Assembly (NCBI GenBank): GCA_003133325.1
Contig: PKXA01000126.1
Span: 1,025 to 60,703, forward strand
Direction: 5' to 3'
DNA length: 59,679 nt
Origin: Acidimicrobiaceae bacterium
GTDB lineage: Bacteria > Actinomycetota > Acidimicrobiia > Acidimicrobiales > RAAP-2
Position numbers and translations under genes: made by a program. This document shows positions 1 to 59,679 of the stretch, in pieces. The first letter of the stretch is position 1; each line of letters opens with the position of its first letter. The notes below the pieces were generated by a model. That model worked only from the letters and a program-made list of their open reading frames with translations, ran no database searches and was not told the DNA's origin.

Positions 1-26
1 CACCGAGCAGGCGGCCCTCCCCCGCC

Positions 27-500
27 TCAGGACGCTCGTCGCTCCCGCCGCGTTCGCGCCTTGCGGCGGTCGCCCCGGAGGAGCGCTCGGGCTCGAACCA
101 CCAGATCGCCAATGGCCTGTTCGTCGAGGGCCGGCGGTTCGTCCCCGTCACCACAACACGGCGGCTTGCGGCGGCGTTGGTCCGAGGGCGGTCGAACCCC
201 GGCGAGGCGGTAGAGCTCTTCGTAGAAGTCGGCGCCAGGGTCATCGGCGCGATGGGCCCCGATGAGCAAGACCCATGCCCGCGTCTCGCCCTGGAACGCG
301 ACGACCACTCGGTCCTCGCCCCGCAGGTGCCTAACGCACAGCCGCTCCAGGGGATCCGGCCCGGTGACCCGGTAGCCGAGCGCTGCGCAGCCGCGCCGGG
401 CGAGGTCGTCGAGGAACACTTGGTAGGCGCGTGCCGCCGGGCCCCGCAGCCGGGCGGCTTGCGCCTCGGCCAGCGGGGTCTCCAGAACCTCGACAGCCAC
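27..500 (-). CDS. RelE/ParE-like toxin of a type II TA pair
   Basis: This 157-residue protein resembles RelE/ParE-superfamily toxins, which usually cut ribosome-bound mRNA or poison gyrase. The core, about residues 20-105, shows the family strand pattern: an RHLRGEDRVVVAF strand, a VLLIGAH strand and a closing DFYEELYRLAGV segment. The last 45 residues are rich in Arg and Lys and look disordered. The GTG start at 500 lies two bases after the stop of the upstream helix-turn-helix gene, so the two form one operon. Catalytic residues vary in this superfamily, so the target cannot be named. The fold assignment is by pattern memory, not alignment. Confidence 0.65.
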   Translation of the reverse strand: MAVEVLETPLAEAQAARLRGPAARAYQVFLDDLARRGCAALGYRVTGPDPLERLCVRHLRGEDRVVVAFQGETRAWVLLIGAHRADDPGADFYEELYRLAGVRPPSDQRRRKPPCCGDGDEPPALDEQAIGDLVVRARALLRGDRRKARTRRERRAS

Positions 501-502
501 CG

Positions 503-964
503 CTACGGCGTGGTGGTCGCGGACCGCACGACCCGGCCCTCGCCGCGGCGCATCTCCGCCAGGCTCTCAGCGAGGTCGTCGCGGCCGGCGAGGGCATCGT
601 CGGCCAGCCGGCGGTAAACCTCGTCGAGCAGACCCCTCGTTCTGCCGGCACGACGCAGGTCGGCAACAAGGTGACTAACGAGGTGGAGCCGGTCGGCATC
701 GAGGAGCAATCGGGGCCGGTGCTGGTGCACGGTCAGCACGCCCTCGGCCGCCCAGTCACGCACCGTCTTCTCCGTCAACTGCAGGATGTCGGCCGCGACG
801 ACAGGGCGCACCGGGGCGGAGCCGGCCAGTTCGGCCCGCACCACGGCGAGAAGCTGCTCCCGCCTCGGGTCCTTTGCAGGCAGTGAGGCGGCCACCTGCT
901 CCAGTGTCTCGATGCGCTCGAGCAACTGGCGGGTCTGTTCTGCTTCCACTGCCAATGCTGCCAT
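503..964 (-). CDS. HTH antitoxin paired with the RelE-like toxin
   Basis: This 153-residue protein has an N-terminal heptad-like stretch (about residues 1-45, likely a dimerising coiled coil). A MerR/BldC-like helix-turn-helix follows at about residues 52-85 (ADILQLTEKTVRDWAAEGVL), then an acidic C-terminal helical part that could cap the toxin. The ATG start at 964 has a strong Shine-Dalgarno GAGGAGG just upstream. A palindrome overlaps its promoter, as expected for an antitoxin that represses its own operon. It precedes the toxin gene, which is the usual TA order. The antitoxin role is inferred from the neighbour; the DNA-binding domain is seen in the sequence. Confidence 0.65.
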   Translation of the reverse strand: MAALAVEAEQTRQLLERIETLEQVAASLPAKDPRREQLLAVVRAELAGSAPVRPVVAADILQLTEKTVRDWAAEGVLTVHQHRPRLLLDADRLHLVSHLVADLRRAGRTRGLLDEVYRRLADDALAGRDDLAESLAEMRRGEGRVVRSATTTP

Positions 965-985
965 TATGGCCTCCTCTCGACTACT

Positions 986-1011
986 GAGTATAGCCCATAT
1001 TCTCGATACTC
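986..1011 (-). promoter_or_regulatory. TA promoter with inverted-repeat operator
   Basis: The half-sites GAGTAT (986-991) and ATACTC (1006-1011) form a perfect 6-bp inverted repeat with a 14-bp spacer. On the minus strand the sequence TATACT (987-992) is a good -10 box that overlaps one half-site. This arrangement fits autorepression by the downstream HTH antitoxin. Confidence 0.5.
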
Positions 1012-1015
1012 ATGT

Positions 1016-1150
1016 AACGACTACATCTACGGGCCGAACGGCCAGGTGGTCGAGCAGGTCAGCGAGTCGACAAACGCGGCGGACTACTGCGTCACCGACC
1101 AGCTGGCCTCCACGCGAGGGCTCACCAACCAGGCTGGCAATGTCACAGGC
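1016..1150 (+). pseudogene. RHS/YD-repeat protein fragment
   Basis: Read from 1016, the frame gives DYIYGPNGQVVEQV followed by DQLASTRGLTNQAGNVTG. This is the signature of the last RHS repeats (YIYGPxGxxxEQ, then DQLGSTRxLTxxxGNV) that precede the toxin tip of RHS/YD-repeat polymorphic toxins. Only about 45 residues survive. There is no start, no upstream repeats and no C-terminal toxin domain. The fragment abuts the TA promoter, so it is a deletion remnant, not a gene. Confidence 0.65.
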
Positions 1151-1181
1151 CGGGGCGGAGGCAACCGTCGTGGCCAGGTGG

Positions 1182-1454
1182 ATGGCCGAGGTCCAGGGAG
1201 GGCGAAGCCTGGACACCGTGCTGAAGGTGGAAGCCCAACGATTGTGTGCCTTCTCTTCTCCGCTCACTCCAGAAGAGGCCGCTGAGTATCTCGGCTTGGA
1301 GCTAGATGTCTGGCATACAGTCCGCCACAGCCTTGCCGACTCCCGTATCTTCACCGGGCTGCCGCCGAACCTCGACAACAACCGAGCCGGATCAGACTCC
1401 GGTGGAAATCCGTCGGTTCATGAACTGACTATTACTCTCAGGCCGCCCGGGTAG
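1182..1454 (+). CDS. hypothetical protein, possibly a fragment
   Basis: An ATG at 1182 opens a 90-residue frame with ordinary composition (LTPEEAAEYLGLELDVWHTV in the middle). I do not recognise the family. It follows directly on the RHS fragment and its 3' end overlaps an opposing candidate frame, so at most one of them is likely to be expressed near 1392-1454. No clear ribosome binding site is visible. It is probably another gene piece in this degraded region. Confidence 0.25.
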   Translation: MAEVQGGRSLDTVLKVEAQRLCAFSSPLTPEEAAEYLGLELDVWHTVRHSLADSRIFTGLPPNLDNNRAGSDSGGNPSVHELTITLRPPG

Positions 1455-1655
1455 GAGACGGAGCAAAAGTTCCCCACTCGGCTCTCGGCTCAAGACCTCG
1501 GCGAGAACCGGTGGGTCCTCGTCGTCTCCCACCACAAGGAAATCACCAGGGTGGGGATCGATCGCGACACGAGCGTGGCGGAGATGACCGTGTACGCCAC
1601 CAGGCTCGTACTCCTGGTGGTCATCGACCCATAGTTCCACGGCTGGACTTGTCAC
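1392..1655 (-). pseudogene. hypothetical protein fragment
   Basis: A GTG at 1655 (alternative GTG at 1640) opens a frame with the coherent stretch GGVHGHLRHARVAIDPHPGD, then FLVVGDDEDPP, AEVLSREP and LLLRLLPG. The composition looks like a real small beta-rich domain, and similar small proteins of unknown function occur in Actinobacteria. The last residues before the stop lose that character, so the 3' end is probably past a junction. It may have formed an operon with the preceding minus-strand tail. No function can be assigned. Confidence 0.35.
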
Positions 1656-1671
1656 ATTGGAATTGTACCGC

Positions 1672-1842
1672 TCAACGGTCTGGCTCGAAGCCAGGATTCT
1701 CGACCGGCGACGAGAAACACGTTCGCAGCAACTCGAACCGCTCGGGCGTCGCATCAGGGAGCACTATCGAGTAGTGGCCCGGGTTGGCGAACGTCGCAGC
1801 GACCTCGAAGCCAGCCGACCGCAGCGTGCCGCAGCGGACCGG
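1672..1842 (-). pseudogene. C-terminal tail of an unknown protein
   Basis: On the minus strand the frame reads RSAGFEVAATFANPGHYSIV, then LPDATPERFELLRTCFSSP, and ends at a TGA (1672-1674) only 17 bases before the GTG of the next minus-strand frame. The text looks like a natural C-terminus. Going upstream the frame meets a stop near 1842, so the gene body is gone. I do not recognise the family. Confidence 0.3.
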
Positions 1843-1890
1843 CTACACGACTCGGCCACGTTATCCGGTACATCGGTGAGGGAGGAGGCG

Positions 1891-2412
1891 ATGGCGGGAG
1901 CCACGCAGCGCTCGGAGACGACCGTCCGGTCGGCTGTCGACGATTTCTTGTCCTCGCCCCGACTGGCCAACGTCAACACAGCCCGGGCGTACGCGGCCGT
2001 GCTCGACCGGGTGGCGAGCGATGTCGGAACCGGCCAGCTCCTCGCCGAGGTGTCCGGGGACGACCTGGCCGAGGTGGTGGAGAGGGAGGTCGAGGACGAG
2101 CAACGCCACCACCGCATCATCGGCGAGATCGCCACCGCCATCGGCGAAGGTATCGCCTGGAGAAATGACGCCGACACCGTACGCAACATGCCTCAGGGCA
2201 AGCCCCTCCCCAACCTCGAGGAGGTAACCAAGAGGTTCCTCGCTGCTGAACGAGCCGACCGGAAACAGCTGCGTACCCTTCGTAAGGAGTTGCGGCCGTT
2301 CCGCGACACGACGATGTGGTCGCTGCTGGTCGAGGTCATGGAGCTCGACACGGCGAAGCACATCCTCCTCCTCACCTTCATTCGCGATCACCTAACCCGT
2401 GGTTCAGGCTGA
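1891..2412 (+). pseudogene. chimera: tyrosine recombinase N-term + ferritin-like tail
   Basis: The ATG at 1891 follows a GGAGGAGG ribosome site. Residues 1-65 match the SAM-like core-binding domain of tyrosine recombinases (VDDFLSSPRLANVNTARAYA, later LLAEVSGDDLAEVVE). From about residue 67 the protein changes to EDEQRHHRIIGEIATAIGEG, and later to KQLRTLRKELRPFRDTTMW and TAKHILLLTFIRDH. That half is a helical, ferritin-like protein of the kind with ExxxH metal ligands. No catalytic recombinase domain is present. The join lies near 2080-2095 within GAGGT/GAGG microrepeats and keeps the frame. It is most likely a deletion fusion; whether it is expressed is unknown. Confidence 0.55.
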
Positions 2413-2436
2413 GATCGCATAGCGGGATTGGCAAAA

Positions 2437-2450
2437 GGGTCAAATGACCC
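2437..2450 (+). promoter_or_regulatory. perfect palindrome, possible DosR/OsdR-like operator
   Basis: GGGTCAAATGACCC is a 14-bp palindrome with 5-bp arms, lying 66-79 bases upstream of the ATG of the next gene. Its GGGxC-N4-GxCCC layout resembles DosR/OsdR (dormancy, hypoxia) boxes, which usually read GGGAC-N4-GTCCC. The similarity is partial, so the regulator is a guess. Confidence 0.3.
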
Positions 2451-2515
2451 TAGTGGGTCGTCGAGGTCAATGGCGACAATGAACCTTGAAGGCTTGTCGA
2501 CAGAGGAGAAAAATC

Positions 2516-2866
2516 ATGCGACGTAACGTATTTGATGTCCTCGCCAGTGCGGGAGGGGCGGTCCTTGTGATTGTGCTCCTGGTGGCCGGTTCATTGTCGA
2601 TGTGGGGCTACAGCTTCGCCAGTTCGAACGTCCACAGCCAGTTGGCTCAGCAGCAGATCGTCTACCTCAACCAGTACGCCGGCCAACCGCTGACGGCGGG
2701 TGCGCAGGCCGAGGCCTATGCCGACCAGGGCACGACCCCGCGGGCCCTGCTCGTCGAGGACTACGCCTACTCGGAGTCGGAGTTCGCTAATCGAGGCGAA
2801 GGGGGCAGCTGCCGGACGTTGACGCCGGCAATTCGGTGCCGGGCTACACTATTTATTTGGACTTAG
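2516..2866 (+). pseudogene. conserved actinobacterial membrane protein, internally deleted
   Basis: The start MRRNVFDVLASAGGAVLVIV and one transmembrane helix (about residues 10-32) belong to a small conserved membrane protein family of unknown function that ends its helix with FA(S/N)SxVHxQLAQQQI. In typical members about 20 residues (FPP...IP) separate QQI from YLxxYAGQ, and about 40 separate AD from QGTT. Here both segments are missing and the frame is kept at each join. After DYAYSESEF the sequence leaves the family and the second half, with its further membrane helices, is lost. The ribosome site GAGGAG precedes the ATG. Confidence 0.55.
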
Positions 2867-3101
2867 GTTTCAATGGCATCTTCGGTGATGTCCTCGTGTA
2901 ATTGCTGATGCCGGGGGCGAACGATCTCTTCGGTGTGTGCCAGCCCGAAGGGGATGAAGAGCAGCCCCGGCTGGTACACATGGTCGTCGTTCTGATCCAC
3001 GACGACGATCTCGACATCCGCGGCTGGGTAGAGCCGCCGCAGGCGGTTAGCGCTCAGGGTGCCCCCGGTACCCCACCGGGGATGACGATTCGCTTGGGCA
3101 T
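2863..3101 (-). pseudogene. N-terminal fragment of an SQR-type FAD oxidoreductase
   Basis: On the minus strand MPKRIVI begins at 3101. After a one-base loss in the glycine motif it continues in another frame as GTGGTLSANRLRRLYPAADV, EIVVVDQNDDHVYQPGLL and FIPFGLAHTEEIVRP. This is the FAD-binding N-terminus of sulfide:quinone oxidoreductase-like (type II NADH dehydrogenase superfamily) proteins. The frame then ends at a TAA (2863-2865) and nothing of the NAD or C-terminal domain remains. It overlaps the 5' end of the methyltransferase on the other strand. Confidence 0.6.
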
Positions 3102-3926
3102 GCTCCCATTGTCGGCTCCAGATCCCGGTCCGAACGCTCTCTATTACCTTCGGGGCCGGCCGCCTTACTCCCTAGCTCTGCGCGAGACGATCGCCGCGAA
3201 GTGCGGCCTCGCCGGCACCGGACGACTGCTCGACGTTGGCTGCGGTCCCGGTGTGCTTGGCGTCGAACTCGCCCCGCTTGTCGGCGAGGTCGTTGGCCTG
3301 AACCCCGATGTCGACATGCTTGCCGAGGCGGCTCGCCACGCCAGACAGGCTCGGGTAGCCAATGTCCAGTGGGTCGAGGCCCTGGCGGAGCAGATCCCGG
3401 AACTCGACCTTGGCACGTTCCGGCTGGTGACCTTCGGCCAGTCGTTCCACCGGACCGACAGGGAACGGGTAGCCGAGGCGGTGTTCGACGTGCTCGAACC
3501 AGGCGGAAACATCGCTCTTGTGGCCCACACGGTGGAAGACCGGCCGGAGCCGGCGGGGCCTGGCCTCCCCAAGATCCCCCACGAAGCCATCCGGTCGCTG
3601 GTGGACAAGTATCTGGGTCCGAAGCCTCGAGCTGGACGCGGGTTCGCCGCCCCCGCCACGGACCGATGGGAGGATGCCCTCGGCCGGACTCGCTTCGGGC
3701 GCTGCCACCAGATGTTCGCTCCAGGTCGGCCCGACATAGTCCAAGACGTCGACGGCGTCCTCGCCAACTACCTGTCGATGTCGTTTGCCGCCCCGCACCT
3801 GTTCGGCGACCGGCTCGACCTCTTCGTGGCTGAGGCCGGCCAGGCCCTGGCCGAGAGCTCCCTTCGGGGCTCTTCTGGGATTGGCCGGGAGACACAGAGA
3901 TCGTTATTGCCGGCAAGCCGAGATAA
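3100..3926 (+). pseudogene. class I SAM methyltransferase with late frameshift
   Basis: The protein starts near MLPLSAPDPGPNALYYLRG and shows SAM-binding motif I LLDVGCGPGVLGVELAPL, the acidic post-I residue in VVGLNPDVDML and motif IV FRLVTFGQSFHRTD. It is an UbiE/Methyltransf_11-type enzyme of unknown substrate. Near 3866 the frame breaks: the expected C-terminus SPSGLFWDWPGDTEIV continues in a frame shifted by one base and stops at TAA 3924-3926. In the unshifted frame translation runs on to 3966 with unrelated residues. An in-frame ATG at 3082 is an alternative start. The core fold is complete, so residual function cannot be excluded. Confidence 0.65.
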
Positions 3927-3979
3927 CGAACGGGGGCCAGGCCCGCGTGGCCGGAGTCCCGACTGAGGATGGAGGATGT

Positions 3980-4123
3980 GTGTCAGACTCAGGCTCGCAC
4001 CACCCTGCCTCCGGCTTGAAGGACACGATCATGCTCGAGAAGCACAAGGCCAAGAAACCCACCCATGGGGTGCTCACGGATGCGGAGTTCGAGACCCAGA
4101 AGGCACGCCTCCTCGGGGAGTAA
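3980..4123 (+). pseudogene. SHOCT-domain C-terminal fragment
   Basis: A GTG at 3980 after GGAGGA opens 47 codons ending in LEKHKAKKPTHGVLTDAEF and ETQKARLLGE. This is the SHOCT motif, the short C-terminal oligomerisation element that usually reads LxxLxxGxLTxEEFxxKKxxLL. The body of the protein that would normally precede it is absent. It is probably a 3' remnant, although a standalone peptide is possible because a start and ribosome site exist. Confidence 0.5.
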
Positions 4124-4125
4124 GG

Positions 4126-4620
4126 GTGCGCTTCCATGCTGAGCACCGAATCGGCGGGTCCGAAGAAGCCGTGGCCGCTCTTCTGGTCGATTCCGCCTTC
4201 TATCTCCACCTCGCCCTCCCGGACTTGAGCCTGCCGGAGCTGGTCGACGAGGAGTCCGGGGCAGGCTGCGCCATGTTGCGCCTCCGCTACGAGTTCGTGG
4301 GGAGCCTCGATCCGATCGCCCAACGTTTGCTCGGCTCCAGCCGGCTGGCATGGGTCCAGGAGGTGCAGGTCGACAAGTCGGCAGGCACCGGCGCGCTCAG
4401 CTTCGAAGCCGAGAAGGACCCGAGGCGCCTGTACGGTGCCGCCGACTTCGTCCTCACCGAAACCGGGGGAGGCACCCTTCGGCGCATCGATGGCGAGCTG
4501 GTGGTGGGGGTGCCGGGCATCGGTCGCATGGCGGAACGACGCATCGTGCCAGGCCTCCTGCGCCGGATGGACATTGAGGCGCAGGCGATGGACGACCAGC
4601 TGCGGAGGCGGCCGGGGTGA
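4126..4620 (+). CDS. DUF2505 family protein
   Basis: The GTG start at 4126 gives a 164-residue protein beginning MRFHAEHRIGGSEEAVAALL, with AFYLHLALPDLSLPELV next. This matches DUF2505, a START/SRPBCC-like family common in Actinobacteria with no known reaction. The C-terminal GELVVGVPGIGRMAERRIV helix-loop is typical of the family. It starts two bases after the SHOCT stop. It appears intact, unlike most of its neighbours. Confidence 0.7.
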   Translation: MRFHAEHRIGGSEEAVAALLVDSAFYLHLALPDLSLPELVDEESGAGCAMLRLRYEFVGSLDPIAQRLLGSSRLAWVQEVQVDKSAGTGALSFEAEKDPRRLYGAADFVLTETGGGTLRRIDGELVVGVPGIGRMAERRIVPGLLRRMDIEAQAMDDQLRRRPG

Positions 4621-4631
4621 TCTCGAGGGGG

Positions 4632-6794
4632 CTACGTCGAGGACGCCGCGGACACCGGTGACGCCAGCTTGAGGGCCCCCAATGAACCGAAGAAGTTGGC
4701 CTGCCCGAAGCTGAAGACTCCACCATCGGAGGCCACCAACCAGTACCCGGTGGCCTGGAGCGAGAAGTTGGAGAAGTTCAACGCGTAGGGGCCGGGGGCG
4801 ATGCTCACGATCGGCTTGTTGAGTGGCTGTCCACCCATCGAGCCCATGAAACCGGCATTGCCGAAGTTGAACACCCCGCCGTCCGAGGCCACCAGCCAGT
4901 AGCCGTCCCCAACGACTGACCCGTCCTGAGGGTTCACCGATCCGGCGGTGGAGGCGATGCCCACGATGGGCTTGTTGAGGCGCTGGCCTCCCATCGACCC
5001 GAAGAACTTGGCGTCACCGAAGGAGAAGATGCCTCCATCACTGCCCACCAGCCAGTAGCCGCCGCTGTCAGGAGTGGCGGCGATCCCGACGATGGGGGCA
5101 TTGAGGTGCTGACCACCCATCGAGCCCATGAAGGACGCGTCGCCGAACCCGAACACCCCGCCGTCCGAGGCGACCAGCCAATAGCCGTAACCGGCCTGGG
5201 TCGCCGCGATACCCACGATGGGCGCATTGAGGGGCTTGCCCTGGAGCGACCCGTAGGCGGTAGCGTCACCAAATGCCGCGACGTTGCCATTGCTCGCCAC
5301 CAGCCAGTAGCCGCCGCTGTCAGGAGTGTGGGCGATGCCCACCGTGGGGGCACCGAGCGACGATCCGGGCGATGAGCCATAGAAGCCGCTGGCGCCGAAG
5401 CTGAAGACCCCGCCGTCACCCGCGGCCATCCAGTAGCCGCTCCCGGCGGCGGGCACGGTGAACACCGGTGTGCCTCCGGTGTTGACGGAGATGTTGTTGC
5501 CCGAGATGGCGCTCGAGGAGGCCAAGGCCGACTGCCAGATGCCGTAGAAGACGTTGGAAATAGTGTTGCCCTGGATCACGGTGCCCGTCAGTGGTGCGAA
5601 GACGCTCAGCACCTCGACCCCAGCAGTCTGGGTGAGGTTGGCGCTGGCCGGTGGACCTTCGGTGTCACCGGAGGTGCCGCTGGGGCCGACGGGGATGGCG
5701 TCGTTACTGAAGGTGTTGTTGGTGACCACGTTGCCGTTGATGTCCTGGAGCGGGGCGTGGCTGTGGATGGTCATGCCGGCCAGCCCGTCTCCGACGGCCG
5801 TGTTCCCGGTGAACGTGTTCTTGTAGACGGCCGAGCCCGAACCGTCGGCCGCGGCCAGTAACCCGGCGGCCCCGTTGTTGTTGGCTGTGTTGTTCACGAC
5901 CATGTTGTTGTAGACCCCGGCCTGGGACGGCTGGGGTTGGCCGATGGTCGGCCCACTTGTCGAGACCGCGGCCTGGCTGTGGCCGGCCAGGGTGATCCCG
6001 CAGTCGGTGGCGTTTCCATTCACGGTGTTGCCGCTGATGGTATTGCCATCGGTCGGCCCCGTCTCGTCGGTCAGCAGGATGCCGCCGGCGTTGTTCTCGA
6101 CGGTGTTGTTGGACACTGTCGAGTTGACCACGCTCATCAGGTGGATCGTCTCGCCGTAGTCATCGAAGGGGTTGGGGGGCTGCGGGCAGTCGGCGGCGGT
6201 GGGGTGGTTTATGCAGGCGTCGTTGTTGTTGACGATGTTGTTCTCGATGAGGGCGCCGGTCACGCTGGTGGGCGTCGGAGCCGTTGCCGGTGGGGTGAAA
6301 AGGCAACCATTGGTGTTGGGTGTGGACGGGGTAATGCAGATGCCCTCGTTGTCGGCGTTGAGGACCGACAGGCCGTCGATGGTGACCTCATTGGCGTTGA
6401 TGACCAGGCCGTTGGGCGCACCGGTAGCGTCGATGATGGTGTTCGACGCCGACCCTTGCATTGCCGGGTCCGAGGTAATGGTGACCCCGCTCAGCAGGGG
6501 CCCAACCGTGTCGGAGGTGCCTGTCGGGTTCTGGGCGGACGGGTAGGTTCCGGGCTCCAAGATGATGGTGCTGGCGGCGGAGGCCTGGGAGAGGGCGTAG
6601 CCGAGCGTGAGACAGTTGGTTTCCTGGCAAGTGCCAACGTCGTGCCCGTTTGTCGCCACCCTCAGTGTTGCCGCCGCCGCCCCTGCCGGAGAGATAGCGA
6701 CGAGGGAGATCAACGTCCCGCTCCCCACCACCAGTGCAGCTGCGGCGATCAACCGGCCGAGCCGGCTGCTGTGACGCCCAAAAGACCGTGCCAT
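4632..6794 (-). CDS. secreted beta-helix protein with GYWL repeats
   Basis: The ATG at 6794 lies behind GGGGAGG and is preferred to a TTG one codon earlier. Residues 1-40 form a Sec signal peptide (RLGRLIAAAALVVGSGTLIS ... AGAAAA). Residues about 45-450 form a parallel beta-helix of Asn-rich coils (NNIVNNN, SNNTVENN, GNTISNV), like NosD/pectate-lyase folds, with no clear lyase active site. Residues about 455-720 hold six copies of a 42-48 residue repeat of the form GYWLVASDGGVFSFGDA-FxGS-LNxPIVGIA, probably beta-propeller blades. The same repeat recurs in the NlpC/P60 protein at 48933-50045. The role is likely at the cell surface; ligand unknown. A TATGAT-like -10 sits near 6853. Confidence 0.85.
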   Translation of the reverse strand: MARSFGRHSSRLGRLIAAAALVVGSGTLISLVAISPAGAAAATLRVATNGHDVGTCQETNCLTLGYALSQASAASTIILEPGTYPSAQNPTGTSDTVGPLLSGVTITSDPAMQGSASNTIIDATGAPNGLVINANEVTIDGLSVLNADNEGICITPSTPNTNGCLFTPPATAPTPTSVTGALIENNIVNNNDACINHPTAADCPQPPNPFDDYGETIHLMSVVNSTVSNNTVENNAGGILLTDETGPTDGNTISGNTVNGNATDCGITLAGHSQAAVSTSGPTIGQPQPSQAGVYNNMVVNNTANNNGAAGLLAAADGSGSAVYKNTFTGNTAVGDGLAGMTIHSHAPLQDINGNVVTNNTFSNDAIPVGPSGTSGDTEGPPASANLTQTAGVEVLSVFAPLTGTVIQGNTISNVFYGIWQSALASSSAISGNNISVNTGGTPVFTVPAAGSGYWMAAGDGGVFSFGASGFYGSSPGSSLGAPTVGIAHTPDSGGYWLVASNGNVAAFGDATAYGSLQGKPLNAPIVGIAATQAGYGYWLVASDGGVFGFGDASFMGSMGGQHLNAPIVGIAATPDSGGYWLVGSDGGIFSFGDAKFFGSMGGQRLNKPIVGIASTAGSVNPQDGSVVGDGYWLVASDGGVFNFGNAGFMGSMGGQPLNKPIVSIAPGPYALNFSNFSLQATGYWLVASDGGVFSFGQANFFGSLGALKLASPVSAASST

Positions 6795-7104
6795 CAACGT
6801 CCTCCCCTACCACTGTCGTGTGCCTGTCGTGGTATCTGCCGCCGACCGCCTGGGATCATATATGGGCCGACCCCGTTTGTCTCTTGCCACTTTCCCTACT
6901 CGCCCAGCGCTCGGTTGCTGGCCCCAACCGACAGCTTTTCGACGACGCCGCATTCGCGGCCAAACGTGCTCCCACCACGCTCTCTCCGGGAGGCCAACTC
7001 CACCCTCCGAGTCCGCCTCGGGTCGGTGCCCGTTGTCGAAGCACCGCAAGGCACCGCGACGACTCGAAGGAAGTGGCGCAGGACCGCGCCTCCAGCAACG
7101 ATCG
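6795..7104. other. intergenic region
   Basis: This stretch separates the beta-helix gene from the stop of the TraG chimera; both lie on the minus strand. It holds the beta-helix ribosome site (GGGGAGG, about 6804-6810) and an AT-rich CATATATGAT element near 6850-6862, a likely -10. I see no coding pattern here. Confidence 0.5.
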
Positions 7105-8709
7105 TCAGTCGATGAGCGCGTCAATGAGAGGGCCGATTCCGGCCAGCCGGGATGCCAACTCGTCGGGGAGATGATGGCGTGCGGCCAGGACAGCGGGGCT
7201 GGTGAAGCTGGCCTTGGTCTGACCATCATCGTCCCAGATCAGCACCTTGAGAGGAGAGGAGAGGAATCGGCCTTCGTTGGATCCGCCGCCGTAGAGGCGG
7301 ATGTTGGCCGCTCCCCAGAGCTTTCGCATGCCCTGCTCGCCCCAGACGTCGACCCCTTGGGACCAGGACTGGAGAAAGGACATCAAGATGATACCTCGAC
7401 TCCCGTAGTGGGAGTAGAGATCAGGCAGCTCGCGCCACCGACAGACGTTCGCTACCTCGTCGAGAGGACAGACCATCGGCGTTGCCAGTCGGCCACCCGC
7501 GGAGCGGGAGGCGAGCCGTTCTGCAGCCTGGACCACTGCGGCGGTCAGCGCGGCCGTGAGCGGCCCTGCCGAGCCTGGGCCCTCCTTGGACAGCGCGTAC
7601 AGCGTGTCCGACGATCCCGCAAAGGCGTCGGTGGAGAATCGACGGCGGGCATCTCCGGCGGTGATCCAGGGTCCGAGATTCGGATCCGCGAGGAACGACA
7701 CGTTCTTCCTCGCGGTGGCGAACACCCCGGCCCGCTGCTTCTCGGGTTGTTTGATGAAGTCGACGAGTGCGTTCGCGGCCAGGTGATGACCCGCTCCGGC
7801 GAGGACCTCGACGATCCCCTCGTTCTTGCCCTTGGAGACCCACTGGTAGACAGCGGTGAGTGGCTGGTCCGCGAGTCGAGCAGCGAGCAGGAGGACCGTC
7901 AGCAGCTCCTCGCCCTCGGGGTCGAAGTACGCATCCCGCTGCGATCCCGGTGGTCGGGATGCGGAGGCAAAGAGGCCTGCGAGCGTGCGTGCACCCGCGA
8001 GGTCACCAGCCATGTCGAGCGGGTTCCACCACCAGGTGGGACTCGCGTTCGCGATGCCCTGGGGATCGAAGATCCACACCGCCGCGTCCTTGCCGTTTCG
8101 GTCTTTGACTGCTCGGCGAGCGGTCGCGGTGAGGTCCACCACGTCGCGCTTGTTCGAACACGTGTAGGCAGCACCTGGTGCGCTGAGAATCGCGGGCGCG
8201 ACCTGGGTGGTGGTCTTGCCGGTCCGTGCACCCGCGATCATCGCGGCCACGTCCTCCCAGGACTGGCGCACCACCTTGCCGCTCATCACATCTCGACCGA
8301 GCGCGATGCCGGGTCCGGGACCGGCTATCGGGGCACGCCGGGGATCGGTGTAGCGGGCGAGCGCACCCTCGTTGCGGGGCAGGCGTTTCGCCAGGCGGTC
8401 GACCAGTTCGCAGAGGCTGCGGTAGTGCGAGACGATCACCGCGATGACAGCTATGCCGACGGCGAGGATCACCGTTTCGCCAATCGCCTCCTCGGGAGCG
8501 CCTTTCGTCCACCGGGTCTTGTTGGTGACCAGATCAATGATGAGCACCGCGGGGTTGTTTGCCGGCGCACAGAGGTGGTCGAGCGCCGCGCCGAGGTGGA
8601 TCGCACACCAGAGAAGCGTGGCCAAGACGATCACCGTGCCGACAGCGATGAGCGCGTAGAGCTCTTCTGCCATGGTCGTCTGGGAGATACGGTTGCGGGG
8701 TCTGATCAT
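7105..8709 (-). CDS. TraG/VirD4-like coupling ATPase with DUF302 tail
   Basis: The ATG at 8709 overlaps the stop of an upstream gene (TGATG), so translation is coupled. Two transmembrane helices lie near residues 10-35 and 65-90. Walker A is GARTGKTTT and Walker B is PMVCPLDEVANV; NPLDMAG and LWGAANIRLYGGG are typical of the TraG/VirD4 coupling proteins that feed DNA to conjugative T4SS channels. After RFLSS the family sequence stops, and PLKVLIWDDDGQTKASF to LAGIGPLIDALID follows, which looks like the C-terminus of a DUF302 protein. The join falls in a CTCCT microrepeat near 7251-7267. The core ATPase is present, but its C-terminal segment is replaced. No relaxase is nearby. Confidence 0.75.
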   Translation of the reverse strand: MIRPRNRISQTTMAEELYALIAVGTVIVLATLLWCAIHLGAALDHLCAPANNPAVLIIDLVTNKTRWTKGAPEEAIGETVILAVGIAVIAVIVSHYRSLCELVDRLAKRLPRNEGALARYTDPRRAPIAGPGPGIALGRDVMSGKVVRQSWEDVAAMIAGARTGKTTTQVAPAILSAPGAAYTCSNKRDVVDLTATARRAVKDRNGKDAAVWIFDPQGIANASPTWWWNPLDMAGDLAGARTLAGLFASASRPPGSQRDAYFDPEGEELLTVLLLAARLADQPLTAVYQWVSKGKNEGIVEVLAGAGHHLAANALVDFIKQPEKQRAGVFATARKNVSFLADPNLGPWITAGDARRRFSTDAFAGSSDTLYALSKEGPGSAGPLTAALTAAVVQAAERLASRSAGGRLATPMVCPLDEVANVCRWRELPDLYSHYGSRGIILMSFLQSWSQGVDVWGEQGMRKLWGAANIRLYGGGSNEGRFLSSPLKVLIWDDDGQTKASFTSPAVLAARHHLPDELASRLAGIGPLIDALID

Positions 8710-8816
8710 CAGTGCTGCCTCCATTGCTTGTTGGTGTCGTTGACCGCGAGCTCCGCGCGTGTGAGGACGACCTCGATAGGGATGCCCGGCCGCCCGCCGA
8801 CTTTGATGAGGAACTC
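8709..8816 (-). pseudogene. 3' tail of an upstream conjugation gene
   Basis: The minus-strand frame EFLIKVGGRPGIPIEVVL, then TRAELAVNDTNKQWRQ, ends in a TGA that overlaps the ATG of the TraG gene. Such tails belong to the T4SS component gene that commonly precedes TraG in actinobacterial integrative elements. Only about 35 codons remain. Just upstream (about 8817) the sequence switches to a recombinase on the other strand, so this marks a junction. Confidence 0.45.
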
Positions 8817-9577
8817 GGCTCAACCCGGTTCCGGGCCGACCAGCTGACCCGCACCGCGTTGGAGACCTACCTGGGCGAGATGGAGATGTCCGGCTACAGC
8901 CTCAGCTCCCGGGCGAGGGCCAAGGCGGTAGCGAGTGGCTTCGCCCGCTGGCTGGTCGAGGACAAGGGCCTGCTGCGCCGCAACCCCGGCCGGGGCCTGG
9001 TCCTTCCTCCCCAGGCGCTGCTGGCTCCCCGCCAACTCAGTGCCGATCAGCGCTACCTGCTTCGCTCGCTGGCGAAGATGGCCTCGGCTACTGGGCCGGA
9101 TGCCGGGTGAGTGACGTGTCGTGGCTGAAGGCCGCACACGCCCACATCGGACCGAAGGTGGGCTGGGTCCACGTCGGCCACAAGGGAAACAAAGAACGCG
9201 ACCTCGACCTGGTCAACGCCGCCCGTCGTCCCCTCCACGCCTACCTGCACCACGGCGGACGCGACCCCAACAGCCCGTTCGTGTTCACCTCGCAGCGCAA
9301 CGCCAGACTCACCGAGGCCGGCAACGCCCATTGGTGGCGTCGGCTCCGGGTGACGGCCACCAAGGACGAGTGGGAACTGGTGGGTGATGTGACCTTCCAC
9401 GATCTTCGCCACGACTTCGGGCACCGGGCTCGGGAGGCGGGCTGGAGCCTGGAGGAGGTGGCCTACTACCTGGGCCACATCACCCGCCGGGGACTGCCCG
9501 CGATCGCTACCACCGCCCGCTACACCCAGGTCAGCCGTGAGCAGGTCAAAGACAAGCTGGCTTTGTTGAAGGGGTGA
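8817..9577 (+). pseudogene. tyrosine recombinase broken by frameshift and deletion
   Basis: The first part (to about 9075) encodes a SAM-like core-binding domain with LTRTALETYLGEMEMSGYSL, FARWLVEDKGLLRRNP and LSADQRYLLRSL. The second part, in another frame from about 9080, encodes the catalytic domain: GYWAGCRVSDVSW (first Arg), GHKGNKERDLDLV (Lys region), FHDLRHDFGH (HxxR), YYLGHITRRG (second His) and TARYTQVS (Tyr). Between them the usual 15-20 residues are missing and the frame shifts. The catalytic half could be translated from GTG 9107, but that start leaves out the first catalytic Arg. Confidence 0.75.
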
Positions 9578-9587
9578 ACAGAACCTG

Positions 9588-10709
9588 ATGGCGTCGATCG
9601 AGCGCACCGCTTATCCCCGCTTCAAAGCAAACCCGACCGCCACGGAGTTGCGTGACGTCTACACGCCGACCTTGCCCGAGGCCGAGTTCGTGCATGCCGG
9701 CGCTCGGGGCCCGTCGTCGTTGCTGTGTCTGACGATGTTGCTGAAGGCCTTCCAGCGCCTGGGTTACTTCCCGCCGGTGGCAGGCGTTCCCCCGGTCGTG
9801 GTCGACCACCTCCGCTCGTTCCTGCGTGTCGACCCGGACGTTCAGCCCGACGTCACCCCCCGGACCCTCTACCGCCACCACCAGGCGGTACGGGCCTATC
9901 TGGGCGTCGAGGCTTGGGGCCACGCCGGCCGACACGCAGCCCTGGTGGCCGCAGCGGAAGCCGCTGAGGTGCTGAACAATCCTGCTGACCTGATCAACGT
10001 GGCCATGGAGGAGCTGGTCCGCCAGCGCCACGAACTGCCTGCCTTCTCCACCCTGGATCGCATGGCCGGGCGGACCCGGACCGTGGTGAACCGCCGCCTG
10101 TTCGCCACGGTCGACACTCGCTTGTCCCCCGATGTGCTCAAGTCCCTCGACTCCCTGCTGGTGGTCGTCCCGGGCCAGCGGCGCAGCGCCTACAACGACC
10201 TCAAGGCCCTCCCGAAGCGGCCTACCGTCGGCCACCTGGGAGCCCTCCTCGACCATCTCGTCTGGCTCGACGACGTCGGCGACATGGCCCCGCTGCTCGT
10301 CGGTGTCCCGATCGCGAAGGTTGTCCACTTCGCCGCCGAGGCCAAGGCGCTCGACGCCGCCGAGCTGGGAGATGTCAGTCCGCCCAAACGCCGCACCCTC
10401 CTGCCCTGCCTGGTGGCCCGCGCCCAGGTCCAGGCCCGAGATGACCTGGCCGAGATGTTCACCCAGTGCATGGCCACCATCAACAAGCGGGCCAAGGAGG
10501 AACTGGCGGACATCCGCGATAGTCACCGAGAGAAGACCGAGGCCCTGGTCGGTGTTCTCGCCGACATGCTTACTGTCCTGGAGGAGGCTCCGTCCGACGC
10601 CGAAGCCGGGCGCCTGGTCAAAGAGGTCGTCGAGCCGGCCGGAGGGGCGGCGGCCCTGCTGGCCGACTGCGAGGCGGTGTCCGCGTACCACGGCGACAAC
10701 CACCTGCCA
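9588..10709 (+). pseudogene. Tn3-family transposase, N-terminal third
   Basis: From MASIERTAYPRFKANPTATE the sequence follows the N-terminal DUF4158 part of Tn3-family TnpA: LLKAFQRLGYFP, TPRTLYRHHQAVRAYLGV, ELPAFSTLDRMAG and HFAAEAKALDAAEL. It runs to DCEAVSAYHGDNHLP, then stops matching at about 10709. A full transposase is near 1000 residues with a DDE catalytic domain, which is wholly absent. The frame runs on to 10775 in unrelated DNA. It starts 10 bases after the recombinase stop. Confidence 0.8.
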
Positions 10710-10927
10710 GGCACCTCCACCGGGTCGGTCAGAAAGGTGCCCAAGAAGCGGACGGTCCCCAACTGCACGGCGTAGCCCAACACGGTGGCCTCCCGACGGC
10801 GACGCGCTATCCGGGCGCGATCTGCGTCGTTCAGCCAGAAGAAACGTTCCAGCTGCTCTCTGGTCGGCTCCCCCAGGAAGCGACCATACGCAGCAGCCTG
10901 CTCGTCGGAGAGGAACTCCACCGGCAC
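10709..10927 (-). pseudogene. second Tn3-type transposase fragment, inverted
   Basis: On the minus strand a GTG at 10927 starts VPVEFLSDEQAAAYGRFLGE, followed by PTREQLERFFWLNDADR and LGTFLTDPVEVP. This is the extreme N-terminus of a different Tn3-like DUF4158 transposase. It meets the plus-strand fragment head-on at about 10709, where both stop matching their families. Two transposons or one inverted copy must have recombined here. Confidence 0.65.
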
Positions 10928-10984
10928 AGGATCACGGTAGTCATCAGATCCACCCGGCTGCCTGAACACGACGATCAAGCCCAC

Positions 10985-11656
10985 GCCGATGAGCCCTACC
11001 GCTAAATCTCGTACCGATCCTCGTCAGACCCCTACTTTCGCGAGCGGAGCACAGCGCTGTCTTTGCCAGTGCCCTCAAGAGATCATCAACCCTCGGTCCC
11101 CACTCCAACGCGTGGAGCCTCTGAACCCTTCTCAGTAAGTTGGAGCAGTAAGTTATTGCCCCGATTTCTAAGCTCCTGGTCAGTGCTCCCGCTTCCTACA
11201 TAACACCACTTGACCAGGGAATATACGGGAACGGACGTAAACACACGTACCATCGGCGAAGAACCCCCAGTCAAGCGCGCTAACCAAGCTGCGCCACAGC
11301 CCGTCTCTCCAGTCCCAGGTCAGAGGCTCTGTTTCTAGCTCCCGGCCCTTACCCGTATCTATCGAGTAGCCATCGGGGTAGCAACTCTGATTCGGATTTG
11401 GAGTGGAGTGGTCATGGTAGCCGAAGCCAGACCGGCTCCCACTTCGAAGGAGCCCGCCGTCTTTGCCACACCGATCACGCAGCTTTCGGGCATTTGCCGG
11501 GTTTGACGAGGAGGACCACGTGAATGAAGCCCGGGTGACCTTTCTTACCTCAAACGCTCGACCACCTCTGAACCACCGCTTGCACCTCAGAGCCAGGTGC
11601 TGCTGCGGGATGCCGTCCGTCTCAATGCGCCGGACAAGCCTCCGGCGCGGTCACGA
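10985..11656. other. intergenic region with tRNA remnant
   Basis: Apart from the 41-nt tRNA-Pro half (11263-11303) I find no supportable gene in these 670 bases. Short frames exist on both strands but none has a recognisable domain or ribosome site. Confidence 0.5.
11263..11303 (-). pseudogene. 5' half of tRNA-Pro(GGG)
   Basis: Reading the minus strand from 11303, the sequence gives the acceptor strand CGGGCTG, a D arm (GCGC AGCTTGGTTA GCGC) and the 5' anticodon stem CTTGA with loop CTGGGGG, so the anticodon is GGG (proline). The expected TCAAG of the 3' anticodon stem is replaced by unrelated DNA. No matching variable loop, T arm or 3' acceptor strand appears downstream. It is a truncated, nonfunctional copy unless an intron is present, for which I see no evidence. 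Confidence 0.7.
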
Positions 11657-11986
11657 TCATCCAAGCTGCTCGATCACCAACGACGCACTGTTCGGCCTCG
11701 TTCCCCCGGCCAAGGGGGTGATGGTCAGCGCCGTTGAGTTCCCGGCCGGGTTCCTGACCGTGAGCACGGAGTTTATGGTCGACGTGCTGATCAACGCGTC
11801 CTCCGTGATCTCCGAGGTGCCTGTGGCTCGCCCCACCACCGTGTAAGCGAGATCTGCCCCGTTGAGCGTCAAGATGAGCTGCCCCGCCTCGTTGATGGAG
11901 ACGTCGAACGACACCTGGTAGGTGCCGATGGCCGACAGGTTGAAGGTAGAGGCGCTGATCCGTGTCCGGGTGATGTCGCGACATTG
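11657..11986 (-). pseudogene. BclA C-terminal jelly-roll domain fragment
   Basis: The minus-strand frame reads ISASTFNLSAIGTYQVSFDV, INEAGQLILTLNG, YTVVGRATGTSEI, NSVLTVRNPAGNSTALTI and SASLVIEQLG. This is the C1q/TNF-like BclA_C domain, best known at the tip of Bacillus exosporium collagen-like fibres and also found in other bacterial surface proteins. No collagen Gly-X-Y repeats, signal peptide or start precede it, and the frame loses character upstream of about 11986. It is an isolated surface-protein domain. Confidence 0.6.
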
Positions 11987-12060
11987 ACAGCAGCTTCTCG
12001 AGCTCATCGTGTTGGAGCGTCGGGGTGATCGTCTGCCATCGACCCGGCATTCAACCCTTG

Positions 12061-12258
12061 TCAGACGTGATGGACGACCCAACTCACGCCTTGGAACGCC
12101 CGCCACCCCAGATAGATGACCGAGGCCACCAACATGAACTTGAAGTACCAGGGAGTACTGCGGTGTTCGAGAGTTTCCGAGCCACAGGTCGGGCACGTAC
12201 CATCCTCGGCCAGCTGGTCATCCTCGAGGTGCTGATCGCACTGTTCACACCAGGCCAC
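12061..12258 (-). CDS. small zinc-ribbon membrane protein
   Basis: The 65-residue protein starts at GTG 12258, three bases after the der stop. It has two CxxC knuckles (CEQC and CPTC, about residues 4-7 and 22-25) that would bind zinc, then one transmembrane helix (YFKFMLVASVIYLGWRAF). Small proteins of this design follow der in many Actinobacteria, but no function is known. The spacing implies translation from the der message. Confidence 0.7.
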   Translation of the reverse strand: MAWCEQCDQHLEDDQLAEDGTCPTCGSETLEHRSTPWYFKFMLVASVIYLGWRAFQGVSWVVHHV

Positions 12259-12261
12259 CGC

Positions 12262-13656
12262 TCACCTCCGACGTCCTCCACCTCCGTTGGGTCCCTTGGC
12301 CCGAACCCGTAGCTTGATCGGCGTGGGGCCCAGTTCAAAGCGCTCGCGCAGCCCCCGCTCGACGTAGCGCAGATAGGTCGGTTGGAGCCGACCGTTCGTG
12401 AACAGGGTGAAGGTCGGCGGGTCGTTCGCCCCTTGCACCGCGTACTGGATCTTGGCTCCCACCGGGGGGTGCGCCATCTGAATCGACTTCATGGCCCGGT
12501 TGAGCTCTCCGGTCGGGATGCGCGAGTGGTACGCCTCTTCGGCAGTGGCCACCGCCGGCAGAATATGGTGCACGCCCAGTCCGGACAGAGCACTGATCTT
12601 CAATACCGGTGCATCACCGAGGAAGGCCAGCCGATCACCGATGTCGATGAGGATGTCCGGCCGATCCTCGGTGGGGATCAGCTCCCACTTGTTCAGCACT
12701 ATCACTGTCGGGCACCCGGCGGCGGCCACCCGTTCGGCCAATCGCTGATCTTGGTGGGTGACGCCCAGCGTGGCATCGATGATCAGGAGGGCGATGTCCG
12801 CCCGGTCCAACGCTTCGAGGGCACGCAGTACCGAGAAGTATTCGGTGCCCCGCTCGGTCCGTGACTTCCGGCGCATACCGGCAGTATCGATGAAACAGAC
12901 TGTCCCCTCGGGGGTCTCCACCACCGTGTCCACCGCGTCACGGGTAGTGCCGGGCGCATCGTGGGTGATCGACCGTTCATCACCGACCAACCGGTTGAAG
13001 AGTGTCGACTTCCCGACATTTGGCCGACCGACCAGAGCGACCCGCGGAATCGAGGTGCCACTCCCCCGCCGGTCCCCGCCGGGTTCATCTTCATCTCCCG
13101 ACTTTGCCGCCACGGCGTCAGGGTCCGGCAGGAGCCGCACCACGTCGTCGAGCAGGTCTCCGGTTCCCCGTCCATGCAGCGCGCTCACCGGCCACGGGTC
13201 ACCCAAGCCCAACGAGACCGCCTCCCATGCATCGGGTTCGCGCTGGGACGAATCGACTTTGTTGACGACCACCCGCACCGGACGGCCGGATCGTTTGAGG
13301 AACCGGGCGACCGCCATGTCTTCGTCAATGAGGCCGACAGTCACATCGACCACCAGCAGCACGACGTCTGCCTCGGCCACCGCCCGTTCAGCTTGGGCAC
13401 TGACCTGGGCATCGAGAGGATCGTCGGTCGACAGCCACCCCCCGGTATCCACCACGGTGAAGGCGTGACCGCACCACTCGGCATCGAGTTCTTTGCGATC
13501 CCTGGTGACGCCCGATCGTTCCTCGACCACCGCGGCCCGACGACCGACGATCCGGTTCACCAATGTCGACTTTCCCACGTTGGGCCGTCCGGCGATCACC
13601 ACCAATGGTCGCGTGCGGGTGTTCTCTGTCGTGGCCTCCGGCGCAGGGGTGGTCAT
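12262..13656 (-). CDS. der: ribosome-assembly GTPase Der (EngA)
   Basis: Der has two tandem GTPase domains and a KH-like C-terminus, and it helps mature the 50S subunit. Both P-loops are GRPNVGKSTL (near residues 22 and 207), with switch motifs DTGG and DTAG and NKVD and NKWE for base recognition. The C-terminus ends PIKLRVRAKGPNGGGGRRR. The ATG at 13656 overlaps the DUF512 stop (ATGA), so translation is coupled; an in-frame upstream extension has poor coding character. Length (464 residues) is typical. Confidence 0.95.
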   Translation of the reverse strand: MTTPAPEATTENTRTRPLVVIAGRPNVGKSTLVNRIVGRRAAVVEERSGVTRDRKELDAEWCGHAFTVVDTGGWLSTDDPLDAQVSAQAERAVAEADVVLLVVDVTVGLIDEDMAVARFLKRSGRPVRVVVNKVDSSQREPDAWEAVSLGLGDPWPVSALHGRGTGDLLDDVVRLLPDPDAVAAKSGDEDEPGGDRRGSGTSIPRVALVGRPNVGKSTLFNRLVGDERSITHDAPGTTRDAVDTVVETPEGTVCFIDTAGMRRKSRTERGTEYFSVLRALEALDRADIALLIIDATLGVTHQDQRLAERVAAAGCPTVIVLNKWELIPTEDRPDILIDIGDRLAFLGDAPVLKISALSGLGVHHILPAVATAEEAYHSRIPTGELNRAMKSIQMAHPPVGAKIQYAVQGANDPPTFTLFTNGRLQPTYLRYVERGLRERFELGPTPIKLRVRAKGPNGGGGRRR

Positions 13657-15122
13657 CGTGACACTCCGATCGTGACGGGTACCCGCGCCGGTCGGGACAC
13701 TTCGGTGGAACCACATCCGCTAGCGGACAGGGTCGAAACAGGGCCGCTCCCGTCAAGTGCACGGCGCAACGAGAGTCCGTCGGTGGCAACGATCTCCACC
13801 GGACGAGGTAGGTCGGTCACTGTCAGGTTATCGAGGAAGCGACCCTCGGAGAGGCATGAGTCGGGAAGAAGATAGCGATGGCCTTGGGGCTCCGCCTCGA
13901 GGGCCCGGGTCAGATCGATGCCGGTCATCAGCCCCGATACGCCGATGTTGCCACCAAAATAGTCGTTCCGCACTGGCACCAGCCGGATATCCGAGCGTTC
14001 GAGGGACTCCACCAACGGGGCCAGAACCCGTGCGCCGTATTCACCGGTGAGGATGGCGATCGGTGCATCTCCGCCCGAATTTGGCGTGGTCGGATCGGCG
14101 CGTTGGGCCCGGTAGCCCGACGCCGGTGCCCCGTCCACCCAGGCGAAGAAGCCCGGCCGCACGCCCAACGCCGCCCGTTCGTCTCCCCCGAATGCCGCTT
14201 CGAATGCCCGGGCCATTCCCAGGCCGTTCTCGTGTTGAGGAAAGCCGTCGTAGGTGGATATTGCCGGGAAGGGCCGATCGGCCATCAGGTAGTACTCGTC
14301 GGCGGCGTAGACCATCCGTCGGCCGAGGGCAGTGAGAAAGGTCTCCTGCCATAGGTCAATCGCATCACAGACTTCGGCCGCTTCTTCTTGGGTGTGAGGT
14401 CGCATGCCCGATTCATTGGAGAATCGGCTCACCCCCAGAGGCACGCACGCCACCGTGGCCATCGTCGGGTACCGGTCGAGTACGCCCGCCAGGGTGTCGT
14501 GCAGGATCTCCCCGTTGTTGCGGTCTGGGCACACCACAATCTGGCCGTGAACCTCGATACCCCCGTCGAGAAGGGCGCTCAACCACCGCAAACTGGTGGC
14601 TCCGCGTTGGTTGCGCAGCAATCGTGATCGCACATCGGGATCGGTGGCGTGGATCGAGACGAACAACGGGCTCAAACGCTCAGTGAGAACCCGTTCCAGG
14701 TCCATCTCGGTAAATCGGGTGAGCGTGGTGAAATTGCCGTACAGAAACGAGAGCCGGTAGTCATCGTCCTTGAGGGACAGGCTCCGGCGCATTCCCTTGG
14801 GAAGTTGGTTGATGAAGCAGAACTCGCAGTGGTTGTCGCAGGTCCGAACCCGATCGAACAGAGCTGACGACACTTCTACACCCAAGGGCTCCCCCGGTTG
14901 CTTGGCGACCGACACCGAAAATGGGTCAGCCACCCCGCGACGGCGGACCACGAGGTCCAATTCGGGCTCGTCGACCAACAGGCTGTACTCGATGACGTCG
15001 CGCGGCGACCGTCCGTTGAGGAAGAGAAGTTCGTCCCCGGGCCGGAGCCCGGACAGATCCGCCGGTGACAATTCGGTGACGGCGACGACCGTAGGCGCCG
15101 CCGTACCGCGTGGTACCGACAT
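13653..15122 (-). CDS. DUF512 radical-SAM/PDZ-like protein
   Basis: Residues 1-75 form a PDZ-like domain (LSGLRPGDELLFLNGRSP). The radical-SAM cluster motif follows as CDNHCEFCFINQLPKGMR (CxxxCxxC, about residue 94). The DUF512 region contains FVSIHATDPDVRSRLLRN and VVCPDRNNGE. The C-terminal part has GGNIGVSGLMTG and LLPDSCLSEG. The family is often linked to der, but its reaction is unknown. The ATG overlaps a divergent promoter region facing ispH. Confidence 0.9.
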   Translation of the reverse strand: MSVPRGTAAPTVVAVTELSPADLSGLRPGDELLFLNGRSPRDVIEYSLLVDEPELDLVVRRRGVADPFSVSVAKQPGEPLGVEVSSALFDRVRTCDNHCEFCFINQLPKGMRRSLSLKDDDYRLSFLYGNFTTLTRFTEMDLERVLTERLSPLFVSIHATDPDVRSRLLRNQRGATSLRWLSALLDGGIEVHGQIVVCPDRNNGEILHDTLAGVLDRYPTMATVACVPLGVSRFSNESGMRPHTQEEAAEVCDAIDLWQETFLTALGRRMVYAADEYYLMADRPFPAISTYDGFPQHENGLGMARAFEAAFGGDERAALGVRPGFFAWVDGAPASGYRAQRADPTTPNSGGDAPIAILTGEYGARVLAPLVESLERSDIRLVPVRNDYFGGNIGVSGLMTGIDLTRALEAEPQGHRYLLPDSCLSEGRFLDNLTVTDLPRPVEIVATDGLSLRRALDGSGPVSTLSASGCGSTEVSRPARVPVTIGVSR

Positions 15123-15193
15123 GTGCCAAGGCTACCCGGTCCCCCGTGTGGCCACGGCGGCGCGCCCCGGTCCCGGTGCCATCGGCTCACCAC

Positions 15194-15199
15194 TAGCCT
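15194..15199 (+). promoter_or_regulatory. -10 box of leaderless ispH
   Basis: TAGCCT fits the TANNNT consensus and ends 7 bases before the GTG at 15206, so transcription likely begins at the start codon. No Shine-Dalgarno sequence is visible. Confidence 0.45.
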
Positions 15200-15205
15200 G
15201 GGAAT

Positions 15206-16327
15206 GTGCCCGTTGAACGAGTTCTTCTGGCCGAGCCGAGAGGGTTCTGTGCCGGCGTAGAGAAAGCCATCAAGGCGTTGGCCTGGATGGTCCGGGTCTT
15301 CGAGCCGCCCGTCTACTGTTACCACGAGATCGTCCACAACCAGTATGTGGTCGACCAGTTCCGGGCCCAAGGGGTCATCTTTGTGGATGACGTCACCGAG
15401 GTCCCGGCCGGGGCACCGCTGATGCTCTCGGCCCACGGTTCTGCCCCCGAGGTGGTCGATGCAGCCCGTGACCAGGGCCGGGTTGTGGTCGATGCCGTAT
15501 GCCCCCTGGTCACCAAGGTGCACCATGAGCTCAAAGTCCGGGCCCGAAAGGGGTACACGGTGCTCTATGTCGGCCACCAGGGTCACGAGGAGGCGGTAGG
15601 CACCATGGCGGTGGCACCAACAGCTGTGCGCCTGCTCGAGCGGGTGGAAGACGTCGACGCGTTGCCGGAGCCTGAACCCGGTGAAGGCGGCTCGTCACAG
15701 GTGGCTCTGCTGGCCCAGACCACACTGAGCCACGATGAATGGTCCGGCATCGTCGATCGGGCCCGGGAGAGGTTCCCCGACCTGTGGATGCCAAACCGGA
15801 GCGATCTGTGCTTTGCCACCACCAATCGTCAGGCTGCGCTCAAAGCGGTCGTGGGACAGTCCGACGCAGTGGTGGTGATCGGATCGGCCAATTCCTCCAA
15901 CACGGTGGCGTTGGAGAAGGTGGCGTTGGCATTCGGCTGTCCCCGGGTGATCCGGATCAATGACGCATCCGAGCTGCCCGACGACCTCAGCGGCACGGTG
16001 GGGGTGACCGCCGGTGCGTCCGCCCCGGAAGCTCTGGTGCAGGCGGTGGTGTCCCGACTTGCACCCATTCAAGGTGTCCAGTCGGCTCCGATCACCGTGG
16101 AAGAGGAGTACTTCCCACCTCCGCCCGAACTGCGCGAGATCCTGCGGAGCCTGGAGGCCGCGGTAGCCCTGATGACCGCGGCTCCGATGGTCGGTAGCGG
16201 GATGGTCGACGGTGGGACGACCTTGCTCGCGGGTGATCGCTCCATCGATGCCGCCGACGTGCTGGAGGCGTTCGCCGGTGGCTCGGCCGCTCAGTACCGT
16301 CCGGTCGAGGCCACCGATCGGTCGTAG
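15206..16327 (+). CDS. ispH: 4-hydroxy-3-methylbut-2-enyl diphosphate reductase
   Basis: IspH (LytB) carries out the last MEP-pathway step, reducing HMBPP to IPP and DMAPP with an iron-sulfur cluster. Cluster cysteines are in RGFCAGV, DAVCPLVTKVH and SDLCFATTNRQ; conserved CYHEIVHN and LSAHGSAPEV and the SSNTVALEKVA loop are present. The GTG at 15206 is chosen because it begins MPVERVLLAEPRG and follows the -10 box directly. The 3' end overlaps the convergent plsC gene by 37 bases. The C-terminal 60 residues extend past the usual family end. Confidence 0.95.
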   Translation: MPVERVLLAEPRGFCAGVEKAIKALAWMVRVFEPPVYCYHEIVHNQYVVDQFRAQGVIFVDDVTEVPAGAPLMLSAHGSAPEVVDAARDQGRVVVDAVCPLVTKVHHELKVRARKGYTVLYVGHQGHEEAVGTMAVAPTAVRLLERVEDVDALPEPEPGEGGSSQVALLAQTTLSHDEWSGIVDRARERFPDLWMPNRSDLCFATTNRQAALKAVVGQSDAVVVIGSANSSNTVALEKVALAFGCPRVIRINDASELPDDLSGTVGVTAGASAPEALVQAVVSRLAPIQGVQSAPITVEEEYFPPPPELREILRSLEAAVALMTAAPMVGSGMVDGGTTLLAGDRSIDAADVLEAFAGGSAAQYRPVEATDRS

Positions 16328-17007
16328 AGCTCCTGAATCGTCTCGGTGAGCTCTTCGGTCATGGTGTGGAGGTGGCTCCGCGGCACCCGACCGCTCGCGG
16401 TACGGACCGGTGCGGCAATAGGCTCGCCCACCACCAGATGGATGCGCCGGGGTCGGGGGATCTTGGTGCCCTTCGGCATGACCGATGCCGAACCGCCGAT
16501 ACCCACCGGGATCACCGGTGCCCCGGTGCGTGCGGATAGAAAGGCAACGCCCTGGTGGAGATCCTGCACCACCGGCCCCGCTCTCCGTTCCCCCTCGGGG
16601 AAGAGGACCAACACTTCGCCGGCGTCCAGGACCCGCTGAGCCAGGCGCAGAGCCTCCCGATCAGCAGCTTGGCGATGAACGGGGAAGGCCCCTACCGACT
16701 GGAGGAACCGCCCAAGCAGAGGTCTCTTCCACAGGTTGTCCTTGGCCATGTAGTGAAGCTTTCGGCGGGTCACCTCCGAGGCCACAAAGAAGTCGATCCC
16801 CGAACGATGGACGGGAGCGATGATCACCGGTCCCTCGGAAGGAACCCTCTCCATGCCCTCCACCTTGGTGCGGAACAACAGACGGTTCAACCCATGCACC
16901 AGGGCCCGCAGAAACCGGTAGATCGGGGTGAAGCTGGTGTCCACCTCCGCGTCGCCAACCGACGGTGACTCCGCGTCCCGGGGACCGGTCGTATCGCTCA
17001 CAGCCAC
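16291..17007 (-). CDS. lysophospholipid acyltransferase (PlsC type)
   Basis: This is a membrane-associated 1-acyl-glycerol-3-phosphate O-acyltransferase-like enzyme of phospholipid synthesis. Catalytic HRSGIDFF is the HxxxxD motif, and FPEGERR and PVIPVGIGG are the later acyltransferase blocks. It starts at GTG 17007, overlapping the end of cmk by 10 bases, a gene order (cmk-plsC) common in Gram-positive bacteria. Which acyl acceptor is used cannot be read from the sequence. Confidence 0.9.
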   Translation of the reverse strand: MAVSDTTGPRDAESPSVGDAEVDTSFTPIYRFLRALVHGLNRLLFRTKVEGMERVPSEGPVIIAPVHRSGIDFFVASEVTRRKLHYMAKDNLWKRPLLGRFLQSVGAFPVHRQAADREALRLAQRVLDAGEVLVLFPEGERRAGPVVQDLHQGVAFLSARTGAPVIPVGIGGSASVMPKGTKIPRPRRIHLVVGEPIAAPVRTASGRVPRSHLHTMTEELTETIQELYDRSVASTGRY

Positions 17008-17639
17008 GTCAGCACCTCTTCCACTACTGCTTCGCTCGAACGCCCGGTCGTGTCGATGATCTTCGCCCCTTCGGCAACCTCGAGAGGGGATGCCGCACGG
17101 GTGCTGTCGAGGTGGTCGCGCCTGGCCAATCGGGCAGGTCCCTCTTCGCTCCGGCGCCGAGCCCGCTCCTCACCTGAGGCGGTGAGGTAGATCTTCAGGT
17201 CGGCGTCAGGAAACACCACGGATCCGATGTCACGTCCCTCGACGACACCGCCGCGGTGGTCCACGACCCACTGGCGTTGCCGGGCCACCATGGTGGCCCG
17301 AACATCACGGTTGGCGGCCACCACCGATACCGCCCGGTTGACGTCAGGGGCGCGAATGGCCTCGGTGATATCCGTCCCGTCGGCCGTCACCCGGTCACCG
17401 ACGTTGATCGACATGATGCGGGCCAGTGAGGCTATGGCCTGGTGGTCGGCGGGATCCACCCCACGGGCGATGGCACCCCACGCCACTGCCCGGTACATGG
17501 CCCCGGTATCCAGGCGCTGGAGTCCCAGATGGCGGGCCAATGCCCGGGACAGGGTCGACTTGCCGGCGCCGGCGGGCCCGTCGATGGCGATCACCCTTCC
17601 GACGCTGCCGGCCGGCTGGCCGGCAGGTGGTCGGGTCAC
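16998..17639 (-). CDS. cmk: cytidylate kinase
   Basis: Cmk phosphorylates CMP and dCMP to the diphosphates. The P-loop IDGPAGAGKSTLSRALA, the LDTGAMYRAVAW block, EGRDIGSVVFPDADLKIYL and ERARRR match the family. The GTG at 17639 overlaps the aroA stop (GTGA) and gives 213 residues, near the usual 220; a longer upstream reading lies wholly inside aroA. Translation is coupled to aroA. Confidence 0.93.
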   Translation of the reverse strand: MTRPPAGQPAGSVGRVIAIDGPAGAGKSTLSRALARHLGLQRLDTGAMYRAVAWGAIARGVDPADHQAIASLARIMSINVGDRVTADGTDITEAIRAPDVNRAVSVVAANRDVRATMVARQRQWVVDHRGGVVEGRDIGSVVFPDADLKIYLTASGEERARRRSEEGPARLARRDHLDSTRAASPLEVAEGAKIIDTTGRSSEAVVEEVLTWL

Positions 17640-18946
17640 TTCGCTGCCACCAGGGCCTCGAAATCCTGATGGAACCGCGGGTAGCTCGTCTTCACCGTTT
17701 CCCATCCGATGATGGTGGTCACATCGGTCGGCGACGGACAAGCGGCCCCGGCGATGGCGGCAGCCATGGCCATCCGATGGTCACCCCGGGCGTCGACAAT
17801 TCCGGGCTGTAATCCTTGGCCTCCGGAAATCACCAGGTCGTCGCCTTCCGTCCAGGCGGTACCCCCGAATGCGTTCACCAGGTCCACCGTTCCACTCAGG
17901 CGGTCGGACTCCTTCACCCGCAACTCGCCCACGTCGATGAACCGGCTCTGGCCGGTTGCCATCGCCGCGGCCACGGCCAGGATCGGCACCTCGTCGAGAG
18001 AGGGGATCTCATCGGCGTGAACCACGGTTCCGGTCAGTGACGAGGTCCGGCTGGTGATCGATCCGAGACCGGTCACCTGTTGATCCACCGTCACGTCTCC
18101 TCCCATCCGTTTCAGCACGTCGAGGAAACCTGTCCGTTCAGCCCCCAGGTGTATCTCGACCACGGTGACCACACTCCCGGGCACCACGACACCGGCAACT
18201 ATCCAGTACGCCGCCTGCGAGGGATCACCGGGTACCGACACCGTGGTGGGGCTGAGATCGCTGCGGCGGATCCGAATGGTCCGCCCGGAACCGGAGTTGG
18301 AGACAGTGATGTCCGCCCCCATCTGCGCCAACATCTCCTCGGTATGCCCACGGGTGGGTACCGGCTCGTGCACCACGGTCTCGCCTTCGGCCGACAACCC
18401 GGCCAGCAGTACCGCCGATTTCACCTGGGCGCTGGCCATCGGGGGCGTGTACTCGATGCCATGCAATTTCCCGCCGATGATCTCCACCGGGGGAAGGCAC
18501 CGGGAACCCTGCCCGCTGATGTGTGCCCCCATCCGCCCCAGGGGTTCCGCCACCCGGTCCATCGGCCGACCGCGCAGGGAGGCATCGCCGGTGAGGTTGG
18601 CGGTCACCGGCAGACCGGCCACTACTCCCAGCAACAGGCGCATTCCTGTCCCCGAGTTCCCCAGGTCGATGGGACCGCTGGGGCTGTGAAGCCTCGAACG
18701 TCCGCCTTGGATGACGGTGGCCTCGTCCCCTTCCTCCACCTCGGCACCCAGGGCGCGCACCGCCTCCGACGTACGGCGCACATCGTCACCATCGGAGAGC
18801 CCGGCAATGGTTGAAGTGCCCTCGGCCAGAGCAGCCAAGAGGAGGGCGCGGTGGGAGATGGACTTGTCGCCCGGGAGTGCAACCGAGCCCTGAAACGCCC
18901 GGCCGCCGTTGACTCGGATCGTCTCGGGACCGGGCGCGGTTGTCAC
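17636..18946 (-). CDS. aroA: EPSP synthase (3-phosphoshikimate 1-carboxyvinyltransferase)
   Basis: AroA transfers the enolpyruvyl group of PEP to shikimate-3-phosphate. Seen motifs: GDKSISHRALLLAAL at the N-terminus, LGNSGTGMRLLLG at the PEP/glyphosate site, RPMDRVAEPL, SAQVKSAVLLAGL, DEIPSLDEVPILAVAAA and GDHRMAMA. LGNSGTGMR differs from the class I LGNAGTAMR form and is closer to class II-like enzymes. The GTG at 18946 overlaps the tyrA stop, and the aroA stop overlaps cmk, so three genes are chained. Confidence 0.95.
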   Translation of the reverse strand: MTTAPGPETIRVNGGRAFQGSVALPGDKSISHRALLLAALAEGTSTIAGLSDGDDVRRTSEAVRALGAEVEEGDEATVIQGGRSRLHSPSGPIDLGNSGTGMRLLLGVVAGLPVTANLTGDASLRGRPMDRVAEPLGRMGAHISGQGSRCLPPVEIIGGKLHGIEYTPPMASAQVKSAVLLAGLSAEGETVVHEPVPTRGHTEEMLAQMGADITVSNSGSGRTIRIRRSDLSPTTVSVPGDPSQAAYWIVAGVVVPGSVVTVVEIHLGAERTGFLDVLKRMGGDVTVDQQVTGLGSITSRTSSLTGTVVHADEIPSLDEVPILAVAAAMATGQSRFIDVGELRVKESDRLSGTVDLVNAFGGTAWTEGDDLVISGGQGLQPGIVDARGDHRMAMAAAIAGAACPSPTDVTTIIGWETVKTSYPRFHQDFEALVAAK

Positions 18947-20097
18947 AGGCTGGGCCCAACCGGGCCACTGGTCGCCCGGTAGCCGCGTTCGGACAATGCC
19001 CCCAGCAACTTCTCCGTATCACTTTCGCCGATGGTGAGCACCAGAACCCCGCGGTCGCCTTCCACGGAGTGGGCGATCTCGAGGTCGAAGATATTGACCC
19101 CCAACTCGGCGGCCAGGGTGGTGATCTCGGCCAGGACCTTCGGGCGGTCGAGCACCGGTACCCGCACTTCCACCAGATCTTCGGCCCGGGGCGTCCGTTC
19201 GGCCAGGGCACGGCGGGCCACCGCCGCCCGACCCAGAATGTCGAGCAGGGAGTCACGGTCGTGCTCGGCCACCCGGCGTCGCATGGCCACCAGGGCATCG
19301 ACGAGCAGGTCGAGGGTGGCGACGATGGCGTCGGCGTTGTCATCGCAGATGTCGGGCCAGATGTTGGGTTGCCCGGCGGCGATTCGGGTCATGTCCCGAA
19401 ATCCGCCCGCGGCCAGTTGGAGCAGGGCCGCATGCTCCTCCCCCAGGCCGGCGGCCAGGTCCATGAGGGTGGCGGCGGTCAGGTGGGGGACGTGGGAGAC
19501 CACCGCCACCAGGGCGTCGTGGCGGGATGGGGCGAGAGCCACCACCACGGCACCCATCTCGGCCAGCACGCTGCGGACCCTGGTGTAGGCCACCGGATCG
19601 GTCAGTGCGGTGGGGGTGAGCACCCAGGTGGCCCCCACGAAGAGATCAGCGGATGCTCCTTCCAACCCAACCTGTTCCGAGCCGGCCATCGGATGACCGC
19701 CCACGAACGACGGATGGTCGACGGCAGCCACCAATGCGCCTTTGACACTGCCCACGTCGGTGACAATCACGTCGGGTCTGCGATCGGGACGGGCCAAGAA
19801 GTCGGTAATGATCTGGCCGGCGGCATGCACGGGGGTGGCCACCACCACCAGCTCGGCGTTCGGGTCGACGCCTTCGATAGTAAGGGCCCCCCGGCCGACG
19901 GCACGGGTGGCGACACCGGGCGCGGCGTCGACACCGCTCACGTGCCACCCACGCTCACGCAGGGCCATGCCGACCGAGCCCCCAATGAGGCCGGTTCCGA
20001 AGATCATGGCGCGGCCGGGATCGGCCGGCTGATCGTCCCTCCGTGCCGGGTTCAGGGGTGATGGGGCGCCGCCGTCCTCAGTCGGGGAGGTCGTCAC
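18943..20097 (-). CDS. tyrA: prephenate dehydrogenase with ACT domain
   Basis: TyrA oxidises prephenate to 4-hydroxyphenylpyruvate for tyrosine synthesis. The NAD motif is IFGTGLIGGSVGMAL, followed by VVVATPV, the SVKG loop and the GGHPMAGSE substrate segment. The C-terminal 75 residues (VEVRVPVLDRPKVLAEITTL) form an ACT domain, probably for tyrosine feedback. The GTG at 20097 overlaps aroH by 20 bases; a GTG-free extension to 20154 would overlap it more, and an ATG at 20007 is also possible. Confidence 0.9.
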   Translation of the reverse strand: MTTSPTEDGGAPSPLNPARRDDQPADPGRAMIFGTGLIGGSVGMALRERGWHVSGVDAAPGVATRAVGRGALTIEGVDPNAELVVVATPVHAAGQIITDFLARPDRRPDVIVTDVGSVKGALVAAVDHPSFVGGHPMAGSEQVGLEGASADLFVGATWVLTPTALTDPVAYTRVRSVLAEMGAVVVALAPSRHDALVAVVSHVPHLTAATLMDLAAGLGEEHAALLQLAAGGFRDMTRIAAGQPNIWPDICDDNADAIVATLDLLVDALVAMRRRVAEHDRDSLLDILGRAAVARRALAERTPRAEDLVEVRVPVLDRPKVLAEITTLAAELGVNIFDLEIAHSVEGDRGVLVLTIGESDTEKLLGALSERGYRATSGPVGPSL

Positions 20098-20446
20098 GGA
20101 GTCCCCTTGCGCCTTCGAGGTAGACGTGGTGGATATCGCGGCGGGGGCGTTCACTCTCCACGTGCAGCATCACCCGGATGCAACGGGGCACGGAGCCGAC
20201 CACTGCCAGTTCCCGCGCACAGATGAGCGGGACGGCCCCAAGTCCGATGGTCCGGGCGGCGGTGGCCGGGAAGGTCGAGATGATGTCCTCGGTGGCGGTG
20301 AAGAGGATGGAGATGATGTCGTCTTCGGACAGCCCATTTCGTTCGATGATCTCGCGCAGCAGCGCCACCACCCTGGTGGTGATGTCCTCGGTGTCGTCGG
20401 CGTCGACGGTGGTCGCGCCCCGAATGGCTCGTACAGAAATAGACAT
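20078..20446 (-). CDS. aroH: chorismate mutase, AroH class
   Basis: This 122-residue enzyme converts chorismate to prephenate, the substrate of the next gene. The start VRAIRGATTVDADD, the FTATEDI block, FPATAARTIGL, VPLICARELAVVGS and CIRVMLHV follow the monofunctional Bacillus AroH trimer fold, with the active-site Arg in RAIRG and Glu in CARE. It sits between rluB and tyrA in one minus-strand run. Confidence 0.93.
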   Translation of the reverse strand: MSISVRAIRGATTVDADDTEDITTRVVALLREIIERNGLSEDDIISILFTATEDIISTFPATAARTIGLGAVPLICARELAVVGSVPRCIRVMLHVESERPRRDIHHVYLEGARGLRDDLPD

Positions 20447-20458
20447 CAGCCAGGCATG

Positions 20459-21232
20459 TTACTCAGGGGCAGGCGCTGGGTCGTCGGCCGGGATCGCCGC
20501 TGCCGCCAACGCCCGGACCTCGTCGATGGTGAGGGGACGCCACGACCCGGGTGCCAGGGTGGGATCGGTCAGTGGCCCGATTCGGGTCCTGACCAGCCGG
20601 AGGACAGGATGTCCGACCGCTTCGCACATTCTGCGCACCTGGCGGTTCCGGCCCTCGTGGATGACGATCCGCAGCAGCGTCGGTGCCACCACCGCCACCC
20701 GGGCTGGTGCGGTGGGCCCGTCGTCGAGATCGATACCGTCACGAAGGCGGCGGACGTCGCCGGCAGACGGCTCTCCCTTCACTTCGACCAGGTACTCCTT
20801 AGGGACTCCGAACGAAGGATGGGTGAGACGATGGGTGAGCCGGCCGTCATTGGTGAGGATGATCAGGCCTTCGCTATCCATGTCGAGCCGGCCGACCGGG
20901 AACACCCGGGGATCCGGTGGCACCAGGGACACCACCGTGGGGCGCCCATGGGTGTCTTCGGCCGTGCTCACTACCCCGGTCGGCTTGTTCACCAGATAGT
21001 GCACCAACCCGGGAAGTACCGGGAGCGGCACCCCGTCGAGCTCCACCTCGTCCACCGAGGGATTGATCCGGCGTCCGAGCACGGGGACTTCGCCGTTGAC
21101 AGTAATTCTGCGCGCGCTGATCAGGTCTTCACATACCCGGCGGGATCCGAGCCCGATGCGAGCCAGAACCTTCTGCAGCCGTTCACCTTCAGAGAGTTGT
21201 GCCGAGGGGGGTGGGGAGGGTGGATCAACCAT
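20459..21232 (-). CDS. rluB: 23S rRNA pseudouridine synthase, RluB type
   Basis: An S4 RNA-binding domain (RLQKVLARIGLGSRRVCEDL, about residues 14-60) precedes the synthase domain with the catalytic motif VGRLDMDSEGLIILTNDG and the EGRNRQVRRM block. RluB modifies helix 89-93 of 23S rRNA. The ATG at 21232 overlaps scpB by 8 bases; reading further upstream only retraces scpB in another frame. The scpA-scpB-rluB order is conserved in many Gram-positives. The RluE/RsuA subtype cannot be fully excluded. Confidence 0.9.
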   Translation of the reverse strand: MVDPPSPPPSAQLSEGERLQKVLARIGLGSRRVCEDLISARRITVNGEVPVLGRRINPSVDEVELDGVPLPVLPGLVHYLVNKPTGVVSTAEDTHGRPTVVSLVPPDPRVFPVGRLDMDSEGLIILTNDGRLTHRLTHPSFGVPKEYLVEVKGEPSAGDVRRLRDGIDLDDGPTAPARVAVVAPTLLRIVIHEGRNRQVRRMCEAVGHPVLRLVRTRIGPLTDPTLAPGSWRPLTIDEVRALAAAAIPADDPAPAPE

Positions 21233-21797
21233 CGGCGACCGGGCGCATCTGCTCCTCGAACTCGGCAACGGCTTCTGGTCCCGGCAACAGATCCGCCACC
21301 GCCGGTAGCTGATCGAGTCGGTCGAGGCCCAGGCGCTCCAAAAAAGCATCAGTGGTTCCGTAGAGAACGGCTTGCCCGGGACCGGCGGCTCGTCCCACCG
21401 ACTCGATGTAACCCCGGTGTTCGAGAAGACGGACCACACCGTCGACGTTGACCCCCCGAAGCGCGGCGATCTGGGCCCGCGAAACCGGTTGTTTGTACGC
21501 CACGATGGCCAGGGTCTCCAACGCCGCCGCCGAGAGCCGCGAGGAAACGCCGACGTTGGCAAATCGCTCGACGTAGGCGGACAAGTCGGGGTGGGTCTGG
21601 ATACGGAACCCCCCGGCGATGCGGGCGACCTCGAATCCCCGGTTCTCGGCCCGGCACGACTCGGCCAACTCGTCACAGAGCGGTCCGATCTGCTCGATGG
21701 GGATCTCGAGGAGCTCGGCCAGCAGACCAGGAGCCACCGGTTCGACCGCCACGATCAACACGGCTTCAATGGCTCGCGACTCAGCCGAGAGAGTCAC
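21225..21797 (-). CDS. scpB: segregation and condensation protein B
   Basis: ScpB is the winged-helix kite subunit of the SMC-ScpAB condensin. The pattern IEAVLIVAVEPVAPGLLAEL and LAIVAYKQPVSRAQIAALRG plus GYIESVGRAAGPGQAVLYGTT is diagnostic. It starts at GTG 21797, three bases after the scpA stop, and overlaps rluB. Length (190 residues) is usual. Confidence 0.93.
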   Translation of the reverse strand: MTLSAESRAIEAVLIVAVEPVAPGLLAELLEIPIEQIGPLCDELAESCRAENRGFEVARIAGGFRIQTHPDLSAYVERFANVGVSSRLSAAALETLAIVAYKQPVSRAQIAALRGVNVDGVVRLLEHRGYIESVGRAAGPGQAVLYGTTDAFLERLGLDRLDQLPAVADLLPGPEAVAEFEEQMRPVADG

Positions 21798-21800
21798 CGA

Positions 21801-22580
21801 TCAGCCCTCGTACTCGTCATACTCGGCCCCCACCAGCACGGGCTCCGAGGTGGTGGCGACCCACTCCACTTGCAGCTCGCCGAATGTTTGCCCCTGGTCG
21901 AGCGAGACCCGACCCTGTTTGCACAGTTCGAGGAGGGCGAGAAATCGCACAATGATCTCGATCCGAGTGGAGAGGTGCCGAGTCAGGGCGCGGAAGGTGG
22001 CTCTCCCTTCGAGGGGTAGCCGGACTTCCAGCTCATTGACGGCCTCGGACACGGTGACGGCGTCGACGGTGACGTGATAGAGGTCGACCGTGGGGACCGG
22101 TTGTGCCGCAGTGGCTCGCAGGTAGGCGGCCGCCACCTGGGCGGGCGTGACGCCTTCGAGGAGGTCGGGAGCGTTGACGGCGAAACCATCGTCGAGGCCG
22201 GCGGTGCGGGGCACCGATCGGGCGGCTCGTTCCATCAGAAGGGTGAAGCTGTCGGCCGCCGCCGCGTAGGCCTGGCACTCGAGGAGCCGGGCCAGCAGGA
22301 GGTCGCGCTCCTCCCATCCGGCCAGTTCTTCGTCCGATTCGACATCGTCGGGACCGGGAAGAAGACGGCGTGACTTCAACTCGATCAGCACCGCGGCGAT
22401 CACCAGAAACTCAGACAGTGTGGCCAGGTCGATCGATTGCCAGGACGCCACCTCGGCGATGAAGGCGTTGACCAGGCCGGTCAGCGAGATGTCGTAGATG
22501 TCAACTTGATGGCCCTTGACCAGCTGCAACAACAGATCAATGGGCCCGTCGAAGACGGGAGTGGAGACGGTGGCACTCAC
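21801..22580 (-). CDS. scpA: segregation and condensation protein A
   Basis: ScpA is the kleisin that closes the SMC ring. The N-terminus FDGPIDLLLQLVKGHQVDIY binds the SMC neck, LSEFLVIAAVLIELKSRRLLP follows, and the C-terminal winged helix holds IVRFLALLELCKQG. The GTG start at 22580 faces trpS across a 69-base divergent gap. It leads the eight-gene minus-strand run down to plsC. Confidence 0.93.
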   Translation of the reverse strand: MSATVSTPVFDGPIDLLLQLVKGHQVDIYDISLTGLVNAFIAEVASWQSIDLATLSEFLVIAAVLIELKSRRLLPGPDDVESDEELAGWEERDLLLARLLECQAYAAAADSFTLLMERAARSVPRTAGLDDGFAVNAPDLLEGVTPAQVAAAYLRATAAQPVPTVDLYHVTVDAVTVSEAVNELEVRLPLEGRATFRALTRHLSTRIEIIVRFLALLELCKQGRVSLDQGQTFGELQVEWVATTSEPVLVGAEYDEYEG

Positions 22581-22635
22581 GACCCCCGACGATACCGGTT
22601 CAACCGGGGCAATCCGTGCACCGTGCGCCGACGCC

Positions 22636-22641
22636 TACGAT
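22636..22641 (+). promoter_or_regulatory. -10 box of leaderless trpS
   Basis: TACGAT (TANNNT) ends 8 bases before the ATG at 22650, and no ribosome site is visible between them. This fits a leaderless transcript starting at or next to the ATG. Confidence 0.45.
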
Positions 22642-22649
22642 GACCGCCT

Positions 22650-23633
22650 ATGTCGAAGGTTTTCTCCGGTATCCAGCCCAGCGGCGATCTCCACCTGGGG
22701 AACTACTTGGGAGCCATCCGTAACTGGGTGGCTGACCAGCATGTCCACGACGCCATCTACTGCGTCGTCGACCTGCATGCCCTCTCCTTGGACATCGATC
22801 CGTCCGTGCTTCGTTCCCGTACCTACGAGACAGCCCTCGATCTACTGGCCGCCGGGCTCGACCCGCAGGCGTGCACCCTGTTCATCCAGAGTCAGGTTCC
22901 TGAGCATCCACGCTTGACCTGGCTCCTCGAATGCACAGCCACCATGGGCGAACTGCGGAGGATGACCCAGTTCAAGGACAAGTCGGAAGGAAAGGAGTCG
23001 GTGAGGGCCGGACTGTTCACCTATCCGATCCTGCAGGCAGCTGACATTCTCCTCTACGACACCGATCGGGTGCCGGTCGGTAACGATCAACGCCAACATG
23101 TCGAGCTCACCCGTGAGCTAGCGATCCGGTTCAACGGCCGGTACGGCGATACCTTCGTGGTGCCGGAAGCGGCCTTCCCTTCGGTAGGGGCGCGGGTGAT
23201 GGACCTCCAACACCCCACCCGCAAGATGTCCAAATCAGTGAGCTCACCCCTCGGAACCGTGCTGATCCTCGACCCACCGGCCGAGATAGAGCGCAAAATC
23301 AAGAAGGCGGTCACCGACACCGACGGCGAGGTCCGATTCGATCCGGAAGCCAAGCCCGGCCTCGCCAATCTGTTGGAACTCCTGGCCGTGGCCACCGATC
23401 GGACCCCTACCGAAGTGGCGGAGGGATATCGACGGTATGGAGATTTGAAACGTGACGTTGGCGAGGCCCTCGTCGAACTGCTCCGTCCCCTTCGGGTGCG
23501 GCGGGCGGAGCTGGCGTCCGATCCGGGGGAGGTCACCTCATTGCTGGCCCACGGGTCGGAGAAGGCCGGCGCCATCGCCTCGGTGACCTATCAACGCGCC
23601 GCCGACGCCATCGGGCTGCTCGGCCGCCACTGA
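22650..23633 (+). CDS. trpS: tryptophanyl-tRNA synthetase
   Basis: TrpS charges tRNA-Trp. As a class I synthetase it shows HLGN (HIGH motif) within FSGIQPSGDLHLGNYLGA, the DLHALS segment, PVGNDQRQHVELTREL and the KMSKS loop. Length (327 residues) matches bacterial TrpS. It converges with the M50 protease gene, 35 bases away, without an obvious terminator between them. Confidence 0.95.
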   Translation: MSKVFSGIQPSGDLHLGNYLGAIRNWVADQHVHDAIYCVVDLHALSLDIDPSVLRSRTYETALDLLAAGLDPQACTLFIQSQVPEHPRLTWLLECTATMGELRRMTQFKDKSEGKESVRAGLFTYPILQAADILLYDTDRVPVGNDQRQHVELTRELAIRFNGRYGDTFVVPEAAFPSVGARVMDLQHPTRKMSKSVSSPLGTVLILDPPAEIERKIKKAVTDTDGEVRFDPEAKPGLANLLELLAVATDRTPTEVAEGYRRYGDLKRDVGEALVELLRPLRVRRAELASDPGEVTSLLAHGSEKAGAIASVTYQRAADAIGLLGRH

Positions 23634-23668
23634 GCCTCGGGGTATCCGAACGATGCCCCCTCAGGTCG

Positions 23669-24460
23669 TCAGACCAACAGGCTCGACCACCAGTTGATGA
23701 GGTGGCCGATGAGCTGACTCCACTCGTTGCGAAACAACAGGATGAGCATGAAAGGCAGAAACATCAGTGCCGGTTGGAGCCGGTAGTACTCAGGAAGCAG
23801 CCTCACCGGAATGAACCGCTCGAGCACCGAAGCACCATCGAGCGGTGGGCACGGGATGAGGTTGAAAACAGCCAGGACGATGTTGGCGATACCTCCATAG
23901 AAGAGGATCTCACCAAGCAGGGTCAGAGTTAAGAATCCGGTCTGGAGGTCAAGATGGGTGGACTCTGGCCGGGTGAGCACGAAGGCTAGCCCGAATAGCG
24001 CGGTCAGGATGATGTTGGTCAGCGGACCTGCCAGCGAGACCAGCACCGTGTGGTTGCGCGGGCTCCGGAGCCGGTTGGTGCTGACGGGGACCGGCTTGGC
24101 CCATCCGTAGGCTCCGAGGCCGGTTAGGGACAGCACAGCCGGCACCAATAGGGTTCCGACCGGGTCGACGTGGCGAAGGGGGTTGAGATTCAGCCGACCC
24201 ATCCGCTTGGCAGTGTCGTCCCCGAAAGCCAGGGCGACCACCCCGTGGGAGATCTCATGGAGAATGATCGAGGGGATCAACACCAGAAAGTAGATGACCT
24301 CGACTTGGTCGAGCTTGTGCGTTCGCAACAAAATGATGACAATGGCTATCGCCACCACCACGATGATGGCGGTGCGCTCGTTGCCGGCAAACCGACGGGG
24401 CGGGCGACGGTTGCCCCCTACCGGGCCCGACCTTCCCCCGTAGCCCCCGCCGAACCCCAT
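23669..24460 (-). CDS. site-2-type M50 zinc metalloprotease
   Basis: This polytopic membrane protein has the zinc motif ILHEISHGVVA (HExxH, about residue 67) and the second ligand region NLIPCPPLDGA (NxxPxPxLDG). These are the marks of intramembrane M50 proteases, specifically the compact group without PDZ domain. A Gly/Arg-rich cytoplasmic N-terminus precedes the first helix (TAIIVVVAIAIVIILL). It ends a long minus-strand run and lies near trpS and the scp genes, as in many Gram-positives. The natural substrate is unknown. Confidence 0.9.
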   Translation of the reverse strand: MGFGGGYGGRSGPVGGNRRPPRRFAGNERTAIIVVVAIAIVIILLRTHKLDQVEVIYFLVLIPSIILHEISHGVVALAFGDDTAKRMGRLNLNPLRHVDPVGTLLVPAVLSLTGLGAYGWAKPVPVSTNRLRSPRNHTVLVSLAGPLTNIILTALFGLAFVLTRPESTHLDLQTGFLTLTLLGEILFYGGIANIVLAVFNLIPCPPLDGASVLERFIPVRLLPEYYRLQPALMFLPFMLILLFRNEWSQLIGHLINWWSSLLV

Positions 24461-24477
24461 GCCTGATCCGCCTCTGC

Positions 24478-24819
24478 TCAGAGCCGGTTGGCGTCGTTGA
24501 TGCAGAACCGAGTGGCCGGCATCGCATCCAGGCGAGCCGGGTCAATGGCCATTTTGCACTCTTCGCAGATTCCGTAGCTACCGCTCGCCAGTTTGTCCAA
24601 GGCGTGCGCCACGTCATCGAGTGTTTCCTGAAGTTGGGTGGCCAGCACCTCGGCCTCACTCCGTTCGGCGGTCACCTGGCTCGAATCCGCGAAATTGGAG
24701 TCGTAGGAGAGACCCTTCCCACCATCCCCGAACCCGAGTTCGGCCAGCTGAGAGAGCAGTTGTTGCCGTTCTTCCTCGAGAAGATGGCGGTAGTCGACAG
24801 TCGGGGCTTCACCAGGCAC
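24478..24819 (-). CDS. DksA/TraR-type zinc-finger protein
   Basis: A helical N-terminus (DYRHLLEEERQQLLSQLAEL) leads to ALDKLASGSYGICEECKMAI and PARLDAMPATRFC. DksA/TraR proteins bind the RNA polymerase secondary channel. The finger here has CEEC and one later Cys, but the place of the fourth ligand reads FCINDAN, so one Cys is missing. The GTG at 24819 is preferred because the sequence upstream of it is the xerD gene in another frame. It lies 10 bases after the xerD stop. Confidence 0.8.
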   Translation of the reverse strand: MPGEAPTVDYRHLLEEERQQLLSQLAELGFGDGGKGLSYDSNFADSSQVTAERSEAEVLATQLQETLDDVAHALDKLASGSYGICEECKMAIDPARLDAMPATRFCINDANRL

Positions 24820-24829
24820 GGGACAGATC

Positions 24830-25762
24830 CTACCTGGCCTGGTGCGTTCCGGCTCGCGGATGAGCGCGTTCATATGAAGCGCGGAGGTGCTCGGAGCTGA
24901 GCTTTGTGTACATCTGGGTGGTGGAGATCGACACGTGCCCCAGCAACTCCTGGACAATCCGGATATCGGCACCGTGGGCCAACATGTGGCTGGCGCACGA
25001 ATGCCGGAGGACGTGAGGACTCACCCGAGCCGACAGTCCGACCGGAGCGGCCCGCCGTTTGAGGATGGCCCATGCTCCCTGCCGGCTGAGGCGGCCGCCC
25101 CGGGTATTGAGGAATACCGCCTCGGAATCGCTTCGGCTGGCCCATCGCACGGGGACGACTAAGGGCCGCCCGCCAGGGGAAAGCCAATCGTCGAGGGCAC
25201 TGCGGGCCACCCGGCCCAGCGGCACCATGCGCTCTTTCGAGCCTTTGCCGAACACCCGCAACAGACCGTCGTCGTTCTGGACATCGAGAAGAGACAGTCC
25301 GATGACCTCAGAGATGCGGGCGCCGGTGCCGTAGAGGAGCTCAAGGAGGGCCCGGTCGCGGAGGTCGAGTGGCCCGCTGCCCACCACCGAGTCGAGCAGC
25401 CGGAGGGTCTGATCCTCATCGAGAGCCTTCGGGAGACGCTGAGGAAGCCGGGGCGATGCCAGGTCGATGGTGGGATCGATCCTCAGTGAGCCTTCGTCGA
25501 CCAGGAAGCGATAGAGGCCCCTGAGGGCGGTAATGGTCCGGGCCATCGAGGCAGGACCACGTCCGTTGGCCCGCAGGGTCGAAAGGTAGCGCTCGAGGTC
25601 CCCCGGTCCTGCCATCAGAGGGTCGACCCCCTCCGTCCTCCCCCACTCCTCCCATCCGTGAAGGTCGCGCCGGTAGGACACCAGGGTGTTGTGCGCCCGG
25701 CCCCGCTCCACCGCCAGCCACGAGAGGTACTCCTCGGCCCCGTTCGAGAGGGGCGTGCTCAC
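24830..25762 (-). CDS. xerD: tyrosine recombinase XerD
   Basis: XerC/XerD recombinases resolve chromosome dimers at dif. All catalytic residues are visible: Arg in TGARISEVIGL, Lys in GKGSKERMVP, HVLRHSCASH, LGHVSISTTQ and Tyr in MYTKLSSEHLR. The N-terminal core-binding domain starts AEEYLSWLAVERGRAHNT. Length is 310 residues. The GTG start overlaps the Nudix stop (GTGA). XerC versus XerD is decided by position next to the Nudix, pyrG and scp block, as in other Gram-positives. Confidence 0.9.
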   Translation of the reverse strand: MSTPLSNGAEEYLSWLAVERGRAHNTLVSYRRDLHGWEEWGRTEGVDPLMAGPGDLERYLSTLRANGRGPASMARTITALRGLYRFLVDEGSLRIDPTIDLASPRLPQRLPKALDEDQTLRLLDSVVGSGPLDLRDRALLELLYGTGARISEVIGLSLLDVQNDDGLLRVFGKGSKERMVPLGRVARSALDDWLSPGGRPLVVPVRWASRSDSEAVFLNTRGGRLSRQGAWAILKRRAAPVGLSARVSPHVLRHSCASHMLAHGADIRIVQELLGHVSISTTQMYTKLSSEHLRASYERAHPRAGTHQAR

Positions 25763-26331
25763 CGAAGGGCGGCGAGGTGCCGGCGGGACAGGCCCACCCC
25801 CAAAATAGTGGCAGCGTCCACAATGGTCCCGTCATCCACCATGCCATCGAACCGATGGAGTGGGATCTTCTCTACGGTCATGAAACGTTCTTCGACTCCT
25901 TGGCGGTTGTCAGCCACCTCGGTGAGGCCGGTGGCCATGTAGATGATGGTGACCTCGTCACAGAACCCCGGGGTGTTGAGACATCGGGTGAGCTCCTTCA
26001 ACTCAGCTGCGTCCTGACCGATCTCCTCGGCCAATTCCCTTCGGGCGGTGGTCTCGGGTGGCTCGCCCTCCACATCACAGGTCCCGGCCGGGATTTCGAA
26101 GAGCCACCGGTCCACCACCGCCCGATATTGGTGAACCAGCAAAACCGCCCCGTCGTCGGTGATCGGGACAATGGCCACAGCCCCCGGATGGCGAACGATG
26201 TCCCGGTCGAACTGCCTTCCGTCCGGGTCGACAAACTCCGCTCTGGCCACGGTGATGAACCAGCCCCGGTGGATCAGGGTCTCGCCGGTCTGGCGGAATC
26301 CACCTGCCTCGCCTGTCCCCTTGGACTCCAC
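25759..26331 (-). CDS. Nudix hydrolase, ADP-ribose pyrophosphatase type
   Basis: The Nudix box is GTCDVEGEPPETTARREL AEEIG, split here for length, with the catalytic Glu residues in REL-AEE. Upstream VLLVHQYRAVVDRWLFEIPAG is the ADP-ribose recognition pattern seen in NudF-type enzymes, which hydrolyse ADP-ribose to AMP and ribose-5-phosphate. It lies 5 bases after pyrG and overlaps xerD. Exact substrate not determined. Confidence 0.9.
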   Translation of the reverse strand: MESKGTGEAGGFRQTGETLIHRGWFITVARAEFVDPDGRQFDRDIVRHPGAVAIVPITDDGAVLLVHQYRAVVDRWLFEIPAGTCDVEGEPPETTARRELAEEIGQDAAELKELTRCLNTPGFCDEVTIIYMATGLTEVADNRQGVEERFMTVEKIPLHRFDGMVDDGTIVDAATILGVGLSRRHLAALR

Positions 26332-26336
26332 CGGCG

Positions 26337-28121
<1,785 letters not shown>

Positions 28122-28169
28122 TTAGCGGAATAGCGGTGGTGATCAGGCGGACCCCCCGGCTGGCCTCAC

Positions 28170-29837
28170 TCAGCGCCGGGTGGTGGCGCCCGCATTGGCC
28201 GCACCGGAAAGAAGCTCGCGGGCGTGGATCCGGGCCGATTCGCTGTTGGGGCTCCCCGACAGCATGCGACTCAGTTCCACCACCCGGTCCTCGGCTCCCA
28301 ACACTGAAACCTCCGAGACGGTGCGACCCGCCTGCTCTGACTTGAGGACGGCCAACTGATGGTCGGCCTGTGCCGCCACCTGGGCCAGGTGGGTGACCAC
28401 CAGGACCTGGGATCGCCGGCCCAATGCCGACAGGGCGGCTCCGACCGCGGTGGCGGCGGTTCCACCGACACCGGCGTCCACCTCATCGAAGATCAGCACC
28501 CCGGGCGCCCCGGTGAGGGCCAGCCGGACAGCCAGCATGGTCCTCGCCAGCTCGCCCCCCGAGGCCACTTTGGCCAACGCGAGGAGAGGCTCGCCTGGAT
28601 TGGCGCTCAGCAGAAAGCTGACCCGGTCTGCGGGCCCGTCCCCTTCCACCGACACATCGAAGCGAGCTGAAGGCATGGCCAGCGTGCGCAGGGTGGTCTG
28701 GATCTCGGCGGCCAGGGACGGAGCCGCGGCCCGTCGTGCCGCCGCCACCAGGGCTTCGGCCGCCGCCAGATCCTGTTGGGCCACCGCCAGTTCCGCGTCG
28801 AGCTCCCGGGCGCGCGCCTCCCGGACCTCTACCATGGACAACTGTCGCCTGGCCTCGTCGGCAAAGGCCACGACCTGTCCGAGGGTGGATCCGTACTTCC
28901 GTTCGAGCTCATGGAAACGCTGTCGGCGGCTCCTGATCTCCGCCAGGCGTTCCGGATCGTCTTCCCAGGTTTCGACGACGTCCCGCAGATCGGTGGAGAG
29001 ATCCGACAGGTCTGCCATCGAGGCGCGGACCCGGGCCTCGAGTGCCGCCAACGGCGGTCGCCCGGCCAGGGCTCCCGACGCTTCTGCCATACGATCCAAT
29101 GCGCTTCCGACCGATGCCTCGGCCAGTGCCTCCAGGGCTTCGGCCGCGGCGTCCCGATAGGCGGAGGCGGCGGCCAGCCGGTCTTCTTCCAGTTCGAGTC
29201 GACCGTCTTCGGCATCGTCTTCGATGCAGGCTGACTCGATCTCATCGATCTGGTAGCGCAGGACATCCATCTCGCGGGCCCGCTGGGCCACTTCGCCTCC
29301 CAGGGAGGCCGACTCGTCAGTGAGTGACCGCAGCCGGGACCGGGCCAGCTGAAGTTCCGCCAGGTCGACCTGGCCGTACTCGTCGAGGGCCTGGCGTTGC
29401 GCAGTGGTGTGGATGAGCGAGCGATGTTGGTGCTGGCCGTGCAGTTCCACCAAGGCTGATCCGGTCTCGGTGAGGCCTGTGATCGGGGTCATCCGGCCGT
29501 TGACCCAGGCTCTTGAACGGCCGCCGGGGACCACCGACCGACTCAGAGTGATCTCGGAATCGTCGGGCTCATCTCCCGCGGCATCCCCCCCGTCATCGCC
29601 ACCTCCGGCATGGTCCGGACCCGCGCCAGCCACGAATCGGCCCTCCACCGTCGCATCCGCGGATCCGGCTCTTACCATGGTCGGATCCGCCCGCCCCCCC
29701 AACAGCAGGCTGAGCGCCTCGATCAGCAACGTCTTTCCGGCCCCGGTCTCCCCGGTGAGGGCGGTCATCCCGGGATGGAAGGTCACGGTGACGTCATCGA
29801 TGACACCGAGGTTACGGACACGCAGTTCCTCGAGCAT
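28170..29837 (-). CDS. recN: DNA repair ATPase RecN
   Basis: RecN is an SMC-like protein in double-strand break repair. The N-terminal MLEELRVRNLGVIDDV and Walker A GETGAGKTLLIEAL, the central coiled coil (about residues 160-390), the signature LAKVASGGELARTMLAVRL and Walker B VLIFDEVDAGVGG are present. The ATG at 29837 matches the family start; an upstream extension has poor character. An acidic insert (DDGGDAAGDEPDDSE) near residue 85 is unusual. Confidence 0.93.
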   Translation of the reverse strand: MLEELRVRNLGVIDDVTVTFHPGMTALTGETGAGKTLLIEALSLLLGGRADPTMVRAGSADATVEGRFVAGAGPDHAGGGDDGGDAAGDEPDDSEITLSRSVVPGGRSRAWVNGRMTPITGLTETGSALVELHGQHQHRSLIHTTAQRQALDEYGQVDLAELQLARSRLRSLTDESASLGGEVAQRAREMDVLRYQIDEIESACIEDDAEDGRLELEEDRLAAASAYRDAAAEALEALAEASVGSALDRMAEASGALAGRPPLAALEARVRASMADLSDLSTDLRDVVETWEDDPERLAEIRSRRQRFHELERKYGSTLGQVVAFADEARRQLSMVEVREARARELDAELAVAQQDLAAAEALVAAARRAAAPSLAAEIQTTLRTLAMPSARFDVSVEGDGPADRVSFLLSANPGEPLLALAKVASGGELARTMLAVRLALTGAPGVLIFDEVDAGVGGTAATAVGAALSALGRRSQVLVVTHLAQVAAQADHQLAVLKSEQAGRTVSEVSVLGAEDRVVELSRMLSGSPNSESARIHARELLSGAANAGATTRR

Positions 29838-29856
29838 CCGGTGCAACCTCGGCTCC

Positions 29857-30681
29857 CTATCGATCGGCCAGGTGGAACTTCGCCCGCAAGATGGCATGGA
29901 AGTTGTTGTGGCCGAAAGTCACCAGTCGGGCGGGTTGGTCGCCTTCTCGACAGCGCACCGATGACCCGGGCTCGAGTGAGGTCACCGTGGCCCCGTCCAC
30001 CACCAGAACCGCCGGCCTTGGTTCGAGAATACCCAACTGCAGTTGTTCCGTCGGATCGAGGACCAGAGGACGATCAAAAAGCGTGTGGGGCGATACCGGC
30101 GTCACCACGATGGCCCGTAGGTGGGGAGAAAGGACAGGGCCCCGGGCAGACAGGTTATAGGCGGTCGATCCGGTGGGCGTAGCCACCAACAGGCCATCGG
30201 CGGCATAGGTCACAAACGGTCGCCCATCGATGGCGGCGGCGATCCGCACGGTGTGGCCCGGCACCGTCTTTTCGACAGTGGCCTCGTTGAGTGCTGTTCT
30301 TTCCACTCTGATCTCGCCATCGGGGCCAAGCACCGTGACGTGGAGGGTCATGCGCTCCTCCACCTGATGGGTCCCGGCCAAAAAACTCTCGAGAGCGACT
30401 TCGAGGCCGGCCGGCTCGACCTGGGTGAGAAAGCCCAATCGGCCGATGTTCACCCCGAGTACCGGAACCCCAGAGGTCAATGCCGATTCGACGGCCCGGA
30501 GCAGGGTGCCGTCACCACCCAGGCTCACCAACAGATCCGCCCCGTCGATGCACACCGTTCCATCGGGTCGTTGGGCGGAGATCGCCTCATGTCCTCTCTG
30601 CGCCAGCCACTCGGTTGCTCGCAGGGCGAGGCCGGCTGCTTCGGCGCGGTCCGGTCGGGCATAGAACGCCACCAGGGTCAC
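29857..30681 (-). CDS. nadK: NAD kinase
   Basis: NadK makes NADP from NAD. The GGDGTLLRA loop, NIGRLGFLTQ, TGSTAYNLSARGPVLSPHL and the C-terminal VRCREGDQPARLV are family marks. The GTG start overlaps the tlyA stop (GTGA), and recN follows after 19 bases; tlyA-nadK-recN is a conserved actinobacterial order. Confidence 0.95.
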   Translation of the reverse strand: MTLVAFYARPDRAEAAGLALRATEWLAQRGHEAISAQRPDGTVCIDGADLLVSLGGDGTLLRAVESALTSGVPVLGVNIGRLGFLTQVEPAGLEVALESFLAGTHQVEERMTLHVTVLGPDGEIRVERTALNEATVEKTVPGHTVRIAAAIDGRPFVTYAADGLLVATPTGSTAYNLSARGPVLSPHLRAIVVTPVSPHTLFDRPLVLDPTEQLQLGILEPRPAVLVVDGATVTSLEPGSSVRCREGDQPARLVTFGHNNFHAILRAKFHLADR

Positions 30682-31526
30682 GTGAGGTTCCTCAATTGAC
30701 CGGGCTGGTGAGCTGCCTCCACGGCAGCGTCCAACATGGACTCGACATCCAGGTCAGGTCGCCCGGTGTGGGCTCCCGCCGGCGGGTTGGCGACGGCGTG
30801 GAGAAGGAATTCGATGTTGCCGGCCTGTCCGGTAATTGGCGAAGGCATGGCCCCCATGATGACTGCTCCGGAGCCGGAGAGCGCGCTTGCCACCTCTCCG
30901 AGGGTTCGGCGGTGGATGCCCGGGTCTCTGATGATGCCCTTTCCCCGCGAAGCTTCGACCCGTCCCGCCTCGAACTGGGGCTTCACCAGGACCACCACTG
31001 CGGCTCCGGCGGCGGCCACCGCTCCGGTCAGCGCGGGGATTGCCCGGGCCAACGACATGAAGGAGAGATCGGCGGTGACGACGTCGACCGGACGTCCACC
31101 GACGTTGCTGAGGGTGACCTGCCGGATATCGTGCCGCTCCAGGCTGATGACACGGCTGTCTTGGCGGAGTTTGTCGTGCAGCTGACCCCGCCCCACATCC
31201 AGGGCGATCACCGATGCTGCGCCCGACTGCAACAGGCAGTCGGTGAATCCTCCGGTCGAAGCCCCGGCGTCGAGGGCGCGAACGCCCCTGACGTCGATGG
31301 CAAAACGTTGGAGTGCAGCCTGAAGCTTTTCGCCGCCCCTACTCACGTAGAGCGGTGGCGGTCCACAGAGCTCGATCGGTTCCCCGGATGCCACCAGACG
31401 CGCCGGCTTGTCGGCCACCGAACCCGAGACGAGCACCAGCTTCTGGTCGATCATTGTGGCCGCTTGGTCCCAGCTCTCGGCCAGGCCCCGCTCCACCAGC
31501 GCCCGGTCAAGGCGCTTTCGCCCCAC
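30678..31526 (-). CDS. tlyA: rRNA 2'-O-methyltransferase TlyA
   Basis: TlyA methylates 16S and 23S rRNA (the sites linked to capreomycin sensitivity in mycobacteria). An S4 domain (RLDRALVERGLAESWDQAAT) leads to a FtsJ-type Rossmann domain with LDAGASTGGFTDCLLQSGA and the KPQFEAGR catalytic region. The GTG start lies 5 bases after the stop of the preceding gene. It could also be called a hemolysin-like protein in older annotation. Confidence 0.92.
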   Translation of the reverse strand: MGRKRLDRALVERGLAESWDQAATMIDQKLVLVSGSVADKPARLVASGEPIELCGPPPLYVSRGGEKLQAALQRFAIDVRGVRALDAGASTGGFTDCLLQSGAASVIALDVGRGQLHDKLRQDSRVISLERHDIRQVTLSNVGGRPVDVVTADLSFMSLARAIPALTGAVAAAGAAVVVLVKPQFEAGRVEASRGKGIIRDPGIHRRTLGEVASALSGSGAVIMGAMPSPITGQAGNIEFLLHAVANPPAGAHTGRPDLDVESMLDAAVEAAHQPGQLRNLT

Positions 31527-31531
31527 TGACG

Positions 31532-31951
31532 TCAGGCGCGAGACCCGGGTCCGGAGGCCTTCTTGGCTGGTGCCTTCTTGGCTGGTGCCTTCTTGGCTGG
31601 TGCCTTCTTGGCCGGTGCCTTCTTGGCCGGTGCCTTCTTGACTGCACCAGATGCCGCTTGCGACGAACGACCCAACAAGGACGCGACCTGCTTGGCCAGA
31701 TCTTCGAGATTGGTGATACCCATGGAGTGGAGTTGGTTCCCGACTTCGTCCCGCACCACGGATAGCAACGATTCGCTGCTCTTGCGACTCCGTTCGATCA
31801 GCTCCTCGACCTTGGTCCGAGCTTCCTTGCGCTGCACTTCACCGCTCTTGACGAGCTCTTGCACAAGTTCCTCGGCTCGCGATCGGGTCATATGGGTGAA
31901 CGCGACTCCCGCATCGAGGTACCGCTGGTATCCGTCTCTTCTTTTCGTCAT
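31532..31951 (-). CDS. helical protein with KKAPAKKA histone-like tail
   Basis: Residues 1-100 are mainly helical with charged coiled-coil text (ELVQELVKSGEVQRKEARTK, VEELIERSRKSSESLLSVVR), resembling the phasin-like PhaI/PhaF-type family often placed before tlyA in Actinobacteria. Residues about 105-135 are AKKAP repeats like histone H1 and HU tails, suggesting DNA or polymer binding. The role is unproven. The tail is encoded by a 15-bp tandem repeat, so its length may vary between strains. Confidence 0.75.
   Translation of the reverse strand: MTKRRDGYQRYLDAGVAFTHMTRSRAEELVQELVKSGEVQRKEARTKVEELIERSRKSSESLLSVVRDEVGNQLHSMGITNLEDLAKQVASLLGRSSQAASGAVKKAPAKKAPAKKAPAKKAPAKKAPAKKASGPGSRA
31557..31646. 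repeat. 15-bp coding minisatellite
   Basis: Six units of GCCTTCTTGGCTGGT, with T/C changes at one position and a divergent last unit, encode the AKKAP repeats on the minus strand. Units start at 31557, 31572, 31587, 31602, 31617 and 31632. Confidence 0.9.
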
Positions 31952-32039
31952 AAGGGCATTCTACATAGAGTGCCAGCTGGTAGCGGGCGCTCCTGCTCGC
32001 ACGCCATGTTGGCGCCAGAAGATTGGAATCGGCCCACCG

Positions 32040-32861
32040 TCAACTCGGCTCCGTGGCCGCATCGACCAGGGCGGCGAAGTCAGCGGCTCTCACCGAGACC
32101 GTCACGTCCTCGACGCTTGTGCCCGCAGCCGTCACACCCGAATCGACCAGTGCGAATGGGATTTCGAGTTGCTGGGCCAAGCGACCGTCTGTCCCGGGCT
32201 GGTCGCCGACAACCAGGGCGGGTGGCCCCCCGGGGGTCAGACCGAATCTCGTCCGAATCAGGTCGGCGATCGGTCGGTGAGGCTTTCCGGCGACCTGCGG
32301 AGTGATACCCGATGCGGTGGCCACCGCGGCCAACAATGCTCCGCCTCCCGGGAGCAGTCCATCGCGTGTCGGGTGGGTGGGGTCATCGTTGGTACCGATC
32401 AGACGGCCACCGTTGCGGGCGGCAGTGGCTGCTGCTGCCAGCCGGTCGAAATCGAATGAGCGGGTCCATCCGACCACCGCGGCGTCCACCGGGCCTTCGC
32501 CGACCACGTCCACCCCTCGTGTCGCCAACGATTCGAGCACGCCCCCTTCCGCCAACACGAACGCTCTGTCACCGGGTTGCAACAGTGACGCGGCGGCGTC
32601 AGCAGAGGTGGCCAGATCTTCGGGTGCTGCATCGATGCCGATCCGGGTCAGACGATCAAGGAGGGCTTGGATGGTGAGCGCCGAATTGTTGGTGGCGAAG
32701 ACCGTCCTGACCTCGGCCTGTTTGAGCCGGACGACGGCTCCGGCGACATCGCCGATGGGTTCGCCGGATAGCCAGATCACCCCGTCCAGGTCGATGATCC
32801 ACACGGCTCCCGGGACCATCACCGAAGCCAAGAGAGATCGGGCGGTCCCGACCGAGGTCAT
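32040..32861 (-). CDS. HAD-family phosphatase, NagD-like
   Basis: Motif I is WIIDLDGVIWLSGEP (nucleophile Asp), motif II lies in VFATNNSALT, and GKPHRP plus VVGDQPGTDGRLAQQL give motifs III and IV. This is the class IIA (NagD, 4-nitrophenylphosphatase-like) type. The ATG at 32861 overlaps the desaturase stop (ATGA). Substrates of this group are small sugar or nucleotide phosphates; which one is not clear. It precedes the tail-repeat gene and tlyA, as in other Actinobacteria. Confidence 0.88.
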   Translation of the reverse strand: MTSVGTARSLLASVMVPGAVWIIDLDGVIWLSGEPIGDVAGAVVRLKQAEVRTVFATNNSALTIQALLDRLTRIGIDAAPEDLATSADAAASLLQPGDRAFVLAEGGVLESLATRGVDVVGEGPVDAAVVGWTRSFDFDRLAAAATAARNGGRLIGTNDDPTHPTRDGLLPGGGALLAAVATASGITPQVAGKPHRPIADLIRTRFGLTPGGPPALVVGDQPGTDGRLAQQLEIPFALVDSGVTAAGTSVEDVTVSVRAADFAALVDAATEPS

Positions 32862-34066
32862 CCGCGTGCAGGATCGGAGGTGCCGCCGGCCTCCAAAAGG
32901 GACTTGTCCTTCGTTCGGGTCCGGCGGGTGGATTTGGCCAACTGATCTGCCGATTCCAACGCCCGCACGATGAGCCCGGCCAATCTGGTGGCGTTGTCAC
33001 CGTCGGGGTTGTCATCGGCCGGCTCGGCGGAGGACTCATTCACTGCACCGACAGCCGTAGCGGGGGTCAGCGGGCCGGGACCCGACGGAATCGGTCGGAC
33101 AGTGAGATCGGCAATCCGGTCCCCGGTGAGTTTGGCGGCTCGTTCCCAGTATGAGCGGAACATGCCGATGTCAAATGCACCATCACGCACCCTGGCCTGG
33201 TCCAGTAGACGGGCCGGCGGGATCTTCAGGTCCCGGACGATGCGCAGGCAGGCCAGACCGCGGAGCACGTACCAGGTTGGATCGATCTCCCACCATCTGA
33301 ATCCCTGGCGGACCGAGGCTGGCAGATAGTGATGATTGTTGTGCCAGCCTTCTCCCCCTGTCACCAACGCCACGATCAGCGAATTGCGGCTGGTATCGGG
33401 AGTGGCGTAGCGACGCCGACCCACGATGTGGGCCATGGAATTGACCAAGAAGGTCCCGTGCCAGAGGAGAACCGTCGAGAGGAAGAACCCGATCAACAGC
33501 CCACCCCACCCGCCGATGAGCAGGCAGGCCACCGCCAGCAGCCACGGACCGATCCACGAACTCCGCTCGAGGAAACGGAGTTCGGGAAACACGGCAAAGT
33601 CCTTGATATTCGATGCATCGGTATCTTTGTGCTTGGTGGAAAGGATCCATCCCACATGACTCCACCAGATTCCGTCACGAGGTGAATGCACATCGTCATC
33701 GAGGTCGGTATATCGATGATGGGTGCGGTGATGGCTGGCCCACCACAATGGGCCCTTCTGGACCGCGGTGGTACCGCCGAACGCCATCATGAACTGAAAG
33801 AACCGGGTCATCTTGTAGCTACGGTGCGAAAAGTACCGGTGATAGCCGGCGGTGATGCAAAACATCCGCACCACGTACAGCACGCCGCAGAGGACCCAGT
33901 CCTTCCAGGTCACGGTCACGAAGAAGGCGGCCAGGGGAGCGGCGTGAACCGCGAAGAATGGAAGAGACGAAACCCAGTCGGTCCTATGGACGGTCTTGTC
34001 CGCCTGTTCGAGAGTCGGTCCGGTCGTCGGCTCTGTCTGGAGGAGGGTCATGTGGTGGGGGTACAT
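32858..34066 (-). CDS. acyl-CoA/fatty acid desaturase
   Basis: This membrane di-iron enzyme introduces a double bond, probably delta-9, into fatty acyl chains. The three histidine boxes are HRYFSH, HHRTHH and HNNHH, with hydrophobic spans around residues 45-80 and 175-205. Unlike typical members it has a C-terminal extension of about 90 residues (from IADLTVRP) rich in Ser, Pro and charged residues. ATG 34066 is chosen; ATG 34051 is an alternative, neither with a clear ribosome site. Confidence 0.9.
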   Translation of the reverse strand: MYPHHMTLLQTEPTTGPTLEQADKTVHRTDWVSSLPFFAVHAAPLAAFFVTVTWKDWVLCGVLYVVRMFCITAGYHRYFSHRSYKMTRFFQFMMAFGGTTAVQKGPLWWASHHRTHHRYTDLDDDVHSPRDGIWWSHVGWILSTKHKDTDASNIKDFAVFPELRFLERSSWIGPWLLAVACLLIGGWGGLLIGFFLSTVLLWHGTFLVNSMAHIVGRRRYATPDTSRNSLIVALVTGGEGWHNNHHYLPASVRQGFRWWEIDPTWYVLRGLACLRIVRDLKIPPARLLDQARVRDGAFDIGMFRSYWERAAKLTGDRIADLTVRPIPSGPGPLTPATAVGAVNESSAEPADDNPDGDNATRLAGLIVRALESADQLAKSTRRTRTKDKSLLEAGGTSDPARG

Positions 34067-34086
34067 CCGGGTAGGACGGTTGCCCG

Positions 34087-34092
34087 ATAATA
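34087..34092 (-). promoter_or_regulatory. -10 box for the desaturase operon
   Basis: TATTAT on the minus strand lies about 20 bases upstream of the ATG at 34066, giving a leader of roughly 14 bases. Just upstream is the inverted repeat GACCCA (34098-34103) / TGGGTC (34111-34116), either a short terminator for the DoxX-Rieske gene or an operator. Confidence 0.4.
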
Positions 34093-34147
34093 GTCGAGAC
34101 CCATGCTTTTTGGGTCACGGTTCACCCGGCAGAGCTTCCCACCGGCG

Positions 34148-35221
34148 TCAGATATCGACGTAGAGGTTCCCGTCGGGTCCTTCCCTCACTGAGATGACAC
34201 CCAACCCCGAGCTGGCAGGGCCGATCTCGACGGCTCCGGTCTCGGCGTTGAACTCGGATCCGTGACATGGGCAGGCAATGACGCCCGCCCCTTGCTGGTA
34301 GGAGACTGTGCAGCCGGCGTGAGGACAGACCGCATCGAAGGCCACAAAATGACCCGAGGTCTTCTGGATCACCAAGCCGGGGTCGCCGCTGCGCGGATCG
34401 GTGAAACCGGCCGACCCCCCAACCGGGACCTGGGAGGCCGATCCCAGCTTGGTTCCGGCCGGCCCCGAACTGGTGGGAGCACCGGTGGTGGACGGCGATG
34501 GCGGTCCCGCCGTGGACCCACTACCAGGTGTCTTCACCTGGGATGAACTTCCCGAATTGCCGAGCAGGCGTCCGAGAAGGGCAGTCACTCCCCCACCCAG
34601 GATCACCAGGCCGGCCACCGCCCCGGTCGCTGCGCCCTTGGACACCAGCTCCCGGCGGGATACCGCGGCGCCATCCCTGGTCACCGGGGTGACCCTGGCG
34701 AGGAACCAGGTATCGAGGGCTGGGGCACCGCCGGCGCCAGCCACGAGCAGGGGTGTCCAGGCGAACAGGAAGACTATGTCAGACCCGGTGAAATACGGGG
34801 ATGAGTGGAAGCTCACGGTGAGGAACAATCCCAACGACAGCGCCATGCCCCCCGTCGCCGCTATCCGCGTCCACAGGCCGAGCAGCGTACCGACCCCGAC
34901 CGCGACCTCCCCGATGGCGATCACGATTCCCACCGCGGTGGAGACATGGACCAACCCGCCGACCAACCCGTGGATGGGGCTGGTCCGCACCGCCCCACTG
35001 AGTTGTGCGTGGATCGATACCGGGCTCGAGCCGGTGAGGAACGATCGGTTAGCCAGTTTCTGGAGACCGGCATACACAAAGGTGACTCCGAGGAAGAAGC
35101 GGAGGGGCAGCAATGGCCATCCGGGAGCCATGGTTCCCGTCACCCGGGTAGCGTCCCCGGAGCGGTCAATGGATGCGAGGTGGGAGCTTCTGATCTTCCC
35201 GGCAACTCCGTTCACCGGCAT
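34148..35221 (-). CDS. DoxX membrane domain fused to a Rieske domain
   Basis: Residues about 30-170 form four transmembrane helices of DoxX/TQO small-subunit type (LRFFLGVTFVYAGLQKL, GEVAVGVGTLLGLWTR). A twin-Arg-like SRRELVSKGAATGAVAG segment with a further helix and a Ser/Thr/Pro linker follow. Residues about 255-357 are a Rieske domain with VCPHAGC and CPCHGSEF, binding a 2Fe-2S cluster with two Cys and two His. This suggests electron transfer linked to a quinone. The exact partner is unknown; no TQO large subunit is nearby. An ATG at residue 31 is an alternative start. Confidence 0.85.
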   Translation of the reverse strand: MPVNGVAGKIRSSHLASIDRSGDATRVTGTMAPGWPLLPLRFFLGVTFVYAGLQKLANRSFLTGSSPVSIHAQLSGAVRTSPIHGLVGGLVHVSTAVGIVIAIGEVAVGVGTLLGLWTRIAATGGMALSLGLFLTVSFHSSPYFTGSDIVFLFAWTPLLVAGAGGAPALDTWFLARVTPVTRDGAAVSRRELVSKGAATGAVAGLVILGGGVTALLGRLLGNSGSSSQVKTPGSGSTAGPPSPSTTGAPTSSGPAGTKLGSASQVPVGGSAGFTDPRSGDPGLVIQKTSGHFVAFDAVCPHAGCTVSYQQGAGVIACPCHGSEFNAETGAVEIGPASSGLGVISVREGPDGNLYVDI

Positions 35222-35273
35222 CCTCGCATTGGCGGGAGGATACTGGCCGAATCAGCCGAACAGGTGTCGCCGG

Positions 35274-36380
35274 CTACGGCGAGCCCACCGGCTCGGGCGA
35301 TTCGAGAGGTGGAGTGAGCGGGGCCGGCGACCGCTTCGGCCCCGACACCTTGGAGTGGTGACGCGCTGACCACCAATCGAGGATCTTCGAGCCGACGATG
35401 AAGGTCACGATGGCATAGCCCCACCCCAGCACGATGTCGAACACGAAATGCTCACCCGTATAGACCAGGGTGGCCGCCATGGCCACCACGTAGGTGGCCA
35501 GCACGACCCGAAGCCAGGGCTTGGCCTTGCCCCAGAAGAACAGGCAGATCAGCAAGGGATACGCGGTGTGGAGCGAAGGGACGGCGGCCACATCGTTGTC
35601 GAAGGTGGAGTTGCCCTCGAAGACGGCAGCAGCACCGTGGATCCCGACGTGATTCCAAATGATGGGGATGATGCGGGCCGACGGTTCCATAAACGCATTG
35701 GCGCTGACCATCCACGGAGGCATGGCCGGATAGAAGACATAGGTGATGTAGCCGGCGAAGGTGAGTCCCACAAAGAGGGGCACAAAGCGGCGAAAACGAT
35801 CGTGGTCTCTCACCCAGAGCACCGCGGCAATGATGAAGCTGGTGAAGAAGTGGGACATGTAGGTGAACCAGGCCGCGTAGTCCCACACGTGGAGGTTGGC
35901 CGGGTTGAAGAACGCCCGCTGCAGACGGACCGTAGGGGCAATTCCGAGCGCGATCCACTCGTCAAACCTCAGCTGCGGGCTCCAGTGGGCAGAAAATAGC
36001 AGGTGGCCGGCGTATCCCCGCAACAGGGAGTAGACGGCCAACACGGCATACAGCGGCAGCCAGTCCCGGATGAGGCCCTGGCGCCAACGGCTCAGATCGC
36101 TCATGCAGGCGCAGAACAATGCGGCGGTGATCCAGATGAGCAGATCATCGGTGGCGTAGGGGATGCCGAGAAATATGGAGTAGATGATCAGGGCCAACCC
36201 GAAGATGCCCCAGGCGATGACCTTGCGTTGGGTCAGGAACCGGGCCGCGCGTCTGCCTCGGGAGAGTGGTGCGTCGGGCAATCCCTGCTCTTCGCCGAAA
36301 TTGCCGGGCCGAGGGCCGCATCCGTCTTCATCTGCGTCGTCGGCGCGAGCCTCGTCCCCTTGCGGCGTGATCACACTCAT
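35274..36380 (-). CDS. PAP2/inositol phosphotransferase-like membrane protein
   Basis: Six or so transmembrane helices surround PAP2 motifs: AAVPSLHTAYPLL (SGH-like motif with His) and YTGEHFVFDIVLGW (second His and Asp). Such proteins include lipid phosphatases and the AUR1/IPC-synthase-like group that moves phospho-head groups. An acidic cytoplasmic N-terminus precedes the first helix. ATG 36380 (MSVITPQGDE) is preferred to an upstream one. It is divergent from the glycosyltransferase gene, with 90 bases between them, so a shared envelope function is plausible. Confidence 0.8.
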   Translation of the reverse strand: MSVITPQGDEARADDADEDGCGPRPGNFGEEQGLPDAPLSRGRRAARFLTQRKVIAWGIFGLALIIYSIFLGIPYATDDLLIWITAALFCACMSDLSRWRQGLIRDWLPLYAVLAVYSLLRGYAGHLLFSAHWSPQLRFDEWIALGIAPTVRLQRAFFNPANLHVWDYAAWFTYMSHFFTSFIIAAVLWVRDHDRFRRFVPLFVGLTFAGYITYVFYPAMPPWMVSANAFMEPSARIIPIIWNHVGIHGAAAVFEGNSTFDNDVAAVPSLHTAYPLLICLFFWGKAKPWLRVVLATYVVAMAATLVYTGEHFVFDIVLGWGYAIVTFIVGSKILDWWSARHHSKVSGPKRSPAPLTPPLESPEPVGSP

Positions 36381-36470
36381 ACGAGGCGATGCCCTTCTCC
36401 GTGCGCATGACGACACGATGTCACTACGGATATCTTGGCCGACGTACCTGGGAAATAGCTGAGAGCCTCT

Positions 36471-38276
36471 ATGTCATTCCCGTTAAAGTTACGAGGAAAA
36501 GGTGCCTGGGTGTGGGAGCATCGCCCATCCGACCTGATGGCAGAGCCCACGGGTAGCCTCCCGTTGGTGGCGACCCCGGGAGATGAGAACCACCCGCTCC
36601 GGCCATACCATCGAGACGGCAGGCCCGGGGCAGTACGGATTCTGACCACACCGCTCCTCCTCCTCGGTGTGCTGGCGGCCTGTTTCATCGGTCTCGGGGT
36701 CCGCCAGGCCTGGTCGGACGCCCCCACCTACGACGAGCCGGTGTATCTGTCCGTCGGGGTGACCGCCCTGGTCGAACACGATCTCCGGCTCAATCCCGAA
36801 CATCCGCCGTTGGGGAAGGTTCTGGCCGCCATCCCTGTGCTGGCTGATCAACCCATCGTCCCGAAGGGCAGGGCGTGGACCTCTGTCAATGAGGCCGCCT
36901 ATGCCGTCTCCTTCACCCAGGTACAAGAGCACGCGGGGAAGCTCCACGGGGAGCTCTTCCTGGCCCGCCTGGTTCCGCTCCTCGAGGCGGTGGCAGTGGC
37001 CTTCAGCCTGTACGCCCTGAGTTCACGGCTCTTTGGCCGGGGCGCCGGCCTTTTGGCGGGGGCGCTGTGGCTGGCCGACCCGTTCACGTTGGGTCTCGGC
37101 CATCTCGACGGAGTCGACCTCCCGTTGACCCTGGCGACGCTCTTGACGTCGTGGGCCTTGCTGAATGTCCTGCGATCTCCGGGGCGGCGCCAGTTGGTGA
37201 TCCTTGGTGTCGCCTGTGCTGCGGCTGTCCTGACCAAGGACACCGGAGTGTTGGTGGCGTTCTCGGCCGGCATGGTGGTGGTCGTCGCCGGTTGGCGGTC
37301 GCTCGGATGGAGGTCATTGCTGCGGCTGGCCCTGGTGGCATCGGTGTCCTGGGTGCTGGTGTGGCTGTGTTACGTGATGATCGCACCGTCAACCGTGCTC
37401 CACCTCTCGGTATTGCCGGAGCCGTACCTGGTTGGTCTCCGGTACATAGCCGGCCACGACTCCATTGGTGCCCCGGCGTACCTGTTCGGCACATTCTGGG
37501 TGGGGGGACGGTGGTGGTACTGGCCACTTAGCCTGGTCACCAAGGTTCCCTGGCTCACGGTGGGGGTACTCGCCGTCGGCCCCATCGCGCTTCGAGGCGC
37601 CCCTCGCTCCGCTCGGCACGAAGTGCTCGCGACAGCCGTGCTACCCGCCGTGGTGCTCACTCTCTTCACCCTTGTTTCTCCGAAGGACATCGGCCTCCGG
37701 TACCTGCTTCCCGTCATCGGGTTGTGGTTGGTGGTGGCGTCCGTCGCGGTGCTGTCGGCGAGGCGTGCCATTGTTGGCGTGGTATTGGCAGTTGTCGTGG
37801 TGGTGGGCGGAGCCATGGCGGTGTTCTCGGTGCCCGACTCCATCGCCTGGGTGAATCCGCCGTTGGCTCCCGCCTATCGAACCGTCTCCAACTCCGATGT
37901 CGACTGGGGACAGGGGTTCTGGCTGCTCCGCCAATGGTCGGTGGGCAAAAACCCGTGGGTGGCGTACTTCGGACAAGGATTGGGTGTGGCCGATATCCCG
38001 GGCGCCCGGTCGATGCTCACATCGATTCCCGGGGCGGCGCCGCGGCTCCGGGTCGATCCCCAATCGCTCACCGGGTGGGTGGCGGTGTCAGCCACCTCCT
38101 TGACCTCCAACAATTACAAGGAATTGGGTTTCCTGCGTGCCTACTGCCCGGTCGGCGAGCTTGGTGGCTCGATACTTCTGTACCGTTTCAGCATCGCTCC
38201 GACCGCGCAAGCCGGTCCCGGCGCGCCAGCGGCCCTCTGTCCGGGCACCTACAGCCGCCGCCTCAGTGGTGGCTGA
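36471..38276 (+). CDS. PMT/GT39-like membrane glycosyltransferase
   Basis: About eleven transmembrane helices follow a luminal loop with SDAPTYDEPVYLSVG (the acidic DE motif of GT-C enzymes) and NPEHPPLGKVLAAIPVL, as in dolichyl-phosphate-mannose protein mannosyltransferase and ArnT-like enzymes. It would move a sugar from a polyprenyl carrier to a protein or lipid outside the membrane. ATG 36471 is taken, with ATG 36537 as an alternative. The C-terminal soluble domain (SDVDWGQGFWLLRQWSVG) is usual for the family. The acceptor is unknown. Confidence 0.85.
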   Translation: MSFPLKLRGKGAWVWEHRPSDLMAEPTGSLPLVATPGDENHPLRPYHRDGRPGAVRILTTPLLLLGVLAACFIGLGVRQAWSDAPTYDEPVYLSVGVTALVEHDLRLNPEHPPLGKVLAAIPVLADQPIVPKGRAWTSVNEAAYAVSFTQVQEHAGKLHGELFLARLVPLLEAVAVAFSLYALSSRLFGRGAGLLAGALWLADPFTLGLGHLDGVDLPLTLATLLTSWALLNVLRSPGRRQLVILGVACAAAVLTKDTGVLVAFSAGMVVVVAGWRSLGWRSLLRLALVASVSWVLVWLCYVMIAPSTVLHLSVLPEPYLVGLRYIAGHDSIGAPAYLFGTFWVGGRWWYWPLSLVTKVPWLTVGVLAVGPIALRGAPRSARHEVLATAVLPAVVLTLFTLVSPKDIGLRYLLPVIGLWLVVASVAVLSARRAIVGVVLAVVVVVGGAMAVFSVPDSIAWVNPPLAPAYRTVSNSDVDWGQGFWLLRQWSVGKNPWVAYFGQGLGVADIPGARSMLTSIPGAAPRLRVDPQSLTGWVAVSATSLTSNNYKELGFLRAYCPVGELGGSILLYRFSIAPTAQAGPGAPAALCPGTYSRRLSGG

Positions 38277-38331
38277 GCGGCTTTCAGACCATCGCCGATG
38301 GGGCGACGGGTCGCCGACGATGTCGAGCGCA

Positions 38332-38337
38332 TACGAT
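38332..38337 (+). promoter_or_regulatory. -10 box, leaderless start at 38345
   Basis: TACGAT (TANNNT) ends 7 bases before the ATG at 38345. This spacing supports ATG 38345 over the in-frame ATG at 38336, which would lie inside the box. Confidence 0.4.
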
Positions 38338-38344
38338 GTTGTCC

Positions 38345-38749
38345 ATGGATCAGGTCGCCGTTGCCACGCCGGGGCTTCCCGCCACCTCCCGTTCGGCGCC
38401 TGATGCCGCCATGCGGTGCCTACTCCGCATTCCGGACGAACAGCCGGCCATCCGCGAATCCGAAACCCATCGGATCTTCAGCGTGTCAATCTTCTTGTCG
38501 GCGATGCGTTGCCTGTTGAGCTACATCGTGCTCCCGATCGTGCTTCCGGCCATCGGGCTTGCCAGCAGCGTGGGCCCCGCCATAGGGATACCGATCGGCA
38601 TGTTGGCCCTGGTCTTCGACTACCTGGGCATGCGACGGTTCTGGTTGGCGAATCACCACCAACGCTGGGCGTTCTCCGCCATCTACGCTGCGGTCGGCGG
38701 CATGGTCTTGGCCTTGGTGATCGTGGACGTCGTTCACGTGGTCAACTGA
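38345..38749 (+). CDS. small integral membrane protein, unknown function
   Basis: The 134-residue protein has a polar N-terminus (to about residue 45), then three hydrophobic segments (IFLSAMRCLLSYIVLPIVLP, GPAIGIPIGMLALVFDYLG and AIYAAVGGMVLALVIVDVV). The family, with HRIFSVSIFLSAMRCLLSY, is conserved in Actinobacteria without a known role. The start was chosen from the leaderless promoter. It lies 21 bases before the SDR gene and may be co-transcribed with it. Confidence 0.75.
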   Translation: MDQVAVATPGLPATSRSAPDAAMRCLLRIPDEQPAIRESETHRIFSVSIFLSAMRCLLSYIVLPIVLPAIGLASSVGPAIGIPIGMLALVFDYLGMRRFWLANHHQRWAFSAIYAAVGGMVLALVIVDVVHVVN

Positions 38750-38770
38750 TCGACCCGTCGATCTGACCCC

Positions 38771-39523
38771 GTGGGAATCGAGAAGTTGAAGGACCGCGTC
38801 GCCCTGGTCACCGGCGGCAGTAACGGCATCGGGGCGGCCGTCGCAGAGCGCCTGACGACAAGTGGGACCAAGGTCGTCCTCGCCGATCTCGACGAGGCGA
38901 CCGGGGACGACCTCGCCATCCGGATCGGCGCCACCTTCGTCAGGTGCGACGTGCGAGAGCCGCAAGACTTGACCGCGGCGGTGGAGGTGGCCGAATCCAC
39001 GTACGGCGGCCTCGATCTTGTCCACCTGAACGCCGGCGTGACAACCGGATGCGGGCTCGGCGAAGATTTCGACGTCGAGCTCTACCGTCGGGCGATGGCC
39101 ATCAATCTTGATGGTGTCGTCTTCGGTGTCCATGCGGCGCTACCGGCGTTGTTGAGGCGGGGTGGAGGCCAGATCGTCGCCACCGCCAGCATGGCGGGGA
39201 TCGCGGCACCACCCTTCGACCCCGTCTACGTTGCCAACAAGCATGCTGTGGTCGGTCTGGTCCGTTCGCTGGCCGCTGAGTATGCGTCCCAGGACATCAC
39301 GGTGAATGCACTGTGTCCGTCTTTTGCGGAGACCAACATCATCGAGGGCATCCGCCCCTTTCTCGAAGAGACCCATTTTCCCATCCTGGAAGTCGACGAA
39401 GTCGTCGACGCGTTCTTCCGGATCGTCGAAGCAGGGAGGACCGGGGAATGTTGGTACGTGGTCCCCGGCCGTGAGAGCGAGCCATTCAATTTCCGTAACG
39501 CACCCGGGCCGAGGGTTCTCTAG
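38771..39523 (+). CDS. short-chain dehydrogenase/reductase
   Basis: This 250-residue classical SDR has the cofactor motif TGGSNGIG (about residue 14), the NAG segment in LVHLNAGVTTG, catalytic Ser in ATASMAG and YVANKHA (YxxxK). VVLADLDE after the second strand favours NAD over NADP. The substrate is unknown. The GTG start at 38771 lies 21 bases after the membrane protein gene. Confidence 0.9.
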   Translation: MGIEKLKDRVALVTGGSNGIGAAVAERLTTSGTKVVLADLDEATGDDLAIRIGATFVRCDVREPQDLTAAVEVAESTYGGLDLVHLNAGVTTGCGLGEDFDVELYRRAMAINLDGVVFGVHAALPALLRRGGGQIVATASMAGIAAPPFDPVYVANKHAVVGLVRSLAAEYASQDITVNALCPSFAETNIIEGIRPFLEETHFPILEVDEVVDAFFRIVEAGRTGECWYVVPGRESEPFNFRNAPGPRVL

Positions 39524-39583
39524 CTCTCGGCGTTCTTCGGGATTGCAGCCGGGCCCGAGAGTTGGCATTCCCGCTTTGGTGGC

Positions 39584-39728
39584 TGATGCCGAGAACCGCA
39601 TCGCCACCCGAAACGCCGTCGGTTGGGAGACCTGCCTCGAACGTCTCGCTGGCCGTCACCCGGGCGACGACGCCTGGAGGCCGCGGTTCGATCATTACGT
39701 CGACTGTGGACAGTTCACCGGTGATTGA
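39584..39728 (+). pseudogene. SRPBCC (AHSA1-like) C-terminal fragment
   Basis: The frame AENRIATRNAVGWETCLERL AGRHPGDDAWRPRFDHYV (split for length) looks like the last helix and tail of an actinobacterial SRPBCC/AHSA1 protein (WxxCLxRL). It starts 60 bases after the SDR stop with no start codon or upstream domain. I rate it a likely remnant. Confidence 0.35.
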
Positions 39729-40121
39729 CATCGGTGTGACGCAAATGTCTCGATCAGAGACGTCATGGCTGCTAGGTTCATTTTCAGTGCCTGAAGCCAT
39801 GCCTGAACCAGACAAGACGTTCTCGCCATGCTGGCCGGTTTCGTCATGACCATGTACGCGGGTGTATCTCTGTTCTTCGTGGCCATGGTCATTCTGCAAT
39901 GTGGAGATCGTCCTGGACCGATGGAGTGGTTCGGTGGGGATGGCTTCAGCAGCTGTGCTCTCGGTGGTGATCGAGCGAAGCCTCGATCGTGCGGAAACCA
40001 GTGGGGGAAGCAAACCTGAGTGGCGTGGCCGCCAGGAGGGTCTGATGGAAGCATTCATCAATTTGCATGCACATTGGCGGTCGGCACTTGGTGTCGGCCA
40101 CGGATCAGGAGGGATCGCACC
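39729..40121. other. intergenic region upstream of the ABC operon
   Basis: About 390 bases without a supportable gene. The 3' end holds the ribosome site AGGAGGG (40108-40114) of the substrate-binding protein. The transporter promoter should lie here, but I cannot single out one -10 box with confidence. Confidence 0.45.
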
Positions 40122-41948
40122 ATGCGACGTTCGAAGCAGAGGATGATGTTCATAGTGACGGCGACCTGCTTAGGCATGCTCGCCGCCGCCTGTGGAAATG
40201 GAAGTTCGTCGAGTTCGTCGAGTACGTCAACGACTGCGGCGAGTGGAGCGATCGCCAACCAGCGCTATGCAGCCAACGACTCGGGCACCCCGGCAACGGG
40301 CGGCACCCTGACCATGCTGGGTACCGGTGACGTTGACTACATGGACCCCAACGTCAGCTACTACGCCATCGGCTACCTGGGCCTGCGCCTGTGGAGCCGT
40401 AGCCTGTACACCTACCCCGCCGTCCAGGGCCAGACCACCAACGAGGTGCCGGACCTGGCCACCGCCAATCCGACGATCACCAACGGTGGCAAGACCTATT
40501 CGGTCACCATTCGGCAAGGCGCCATGTGGAACACCACCCCGAACCGCCAGGTCACCGCGGCTGACGCAGTGCTCGGTTTGAAGCGCACCTGCAACCCGGC
40601 CCAACCGTTCGGTGGCCAGCCCGACTTCAGCACCCTGATCGTGGGCTACGCCGACTTCTGTTCGGGCTTCGCCAAGGTGTCCGCCACCGACGCTTCGGCG
40701 ATGAAGGCGTACATCGATACCAACAACATCTCCGGCGTCTCGGTCGACCCGTCCAACCCGCAGACTGTCGTCTACAACCTGACCCAACCGGTGTCCTACT
40801 TCACCAACATCCTGGGCCTCGATGCGTTCGACCCCGCGCCGGTGGAGTATCTCAACTACGTACCGGCCAGCAATGACCTGGCCCAGCACACCATCTCCGA
40901 CGGCCCCTACGAGGTGCAGAGCTACAACCCGGCGAACTCCATCGACTTCGTGCGCAACCCGGCGTGGAAGGCGAGCACGGACCCGATCCGGAAAGCATAT
41001 GTGGACCAGATCCACGTGAACGAGACGGGCACCCAGGCATCGATCCAACAGCAGATCCTTACCAACACGCCGCAAGCGGACATGGAATGGGACAGCTTCG
41101 TGCCCACCAACGACATCCCCGGTTTGTTGGCATCCAACGACCCCAGGTTGAGCCTGGAGACGGAGTACTCGACCAACCCGTATGTGCTGTTCAACACCCA
41201 GTCACCGAACAACTCCGGCGCGCTGGGCAAGTTGCAGGTCCGCCAGGCCCTCGAGTACGCCCTCAACCGCACCAACCTGATTCAGGACGGTGGCGGCCCG
41301 AAGGTCTCCCCGCCGCTGACCCAGATCCTACCTCCGGGCATCACCGGGTCGGCGCCTTCGTACAACACCTACTCCTACGACACGACCAAGGCCAAGCAGA
41401 TGCTGTCCGCCGCCGGATACAAAGGTGGCCTGACGCTCAAGTTCCTCTACCGGCCCGCATCGCAACTGAGCTCCAGCATGTTCCAGACCATCCAGGCCGA
41501 CCTGGGAAAGCTGAACATCAAGGTTGTCGGAGTCCCCGTTCCCAATGCCGATTTCTATACCAAGTACCTCGAGGTGCCTTCCACCGCGAAGACCGGGGTA
41601 TGGGATCTCTCCCTGGCCGGGTGGTCGCCGGACTGGTACGGCAACGCGGCAGCGTCCTTCTTCCCGCCGCTGTTCGACGGCCGGGTGCTTCCCCCGACGT
41701 CATCCGACTTCGGCCTCTTCAATGACCCGACCCTCAACCCGATCATTGACGCCGCCCTCAAAGCCCCGACCGAGGCCGCGGCCGGCGCCCTATGGCACAA
41801 GGCGGACGTGGAGACGATGAAGGACGCCGCGGTCTTCCCGATCACCGACCCCAATCAGGCGATCATCCATGGCTCTCAGGTCCATCACGCCATCTACATG
41901 GCTCCCTATGAGCAGATCGACCCGACCAACGTCTGGCTCAGCAACTAA
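40122..41948 (+). CDS. peptide ABC transporter substrate-binding lipoprotein
   Basis: This is a DppA/OppA-type (SBP_bac_5) lipoprotein. The N-terminus MRRSKQRMMFIVTATCLGM leads to a lipobox LAAAC-G, then a Ser/Thr linker. The body has the family layout: VPDLATANPTITNGGKTYSV, FDPAPVEYLN, SDGPYEVQSYN, VRQALEYALNRTNLI and the C-terminal AVFPITDPNQAIIHG. ATG 40122 has AGGAGG 8 bases upstream; ATG 40143 is less likely. It is the first gene of a complete importer operon. The ligand class is peptide-like by family; the actual substrate is unknown. Confidence 0.9.
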   Translation: MRRSKQRMMFIVTATCLGMLAAACGNGSSSSSSSTSTTAASGAIANQRYAANDSGTPATGGTLTMLGTGDVDYMDPNVSYYAIGYLGLRLWSRSLYTYPAVQGQTTNEVPDLATANPTITNGGKTYSVTIRQGAMWNTTPNRQVTAADAVLGLKRTCNPAQPFGGQPDFSTLIVGYADFCSGFAKVSATDASAMKAYIDTNNISGVSVDPSNPQTVVYNLTQPVSYFTNILGLDAFDPAPVEYLNYVPASNDLAQHTISDGPYEVQSYNPANSIDFVRNPAWKASTDPIRKAYVDQIHVNETGTQASIQQQILTNTPQADMEWDSFVPTNDIPGLLASNDPRLSLETEYSTNPYVLFNTQSPNNSGALGKLQVRQALEYALNRTNLIQDGGGPKVSPPLTQILPPGITGSAPSYNTYSYDTTKAKQMLSAAGYKGGLTLKFLYRPASQLSSSMFQTIQADLGKLNIKVVGVPVPNADFYTKYLEVPSTAKTGVWDLSLAGWSPDWYGNAAASFFPPLFDGRVLPPTSSDFGLFNDPTLNPIIDAALKAPTEAAAGALWHKADVETMKDAAVFPITDPNQAIIHGSQVHHAIYMAPYEQIDPTNVWLSN

Positions 41949-41966
41949 CCAGCCCTCCCGTCGTTG

Positions 41967-42013
41967 CCTCGACCGATGCTCCCCGAACTCAGTTCGAGGT
42001 GCGTCGGTCGAGG
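41967..42013 (+). promoter_or_regulatory. intercistronic stem-loop
   Basis: Perfect 10-bp arms CCTCGACCGA (41967-41976) and TCGGTCGAGG (42004-42013) enclose a second inverted repeat (CCGAACT/AGTTCG). It follows the binding-protein stop by 18 bases and has no T run. Such structures often protect the binding-protein mRNA and lower downstream expression. Confidence 0.6.
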
Positions 42014-42058
42014 TGGCGGTCGCCATCGGGCGAACCCGCACACCCGAAAGGAGGGGCG

Positions 42059-43090
42059 ATGGCCTTATTGGAAGTGAGCGATCTCCACGTCTCCTTCCCC
42101 ACCCCGGACGGTGTCGTACGGGCTGTCCGTGGACTGTCCTTCGCGGTAGAGACGGGCAAGACGCTAGGGATCGTGGGCGAGTCGGGCTCCGGCAAGAGTG
42201 TCGCGACCCAGACCATCATGGGTCTGACCCGGGGGGCCCGGGTCAGCGGTCAGGCCCTCTTCGAGGGTATCGACCTTTTGGCCATGAGCCCGAAGGAGTT
42301 GCGCTCGGTACGTGGCGCCCAGGTCGGCATGATCTTCCAGGATCCCCTGTCCAGCCTGCACCCCTACTACCGGGTGGGCTGGCAGATCATCGAGATGATC
42401 CGCAACAACCACCATGAAATCTCCAAGGCAAAGGCCAGAGAACGGGCGGTCGAACTTCTCCGCCTGGTGGGAATTCCTCAGCCCGACCGCCGGGTCGACG
42501 ACTTCCCCCACCAGTTCTCCGGGGGAATGCGGCAGCGGGCGATGATCGCCATGGCGATGTCGCTCAACCCGAAACTGCTGATTGCCGACGAACCCACCAC
42601 GGCCCTCGATGTCACCGTGCAGGCTCAGGTGCTTCAGGTCATGCGCCGACTCCAAGAGGAATTCGGGACGGCCATTATCCTCATCACCCACGACCTCGGA
42701 GTGGTGGCCGAGGTCGCTGACGACGTCGTCGTGATGTACGCGGGCTCGACAATGGAAAAAGCCGACCGCTACGAGACGTTCGGCGCCCCCCATCACCCCT
42801 ACACCGAGGGGCTGCTGCAATCGCTCCCCGCCTACGGGGGAGAGCGGGAGCGGCTGCGTCCCATCCCGGGCCAGCCGCCGAGCCTGATCAATCTGCCCGG
42901 GGGCTGCCCATTCCACCCTCGGTGCCCCTACGTCATGGACCGCTGCCGGGCCGAGATGCCTCCGCTGTTCGAGGTTGGCGGCAATCCCGCCCATACGTCG
43001 GCCTGCTGGCTGAGCCGTGACCAGGTGGAGCGGGCTGCGCTGCGGACCAAGGTGGTCGGCCAACCGCTGGCAGCACCGGCCGTGCCATGA
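42059..43090 (+). CDS. peptide ABC transporter ATPase, DppD type
   Basis: The first nucleotide-binding subunit. Walker A is GESGSGKSV, the Q-loop region is [13 protein letters not shown], the signature is FSGGMRQR and Walker B is [12 protein letters not shown]. The C-terminal OppD/F domain has [21 protein letters not shown], whose Cys residues can bind an iron-sulfur cluster in some members. ATG 42059 follows AAAGGAGG. Confidence 0.92.
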
Positions 43091-43100
43091 GGACACCGCC

Positions 43101-44195
43101 ATGACCGAAACCGGCGCATCGAGCCACCCGGTTGCCGGCACCGACAAGGACGTGCTGGTCAAGGTCGAGAACCTCCAAAAGTACTTTCCCGTGCAGACCA
43201 CTTCCCTGTTTCGCCGCAACCACGATCAGGTGCATGCGGTGGATGGCGTCACCTTGGAGGTGCGCCGCGGTGAGACCCTCGGCCTGGTGGGAGAGACGGG
43301 ATGCGGAAAGTCGACCCTCGCCCGCTGCATCGCCCGCCTGTGCGATGTGAGCGCGGGGCGAGTCATCTTCGACGGTCGTGATATCACCGGCCTCACGCCC
43401 CGTCAGATGCGGCCGCTGCGCCGGGAGATGCAGATCATCTTCCAGGACCCCTACGGTTCCCTCAACCCTCGCCGACGGGTCGGATCGATCATCGGGGACC
43501 CTTTCGCCCTCCACGGCATCGCCGACGGTGCCGAGCGGAAGCGAAAGGTTCAGGAGGTCATGGAGCTGGTAGGGCTGAAACCTGAGCATTTCAACCGATT
43601 CCCTGCCGAATTCTCCGGCGGCCAGCGCCAGCGGATCGGGGTGGCCCGCGCCCTGGCGTTGCGCCCCAAGCTCATCATCTGCGACGAGCCGGTCTCCGCT
43701 CTCGATGTGTCGATCCAGGCCCAGATCATCAATCTGCTGGTCGACCTGCAGCGAGAGTTCAACCTGACCTATCTATTCATCGCCCACGACCTGTCAGTGG
43801 TGCGCCACGTGAGCGACAGGGTGGCGGTGATGTACCTGGGCAAGGTGGCTGAGCTGGCCCCGGCGGAGGACCTCTACCAGGTGCCCCGCCATCCGTACTC
43901 CAACGCCCTTCTGTCAGCCGTGCCCGTGCCCGATCCCAAAAAGTCCTCGGACCGCCACCAGATCATCCTGATCGGCGACGTGCCGTCGCCGATCGACCCA
44001 CCGGCAGGCTGTCGTTTCCACCCCCGGTGCCCCAAGGCCCAGGAGCGGTGTGCGACCGAAGAGCCGGCCCTGGCCTCGGTGCTGGGCGATTCCGCCGAAC
44101 ACGTGACCGCCTGTCACTTCCCCGTCGAGAAGGGCGACGACCTCTCGAACACCGCCCGGGTGTCAGTACCGCCGAACGGATCCCAAGCCACGTGA
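43101..44195 (+). CDS. peptide ABC transporter ATPase, DppF type
   Basis: The second ATPase, 364 residues. It has GETGCGKSTLARCIA, MQIIFQDPYGSLNPR, FSGGQRQRIGVARALA and LIICDEPVSALDVSIQAQ, with a C-terminal CRFHPRCPKAQERC. An N-terminal extension of about 18 residues precedes the ABC domain. The ATG lies 10 bases after the DppD stop. It should pair with the DppD subunit as a heterodimer. Confidence 0.92.
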   Translation: MTETGASSHPVAGTDKDVLVKVENLQKYFPVQTTSLFRRNHDQVHAVDGVTLEVRRGETLGLVGETGCGKSTLARCIARLCDVSAGRVIFDGRDITGLTPRQMRPLRREMQIIFQDPYGSLNPRRRVGSIIGDPFALHGIADGAERKRKVQEVMELVGLKPEHFNRFPAEFSGGQRQRIGVARALALRPKLIICDEPVSALDVSIQAQIINLLVDLQREFNLTYLFIAHDLSVVRHVSDRVAVMYLGKVAELAPAEDLYQVPRHPYSNALLSAVPVPDPKKSSDRHQIILIGDVPSPIDPPAGCRFHPRCPKAQERCATEEPALASVLGDSAEHVTACHFPVEKGDDLSNTARVSVPPNGSQAT

Positions 44196-44211
44196 CCGAC
44201 AGGAGCAACCC

Positions 44212-45186
44212 ATGTCTCTGAGCGGCGGCGACATCATCGCCACCGAGACGGTCAAGGCGTCGGTCGGGGGCCCGCCTCCCGACGGAGCGGCCTCCGGCAT
44301 CATCGAGGGTCGTAGCCCGTGGCGACTGGCCTATGAGCGCCTCCGCCGCGACCGAGCCTCAATGATCTCACTCGGCGTCATCGTCCTGATCATCTTGGTG
44401 GCGATCTTCGCTCCGGTGGTGGCGGCGATCACCGGACACGGCGTCTATGAACAGTTCCGCACCACGGGCCTGAGCCCCGATGGACTACCCGTCTCCCCCA
44501 GCAGCCACTTCCTCTTGGGCACCGACGACCAGGGTAGGGACATCCTGGTGCGGATCGCCTACGGTGCCCGAATCTCGCTGATCGTCGGGGTGGTGGCCAC
44601 CCTGCTCGAGGTCATCATCGGCACGGTGCTCGGGCTGGCAGCCGGCTACTTCGGCAAGTTGGTCGACACCGTGATCGCCCGGATGATCGACATCGTGCTG
44701 TCGATCCCGTTTCTGTTGTTCGCCATCTCCTTGGTGTCGATCAGCCACCCGAGCCTGACCATCGTCATCGTCGTCATCGGTGTCTTCGGCTGGGCCGCGG
44801 TGGCCCGTGTCGTGCGTGGCCAGGTGCTCTCGCTTCGGGAGAAGGAGTACATCGAGGCCGCCCGGGCGCTCGGTGCCGGCCCCTGGCGGATCATGTTCAT
44901 CGACATTTTGCCCAACGTTGTGGCCCCGATCATCGTCTATGCGTCCCTCCTTATTCCGGTGACCATCGTGATCGAGGCTTCGCTGTCCTATCTCGGTGTC
45001 GGCGTGCCACCTCCGACGGCTGACTGGGGGACGATGATCTCCGGGGCACAGCAGGTCTACCAGCAAGCCTGGTGGTATCTCCTCTTCCCCAGTGCCGCCC
45101 TGCTGATCACCACGGTGGCGTTCAACATCTTCGGTGACGGGGTGCGCGACGCCCTCGATCCCCGTGCCGAGCAGATCTACAAGTAG
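44212..45186 (+). CDS. peptide ABC transporter permease, DppC type
   Basis: DppC-like permeases have an N-terminal cytoplasmic tail, then six helices. Here [20 protein letters not shown] is helix 1, [20 protein letters not shown] is the conserved external segment, and the EAA loop [20 protein letters not shown] contacts the ATPases. The ATG is 16 bases after the DppF stop. Confidence 0.92.
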
Positions 45187-45194
45187 GAGGAGTC

Positions 45195-46160
45195 GTGGTC
45201 CGCTTCCTCGTACGCCGAGTGTTGCTCGGTGTGTTCGTGATGTTCGTGGTCACCATTGTGGTCTTCGTCATCTTCTTCGTGGGTCCCGGTTCTGCCGACG
45301 TGGCCCGCACAATGGCAGGGCGGGAGGCGACGCCGAAGACTGTCGCCCTCATTGCCCACCGGTTGCTGCTCGACCGACCCATCTACGTCCAGTACTGGCA
45401 CTTTCTCGACGGCTTGCTGCACGGCAACCTGGGCTACTCGTACTACCACGGCCAGCCGGTGACCAGCATCCTCAAGCAGGCATTCCCGGTGACCCTGTCC
45501 CTCGCCCTCGGTGCCGCCGTCATCTGGCTGGTCCTCGGGGTCCTCTCCGGCGTGTTGTCGGCGGTCCGCAACCGGTCGTTCTGGGACCGGACCGTCACCG
45601 TCCTGGCGCTGTTCTTCTATTCGATGCCCTCGTTCGTCCTCGGTCTGCTCCTTCTCTACGTCTTCTATTACCAATTCACTCTGGCGGGCATCCACCTGTT
45701 CCCCGGTGCCGGTTATACCTACCTGACCGCCAACCCCCTCAAATGGTTCCAAGGCCTGGTGCTGCCGTGGACCACCCTGGCCCTGGTGTCCGCTGCGGCC
45801 TACACCCGGCTCACCCGCGGTTCGATGCTCGACGTGTTGAACGAGGACTACGTCCGCACGGCGCGATCCAAGGGGCTGTCCGAGAACCGGGTCATCTACC
45901 GCCATGCCCTTCGATCCGCCCTCACCCCGGTGGTGAGCCAGTTCGGCATCGACCTGGGTGTGCTGGTCGGCGGCGCGGTCATCACCGAGACCGTCTTCGG
46001 GATGCCCGGCCTCGGGTTCACCGCGGTGCAGGCCATCGAGAACCAGGACCTGCCGGTGATCATCGGTATCGTCATCGTGGCCTCGGCGGCCGTGGTGGTG
46101 GCCAACATCCTCGTCGACGCGTTCTACGCGGTGCTGGACCCGCGGATTCGCCTGCACTGA
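45195..46160 (+). CDS. peptide ABC transporter permease, DppB type
   Basis: The DppB-like partner begins MVRFLVRRVLLGVFVMFVVT and carries TRLTRGSMLDVLNEDYVRTA with the EAA loop ARSKGLSENRVIYRHALRSA. The GTG start at 45195 follows GGAGGAG. In this operon DppB is last and DppC precedes it, with the ATPases first, which reverses the usual order. It converges with the LLM gene. Confidence 0.92.
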   Translation: MVRFLVRRVLLGVFVMFVVTIVVFVIFFVGPGSADVARTMAGREATPKTVALIAHRLLLDRPIYVQYWHFLDGLLHGNLGYSYYHGQPVTSILKQAFPVTLSLALGAAVIWLVLGVLSGVLSAVRNRSFWDRTVTVLALFFYSMPSFVLGLLLLYVFYYQFTLAGIHLFPGAGYTYLTANPLKWFQGLVLPWTTLALVSAAAYTRLTRGSMLDVLNEDYVRTARSKGLSENRVIYRHALRSALTPVVSQFGIDLGVLVGGAVITETVFGMPGLGFTAVQAIENQDLPVIIGIVIVASAAVVVANILVDAFYAVLDPRIRLH

Positions 46161-46199
46161 CAATCGATGCCGCTGGACCGTTCGCCGGCCAAATGTCGG

Positions 46200-47189
46200 C
46201 TAGGCGGCAACCGTCCCGTTGACGTCAGCCAGCAAGTCGACCGAGCGCAATCTGGCTTCGACCGATGACGCCAGATGGACGACGATCAGCTCATCGGCGT
46301 CGGCGAGCTTGGCGAAACTATCCAGATATTCCCTCACGTCCGCCGGAGTGCCGACTGCGGAGTACCTCATCATGTGCACGAGTTGCCGGCCTTGGGGGGA
46401 CTCGATGATCGCGTCGGCCTGCTGGTCCGAGAACTTTTGGCCGGGGCCGACAAGCAAAGTCACCCGGTGGCGCTTGGCCATCTGGAACTGCTCTTGGGCT
46501 CGGGCCTCGGTATCGGCCGCGATGGCATTGACTCCGGCGATGACATACGGCTGGTCCAGCTGTTCGGATGGTTGGAATTCGCGGCGGTAGATGGCCACGG
46601 CCTCCTGCAGCGACTCTGGGGAGAAGTGCGAGGCGAAGCTGTAGGGCAGACCAAGTGCCGCGGCCAACCTGGCCCCGAAGAGTGAGGATCCGAGGATGTA
46701 GAGCGGCACATTGGTCCCCTTGCCCGGGGTCGCGTCCACGCCCGGGATCCGGGTGTGCCCGGTCAAGTATCCCTGAAGCTCCTGGACATCCTGCGGGAAG
46801 CTGTCGGCGGACATCGCATCGCGACGAAGCGCACGCATGGTGTTGCGATCGCTCCCCGGAGCCCGCCCCAGGCCCAGATCGATGCGCCCCGGATGCAGCG
46901 TTTCCAAGGTGCCGAACTGCTCAGCAATGGTGAGCGGGGCATGGTTGGGAAGCATGATGCCGCCGGCCCCCAGGCGGATGTTCTTGGTGTTGGCCGCGAT
47001 GTGAGCGATCAGCACGCTGGTGGCCGAGGACGCAATGGCTGAATTGTTGTGATGCTCCGCGTACCAGATGCGTCGGTAGCCCAATTCCTCCGCCCGTCGG
47101 GCCAGAACAGTGCTGCCCTCCAAACTTTCCCGCGCTGTCTCACCTTTTCCGATGATGGCCAGATCGAGGAGGGAGAGGGGGACAGGCAT
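46200..47189 (-). CDS. LLM-class flavin-dependent oxidoreductase
   Basis: Luciferase-like TIM-barrel enzyme using FMN or F420. The start [67 protein letters not shown] and [20 protein letters not shown] match the MsnO8/alkanal-monooxygenase-like subfamily of unknown substrate. ATG 47189 (MPVPLSLLD) fits the family start; the longer frame to 47249 does not. It is divergent from the nitroreductase. Confidence 0.9.
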
Positions 47190-47399
47190 GGGCGCCGGCC
47201 TTTCGTTGACTAGCTGCGGGAAGCGCCCGAGCCGCCTACCCGGATGCACACAACCATTAACAGCAACGGCGCGCCGGATATTTCACCGCTGCGGTGCCCC
47301 GCACTCGACGTGGGCATCGAGAGAGCACGTCGTGTCATAGTGATTCCCACCAGCCGGACCCTGCCCACGACCCGCTCCCCTCCTCCTGGAAGGCACCTG

Positions 47400-48050
47400 A
47401 TGTTCGATACCAGTGAGACCGACCGGTTGCTCAGCACCACCCGGGCTGTTCGTCGTCGCCTCGATCTGGACCGACCCGTCGAGCCCGAGGTGGTGCTCGA
47501 CTGCCTTCGGCTGGCGGTCCAGGCACCCACGGCCAGTAATGAGCGGAACTGGCGTTGGATGGTGGTGACCGACCTGGCGAAGCGGACGGCGCTGGCCGAC
47601 CTCTACCGCGAAGTCGGAAGCGCCCATCTCGAACGGGCAGCCCAGTCCGAATCCGATTCGCAGACACGCCGGGTGTACGAGAATGCATTTTACCTTTCGC
47701 AGATTCTCGAGCGGGTGCCGGTGCTCGTCATCCCCTGTATCGAGCGGCGGTTCGACAACTCCGGCAACCCGGTAGCGGCCGCTGTTTATGGATCAATTCT
47801 GCCCGCCGCCTGGAGCTTTCTTCTGGCGCTGCGGTCGCGGGGCCTCGGCTCGACGTGGACGACGCTCCATCTTCTCCGGGAGGGTGAGGTGGCCGAATTG
47901 CTTGGCATCCCCGACGATGTGACCCAGGTGGCCCTGTTCCCGGTGGCATATACCGTCGGTGACAAGTTCAAACCGGCACGACGACCACCAGTGGAAGAGA
48001 TCACCTTCTGGGACACCTGGGGCCAGATCCACCCTCCCACAAGTTGCTGA
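47400..48050 (+). CDS. nitroreductase-family flavoprotein
   Basis: FMN-binding nitroreductase of 216 residues. TTRAVRRRLDLDRPV is the N-terminal FMN phosphate-binding motif, APTASNERNWRWMVV the second block, and RGLGSTWTTLHLL the C-terminal block. It resembles the actinobacterial group of unknown substrate. ATG 47400 follows TGGAAGG. A 210-base divergent gap separates it from the LLM gene, and the two flavoproteins may be jointly regulated. Confidence 0.88.
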   Translation: MFDTSETDRLLSTTRAVRRRLDLDRPVEPEVVLDCLRLAVQAPTASNERNWRWMVVTDLAKRTALADLYREVGSAHLERAAQSESDSQTRRVYENAFYLSQILERVPVLVIPCIERRFDNSGNPVAAAVYGSILPAAWSFLLALRSRGLGSTWTTLHLLREGEVAELLGIPDDVTQVALFPVAYTVGDKFKPARRPPVEEITFWDTWGQIHPPTSC

Positions 48051-48161
48051 TGTGGTGACCGGACCCACTTGGCACGAGCCGACCGACTTACACCTGAGCC
48101 AAGGCGCCAGTGGAGGTAAGGGCGAAGCCGGCTGTCCCGAAATTAATTCGGTCTTTGGCTC

Positions 48162-48190
48162 TTCTCAAAGCGACCGCTATTCGATAGAAT
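48162..48190 (+). promoter_or_regulatory. promoter of candidate ncRNA
   Basis: TTCTCA (48162-48167, weak -35), a 17-base spacer and TAGAAT (48185-48190, strong -10) predict a start near 48197. No reading frame begins downstream. Confidence 0.5.
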
Positions 48191-48196
48191 GACAAT

Positions 48197-48461
48197 GAAG
48201 GGTCCTCGGGATCCGGAGGAGGCGGCTTATCGAAACCTCATCAGGATGGTTCATCTTGAGAACGGATTGCAGGGGATAGTCCGGGGCGGCTACTCGGACG
48301 GCTCAGGTAATAAGTAAAAGCAAGCAGCTCGCAGTGGGAGCGTTGTAAAGGCAAGGGGCTCCGAAGCTCCGCTGATTGCCACTCCCCGACTGCAGACCGC
48401 TTCTCGGAGTACAAATGAAGTAAAACGCCCGACCCCCGTCAGTTCGTGGGGCGGGCGTTTT
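48197..48461 (+). ncRNA. candidate structured small RNA
   Basis: About 265 nt between a promoter and an intrinsic terminator, with nested complementarity. Outer stem: GAGGCGG (48219-48225) with CCGCTTC (48397-48403). Inner stem: TGCAGGGGA (48268-48276) with TCCCC (48383-48387) and TGCA (48391-48394). It encloses three hairpins: GTCCG/CGGAC (48279-48283, 48295-48299), GCTC/GAGC (48327-48330, 48338-48341) and GGCAA/TTGCC (48350-48354, 48376-48380) with GGGGC/GCTCC inside. A side hairpin CTCA/TGAG (48237-48240, 48257-48260) sits between the stems. It lacks the signature sequences of RNase P, tmRNA and SRP RNA. A 6S or Ms1-like RNA remains possible. Confidence 0.55.
48422..48461 (+). terminator. 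intrinsic terminator of the ncRNA
   Basis: AAAACGCCC (48422-48430) pairs with GGGCGTTTT (48453-48461), extended by CCCC/GGGG. It ends in four T residues on either strand, so it could act in both directions. Confidence 0.75.
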
Positions 48462-48466
48462 CGCGT

Positions 48467-48932
48467 ACGGTGGCCCCCTGTGCTCCTCACCGGTTGAAGC
48501 GTCACTATTCACCTCCCGGGGCCAACAAGATGGCTCGCCACGGGAGATCCGCGTGCCGCTTGGGCTTCACGACTGAGTTTGCCCCATTGTTGTCGCTGTG
48601 CCGCTCGCGGATCACTGTGCCCCGAAGACGACGGCCAACCAGAGGCGCTCTGGTGTTTGACCATCTGCCCGCAGATGTCGATAGGCGCCTCAGCTCTTGA
48701 CCCGCTGTCGCTCCATTATCGGCAGCCCTCCGGCAGTACCAGGCCACCAGGCTGCGCTAGGGGCGGTACCGCGGCGCCCAGGACATCTGTCCGTGGCCAG
48801 TTTGAAGTCCCGCTGGTGGCCACGGACAACATCCACGATCGGACGGACTCGTCCTGAGATCGACGGCACGTCGGAGTGCCCTCGGTCCGAACCACATGAT
48901 GCCCGGTCCGGAGCGAGGTTCTTGGGTGTCCC
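48467..48932. other. intergenic region
   Basis: About 465 bases between the RNA terminator and the end of the NlpC/P60 gene. Short frames on both strands lack recognisable domains. A T-box-like string at 48759-48774 was considered and rejected. Confidence 0.45.
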
Positions 48933-50045
48933 TCAGGGGTGGCGGCCGTTGGGCATGACAGTGTCGGTGCCCCACTGGTCCAGCGAATTCAATTGGACGT
49001 GATCGCCGGTCGCCTCCACGATCTGTCCTCCGCCGACGTAGAGGGCGGTGTGATCGACTGTGGTCCAGTTGGTCGGATCCGACCCCCAGAACACGAGGTC
49101 GCCGGCCTGGAGATCTGCCATGGCCATCGGCACTCCCGCGGTGTTGTACTGATCATTCGCCACGCGGGCGAAACCCACGCCGGCAGACTCCCACGATGCC
49201 AACGCCAATCCTGAGCAGTCGTAGCCGATCGGGCCGTTCCCACCCCAGATGTAGGGCTTCCCCAACTGGGCGAAGGCGAAGAGGACGGCCCGGTCGCCTG
49301 AGGTCACCGGCTTGATCATCAGTCCCAGGGTCGGTGGCACCGCACCGGCGTCTCCGAACGCCCATGAGGTGCCGTTCTGGTCGACGATCCAATAGCCGTG
49401 ACCGCTTCTCGACGAGACCACCTTCTCCGCCGGGTCGGGGGTGGGTGCGGATCCCATTGAACCGTAGAAGGTGGCGTCCCCGAAGGAGAACACGCCTCCG
49501 TCGGCGGCGATCAACCAGTATCCGGCGCCGTCAGCGGTCGGGGCCATGCCCGCCACCGGCTGCACCAACCTGAGAGAGCCGGTGGAACCATAGAAAGTAG
49601 CGTCGCCGAACGAGAAGATGCCGCCATCACTGGCGATCAACCAGTAGCCCTTCCCATCGGGAGTCGGGGCCATGCCCACCACCGGCCGGTTCAGCACCAG
49701 GCTGCCGGTGGAACCATAGAAAGTAGCGTCGCCGAACGAGAAGATCCCGCCATCACTGGCCACCAGCCAGTAGCCGGCCTTGTCGCGGGTGGGGCTGATT
49801 CCGACGACGGGCTTGGTCGGAGGGGAGGCCAACTGGCCGTAGGAGGCAGTGCCCCCCATGTTCCACACCCCCCCGGTACTCGAGGCCAGCCAGAAGTTGG
49901 CCGGAGTCGGGCTTCCGTCAACCCCCTGCAGGCTGACCGGAACGGCCGCCGATGCAGCCGGGGCGACGCCCAACCCAGTTCCTGCCAGTCCCGTGAATGT
50001 TGCAATCATGAGCGCGGACGCGGCGAACCGATGCCTAGATTTCAC
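48933..50045 (-). CDS. secreted NlpC/P60 hydrolase with GYWL repeats
   Basis: GTG 50045 starts a signal peptide (FAASALMIATFTGLAGTGLG to ASAA). Residues about 40-245 carry five propeller-like repeats, three nearly identical (GYWLVASDGGIFSFGDATF), as in the beta-helix protein at 4632-6794. The C-terminal NlpC/P60 domain has catalytic Cys in YDCSGLALASW and His in VDHTALYVGGGQIVEA. It should cut peptidoglycan stem peptides outside the cell. A GATAAT -10 (50052-50057) ends 7 bases before the GTG, so it is probably leaderless; the longer frame to 50315 has no such support. Confidence 0.88.
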   Translation of the reverse strand: MKSRHRFAASALMIATFTGLAGTGLGVAPAASAAVPVSLQGVDGSPTPANFWLASSTGGVWNMGGTASYGQLASPPTKPVVGISPTRDKAGYWLVASDGGIFSFGDATFYGSTGSLVLNRPVVGMAPTPDGKGYWLIASDGGIFSFGDATFYGSTGSLRLVQPVAGMAPTADGAGYWLIAADGGVFSFGDATFYGSMGSAPTPDPAEKVVSSRSGHGYWIVDQNGTSWAFGDAGAVPPTLGLMIKPVTSGDRAVLFAFAQLGKPYIWGGNGPIGYDCSGLALASWESAGVGFARVANDQYNTAGVPMAMADLQAGDLVFWGSDPTNWTTVDHTALYVGGGQIVEATGDHVQLNSLDQWGTDTVMPNGRHP

Positions 50046-50838
50046 TAAAGGATTATCGGCACCGAACCAGACGAACTTGAGGGCTGATCGCCCAGGAGTC
50101 CGCTGATCCGACCAAACCGGCGCCAGCCACTGGGATCGGGATACCCAGGTCATCGAGCCACTGGCGGGCCGAGGTGTCGTCCCAGCGGGGGTTGAGACGA
50201 GGGAACTTGCATTCGGCATCGTCGGCGCATCACCCGTTCGATCTCCATCTGACCCGGACGATCTCTGCCAAGATCTGTTCCCATCCGGTTGGGGTGAGGG
50301 CGTAGTTCTCGGCACTTCCGGAGGCGAGCCACGACCAACTTGTTGGTCGGATGAGAGTCGCGACCGATGCCATCGCGAGAGGTATGAACGTCATCGGATC
50401 ATGTTGCAAAGGGGCGAATTCCTCGATGCTGCCCGCGCAGAGACCGGAATTCCGACAGGCCGCCAGAAGTTCCGCGCCAACTCCCCTTCGACCGTTCCCT
50501 TGTTCGGCCGCACCAAGAACTGCGAGATCGACTCTGAATCTCAAGGTGTGAACGACAAGCGGCGGCCACCGAATGTTCGGCCTGCGCCCTGCTCTCTCGC
50601 ATGGCGGGCGGTTCTGGTCACCCGCATGACAACGGGTCGGGGCGCAGGCTTACCGGCCAAGAACGTCACCGAACTCCCGAGGCTTGGCTCAATGACTCAC
50701 CGCGCGCCGTGCGCGCCCAGAGGTACCGATCTGGCGTGGCTGGCCGCGCTTCGACGCTATCGTTCTGTGATGCCGTTCGGTGCGGTGAAAGATTCGGTTC
50801 ACGCAGTAGCGTCGGATCGGCCACCACGGAGGACAGCC
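50046..50838. other. region without a confident gene
   Basis: About 790 bases. On the minus strand two short frames look partly coding (RFRVDLAVLGAAEQGNGRRG near 50500 and CKFPRLNPRWDDTSARQWLD near 50200), possibly pieces of one lost gene, but I do not recognise either. The ribosome site GGAGGA of the Rieske gene lies at about 50828-50833. Confidence 0.35.
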
Positions 50839-51177
50839 ATGACTCATTCCCTTCCCGTTTCAGACGTTCCTCAAGGAACGGTGACCCAAGCTGGTAAGTA
50901 CGCGGTTGGTAACAACGGCGGCTACTTTGCTGTTTCCCGGAGGTGCCGCCATCTGGGTGCCGACCTCGCGGGCGGGAGCATCGACTCTGATGGTTGCTTG
51001 GTCTGCCCGTGGCATGAGGCCAAGTACGACGTGCGAACGGGACGGATGGTTCGCGGCCCCCAAGGCGTCTTCGCCAAGGTCCCGGGTCTCGGCACGGGCT
51101 TCAAAGCGTTGACCAGGGTGCTGCCATTGACCCGCGGCACGGTCACCGAGAAGGACTCCACCCTCCAGATCGACTGA
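50839..51177 (+). CDS. small Rieske 2Fe-2S protein
   Basis: A 112-residue soluble ferredoxin-like Rieske protein: RRCRHLGADLAGG (CxH) and GCLVCPWHEAKYD (CxxH) bind the cluster, followed by GPQGVFAKVPGLG. No oxygenase catalytic domain is attached, so it likely passes electrons to a partner encoded elsewhere. ATG 50839 with GGAGGA is chosen; an in-frame ATG at 50770 would add 23 residues of poor character. Confidence 0.82.
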   Translation: MTHSLPVSDVPQGTVTQAGKYAVGNNGGYFAVSRRCRHLGADLAGGSIDSDGCLVCPWHEAKYDVRTGRMVRGPQGVFAKVPGLGTGFKALTRVLPLTRGTVTEKDSTLQID

Positions 51178-51377
51178 CGATCGACCGGCGGTCCGTGGAC
51201 CACAACATGTTCTCTGTCCGCCAAGCCGCCAACCGCGGACGCGCCGATCTGTGCGGATTGAGCGGTACGGCACGATCGTCATTCTGTGGCGGACTACGGG
51301 CTCCCACGTGCTATCTCTTTGACGAGCGAGCACAGGCCCGTCTACCAGGGGAAATTGTTGTGAAAAGCTGGGTGCGC

Positions 51378-51899
51378 TCAGGTAGGCGGAATTGTGGTGG
51401 CCGGGAAGCCGTTACCGGCAAGGTCAGACCCGATGACCACGACGACGTCAAGTCCCGTGGCGTTCGCCACCGGTACGGCCGCGCTCAGCGATTGGACCGC
51501 CGTCGTTGGCACCCCGAGCTCGGCAGCGACCAGTGCCGCGGCTTGCTGCTGTGACGGGGCGTAGTAGATCGTTGTCGTCGACGCCGGCGAGGTGGTATTT
51601 CGCGGAGCGACGACATTCCATCCTTGCTGCTGGAGCTGCTGGGTGAAATGGCCAGCGGTGTTGGGCTCCTGTGTGCCGTTCGCGACAAGAACCTTCACGC
51701 TTGAATGTGCGACGGTCGACGTGGTGGTCGATGGTGGACGTGTCGAAGTGGTAGTTGTGGGGGAGGTCGATGCGGCCTTGAAGTGAGGACCGACCACCGA
51801 TCCTACAAATCCCGCCAGGGCGAGTGCTCCCAGGCACGCCATGGCGATGCCGATGCGTCTCCCCCAAGATGTCCGCTGATACGAGTGGATAGGACTCAC
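51378..51899 (-). CDS. LytR C-terminal (LytR_C) domain membrane protein
   Basis: One N-terminal transmembrane helix (IGIAMACLGALALAGFVGSV, about residues 16-36), a Thr/Ser linker and a LytR_C domain with VKVLVANGTQEPNTAGHFTQ, TTIYYAPSQQQAA and VVVVIGSDLAGN. The LytR-CpsA-Psr catalytic domain is absent, as in many standalone actinobacterial members of unknown role at the cell wall. GTG start at 51899. Confidence 0.85.
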   Translation of the reverse strand: MSPIHSYQRTSWGRRIGIAMACLGALALAGFVGSVVGPHFKAASTSPTTTTSTRPPSTTTSTVAHSSVKVLVANGTQEPNTAGHFTQQLQQQGWNVVAPRNTTSPASTTTIYYAPSQQQAAALVAAELGVPTTAVQSLSAAVPVANATGLDVVVVIGSDLAGNGFPATTIPPT

Positions 51900-52058
51900 G
51901 AGGCAGATCTTAGGTGGCGCGAGGTGGGAAGCTCCTTGTCAGAGCGTGACCGCTCACGGGCCTCCCAGCTCCGGGAACGGGGTGCTCAAGCAGAAACGGG
52001 GAACCCAGCCCGTCAAATTTCGCTTGAGACACCGATTGTTGAGCTTGAGCCCAGCGAA

Positions 52059-52080
52059 TGGTGTCGGGGGGGACTTGAAC
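52059..52080 (-). repeat. tRNA 3'-end-like segment, copy 1
   Basis: On the minus strand this reads a T loop TTCAAGT, a C run and GACACCA, like the 3' end of a tRNA gene with encoded CCA. It lacks two bases relative to copy 2 at 58389-58413 and has no 5' half. Such tRNA ends are common integration cores. Confidence 0.4.
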
Positions 52081-52170
52081 TACGACGGCTACGGTGCCGG
52101 ACGGTAGTGAAAAATCCGGATCGCCTGGTCAGTTCCGGTCCTGGCACTCCCCCGCTGCCAATCCATGACG

Positions 52171-52200
52171 GCAAATCCGGGCAAGTCCGGGCAAATCCGG
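52171..52200. repeat. three 10-bp direct repeats, GCAARTCCGG
   Basis: GCAAATCCGG, GCAAGTCCGG and GCAAATCCGG stand in perfect 10-bp register about 90 bases from the tRNA-end-like segment. The layout resembles arm-type integrase-binding sites next to an attachment core. Confidence 0.6.
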
Positions 52201-52359
52201 GGATGTGCTGACTGGCCGCTTACGATCGCGAGCACCACTGTCGTCTTCGCCGCACCCGCGGATGACTGCATCAGTGAAACTGAACCCTAGGATCGGGTCA
52301 TTACCACGAGCGACGATTTCGGGGCCGCGAATCCTCCACTAGCCGCTGAGGCTCAACAC

Positions 52360-54858
52360 GTGGACCTGGTCGTCAACGGGAAAGCCCAGTCGGTGCGGTC
52401 GGCGGCCTCGCTGCTGTCGGCGCTGCGTGACGAGTTGGGTTTGACAGGCGCGAAACCAGGCTGTGGGGAGGGGGCGTGCGGATCCTGCACCGTGCTCGCC
52501 GACGGCGAGCCGATCCAGTCCTGCCAGTGCACCGCCGCCGATGTGGCCGGTCGGAACATCACCACCGTCGAAGGATTGTCCACGGACGGCAGATTGCACC
52601 GAGTCCAGCAGGCATTCGTGGACATCGGCGCAGCCCAGTGTGGCTACTGCACTCCCGCAATGGTCCTCGGTGTGGTTGCTCTCCTCACAAGGGAACCAAA
52701 TCCGGATGACAGTGCGTCAGACATGGCGCTGGCCGGCAATCTCTGTCGTTGCGGGTGCTACCCACGGATCCGACGGGCAGTGCACAGAGCTGCCGAGTTG
52801 ATCGCGCTAGGTGAAGTCAGAACTGAAATGGCATCCACCACGGACGCCGGCCGCTGGGGACCTCCCGAGCCACGGTCCCCCGGACGACGGCCCACCCGGC
52901 CGTGGGACGTCACCGAGCCACAGGATCGAGACTGGTTCGGGATGCTCGGAAACGGGCTCGTCGTCGTTCTGCCGCCTCCCCCGCTGGTGCCTGGTGCGTG
53001 GTCGACCAGTGGCGGTGCCTGGCTCCACGTCGCCGACAGAGGAACGGTGACCGCGTTCACCGGAAAGGTCGACGTAGGACAGGACAACTGCACGGCGCTG
53101 CGACTGCTCGTCGCAGAGGAGCTAAGAATCCCGTTAGAGAAGGTACGCCTGGTCATGGGTGACACCGATCTCTGCCCCTACGACATGGGCACGTTCGGCA
53201 GCCGGTCAATGCCGGATGCCGGCAGTGCCCTGCGGCGGGTGGCGGCACATGCTCGCACTCTCCTGCCCGTGCCCGTCGGGTTGCAGCGAATCGAGATCGT
53301 AACGGGCGAGCCGCTTCTCTCGTCGCCCACCGAGTGGCGCGTCGCCGGAACGCCTCACGTTCCAGGGGGAACACTCGACGCCGTGACCGGTCGTCGACGA
53401 TACGTCTCGGACTTGACCCTTCCGGGCTTGAGGCATGGTGCTGTGCTCCGACCTCCGGTGGTAGGTGCGACCCTTCGCCAATTCGACACAAGCGCTGTCG
53501 AACACCGCGTCGGCATCGTTCTGGTGCGCACACACGCGCTGATCGGGGTCGTTGCCGATGACCCGGCTACGGCCCGATCGGCGGTATCCGACCTTCAAGC
53601 CCAGTGGGTCGTGCCGGATCCACCGTCGGAAGGCAACCTCGAGCCCTTTCTGCGCTCCCACCCTTCAGCGGAGACAAACGGCTGGAACCGACCCTTGCAC
53701 TACGAGGAAGGGAACCGCGACCAAGGCCTTCGGGCCGCTGAAGTGATCGAGGAGGCCACCTACACCACGGCCTACATCGCTACCGCAGCTCTCGAAACGC
53801 ATGCCGCGTTGGCCGTCTGGGACCCCGACGGACGATTGACGGTCTGGGTCGGGACCCAGACCCCGTTCATGGTTCGGGCCCAGGTCGCCGCCGCGCTCGA
53901 TCTCGACGAGGAACAGGTCCGGATCATCGTGCCGCCGACGGGTGGTGGGTTCGGAGGCAAGCACGGGGCCGGCGTCGCCACCGAGGCAGCCATTTTGGCC
54001 CGGGAAGCTGGTGCGCCGGTCAAGGTCGCGTGGACCCGCCACGAGGAGTTCACTGCTGGGACCCTACGACCGGCCGCGGTGATCGACGTCGCCGTGGGTG
54101 CCACGCTACGTGGCGAGCTGACCGCCTGGACTTTCACCAACATCAATTCAGGCCCGGCCGCCATCAGCACCCCCTACCGGGTGCTGAACCAGCGGATCGA
54201 TTACCAACCCGCGAGGAGTCCACTCCTCCAGGGCTCCTACCGGGCCCTGGCAGCCACCGCCAACAACTTCGCCCGCGAGTCACACATTGATGGACTGGCG
54301 CGGAAGCTAGGCCACGACCCGCTGGAATTCCGCCTCCACAATTTGGCCGACGAACGGCTCGCTGCGGTACTACGGACGGCGGCCGAGCACTTCGGATGGG
54401 CGACCGTCGAAGCCGGCCGGGGCATCGCCTGCGGTGTCGAGAAAGACGGGCGGGTGGCCACCGCGGCAGAGGTCCGAGGTTCCGGTGGGAATCTGCAGAT
54501 CGTCCGTTTGGTCACCGCGTACGAGTGCGGCGCCCTCGTCAACCCTGAAACCGTGATCAATCAGATCGAGGGCGCCACCGTCATGGCCCTCGGAGGGGCG
54601 TTGTTCGAGGCGATTCACTTCACCGACGGAGTGATCACGAACGGATCATTCTCTTCCTACCGAGTTCCCCGCATCCACGACGTGCCACACATTGAGGTTG
54701 TTCTCGTCGACCGCCCGGACCTGCCGTCCGCCGGGGCAGGCGAGACTCCCATGATCGCCGTCGCCCCGGCGATTGCCAACGCCATCTTCGATGCCACGGG
54801 ACGGCGACTGCGATCACTCCCTCTGCTCGTCGACGATGCCCCGCATTCCAAAACCTGA
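52360..54858 (+). CDS. fused 2Fe-2S/molybdopterin hydroxylase
   Basis: Residues 1-155 form the small iron-sulfur subunit with CGEGACGSCTVLADGEPIQSC (plant-type 2Fe-2S) and QCGYCTPAMV ... GNLCRCGCYPRIRRAV (second cluster). Residues about 180-832 form the molybdopterin subunit: TAFTGKVDVGQDNCTALRLL, GGGFGGKHGAGVATEAA, GSYRALAATANNFARES and the Mo-site Glu in GAGETPMIAVAPA. Layout is closest to isoquinoline 1-oxidoreductase IorA plus IorB joined in one chain; no FAD subunit is seen. The substrate is an unknown N-heterocycle or aldehyde. The GTG start has no earlier in-frame alternative. Confidence 0.85.
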   Translation: MDLVVNGKAQSVRSAASLLSALRDELGLTGAKPGCGEGACGSCTVLADGEPIQSCQCTAADVAGRNITTVEGLSTDGRLHRVQQAFVDIGAAQCGYCTPAMVLGVVALLTREPNPDDSASDMALAGNLCRCGCYPRIRRAVHRAAELIALGEVRTEMASTTDAGRWGPPEPRSPGRRPTRPWDVTEPQDRDWFGMLGNGLVVVLPPPPLVPGAWSTSGGAWLHVADRGTVTAFTGKVDVGQDNCTALRLLVAEELRIPLEKVRLVMGDTDLCPYDMGTFGSRSMPDAGSALRRVAAHARTLLPVPVGLQRIEIVTGEPLLSSPTEWRVAGTPHVPGGTLDAVTGRRRYVSDLTLPGLRHGAVLRPPVVGATLRQFDTSAVEHRVGIVLVRTHALIGVVADDPATARSAVSDLQAQWVVPDPPSEGNLEPFLRSHPSAETNGWNRPLHYEEGNRDQGLRAAEVIEEATYTTAYIATAALETHAALAVWDPDGRLTVWVGTQTPFMVRAQVAAALDLDEEQVRIIVPPTGGGFGGKHGAGVATEAAILAREAGAPVKVAWTRHEEFTAGTLRPAAVIDVAVGATLRGELTAWTFTNINSGPAAISTPYRVLNQRIDYQPARSPLLQGSYRALAATANNFARESHIDGLARKLGHDPLEFRLHNLADERLAAVLRTAAEHFGWATVEAGRGIACGVEKDGRVATAAEVRGSGGNLQIVRLVTAYECGALVNPETVINQIEGATVMALGGALFEAIHFTDGVITNGSFSSYRVPRIHDVPHIEVVLVDRPDLPSAGAGETPMIAVAPAIANAIFDATGRRLRSLPLLVDDAPHSKT

Positions 54859-55210
54859 GCGAGACCCGCGCAAGGTCAGCGCTGCCGCACCTGGCAGACA
54901 CCTCTTCCACGGCGCGATCCTGTGCGCCCTGGCTGGCTATGCGAATCCGGACGTGTGGCGAAGCCGAGAGCGAGGTCTTGGATGGGCGCCATCTACACGA
55001 TCGAACGTCACTGGTGACCACTGGCAAAGGGTACCGATCCCAGGGCAACTGGCCTCTGGGCAGTTGGAAAGAGTCCCGGTCGATGACCGTCATCTGGTGT
55101 GTTTCCCTTCGAACTGACTGAGTAGCCTGAACATCGCTAGTGGGCGCAGCGCTCGCTCGCGGACCCGGTGGTGGAGATGAGAGACGTGCTGGGCGGCATC
55201 GAACGCTGGC
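54859..55210. other. intergenic region
   Basis: About 350 bases after the hydroxylase. I see no coding pattern on either strand and no clear terminator. Confidence 0.4.
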
Positions 55211-55480
55211 ATGCCGCCGGTCACCGGGTCGCACTCTGTGACCCTGTCGGCCGGTACCTCTGCCTATTTCGGATACGGATGGGTGGACTTCACGCCCCCT
55301 GGTGGGACGACGGCCGGTTGCATAACCACGACAAAAGTTGAGTCTGCACCTCCTGGAGACCTCTCACCATTAACGGTTGCCGTTCAGTTGTCAGCCGTGT
55401 GTCCGGGTGGCGCCCCAAGCATGACCGCAGTTGCCTCGGCCAAAGCGTTTAGTGCGGTGAGCAGCCCAGCCAGTCCCTGA
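55211..55480 (+). pseudogene. DUF4232 C-terminal fragment
   Basis: The frame SVTLSAGTSAYFGYGWVDFT, then CITTTKVESAPPGDLSPLTV and AVCPGGAPSMTAVASAKAF, follows the second half of DUF4232, an extracytoplasmic actinobacterial domain of unknown function. The signal peptide and first half are missing. An ATG at 55211 exists without a ribosome site. Confidence 0.5.
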
Positions 55481-55752
55481 AACTGACGACATGTCCCGGT
55501 CGTGACGGTCTGATAAGGCCGAAGCGCCATTGACCCGGCGCCATGAGACGTTCTTCTCGGCGCGCTCAAGATCGTCGGGAAAGGCTCTCTTGAGTCCGTC
55601 TGGGCTACACGTCACGGACCGCGATGGTGGGAGCATCGCGTCGTGCCTTCTCGGCGGCAGTGTCCAGATCGCGGGGCGTTGTACCGATCGAGCTGCTGGG
55701 GAATGACACGTTTGCTCATGCCAAGTAGGTGCCGAGCAGTCCTTCAGCAGCT

Positions 55753-56946
55753 CTAAGGGATCGGCTGCGGGGAGTCGGCTGGCCGATTCCTGCCGTGGGC
55801 CTCATGGCTCGACACCCACTCGTCGGCTGCGATAGCCGATCCGAGGGATAGTTCGCCGGATAGCACGGTCGCCGCCACGATCTCTGCGAAGGCGCGCACG
55901 CGCTCTGGGCCGTAGCAACCGAGCACCTCGAGACATTCTCGCTGCGTTGGCAGGCTGGTCCCGCCGCCGACGGTGGCAACTACGAGAGACGGGATGGTGA
56001 CCGAACAGTAGTAGCTGCCGTCATCACGCAGCTCGCCGAAGCTGAAACCGGCTGACGATTCGGCCACGTTGGCGACGTCCTGGCCGCACGCGATGAACAT
56101 GGCGGCGATCCCATTCGCGTAGTGGGCGCCGTTGCTGACCGCGCCGCCGAGCAGGCTGCCCATGTTCGAGAGCTGGCGCAGCCGGTAGAGCTGCTCGGCG
56201 CTCGTGTGCATCACCACTTCGATCAGCCCGGCCGGCAGCGTCACCTCGGCCACCACCCGCTTGCCACGGGTGTGGAGGTTGTTGATGCTGGAGTGTTTCT
56301 TGTCGGTGTCCAGATTGCCGGTAAGCGCGAAGTCCTTGAGCCCCGGCGGGTGCTGGTCGATCATCCACTGACACGCCTCGTGGACGGCCTTGGTCACCAT
56401 GTTCTGGCCGGCAGCATCGCCAGTGGTGAAGTTGAACCTGAGCCATCGCATCGGGCCCAGCGCGTACTGCTCGATGTCCCGAAGCCTCCCGAACCGTGAC
56501 GTCTCCTCAGCCTTGGCCTTGATTGTGGCGAAGTTCTCCTCTACCGAGTTGCCGAAGTCGCGGGCATCTCGGGCGTCTTGGAATACGAACACCGGTGCCC
56601 GCTGCATAGCGTCGTCGATGACAGTCGCCGTGATGCCGCCCGCCTCTCGGGTGAGTCGCATCCCCCGGTTGTAGCTGGCAACCAGGGTGCCTTCGGTGGT
56701 TGCCAGCGGCACGAAGTACTCCCCGCGTGCGTGCTCACCGTGGACCAGGAGCGGACCGGCGAAGCCAAGCGGCACCTGGGCGACGCCGCTGAAGCCCTCT
56801 ATGTTCCCGTGCAGAATGCCGGGATCGAACGAGAAGCCGGCGATGTGATCGAGCTGCGTTCCCGTCTCGGCGCTCACCACCTGGCGCCGAGCTGCCGCTG
56901 CACCGTGGGTGCAGTCGTCACTATGGTCACGTGGGAGCTGGTGCAT
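55753..56946 (-). CDS. hydroxymethylglutaryl-CoA reductase
   Basis: HMGR reduces HMG-CoA to mevalonate with NAD(P)H. Catalytic residues expected for the family are visible: Glu in PLATTEGTLVASYNRGMR, Lys in GNLDTDKKHSS, Asp in CGQDVANVAESSAG and His in the C-terminal SSHEAHGRN. GFAGPLLVHG and TVGGGTSLPTQ are further matches, and TTGDAAGQNMVTKAV is the cofactor region. Length (397) fits a single-domain bacterial class I-like enzyme. It stands alone here, with no mevalonate kinase or HMG-CoA synthase in view, next to recombinase and TA genes. Confidence 0.88.
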   Translation of the reverse strand: MHQLPRDHSDDCTHGAAAARRQVVSAETGTQLDHIAGFSFDPGILHGNIEGFSGVAQVPLGFAGPLLVHGEHARGEYFVPLATTEGTLVASYNRGMRLTREAGGITATVIDDAMQRAPVFVFQDARDARDFGNSVEENFATIKAKAEETSRFGRLRDIEQYALGPMRWLRFNFTTGDAAGQNMVTKAVHEACQWMIDQHPPGLKDFALTGNLDTDKKHSSINNLHTRGKRVVAEVTLPAGLIEVVMHTSAEQLYRLRQLSNMGSLLGGAVSNGAHYANGIAAMFIACGQDVANVAESSAGFSFGELRDDGSYYCSVTIPSLVVATVGGGTSLPTQRECLEVLGCYGPERVRAFAEIVAATVLSGELSLGSAIAADEWVSSHEAHGRNRPADSPQPIP

Positions 56947-57036
56947 GGTCGATCCTCCTCAGTGAACCATTATGAAAGTGGGCTTTCACGCCGCCAACCT
57001 ACGCCCTCCCTCCGATCGAAATCAGATCGATGCTGC

Positions 57037-57183
57037 CACGATCAGCGCAAGAAGCTGCTCCCCCTTCACTACGAGGGTCATATCTCCGCTGAACAGTTCG
57101 GCGAGGAGCGAACCAAGTTGACGTTCCGGATCAATCCGGTGCACGAAGTCGGAGTCACCGAACTATGGCTTCCAGCCGCCTGA
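57037..57183 (+). pseudogene. serine recombinase C-terminal fragment
   Basis: The frame HDQRKKLLPLHYEGHISAEQ, FGEERTKLTFRIN resembles the coiled-coil motif of large serine recombinases (RKKLLxLYxxGxISxExFxEE). No resolvase catalytic domain is present. It lies between the HMGR start and the GNAT gene and marks past integration. Confidence 0.45.
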
Positions 57184-57334
57184 CGATCGGACGCAGCACA
57201 CGACGCGGGGCAGAATCCAGGCCGTTCGCTAAAATGAGCCACCGTTGAAGCCGAGTATTTCCGACAGCCAGGCCGACGATATGGACAGGTGCCAGAGGTG
57301 GTCAGGGGACGCAGGGCCTGGGCCAGTCTCGCCC

Positions 57335-57838
57335 TCAGGTCATGCCTCCAAGAGCAGCCAACGCATCGTCGATCCGGATATACATCCGGTCTCCGGCGTC
57401 GCCCTCGACTTGCGTGAAGGCGAACTTCGCATAGAACGACCGGGCATTCTCATCGATCGAATCGACCGCAATGAAACGGGCGGCAACCTGCGTTCCGGCG
57501 TCCGCTGCTCTCTCGATCGCTTCAATTAGTAGATCGCGGCCGAGCCCTTGTCTCTGGTGGCCGTCGGCGATAGCGAACCGGGCCAGAAGCACCATCCCGA
57601 TGTCATATCCCGGAAGCCCTCTTCCGTAGTGAATCGGCAGGGCCTCCTCGCGAACTCCCCCCATTGTGAGCGCGTAGTACCCGACGACACGGTTGGCGTC
57701 GTCAAGCAGTACGAACGTCCGTGAAAGGTTGCGTCGTTGATTGTCGAGAGCGTGAGTACGCAACCAATCGTCGAGAACCTTCACTCCACAACTGAAGCCG
57801 CCGACTTCGTGATGCTCTCCCAGGCGCTCGACACGCAT
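57335..57838 (-). CDS. GNAT toxin (TacT/AtaT type)
   Basis: This 167-residue acetyltransferase starts MRVERLGEHHEVGGFSCGVK with LDDWLRTHALDNQRRNLSRT, the signature of GNAT toxins that acetylate aminoacyl-tRNAs. The acetyl-CoA loop is DGHQRQGLGRDLLIEAI, and the catalytic Tyr region is ARSFYAKFAFTQ. It begins 14 bases after the DUF1778 antitoxin gene, the standard operon order. Confidence 0.85.
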   Translation of the reverse strand: MRVERLGEHHEVGGFSCGVKVLDDWLRTHALDNQRRNLSRTFVLLDDANRVVGYYALTMGGVREEALPIHYGRGLPGYDIGMVLLARFAIADGHQRQGLGRDLLIEAIERAADAGTQVAARFIAVDSIDENARSFYAKFAFTQVEGDAGDRMYIRIDDALAALGGMT

Positions 57839-57852
57839 TCAGTCGACTCGCT

Positions 57853-58128
57853 TCAGCCGACTCGCTTCAGCCGGCGAGCCCGACGGGCCTGGGCGACGAG
57901 CTCTTTGGGCGGCCGAACCGGACCGTCGAGGGCCTTGATGAACCGTTCGCGATCTCCGACAGCGAGGTGAATCGTCCGGTGCGCCTCCACCATGGCGGCG
58001 GCGTCCGAAAGAGCCCGATCAAGGAGGAACTCGGAGACCGAAACGCCGGCCAGTCCCGCAGCCTCCGCCAGTAGATCGTCGTCGCCTGCTGACATTCGAA
58101 CCTCTCGCCGCTGGTCTTTCACCGTCAT
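57853..58128 (-). CDS. DUF1778 antitoxin (TacA/AtaR type)
   Basis: A 91-residue ribbon-helix-helix antitoxin. REVRMSAGDDDLLAEAAGLA and SVSEFLLDRALSDAA make the RHH and helical domain, and the C-terminal FIKALDGPVRPPKELVAQAR would wrap the toxin. ATG 58128 follows AGGAGG. Its last codons lie in a 14-bp tandem duplication (CGACTCGCTTCAGC, about 57844-57871). Confidence 0.87.
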   Translation of the reverse strand: MTVKDQRREVRMSAGDDDLLAEAAGLAGVSVSEFLLDRALSDAAAMVEAHRTIHLAVGDRERFIKALDGPVRPPKELVAQARRARRLKRVG

Positions 58129-58139
58129 GATGGCCTCCT

Positions 58140-58155
58140 GTACGTACTATTGTAC
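58140..58155 (-). promoter_or_regulatory. GNAT-DUF1778 promoter and operator
   Basis: Three GTAC boxes (58140-58143, 58144-58147, 58152-58155) surround a minus-strand TACAAT -10 (58149-58154). Half-sites of this kind overlapping the promoter fit autorepression by the RHH antitoxin. Confidence 0.45.
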
Positions 58156-58224
58156 GGCCTCCTATCACCCAGATCAACCGCTCACCTGAAGGTGTCCACC
58201 ACCTGGTTGTCGCAGCACCGCTAG

Positions 58225-58332
58225 GGACGCCTACGTGTCGCCGGTGCCCATGTTCGGATCCTCGACGCCGACGGCAAGCTCATCAGGGAGCTCAAGCTCG
58301 ATCCGGACCGGGCCTACCAGCCCCAAGAATGA
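58225..58332 (+). pseudogene. IS481-type transposase 3' end
   Basis: The frame AHVRILDADGKLIRELKLDP DRAYQPQE (split for length) matches the C-terminal beta-strand tail of IS481-family DDE transposases, which often ends LDPTRDYQP. The rest of the gene is missing and an in-frame stop occurs upstream at 58222. Two GATGTC palindromes follow. Confidence 0.5.
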
Positions 58333-58345
58333 CCAGCGTGTCTAC

Positions 58346-58384
58346 GATGTCTCGCGACATCTGTCTCCGATGTCTTGAGACATC
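58346..58384. repeat. tandem GATGTC-N4-GACATC palindromes
   Basis: GATGTC (58346-58351) with GACATC (58356-58361), and GATGTC (58369-58374) with GACATC (58379-58384). Both spacers are 4 bases and the centres are 23 bases apart. They lie between the transposase tail and the tRNA-end-like segment and may be transposase or regulator sites. Confidence 0.6.
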
Positions 58385-58388
58385 ACAG

Positions 58389-58413
58389 TGGTGTCGGAGG
58401 GGGGACTTGAACC
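58389..58413 (-). repeat. tRNA 3'-end-like segment, copy 2
   Basis: Minus strand: loop TTCAAGT, T-stem strand CCCCC, acceptor strand CTCCGAC, discriminator A and CCA. The 5' neighbour does not pair with the T stem, so it is not a tRNA gene. It matches copy 1 at 52059 apart from two bases. Confidence 0.5.
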
Positions 58414-58468
58414 GTCATCGTTGGGTTCCAACCCTGTCCACTTGATCGTGTACAAGGCCGAACCTCCT

Positions 58469-58644
58469 GTTTGTGCCAGGCAGTCGAAATCGCCGGTGGG
58501 CCGTTCGGACCCGTAGGCCTGGGTGGCTACGCCACCTATCACCAGGTAATCGACACCGTGGCGGTCGAGGACCTCCGTGAGGCGGGCGACGTCCGGAAGG
58601 GGATGTTCAGGCAAGGGTGTCGGCGGCCGTTTTGCCGGCTGCAC
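58469..58644 (-). pseudogene. truncated nucleotidyltransferase toxin-like gene
   Basis: GTG 58644 starts a frame with ARLTEVLDRHGVDYLVIGGV, ATQAYGSERPTGDFDCLAQ. This is the N-terminus of a MNT/AbiEii-like (DUF6036-type) nucleotidyltransferase whose GG...D-x-D-type site begins at GDFDC. After CLAQT the family text stops at about 58469, where the insertion-sequence remnant begins. It overlaps the preceding small gene by 38 bases, as TA pairs often do. Confidence 0.55.
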
Positions 58645-58801
58645 GGTCGGCCTCGATCTCGGCCAGCCAGGCGATCGCCTTCTCCTTGGGGTCGATCCGC
58701 CGGCCGTCCAGGGTGATGGTCACGTCATCGGGCGTAGGCGGGCGACCGACATCGGCGGCTGCCCACTCATCACCGGTCATGATCGGACGCACTGCGGCCA
58801 T
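58607..58801 (-). CDS. small protein, probable antitoxin partner
   Basis: A 64-residue protein (MTGDEWAAADVGRPPTPDD, ITLDGRRIDPKEKAIAWLAE) just upstream of the truncated nucleotidyltransferase. Similar small genes precede such nucleotidyltransferases in actinobacterial genomes, so an antitoxin or accessory role is inferred from position. ATG start at 58801. It appears complete although its partner is cut. Confidence 0.5.
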   Translation of the reverse strand: MAAVRPIMTGDEWAAADVGRPPTPDDVTITLDGRRIDPKEKAIAWLAEIEADRAAGKTAADTLA

Positions 58802-59197
58802 GTGTCCAAGATACCGGGGCTGAGCAAGAGAAGACGCGGTGGCCGGAGCCGGAGGGCGATCGCGGGATCCTGGGCAGCGGCCGTGGCTCCCACCGCGTCG
58901 GTCCCCTTGCGAGATGAGACGACGGCGACCTCATGACAAATGGTCACGGGGCTTCTCCTTTGCTCACCCCACGCCATCACCACGATTGTGACCCGCTCGG
59001 GCACCGAATGACGCGCCAATCAGACGGTCGTCACCATCGTGGCCGCAGTGCAGGCACGTCGGGAGTGCTCGCGGTCCGCAAGCACCCTCGGCGTCGGGCA
59101 GTTCGCGGCACGCAGTAAACCGGTGGACCCTACGGGACATTGTGATTGATCAGGGGCATGTCGTCAGCGGGGGACGTCCAGTCCTGATCGGGTGGAT
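58802..59197. other. intergenic region
   Basis: About 395 bases with no supportable gene. Frames on both strands lack ribosome sites and family features. Confidence 0.4.
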
Positions 59198-59644
59198 TCA
59201 CTGGTCGAGTAGATGAATGAGCCATCCGGGCCGTTCCACATCTGCTCCCAGGTCCATGGCTTGCTGGCACAACGCACGATCTGCTGACACAAGTGTCACC
59301 TGACTGGCGGCATCGCCAGCAACCTCAAGGAGGGTGTCATCACCGCTCCCGGACGCATGAACGACGGTCACGCCGTTGGCCACCCCTGCTTCGACGCCGC
59401 CACGAGCAGCCCCTTCAAGGACCACTACAACGGGTTCGGCAATGCGACCCGCTTCCACCGTGGCACGAACTCGTTCGACGAACGCACGGGCTGCTCCTGG
59501 TCGATCCCGCCACCAGCCAGTCGGACAAGACCCGATCACGTTCGCCGCATCGATGAGAAGCACTATCCCAGTCTCGCCGACCCGGTCACTGTTTGGGGGC
59601 ACCCAGCCGACTGCTATCTGCCGGTGCGCTCGCGGTGCTTGCAC
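59198..59644 (-). CDS. NYN/PIN-like domain protein
   Basis: The core VLLIDAANVIGSCPTGWWRD, VVVVLEGAARGG, VVHASGSGDDTLLEVA and VTLVSADRALCQQAMDLGA shows the acidic residues expected in NYN/PIN nucleases (D in IDAANV, DD in GSGDD, D in SADRAL). Proteins of this type are common and uncharacterised in Actinobacteria. The true start is unclear: GTG 59644, GTG 59602 or GTG 59563 are possible, the last placing VLLIDAAN at the N-terminus. Confidence 0.6.
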   Translation of the reverse strand: MQAPRAHRQIAVGWVPPNSDRVGETGIVLLIDAANVIGSCPTGWWRDRPGAARAFVERVRATVEAGRIAEPVVVVLEGAARGGVEAGVANGVTVVHASGSGDDTLLEVAGDAASQVTLVSADRALCQQAMDLGADVERPGWLIHLLDQ

Positions 59645-59679
59645 CCTGGCCAGCAGCAGGGCCGACGCTGGCCTTCCTC

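Follow-up and report, generated by a model that had tools for sequence, protein, structure and literature searches.

The window, meaning the whole stretch of 59,679 nucleotides of DNA that was analysed, comes from an Acidimicrobiaceae bacterium. On its forward strand, positions 48197–48461 are one copy of a conserved, uncatalogued, multibranched structured RNA family of Acidimicrobiales. The features of this copy and of its upstream region are as follows.

48133–48141, + strand: putative half-site TGTCCCGAA, resembling the right half of a DosR box
48146–48165, + strand: degenerate DosR-like box ATTCGGTCTTTGGCTCTTCT, agreeing with the published consensus at 9–10 of 20 positions
48162–48190, + strand: predicted promoter, with TTCTCA at 48162–48167, a 17-nt spacer and the −10 element TAGAAT at 48185–48190
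48200–48214, + strand: 5' hairpin GGGUCC/GGAUCC, directly after the inferred transcription start
48215–48222, + strand: Shine-Dalgarno-like sequence GGAGGAGG, a motif conserved in homologues
48230–48259, + strand: micro-ORF frame, nine codons to UGA at 48257–48259
48256–48407, + strand: closing helix P1, pairing 48256–48262/48401–48407, 48263–48271/48391–48399 and 48272–48276/48383–48387
48280–48298, + strand: hairpin P2, pairing 48280–48285/48293–48298, with covariation
48300–48380, + strand: P3, pairing 48300–48305/48373–48380, with covariation, and containing P4 and P5
48320–48346, + strand: hairpin P4, pairing 48320–48330/48338–48346, with covariation
48355–48370, + strand: hairpin P5, pairing 48355–48360/48365–48370, with the strongest covariation
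48422–48461, + strand: GC-rich hairpin with UUUU, resembling an intrinsic terminator by folding

The sequence-only reading of this segment had pointed to a TAGAAT element with a 17-base spacer and a weak −35. This promoter is present, and TTCTCA-N17-TAGAAT is the sole promoter-like site across 48050–48950 (0.1 in shuffles). In the alignment, the −10 position is common to the homologues, and transcription would start near 48197. The intrinsic terminator described in the same reading is borne out by folding, since the hairpin at 48422–48461 reaches −27.6 kcal/mol (z −5.0) and is equalled by none of 200 shuffles; its tail is four T only, and a simple T-run scan of the region omits it. Most homologues carry GCGCCCGAUCCCCG...GUGGGACGGGCGC at the matching alignment position. 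An automatic perfect-stem test finds a terminator in 28 of 47 homologues against 33% of shuffles, which is barely above the control because the terminator stem is imperfect. Among the near copies, similarity spans the promoter through to the terminator and then fades outside. The statement that no reading frame lies inside the segment is not strictly true, as a 42-codon frame (ATG at 48189 or 48195, ending in TAA) crosses the 5' part of the RNA. A coding gene was nevertheless rejected here, because this frame is broken in G001 (a 90% identical copy), C45 and C95.

The core consists of P1 in three stacked parts, followed by P2 and then by P3, which bears P4 and P5. In the model-fitted alignment of 47 homologues, 89% of cells pair and compensatory changes occur at 45 of 48 pairs, and 305 cells are two-sided, whereas shuffling gives 86.5 and sliding the structure gives no more than 87. 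Since this alignment had been fitted to the model, covariation was redone on a structure-blind MAFFT alignment, where the two-sided cells number 185 (at most 67 in controls) and RNAalifold gives −52.3 kcal/mol (−10 to −23 kcal/mol for shuffled columns). P1 shows compensatory changes at every pair among the 47 homologues, and these are retained on the MAFFT-only alignment. An example pair of P5 is divided 23:17 between G-C and A-U. The nested 7- and 9-bp stems of the sequence-only reading are the lower and middle parts of P1, and its three enclosed hairpins are P2, P4 and P5; covariation upholds all of them, for the hairpins in both the 47 homologues and the MAFFT alignment. That reading had also proposed a covariance search in relatives, which found homologues whose corresponding stems covary. 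The six near copies by themselves show weak covariation, and the signal came with the distant homologues.

Letter conservation is highest in GGC/GCC of P3, GCA..UGC of P4 and the ACA following P1, and the P3 and P4 motifs are nearly invariant. The whole window RNA folds to −108 kcal/mol, a moderate value relative to shuffles (z −2.5). In the single-sequence minimum-energy fold part of the 5' region is paired otherwise, while the homologues favour P1. A UGUAC/GUACA pseudoknot, hinted at by some homologues, is absent from the genus of the window on inspection of the alignment.

A plain DNA search of the source genome (G000) and 60 relatives found four copies in the former, namely the window copy, full copies on C23 and C45, and a 3'-half copy on C5. 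An orthologous copy on C73 of G004 has the same neighbours as the window copy, a nitroreductase and an NlpC/P60 gene. Further copies among the 60 relatives lie in G001 and on C95 of G004. A covariance model of the core (R1; 48256–48413, six sequences) gave strong matches outside the genus (best E 7e-18). A second model (R2; 12 sequences), for which E outside the genus falls as low as 2.5e-30, detected the RNA in 39 of the 172 GTDB-family genomes, at 1–4 copies per genome. Elsewhere in the order, it also matched seven sampled genomes belonging to four other families. Model R3 gave no match outside the GTDB family in class and phylum samples, and since seven candidates were scored per genome this absence is weak evidence; among 396 sampled phylum genomes, searched with weak filters, the source genome alone matched. 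Where records bearing the RNA are named, they are metagenome-assembled genomes of Acidimicrobiales/Acidimicrobiaceae whose isolate names include palsa, bog, fen, Chersky and Umea, and we take these to be permafrost and peat sites.

Several candidate matches were set aside. Exact-pattern matches in Halopseudomonas, Eremiobacterota and Parcubacteria contigs gave no convincing covariance-model match and are considered chance. The R1 matches L046, L048 and the antisense L039 were also taken as chance, being weak and missing the surrounding anatomy. The 3'-half copies (L033:2856-2998 on C5 of the source genome and L035, at 59673–59711 on C26 of G004) retain P4/P5-like parts and the terminator but are missing the usual promoter and 5' part. 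Both are convergent with an M50 peptidase/CBS gene, and their flank is conserved between the two genomes.

It is extremely unlikely that these sequences are a dispersed repeat or the remnant of a mobile element, devoid of RNA function. Such an origin would account for the multiple copies per genome, the patchy distribution, the 3'-half copies and the transposase-like fragments close to some copies. On the other hand, covariation is strong on the structure-blind alignment as well, the window copy and that on C73 share an orthologous position, and promoter and terminator travel with the RNA. Also, pairs of paralogues with DosR-class and sigma-70-class promoters are maintained in several g9 genomes, and the plasmids and viral contigs searched hold no copy of the RNA. 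A simple repeat is ruled out by the covariation.

The sequence-only reading had offered two identities, a lineage-specific RNA of the 6S/Ms1 kind or a new class, and had suggested an Rfam scan. No family of Rfam 15 matches the window at the gathering score, and eight homologous loci have no relevant match up to E 5. (At one locus, L045:41-141 on the minus strand resembles a TPP riboswitch, with 49.9 bits against a gathering score of 54.3.) In the source genome the 6S model RF00013 scores at best 12.5 bits, at a site other than the RNA locus and below the cut-off of 46.4. 6S RNA was rejected on this result and because the core is branched and is not a long hairpin with a central bubble. The new-class part of the proposal, with its own promoter and terminator, therefore stands on the homologues, the covariation, the conserved signals and the lack of an Rfam match; Ms1 identity is unlikely, given the Rfam result, the branched core, the multiple copies and the varying neighbours.

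A broader possibility is that the order possesses an RNA polymerase-binding RNA of 6S-like or Ms1-like function, and the lack of a 6S match in the source genome would leave room for one. Ms1 and 6S (PMC9130861, PMC4191392) are, similarly, stress- or stationary-phase structured RNAs of comparable size with a long closing helix. This family departs from them in that its core is branched and lacks the central bubble, genomes carry several copies, its neighbours are not conserved and Rfam offers no match. Ms1 has conserved neighbours, a HAD hydrolase and an oxidoreductase (PMC9130861), whereas neighbours of this type are not constant at the ~50 RNA loci, where the one HAD-type protein is found in L098. 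Polymerase binding would also leave the conserved AGGAGG unexplained, and we consider it improbable.

The 5' part of the RNA has conserved elements of its own. A 5' hairpin is present in 39 of 47 homologues, compared to 28.5% of shuffles, and its stem sequences vary. In the stretch 50 to 25 nt ahead of the core, 43 of 47 homologues carry GGAGG, where 2.8 would be expected, and 39 carry the full AGGAGG (0.7 expected). Thirty homologues were testable for a micro-ORF, having an AGGAGG as well as a stop codon within core positions 2–4; with a start codon allowed at a spacing of 4–12 nt, 21 of these carry a micro-ORF that ends at the foot of P1 (shuffled mean 3.2, maximum 8). These micro-ORFs are 8, 9 or 10 codons long and start with ATG, GTG or TTG. 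The start position is ATG or GTG in most homologues, TTG in G001 and on C73 of G004, and TCG in the window copy and C23, so that the micro-ORF of the window copy is probably untranslated. A micro-ORF with a start codon is missing from these two copies and from several distant homologues. In sigma-70-class paralogues the frame ends two codons sooner. A cysteine codon occurs in about half of the 8–10-codon micro-ORFs (MRCRQGDPF, MRLRNGCPF, MDPDCGSS), which may reflect common ancestry only.

The high frequency of AGGAGG and of an in-frame micro-ORF raises the question of whether the RNA is the mRNA of a tiny peptide (6–10 amino acids) which is itself the effector, with the core as a stabilising 3' UTR only. 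This is rather unlikely. The peptide sequences are hardly conserved, unlike the fold, several copies including that of the window have no start codon, and most of the conservation and covariation is held by the core.

The neighbouring genes vary between loci. The window copy has a nitroreductase nearby, and other loci have M50 peptidases, Usp plus HisKA_3, phosphoribosyltransferases, a hydrogenase maturation protease, acetate kinase/phosphoketolase/PPDK or ribonucleotide reductase; at many loci the neighbours have no connection with hypoxia. In g9 genomes, a gene encoding a short protein that begins with MLxYFIAIEPP is frequently found close to the paralogue RNAs. Where the next gene lies near the RNA (43 loci), it has the same orientation in 17 and the opposite one in 26, and it belongs to no constant family; in the window, 520 nt separate the RNA from the next gene, which is on the opposite strand. 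This makes it very unlikely that the RNA is a cis-acting leader, a riboswitch or attenuator of the next gene whose terminator is the switch, even though the terminator immediately follows an aptamer-like branched core, the micro-ORF resembles a leader peptide and a same-strand gene comes next in some loci (L122, L092).

The family promoters can be sorted into classes whose elements keep fixed distances to the core. In the DosR/DevR-type class, the 3' edge of the box is ~34 nt ahead of the inferred start. The ECF-type class, GGAAC-N17/18-GTTGAA, is SigH/SigR-like, occurs in 8 of 50 sequences and agrees with the SigH-type consensus GGAAT/C...GTT (PMC6338062). The sigma-70 class is TTGCAA-N17-TACGAT. 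Most classifiable copies bear DosR-type or ECF-type elements and not a plain sigma-70 promoter. The promoter-class expressions were written after inspection of the upstream regions and the homologues are related, so the promoter shuffle statistics overstate significance. The published DosR consensus TTSGGGACTWWAGTCCCSAA (PMC2275270), used unweighted and fixed beforehand, places its best site within the set interval for 12.5 of 50 sequences, where 3.05 would be expected; this count ignores kinship among the sequences. Good DosR-like boxes overlap the −35 region in a subset of the family (for example C45 of the source genome, L084, L087 and L088), and proximal sites overlapping −35 are common among DevR targets (PMC3029386). 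Judged from these elements, many family promoters seem adapted to respond to low oxygen or oxidative stress.

The DosR-like box of the window copy occupies the place of the homologues' good boxes (centre ~−43) but does not rise above background, and those of C45 (GGGACTTATGGCCC) and C23 (GGGTCTTTAGGCAC) score better. The window contains no other good DosR box, with 4 two-mismatch matches against 9 expected by chance. DosR control of the window copy is therefore uncertain, given the degenerate box. In the alignment, the half-site TGTCCCGAA is common to the window, G001, C73 of G004 and C45. Separately, a direct repeat of CCACTTGTCCCGAAA lies upstream of the RNA in G001 (L036:4025-4100), possibly as tandem DosR half-sites. 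Paired DosR-class and sigma-70-class paralogues are found in g9 genomes (L084, L085, L086, and L087 with a weaker sigma-70-like site). In these genomes (L084–L087, L111), the paralogue with the sigma-70 promoter has a shortened micro-ORF and the other has the DosR box.

The source genome has a DosR orthologue on C129, with 55% identity to Mycobacterium tuberculosis DosR (next best 37%), and its gene adjoins a GAF/HisKA_3 kinase resembling DosS. The genome contains eight exact DosR-box matches, while the reversed pattern matches once; the boxes lie near genes of DosR-regulon type (CBS, Pyridox_ox_2, erythromycin-esterase and AMP-binding). A mycobacteria-like hypoxia regulon can be seen in Acidimicrobiales at L124 (C129 of the source genome), L130 and L132–L134 (C35 and C122). 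Within the family, 38 of the 39 genomes with the RNA have DosR, as do 107 of the 133 without it (Fisher p 0.01), a weak co-occurrence that is confounded by genome completeness and is weakly informative since 145 of the 172 genomes have DosR. The RNA and DosR share a contig in G011 (~7.5 kb apart) and G098 (~15 kb apart).

Taken together, this is a real, uncatalogued structured RNA family, and we think it probable that its members are stress-induced, independently transcribed regulatory RNAs whose core acts on ribosomes or mRNAs under DrrS-like control. At one group of copies, low oxygen or NO would act through a response regulator of DosR/DevR type that binds over the −35 region, and in another group transcription would begin from a promoter of ECF sigma type (SigH/SigR/SigE-like). 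The 5' hairpin would protect the transcript, and the single-stranded AGGAGG would present a ribosome-binding site. In most homologues the 8–10-codon ORF would then be translated, and since its stop lies at the foot of P1 the ribosome would finish beside the branched core and not pass through it. The core P1–P5 would be an effector in trans, most likely on ribosomes or the translation of other mRNAs, and transcription would stop at the GC-rich hairpin. Action in trans is suggested by the lack of a constant downstream gene and by the location of the conservation; we consider a peptide product, binding to RNA polymerase or regulation in cis less likely. Action via ribosomes is inferred because AGGAGG and the micro-ORF are conserved, with AGGAGG as the one pointer to a ribosomal target. 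Stress control is fairly well supported for the family and weak for the window copy. The latter retains the fold, AGGAGG and terminator, but with a degenerate DosR-like box and no micro-ORF start codon it may escape translation and be under weak or different control.

A more specific and quite tentative version is that the family is a new class of ribosome-engaging dormancy RNA, induced by DosR or ECF factors, which captures the 30S subunit through a strong Shine-Dalgarno sequence and a start-to-stop micro-ORF located at the foot of the core. If so, translation would be tuned or ribosomes parked under oxygen lack. What is new is a well-supported, uncatalogued structured RNA family in an order whose RNA biology is scarcely studied. 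Its promoter anatomy links it to the DosR-type hypoxia response beyond mycobacteria, and the conserved ribosome-binding site and micro-ORF near a rigid core suggest a testable link between dormancy and translation. Its paralogues, under promoters of DosR, ECF and sigma-70 type, offer a ready-made comparison of a single RNA across stress circuits.

Dual-function bacterial small RNAs combine a coding with a regulatory role. The family resembles them in pairing a conserved regulatory RNA part with a short ORF that is preceded by a good ribosome-binding site. In contrast, its ORF has only 8–10 codons, its sequence is poorly conserved and its stop coincides with the foot of the core.

The closest parallel in control is DrrS (MTS1338), a DosR-regulated sRNA of M. 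tuberculosis. According to the available portion of its description (PMC5360333), the DosR site of DrrS is 34 bp upstream of the start and overlaps −35, and a 5' stem-loop confers stability. The family shares with it a DosR site over −35 with an edge ~34 upstream, a 5' stem-loop, a precursor of ~270 nt and, in part of the loci, a hypoxia-gene neighbourhood. Unlike the family, DrrS is processed to 108–109 nt and its mature 3' end has no terminator, while AGGAGG, the micro-ORF and multiple copies are features of the family that do not appear in that portion of the DrrS description (PMC5360333). The control of the RNA family thus resembles that of DrrS as far as promoter and 5' anatomy indicate.
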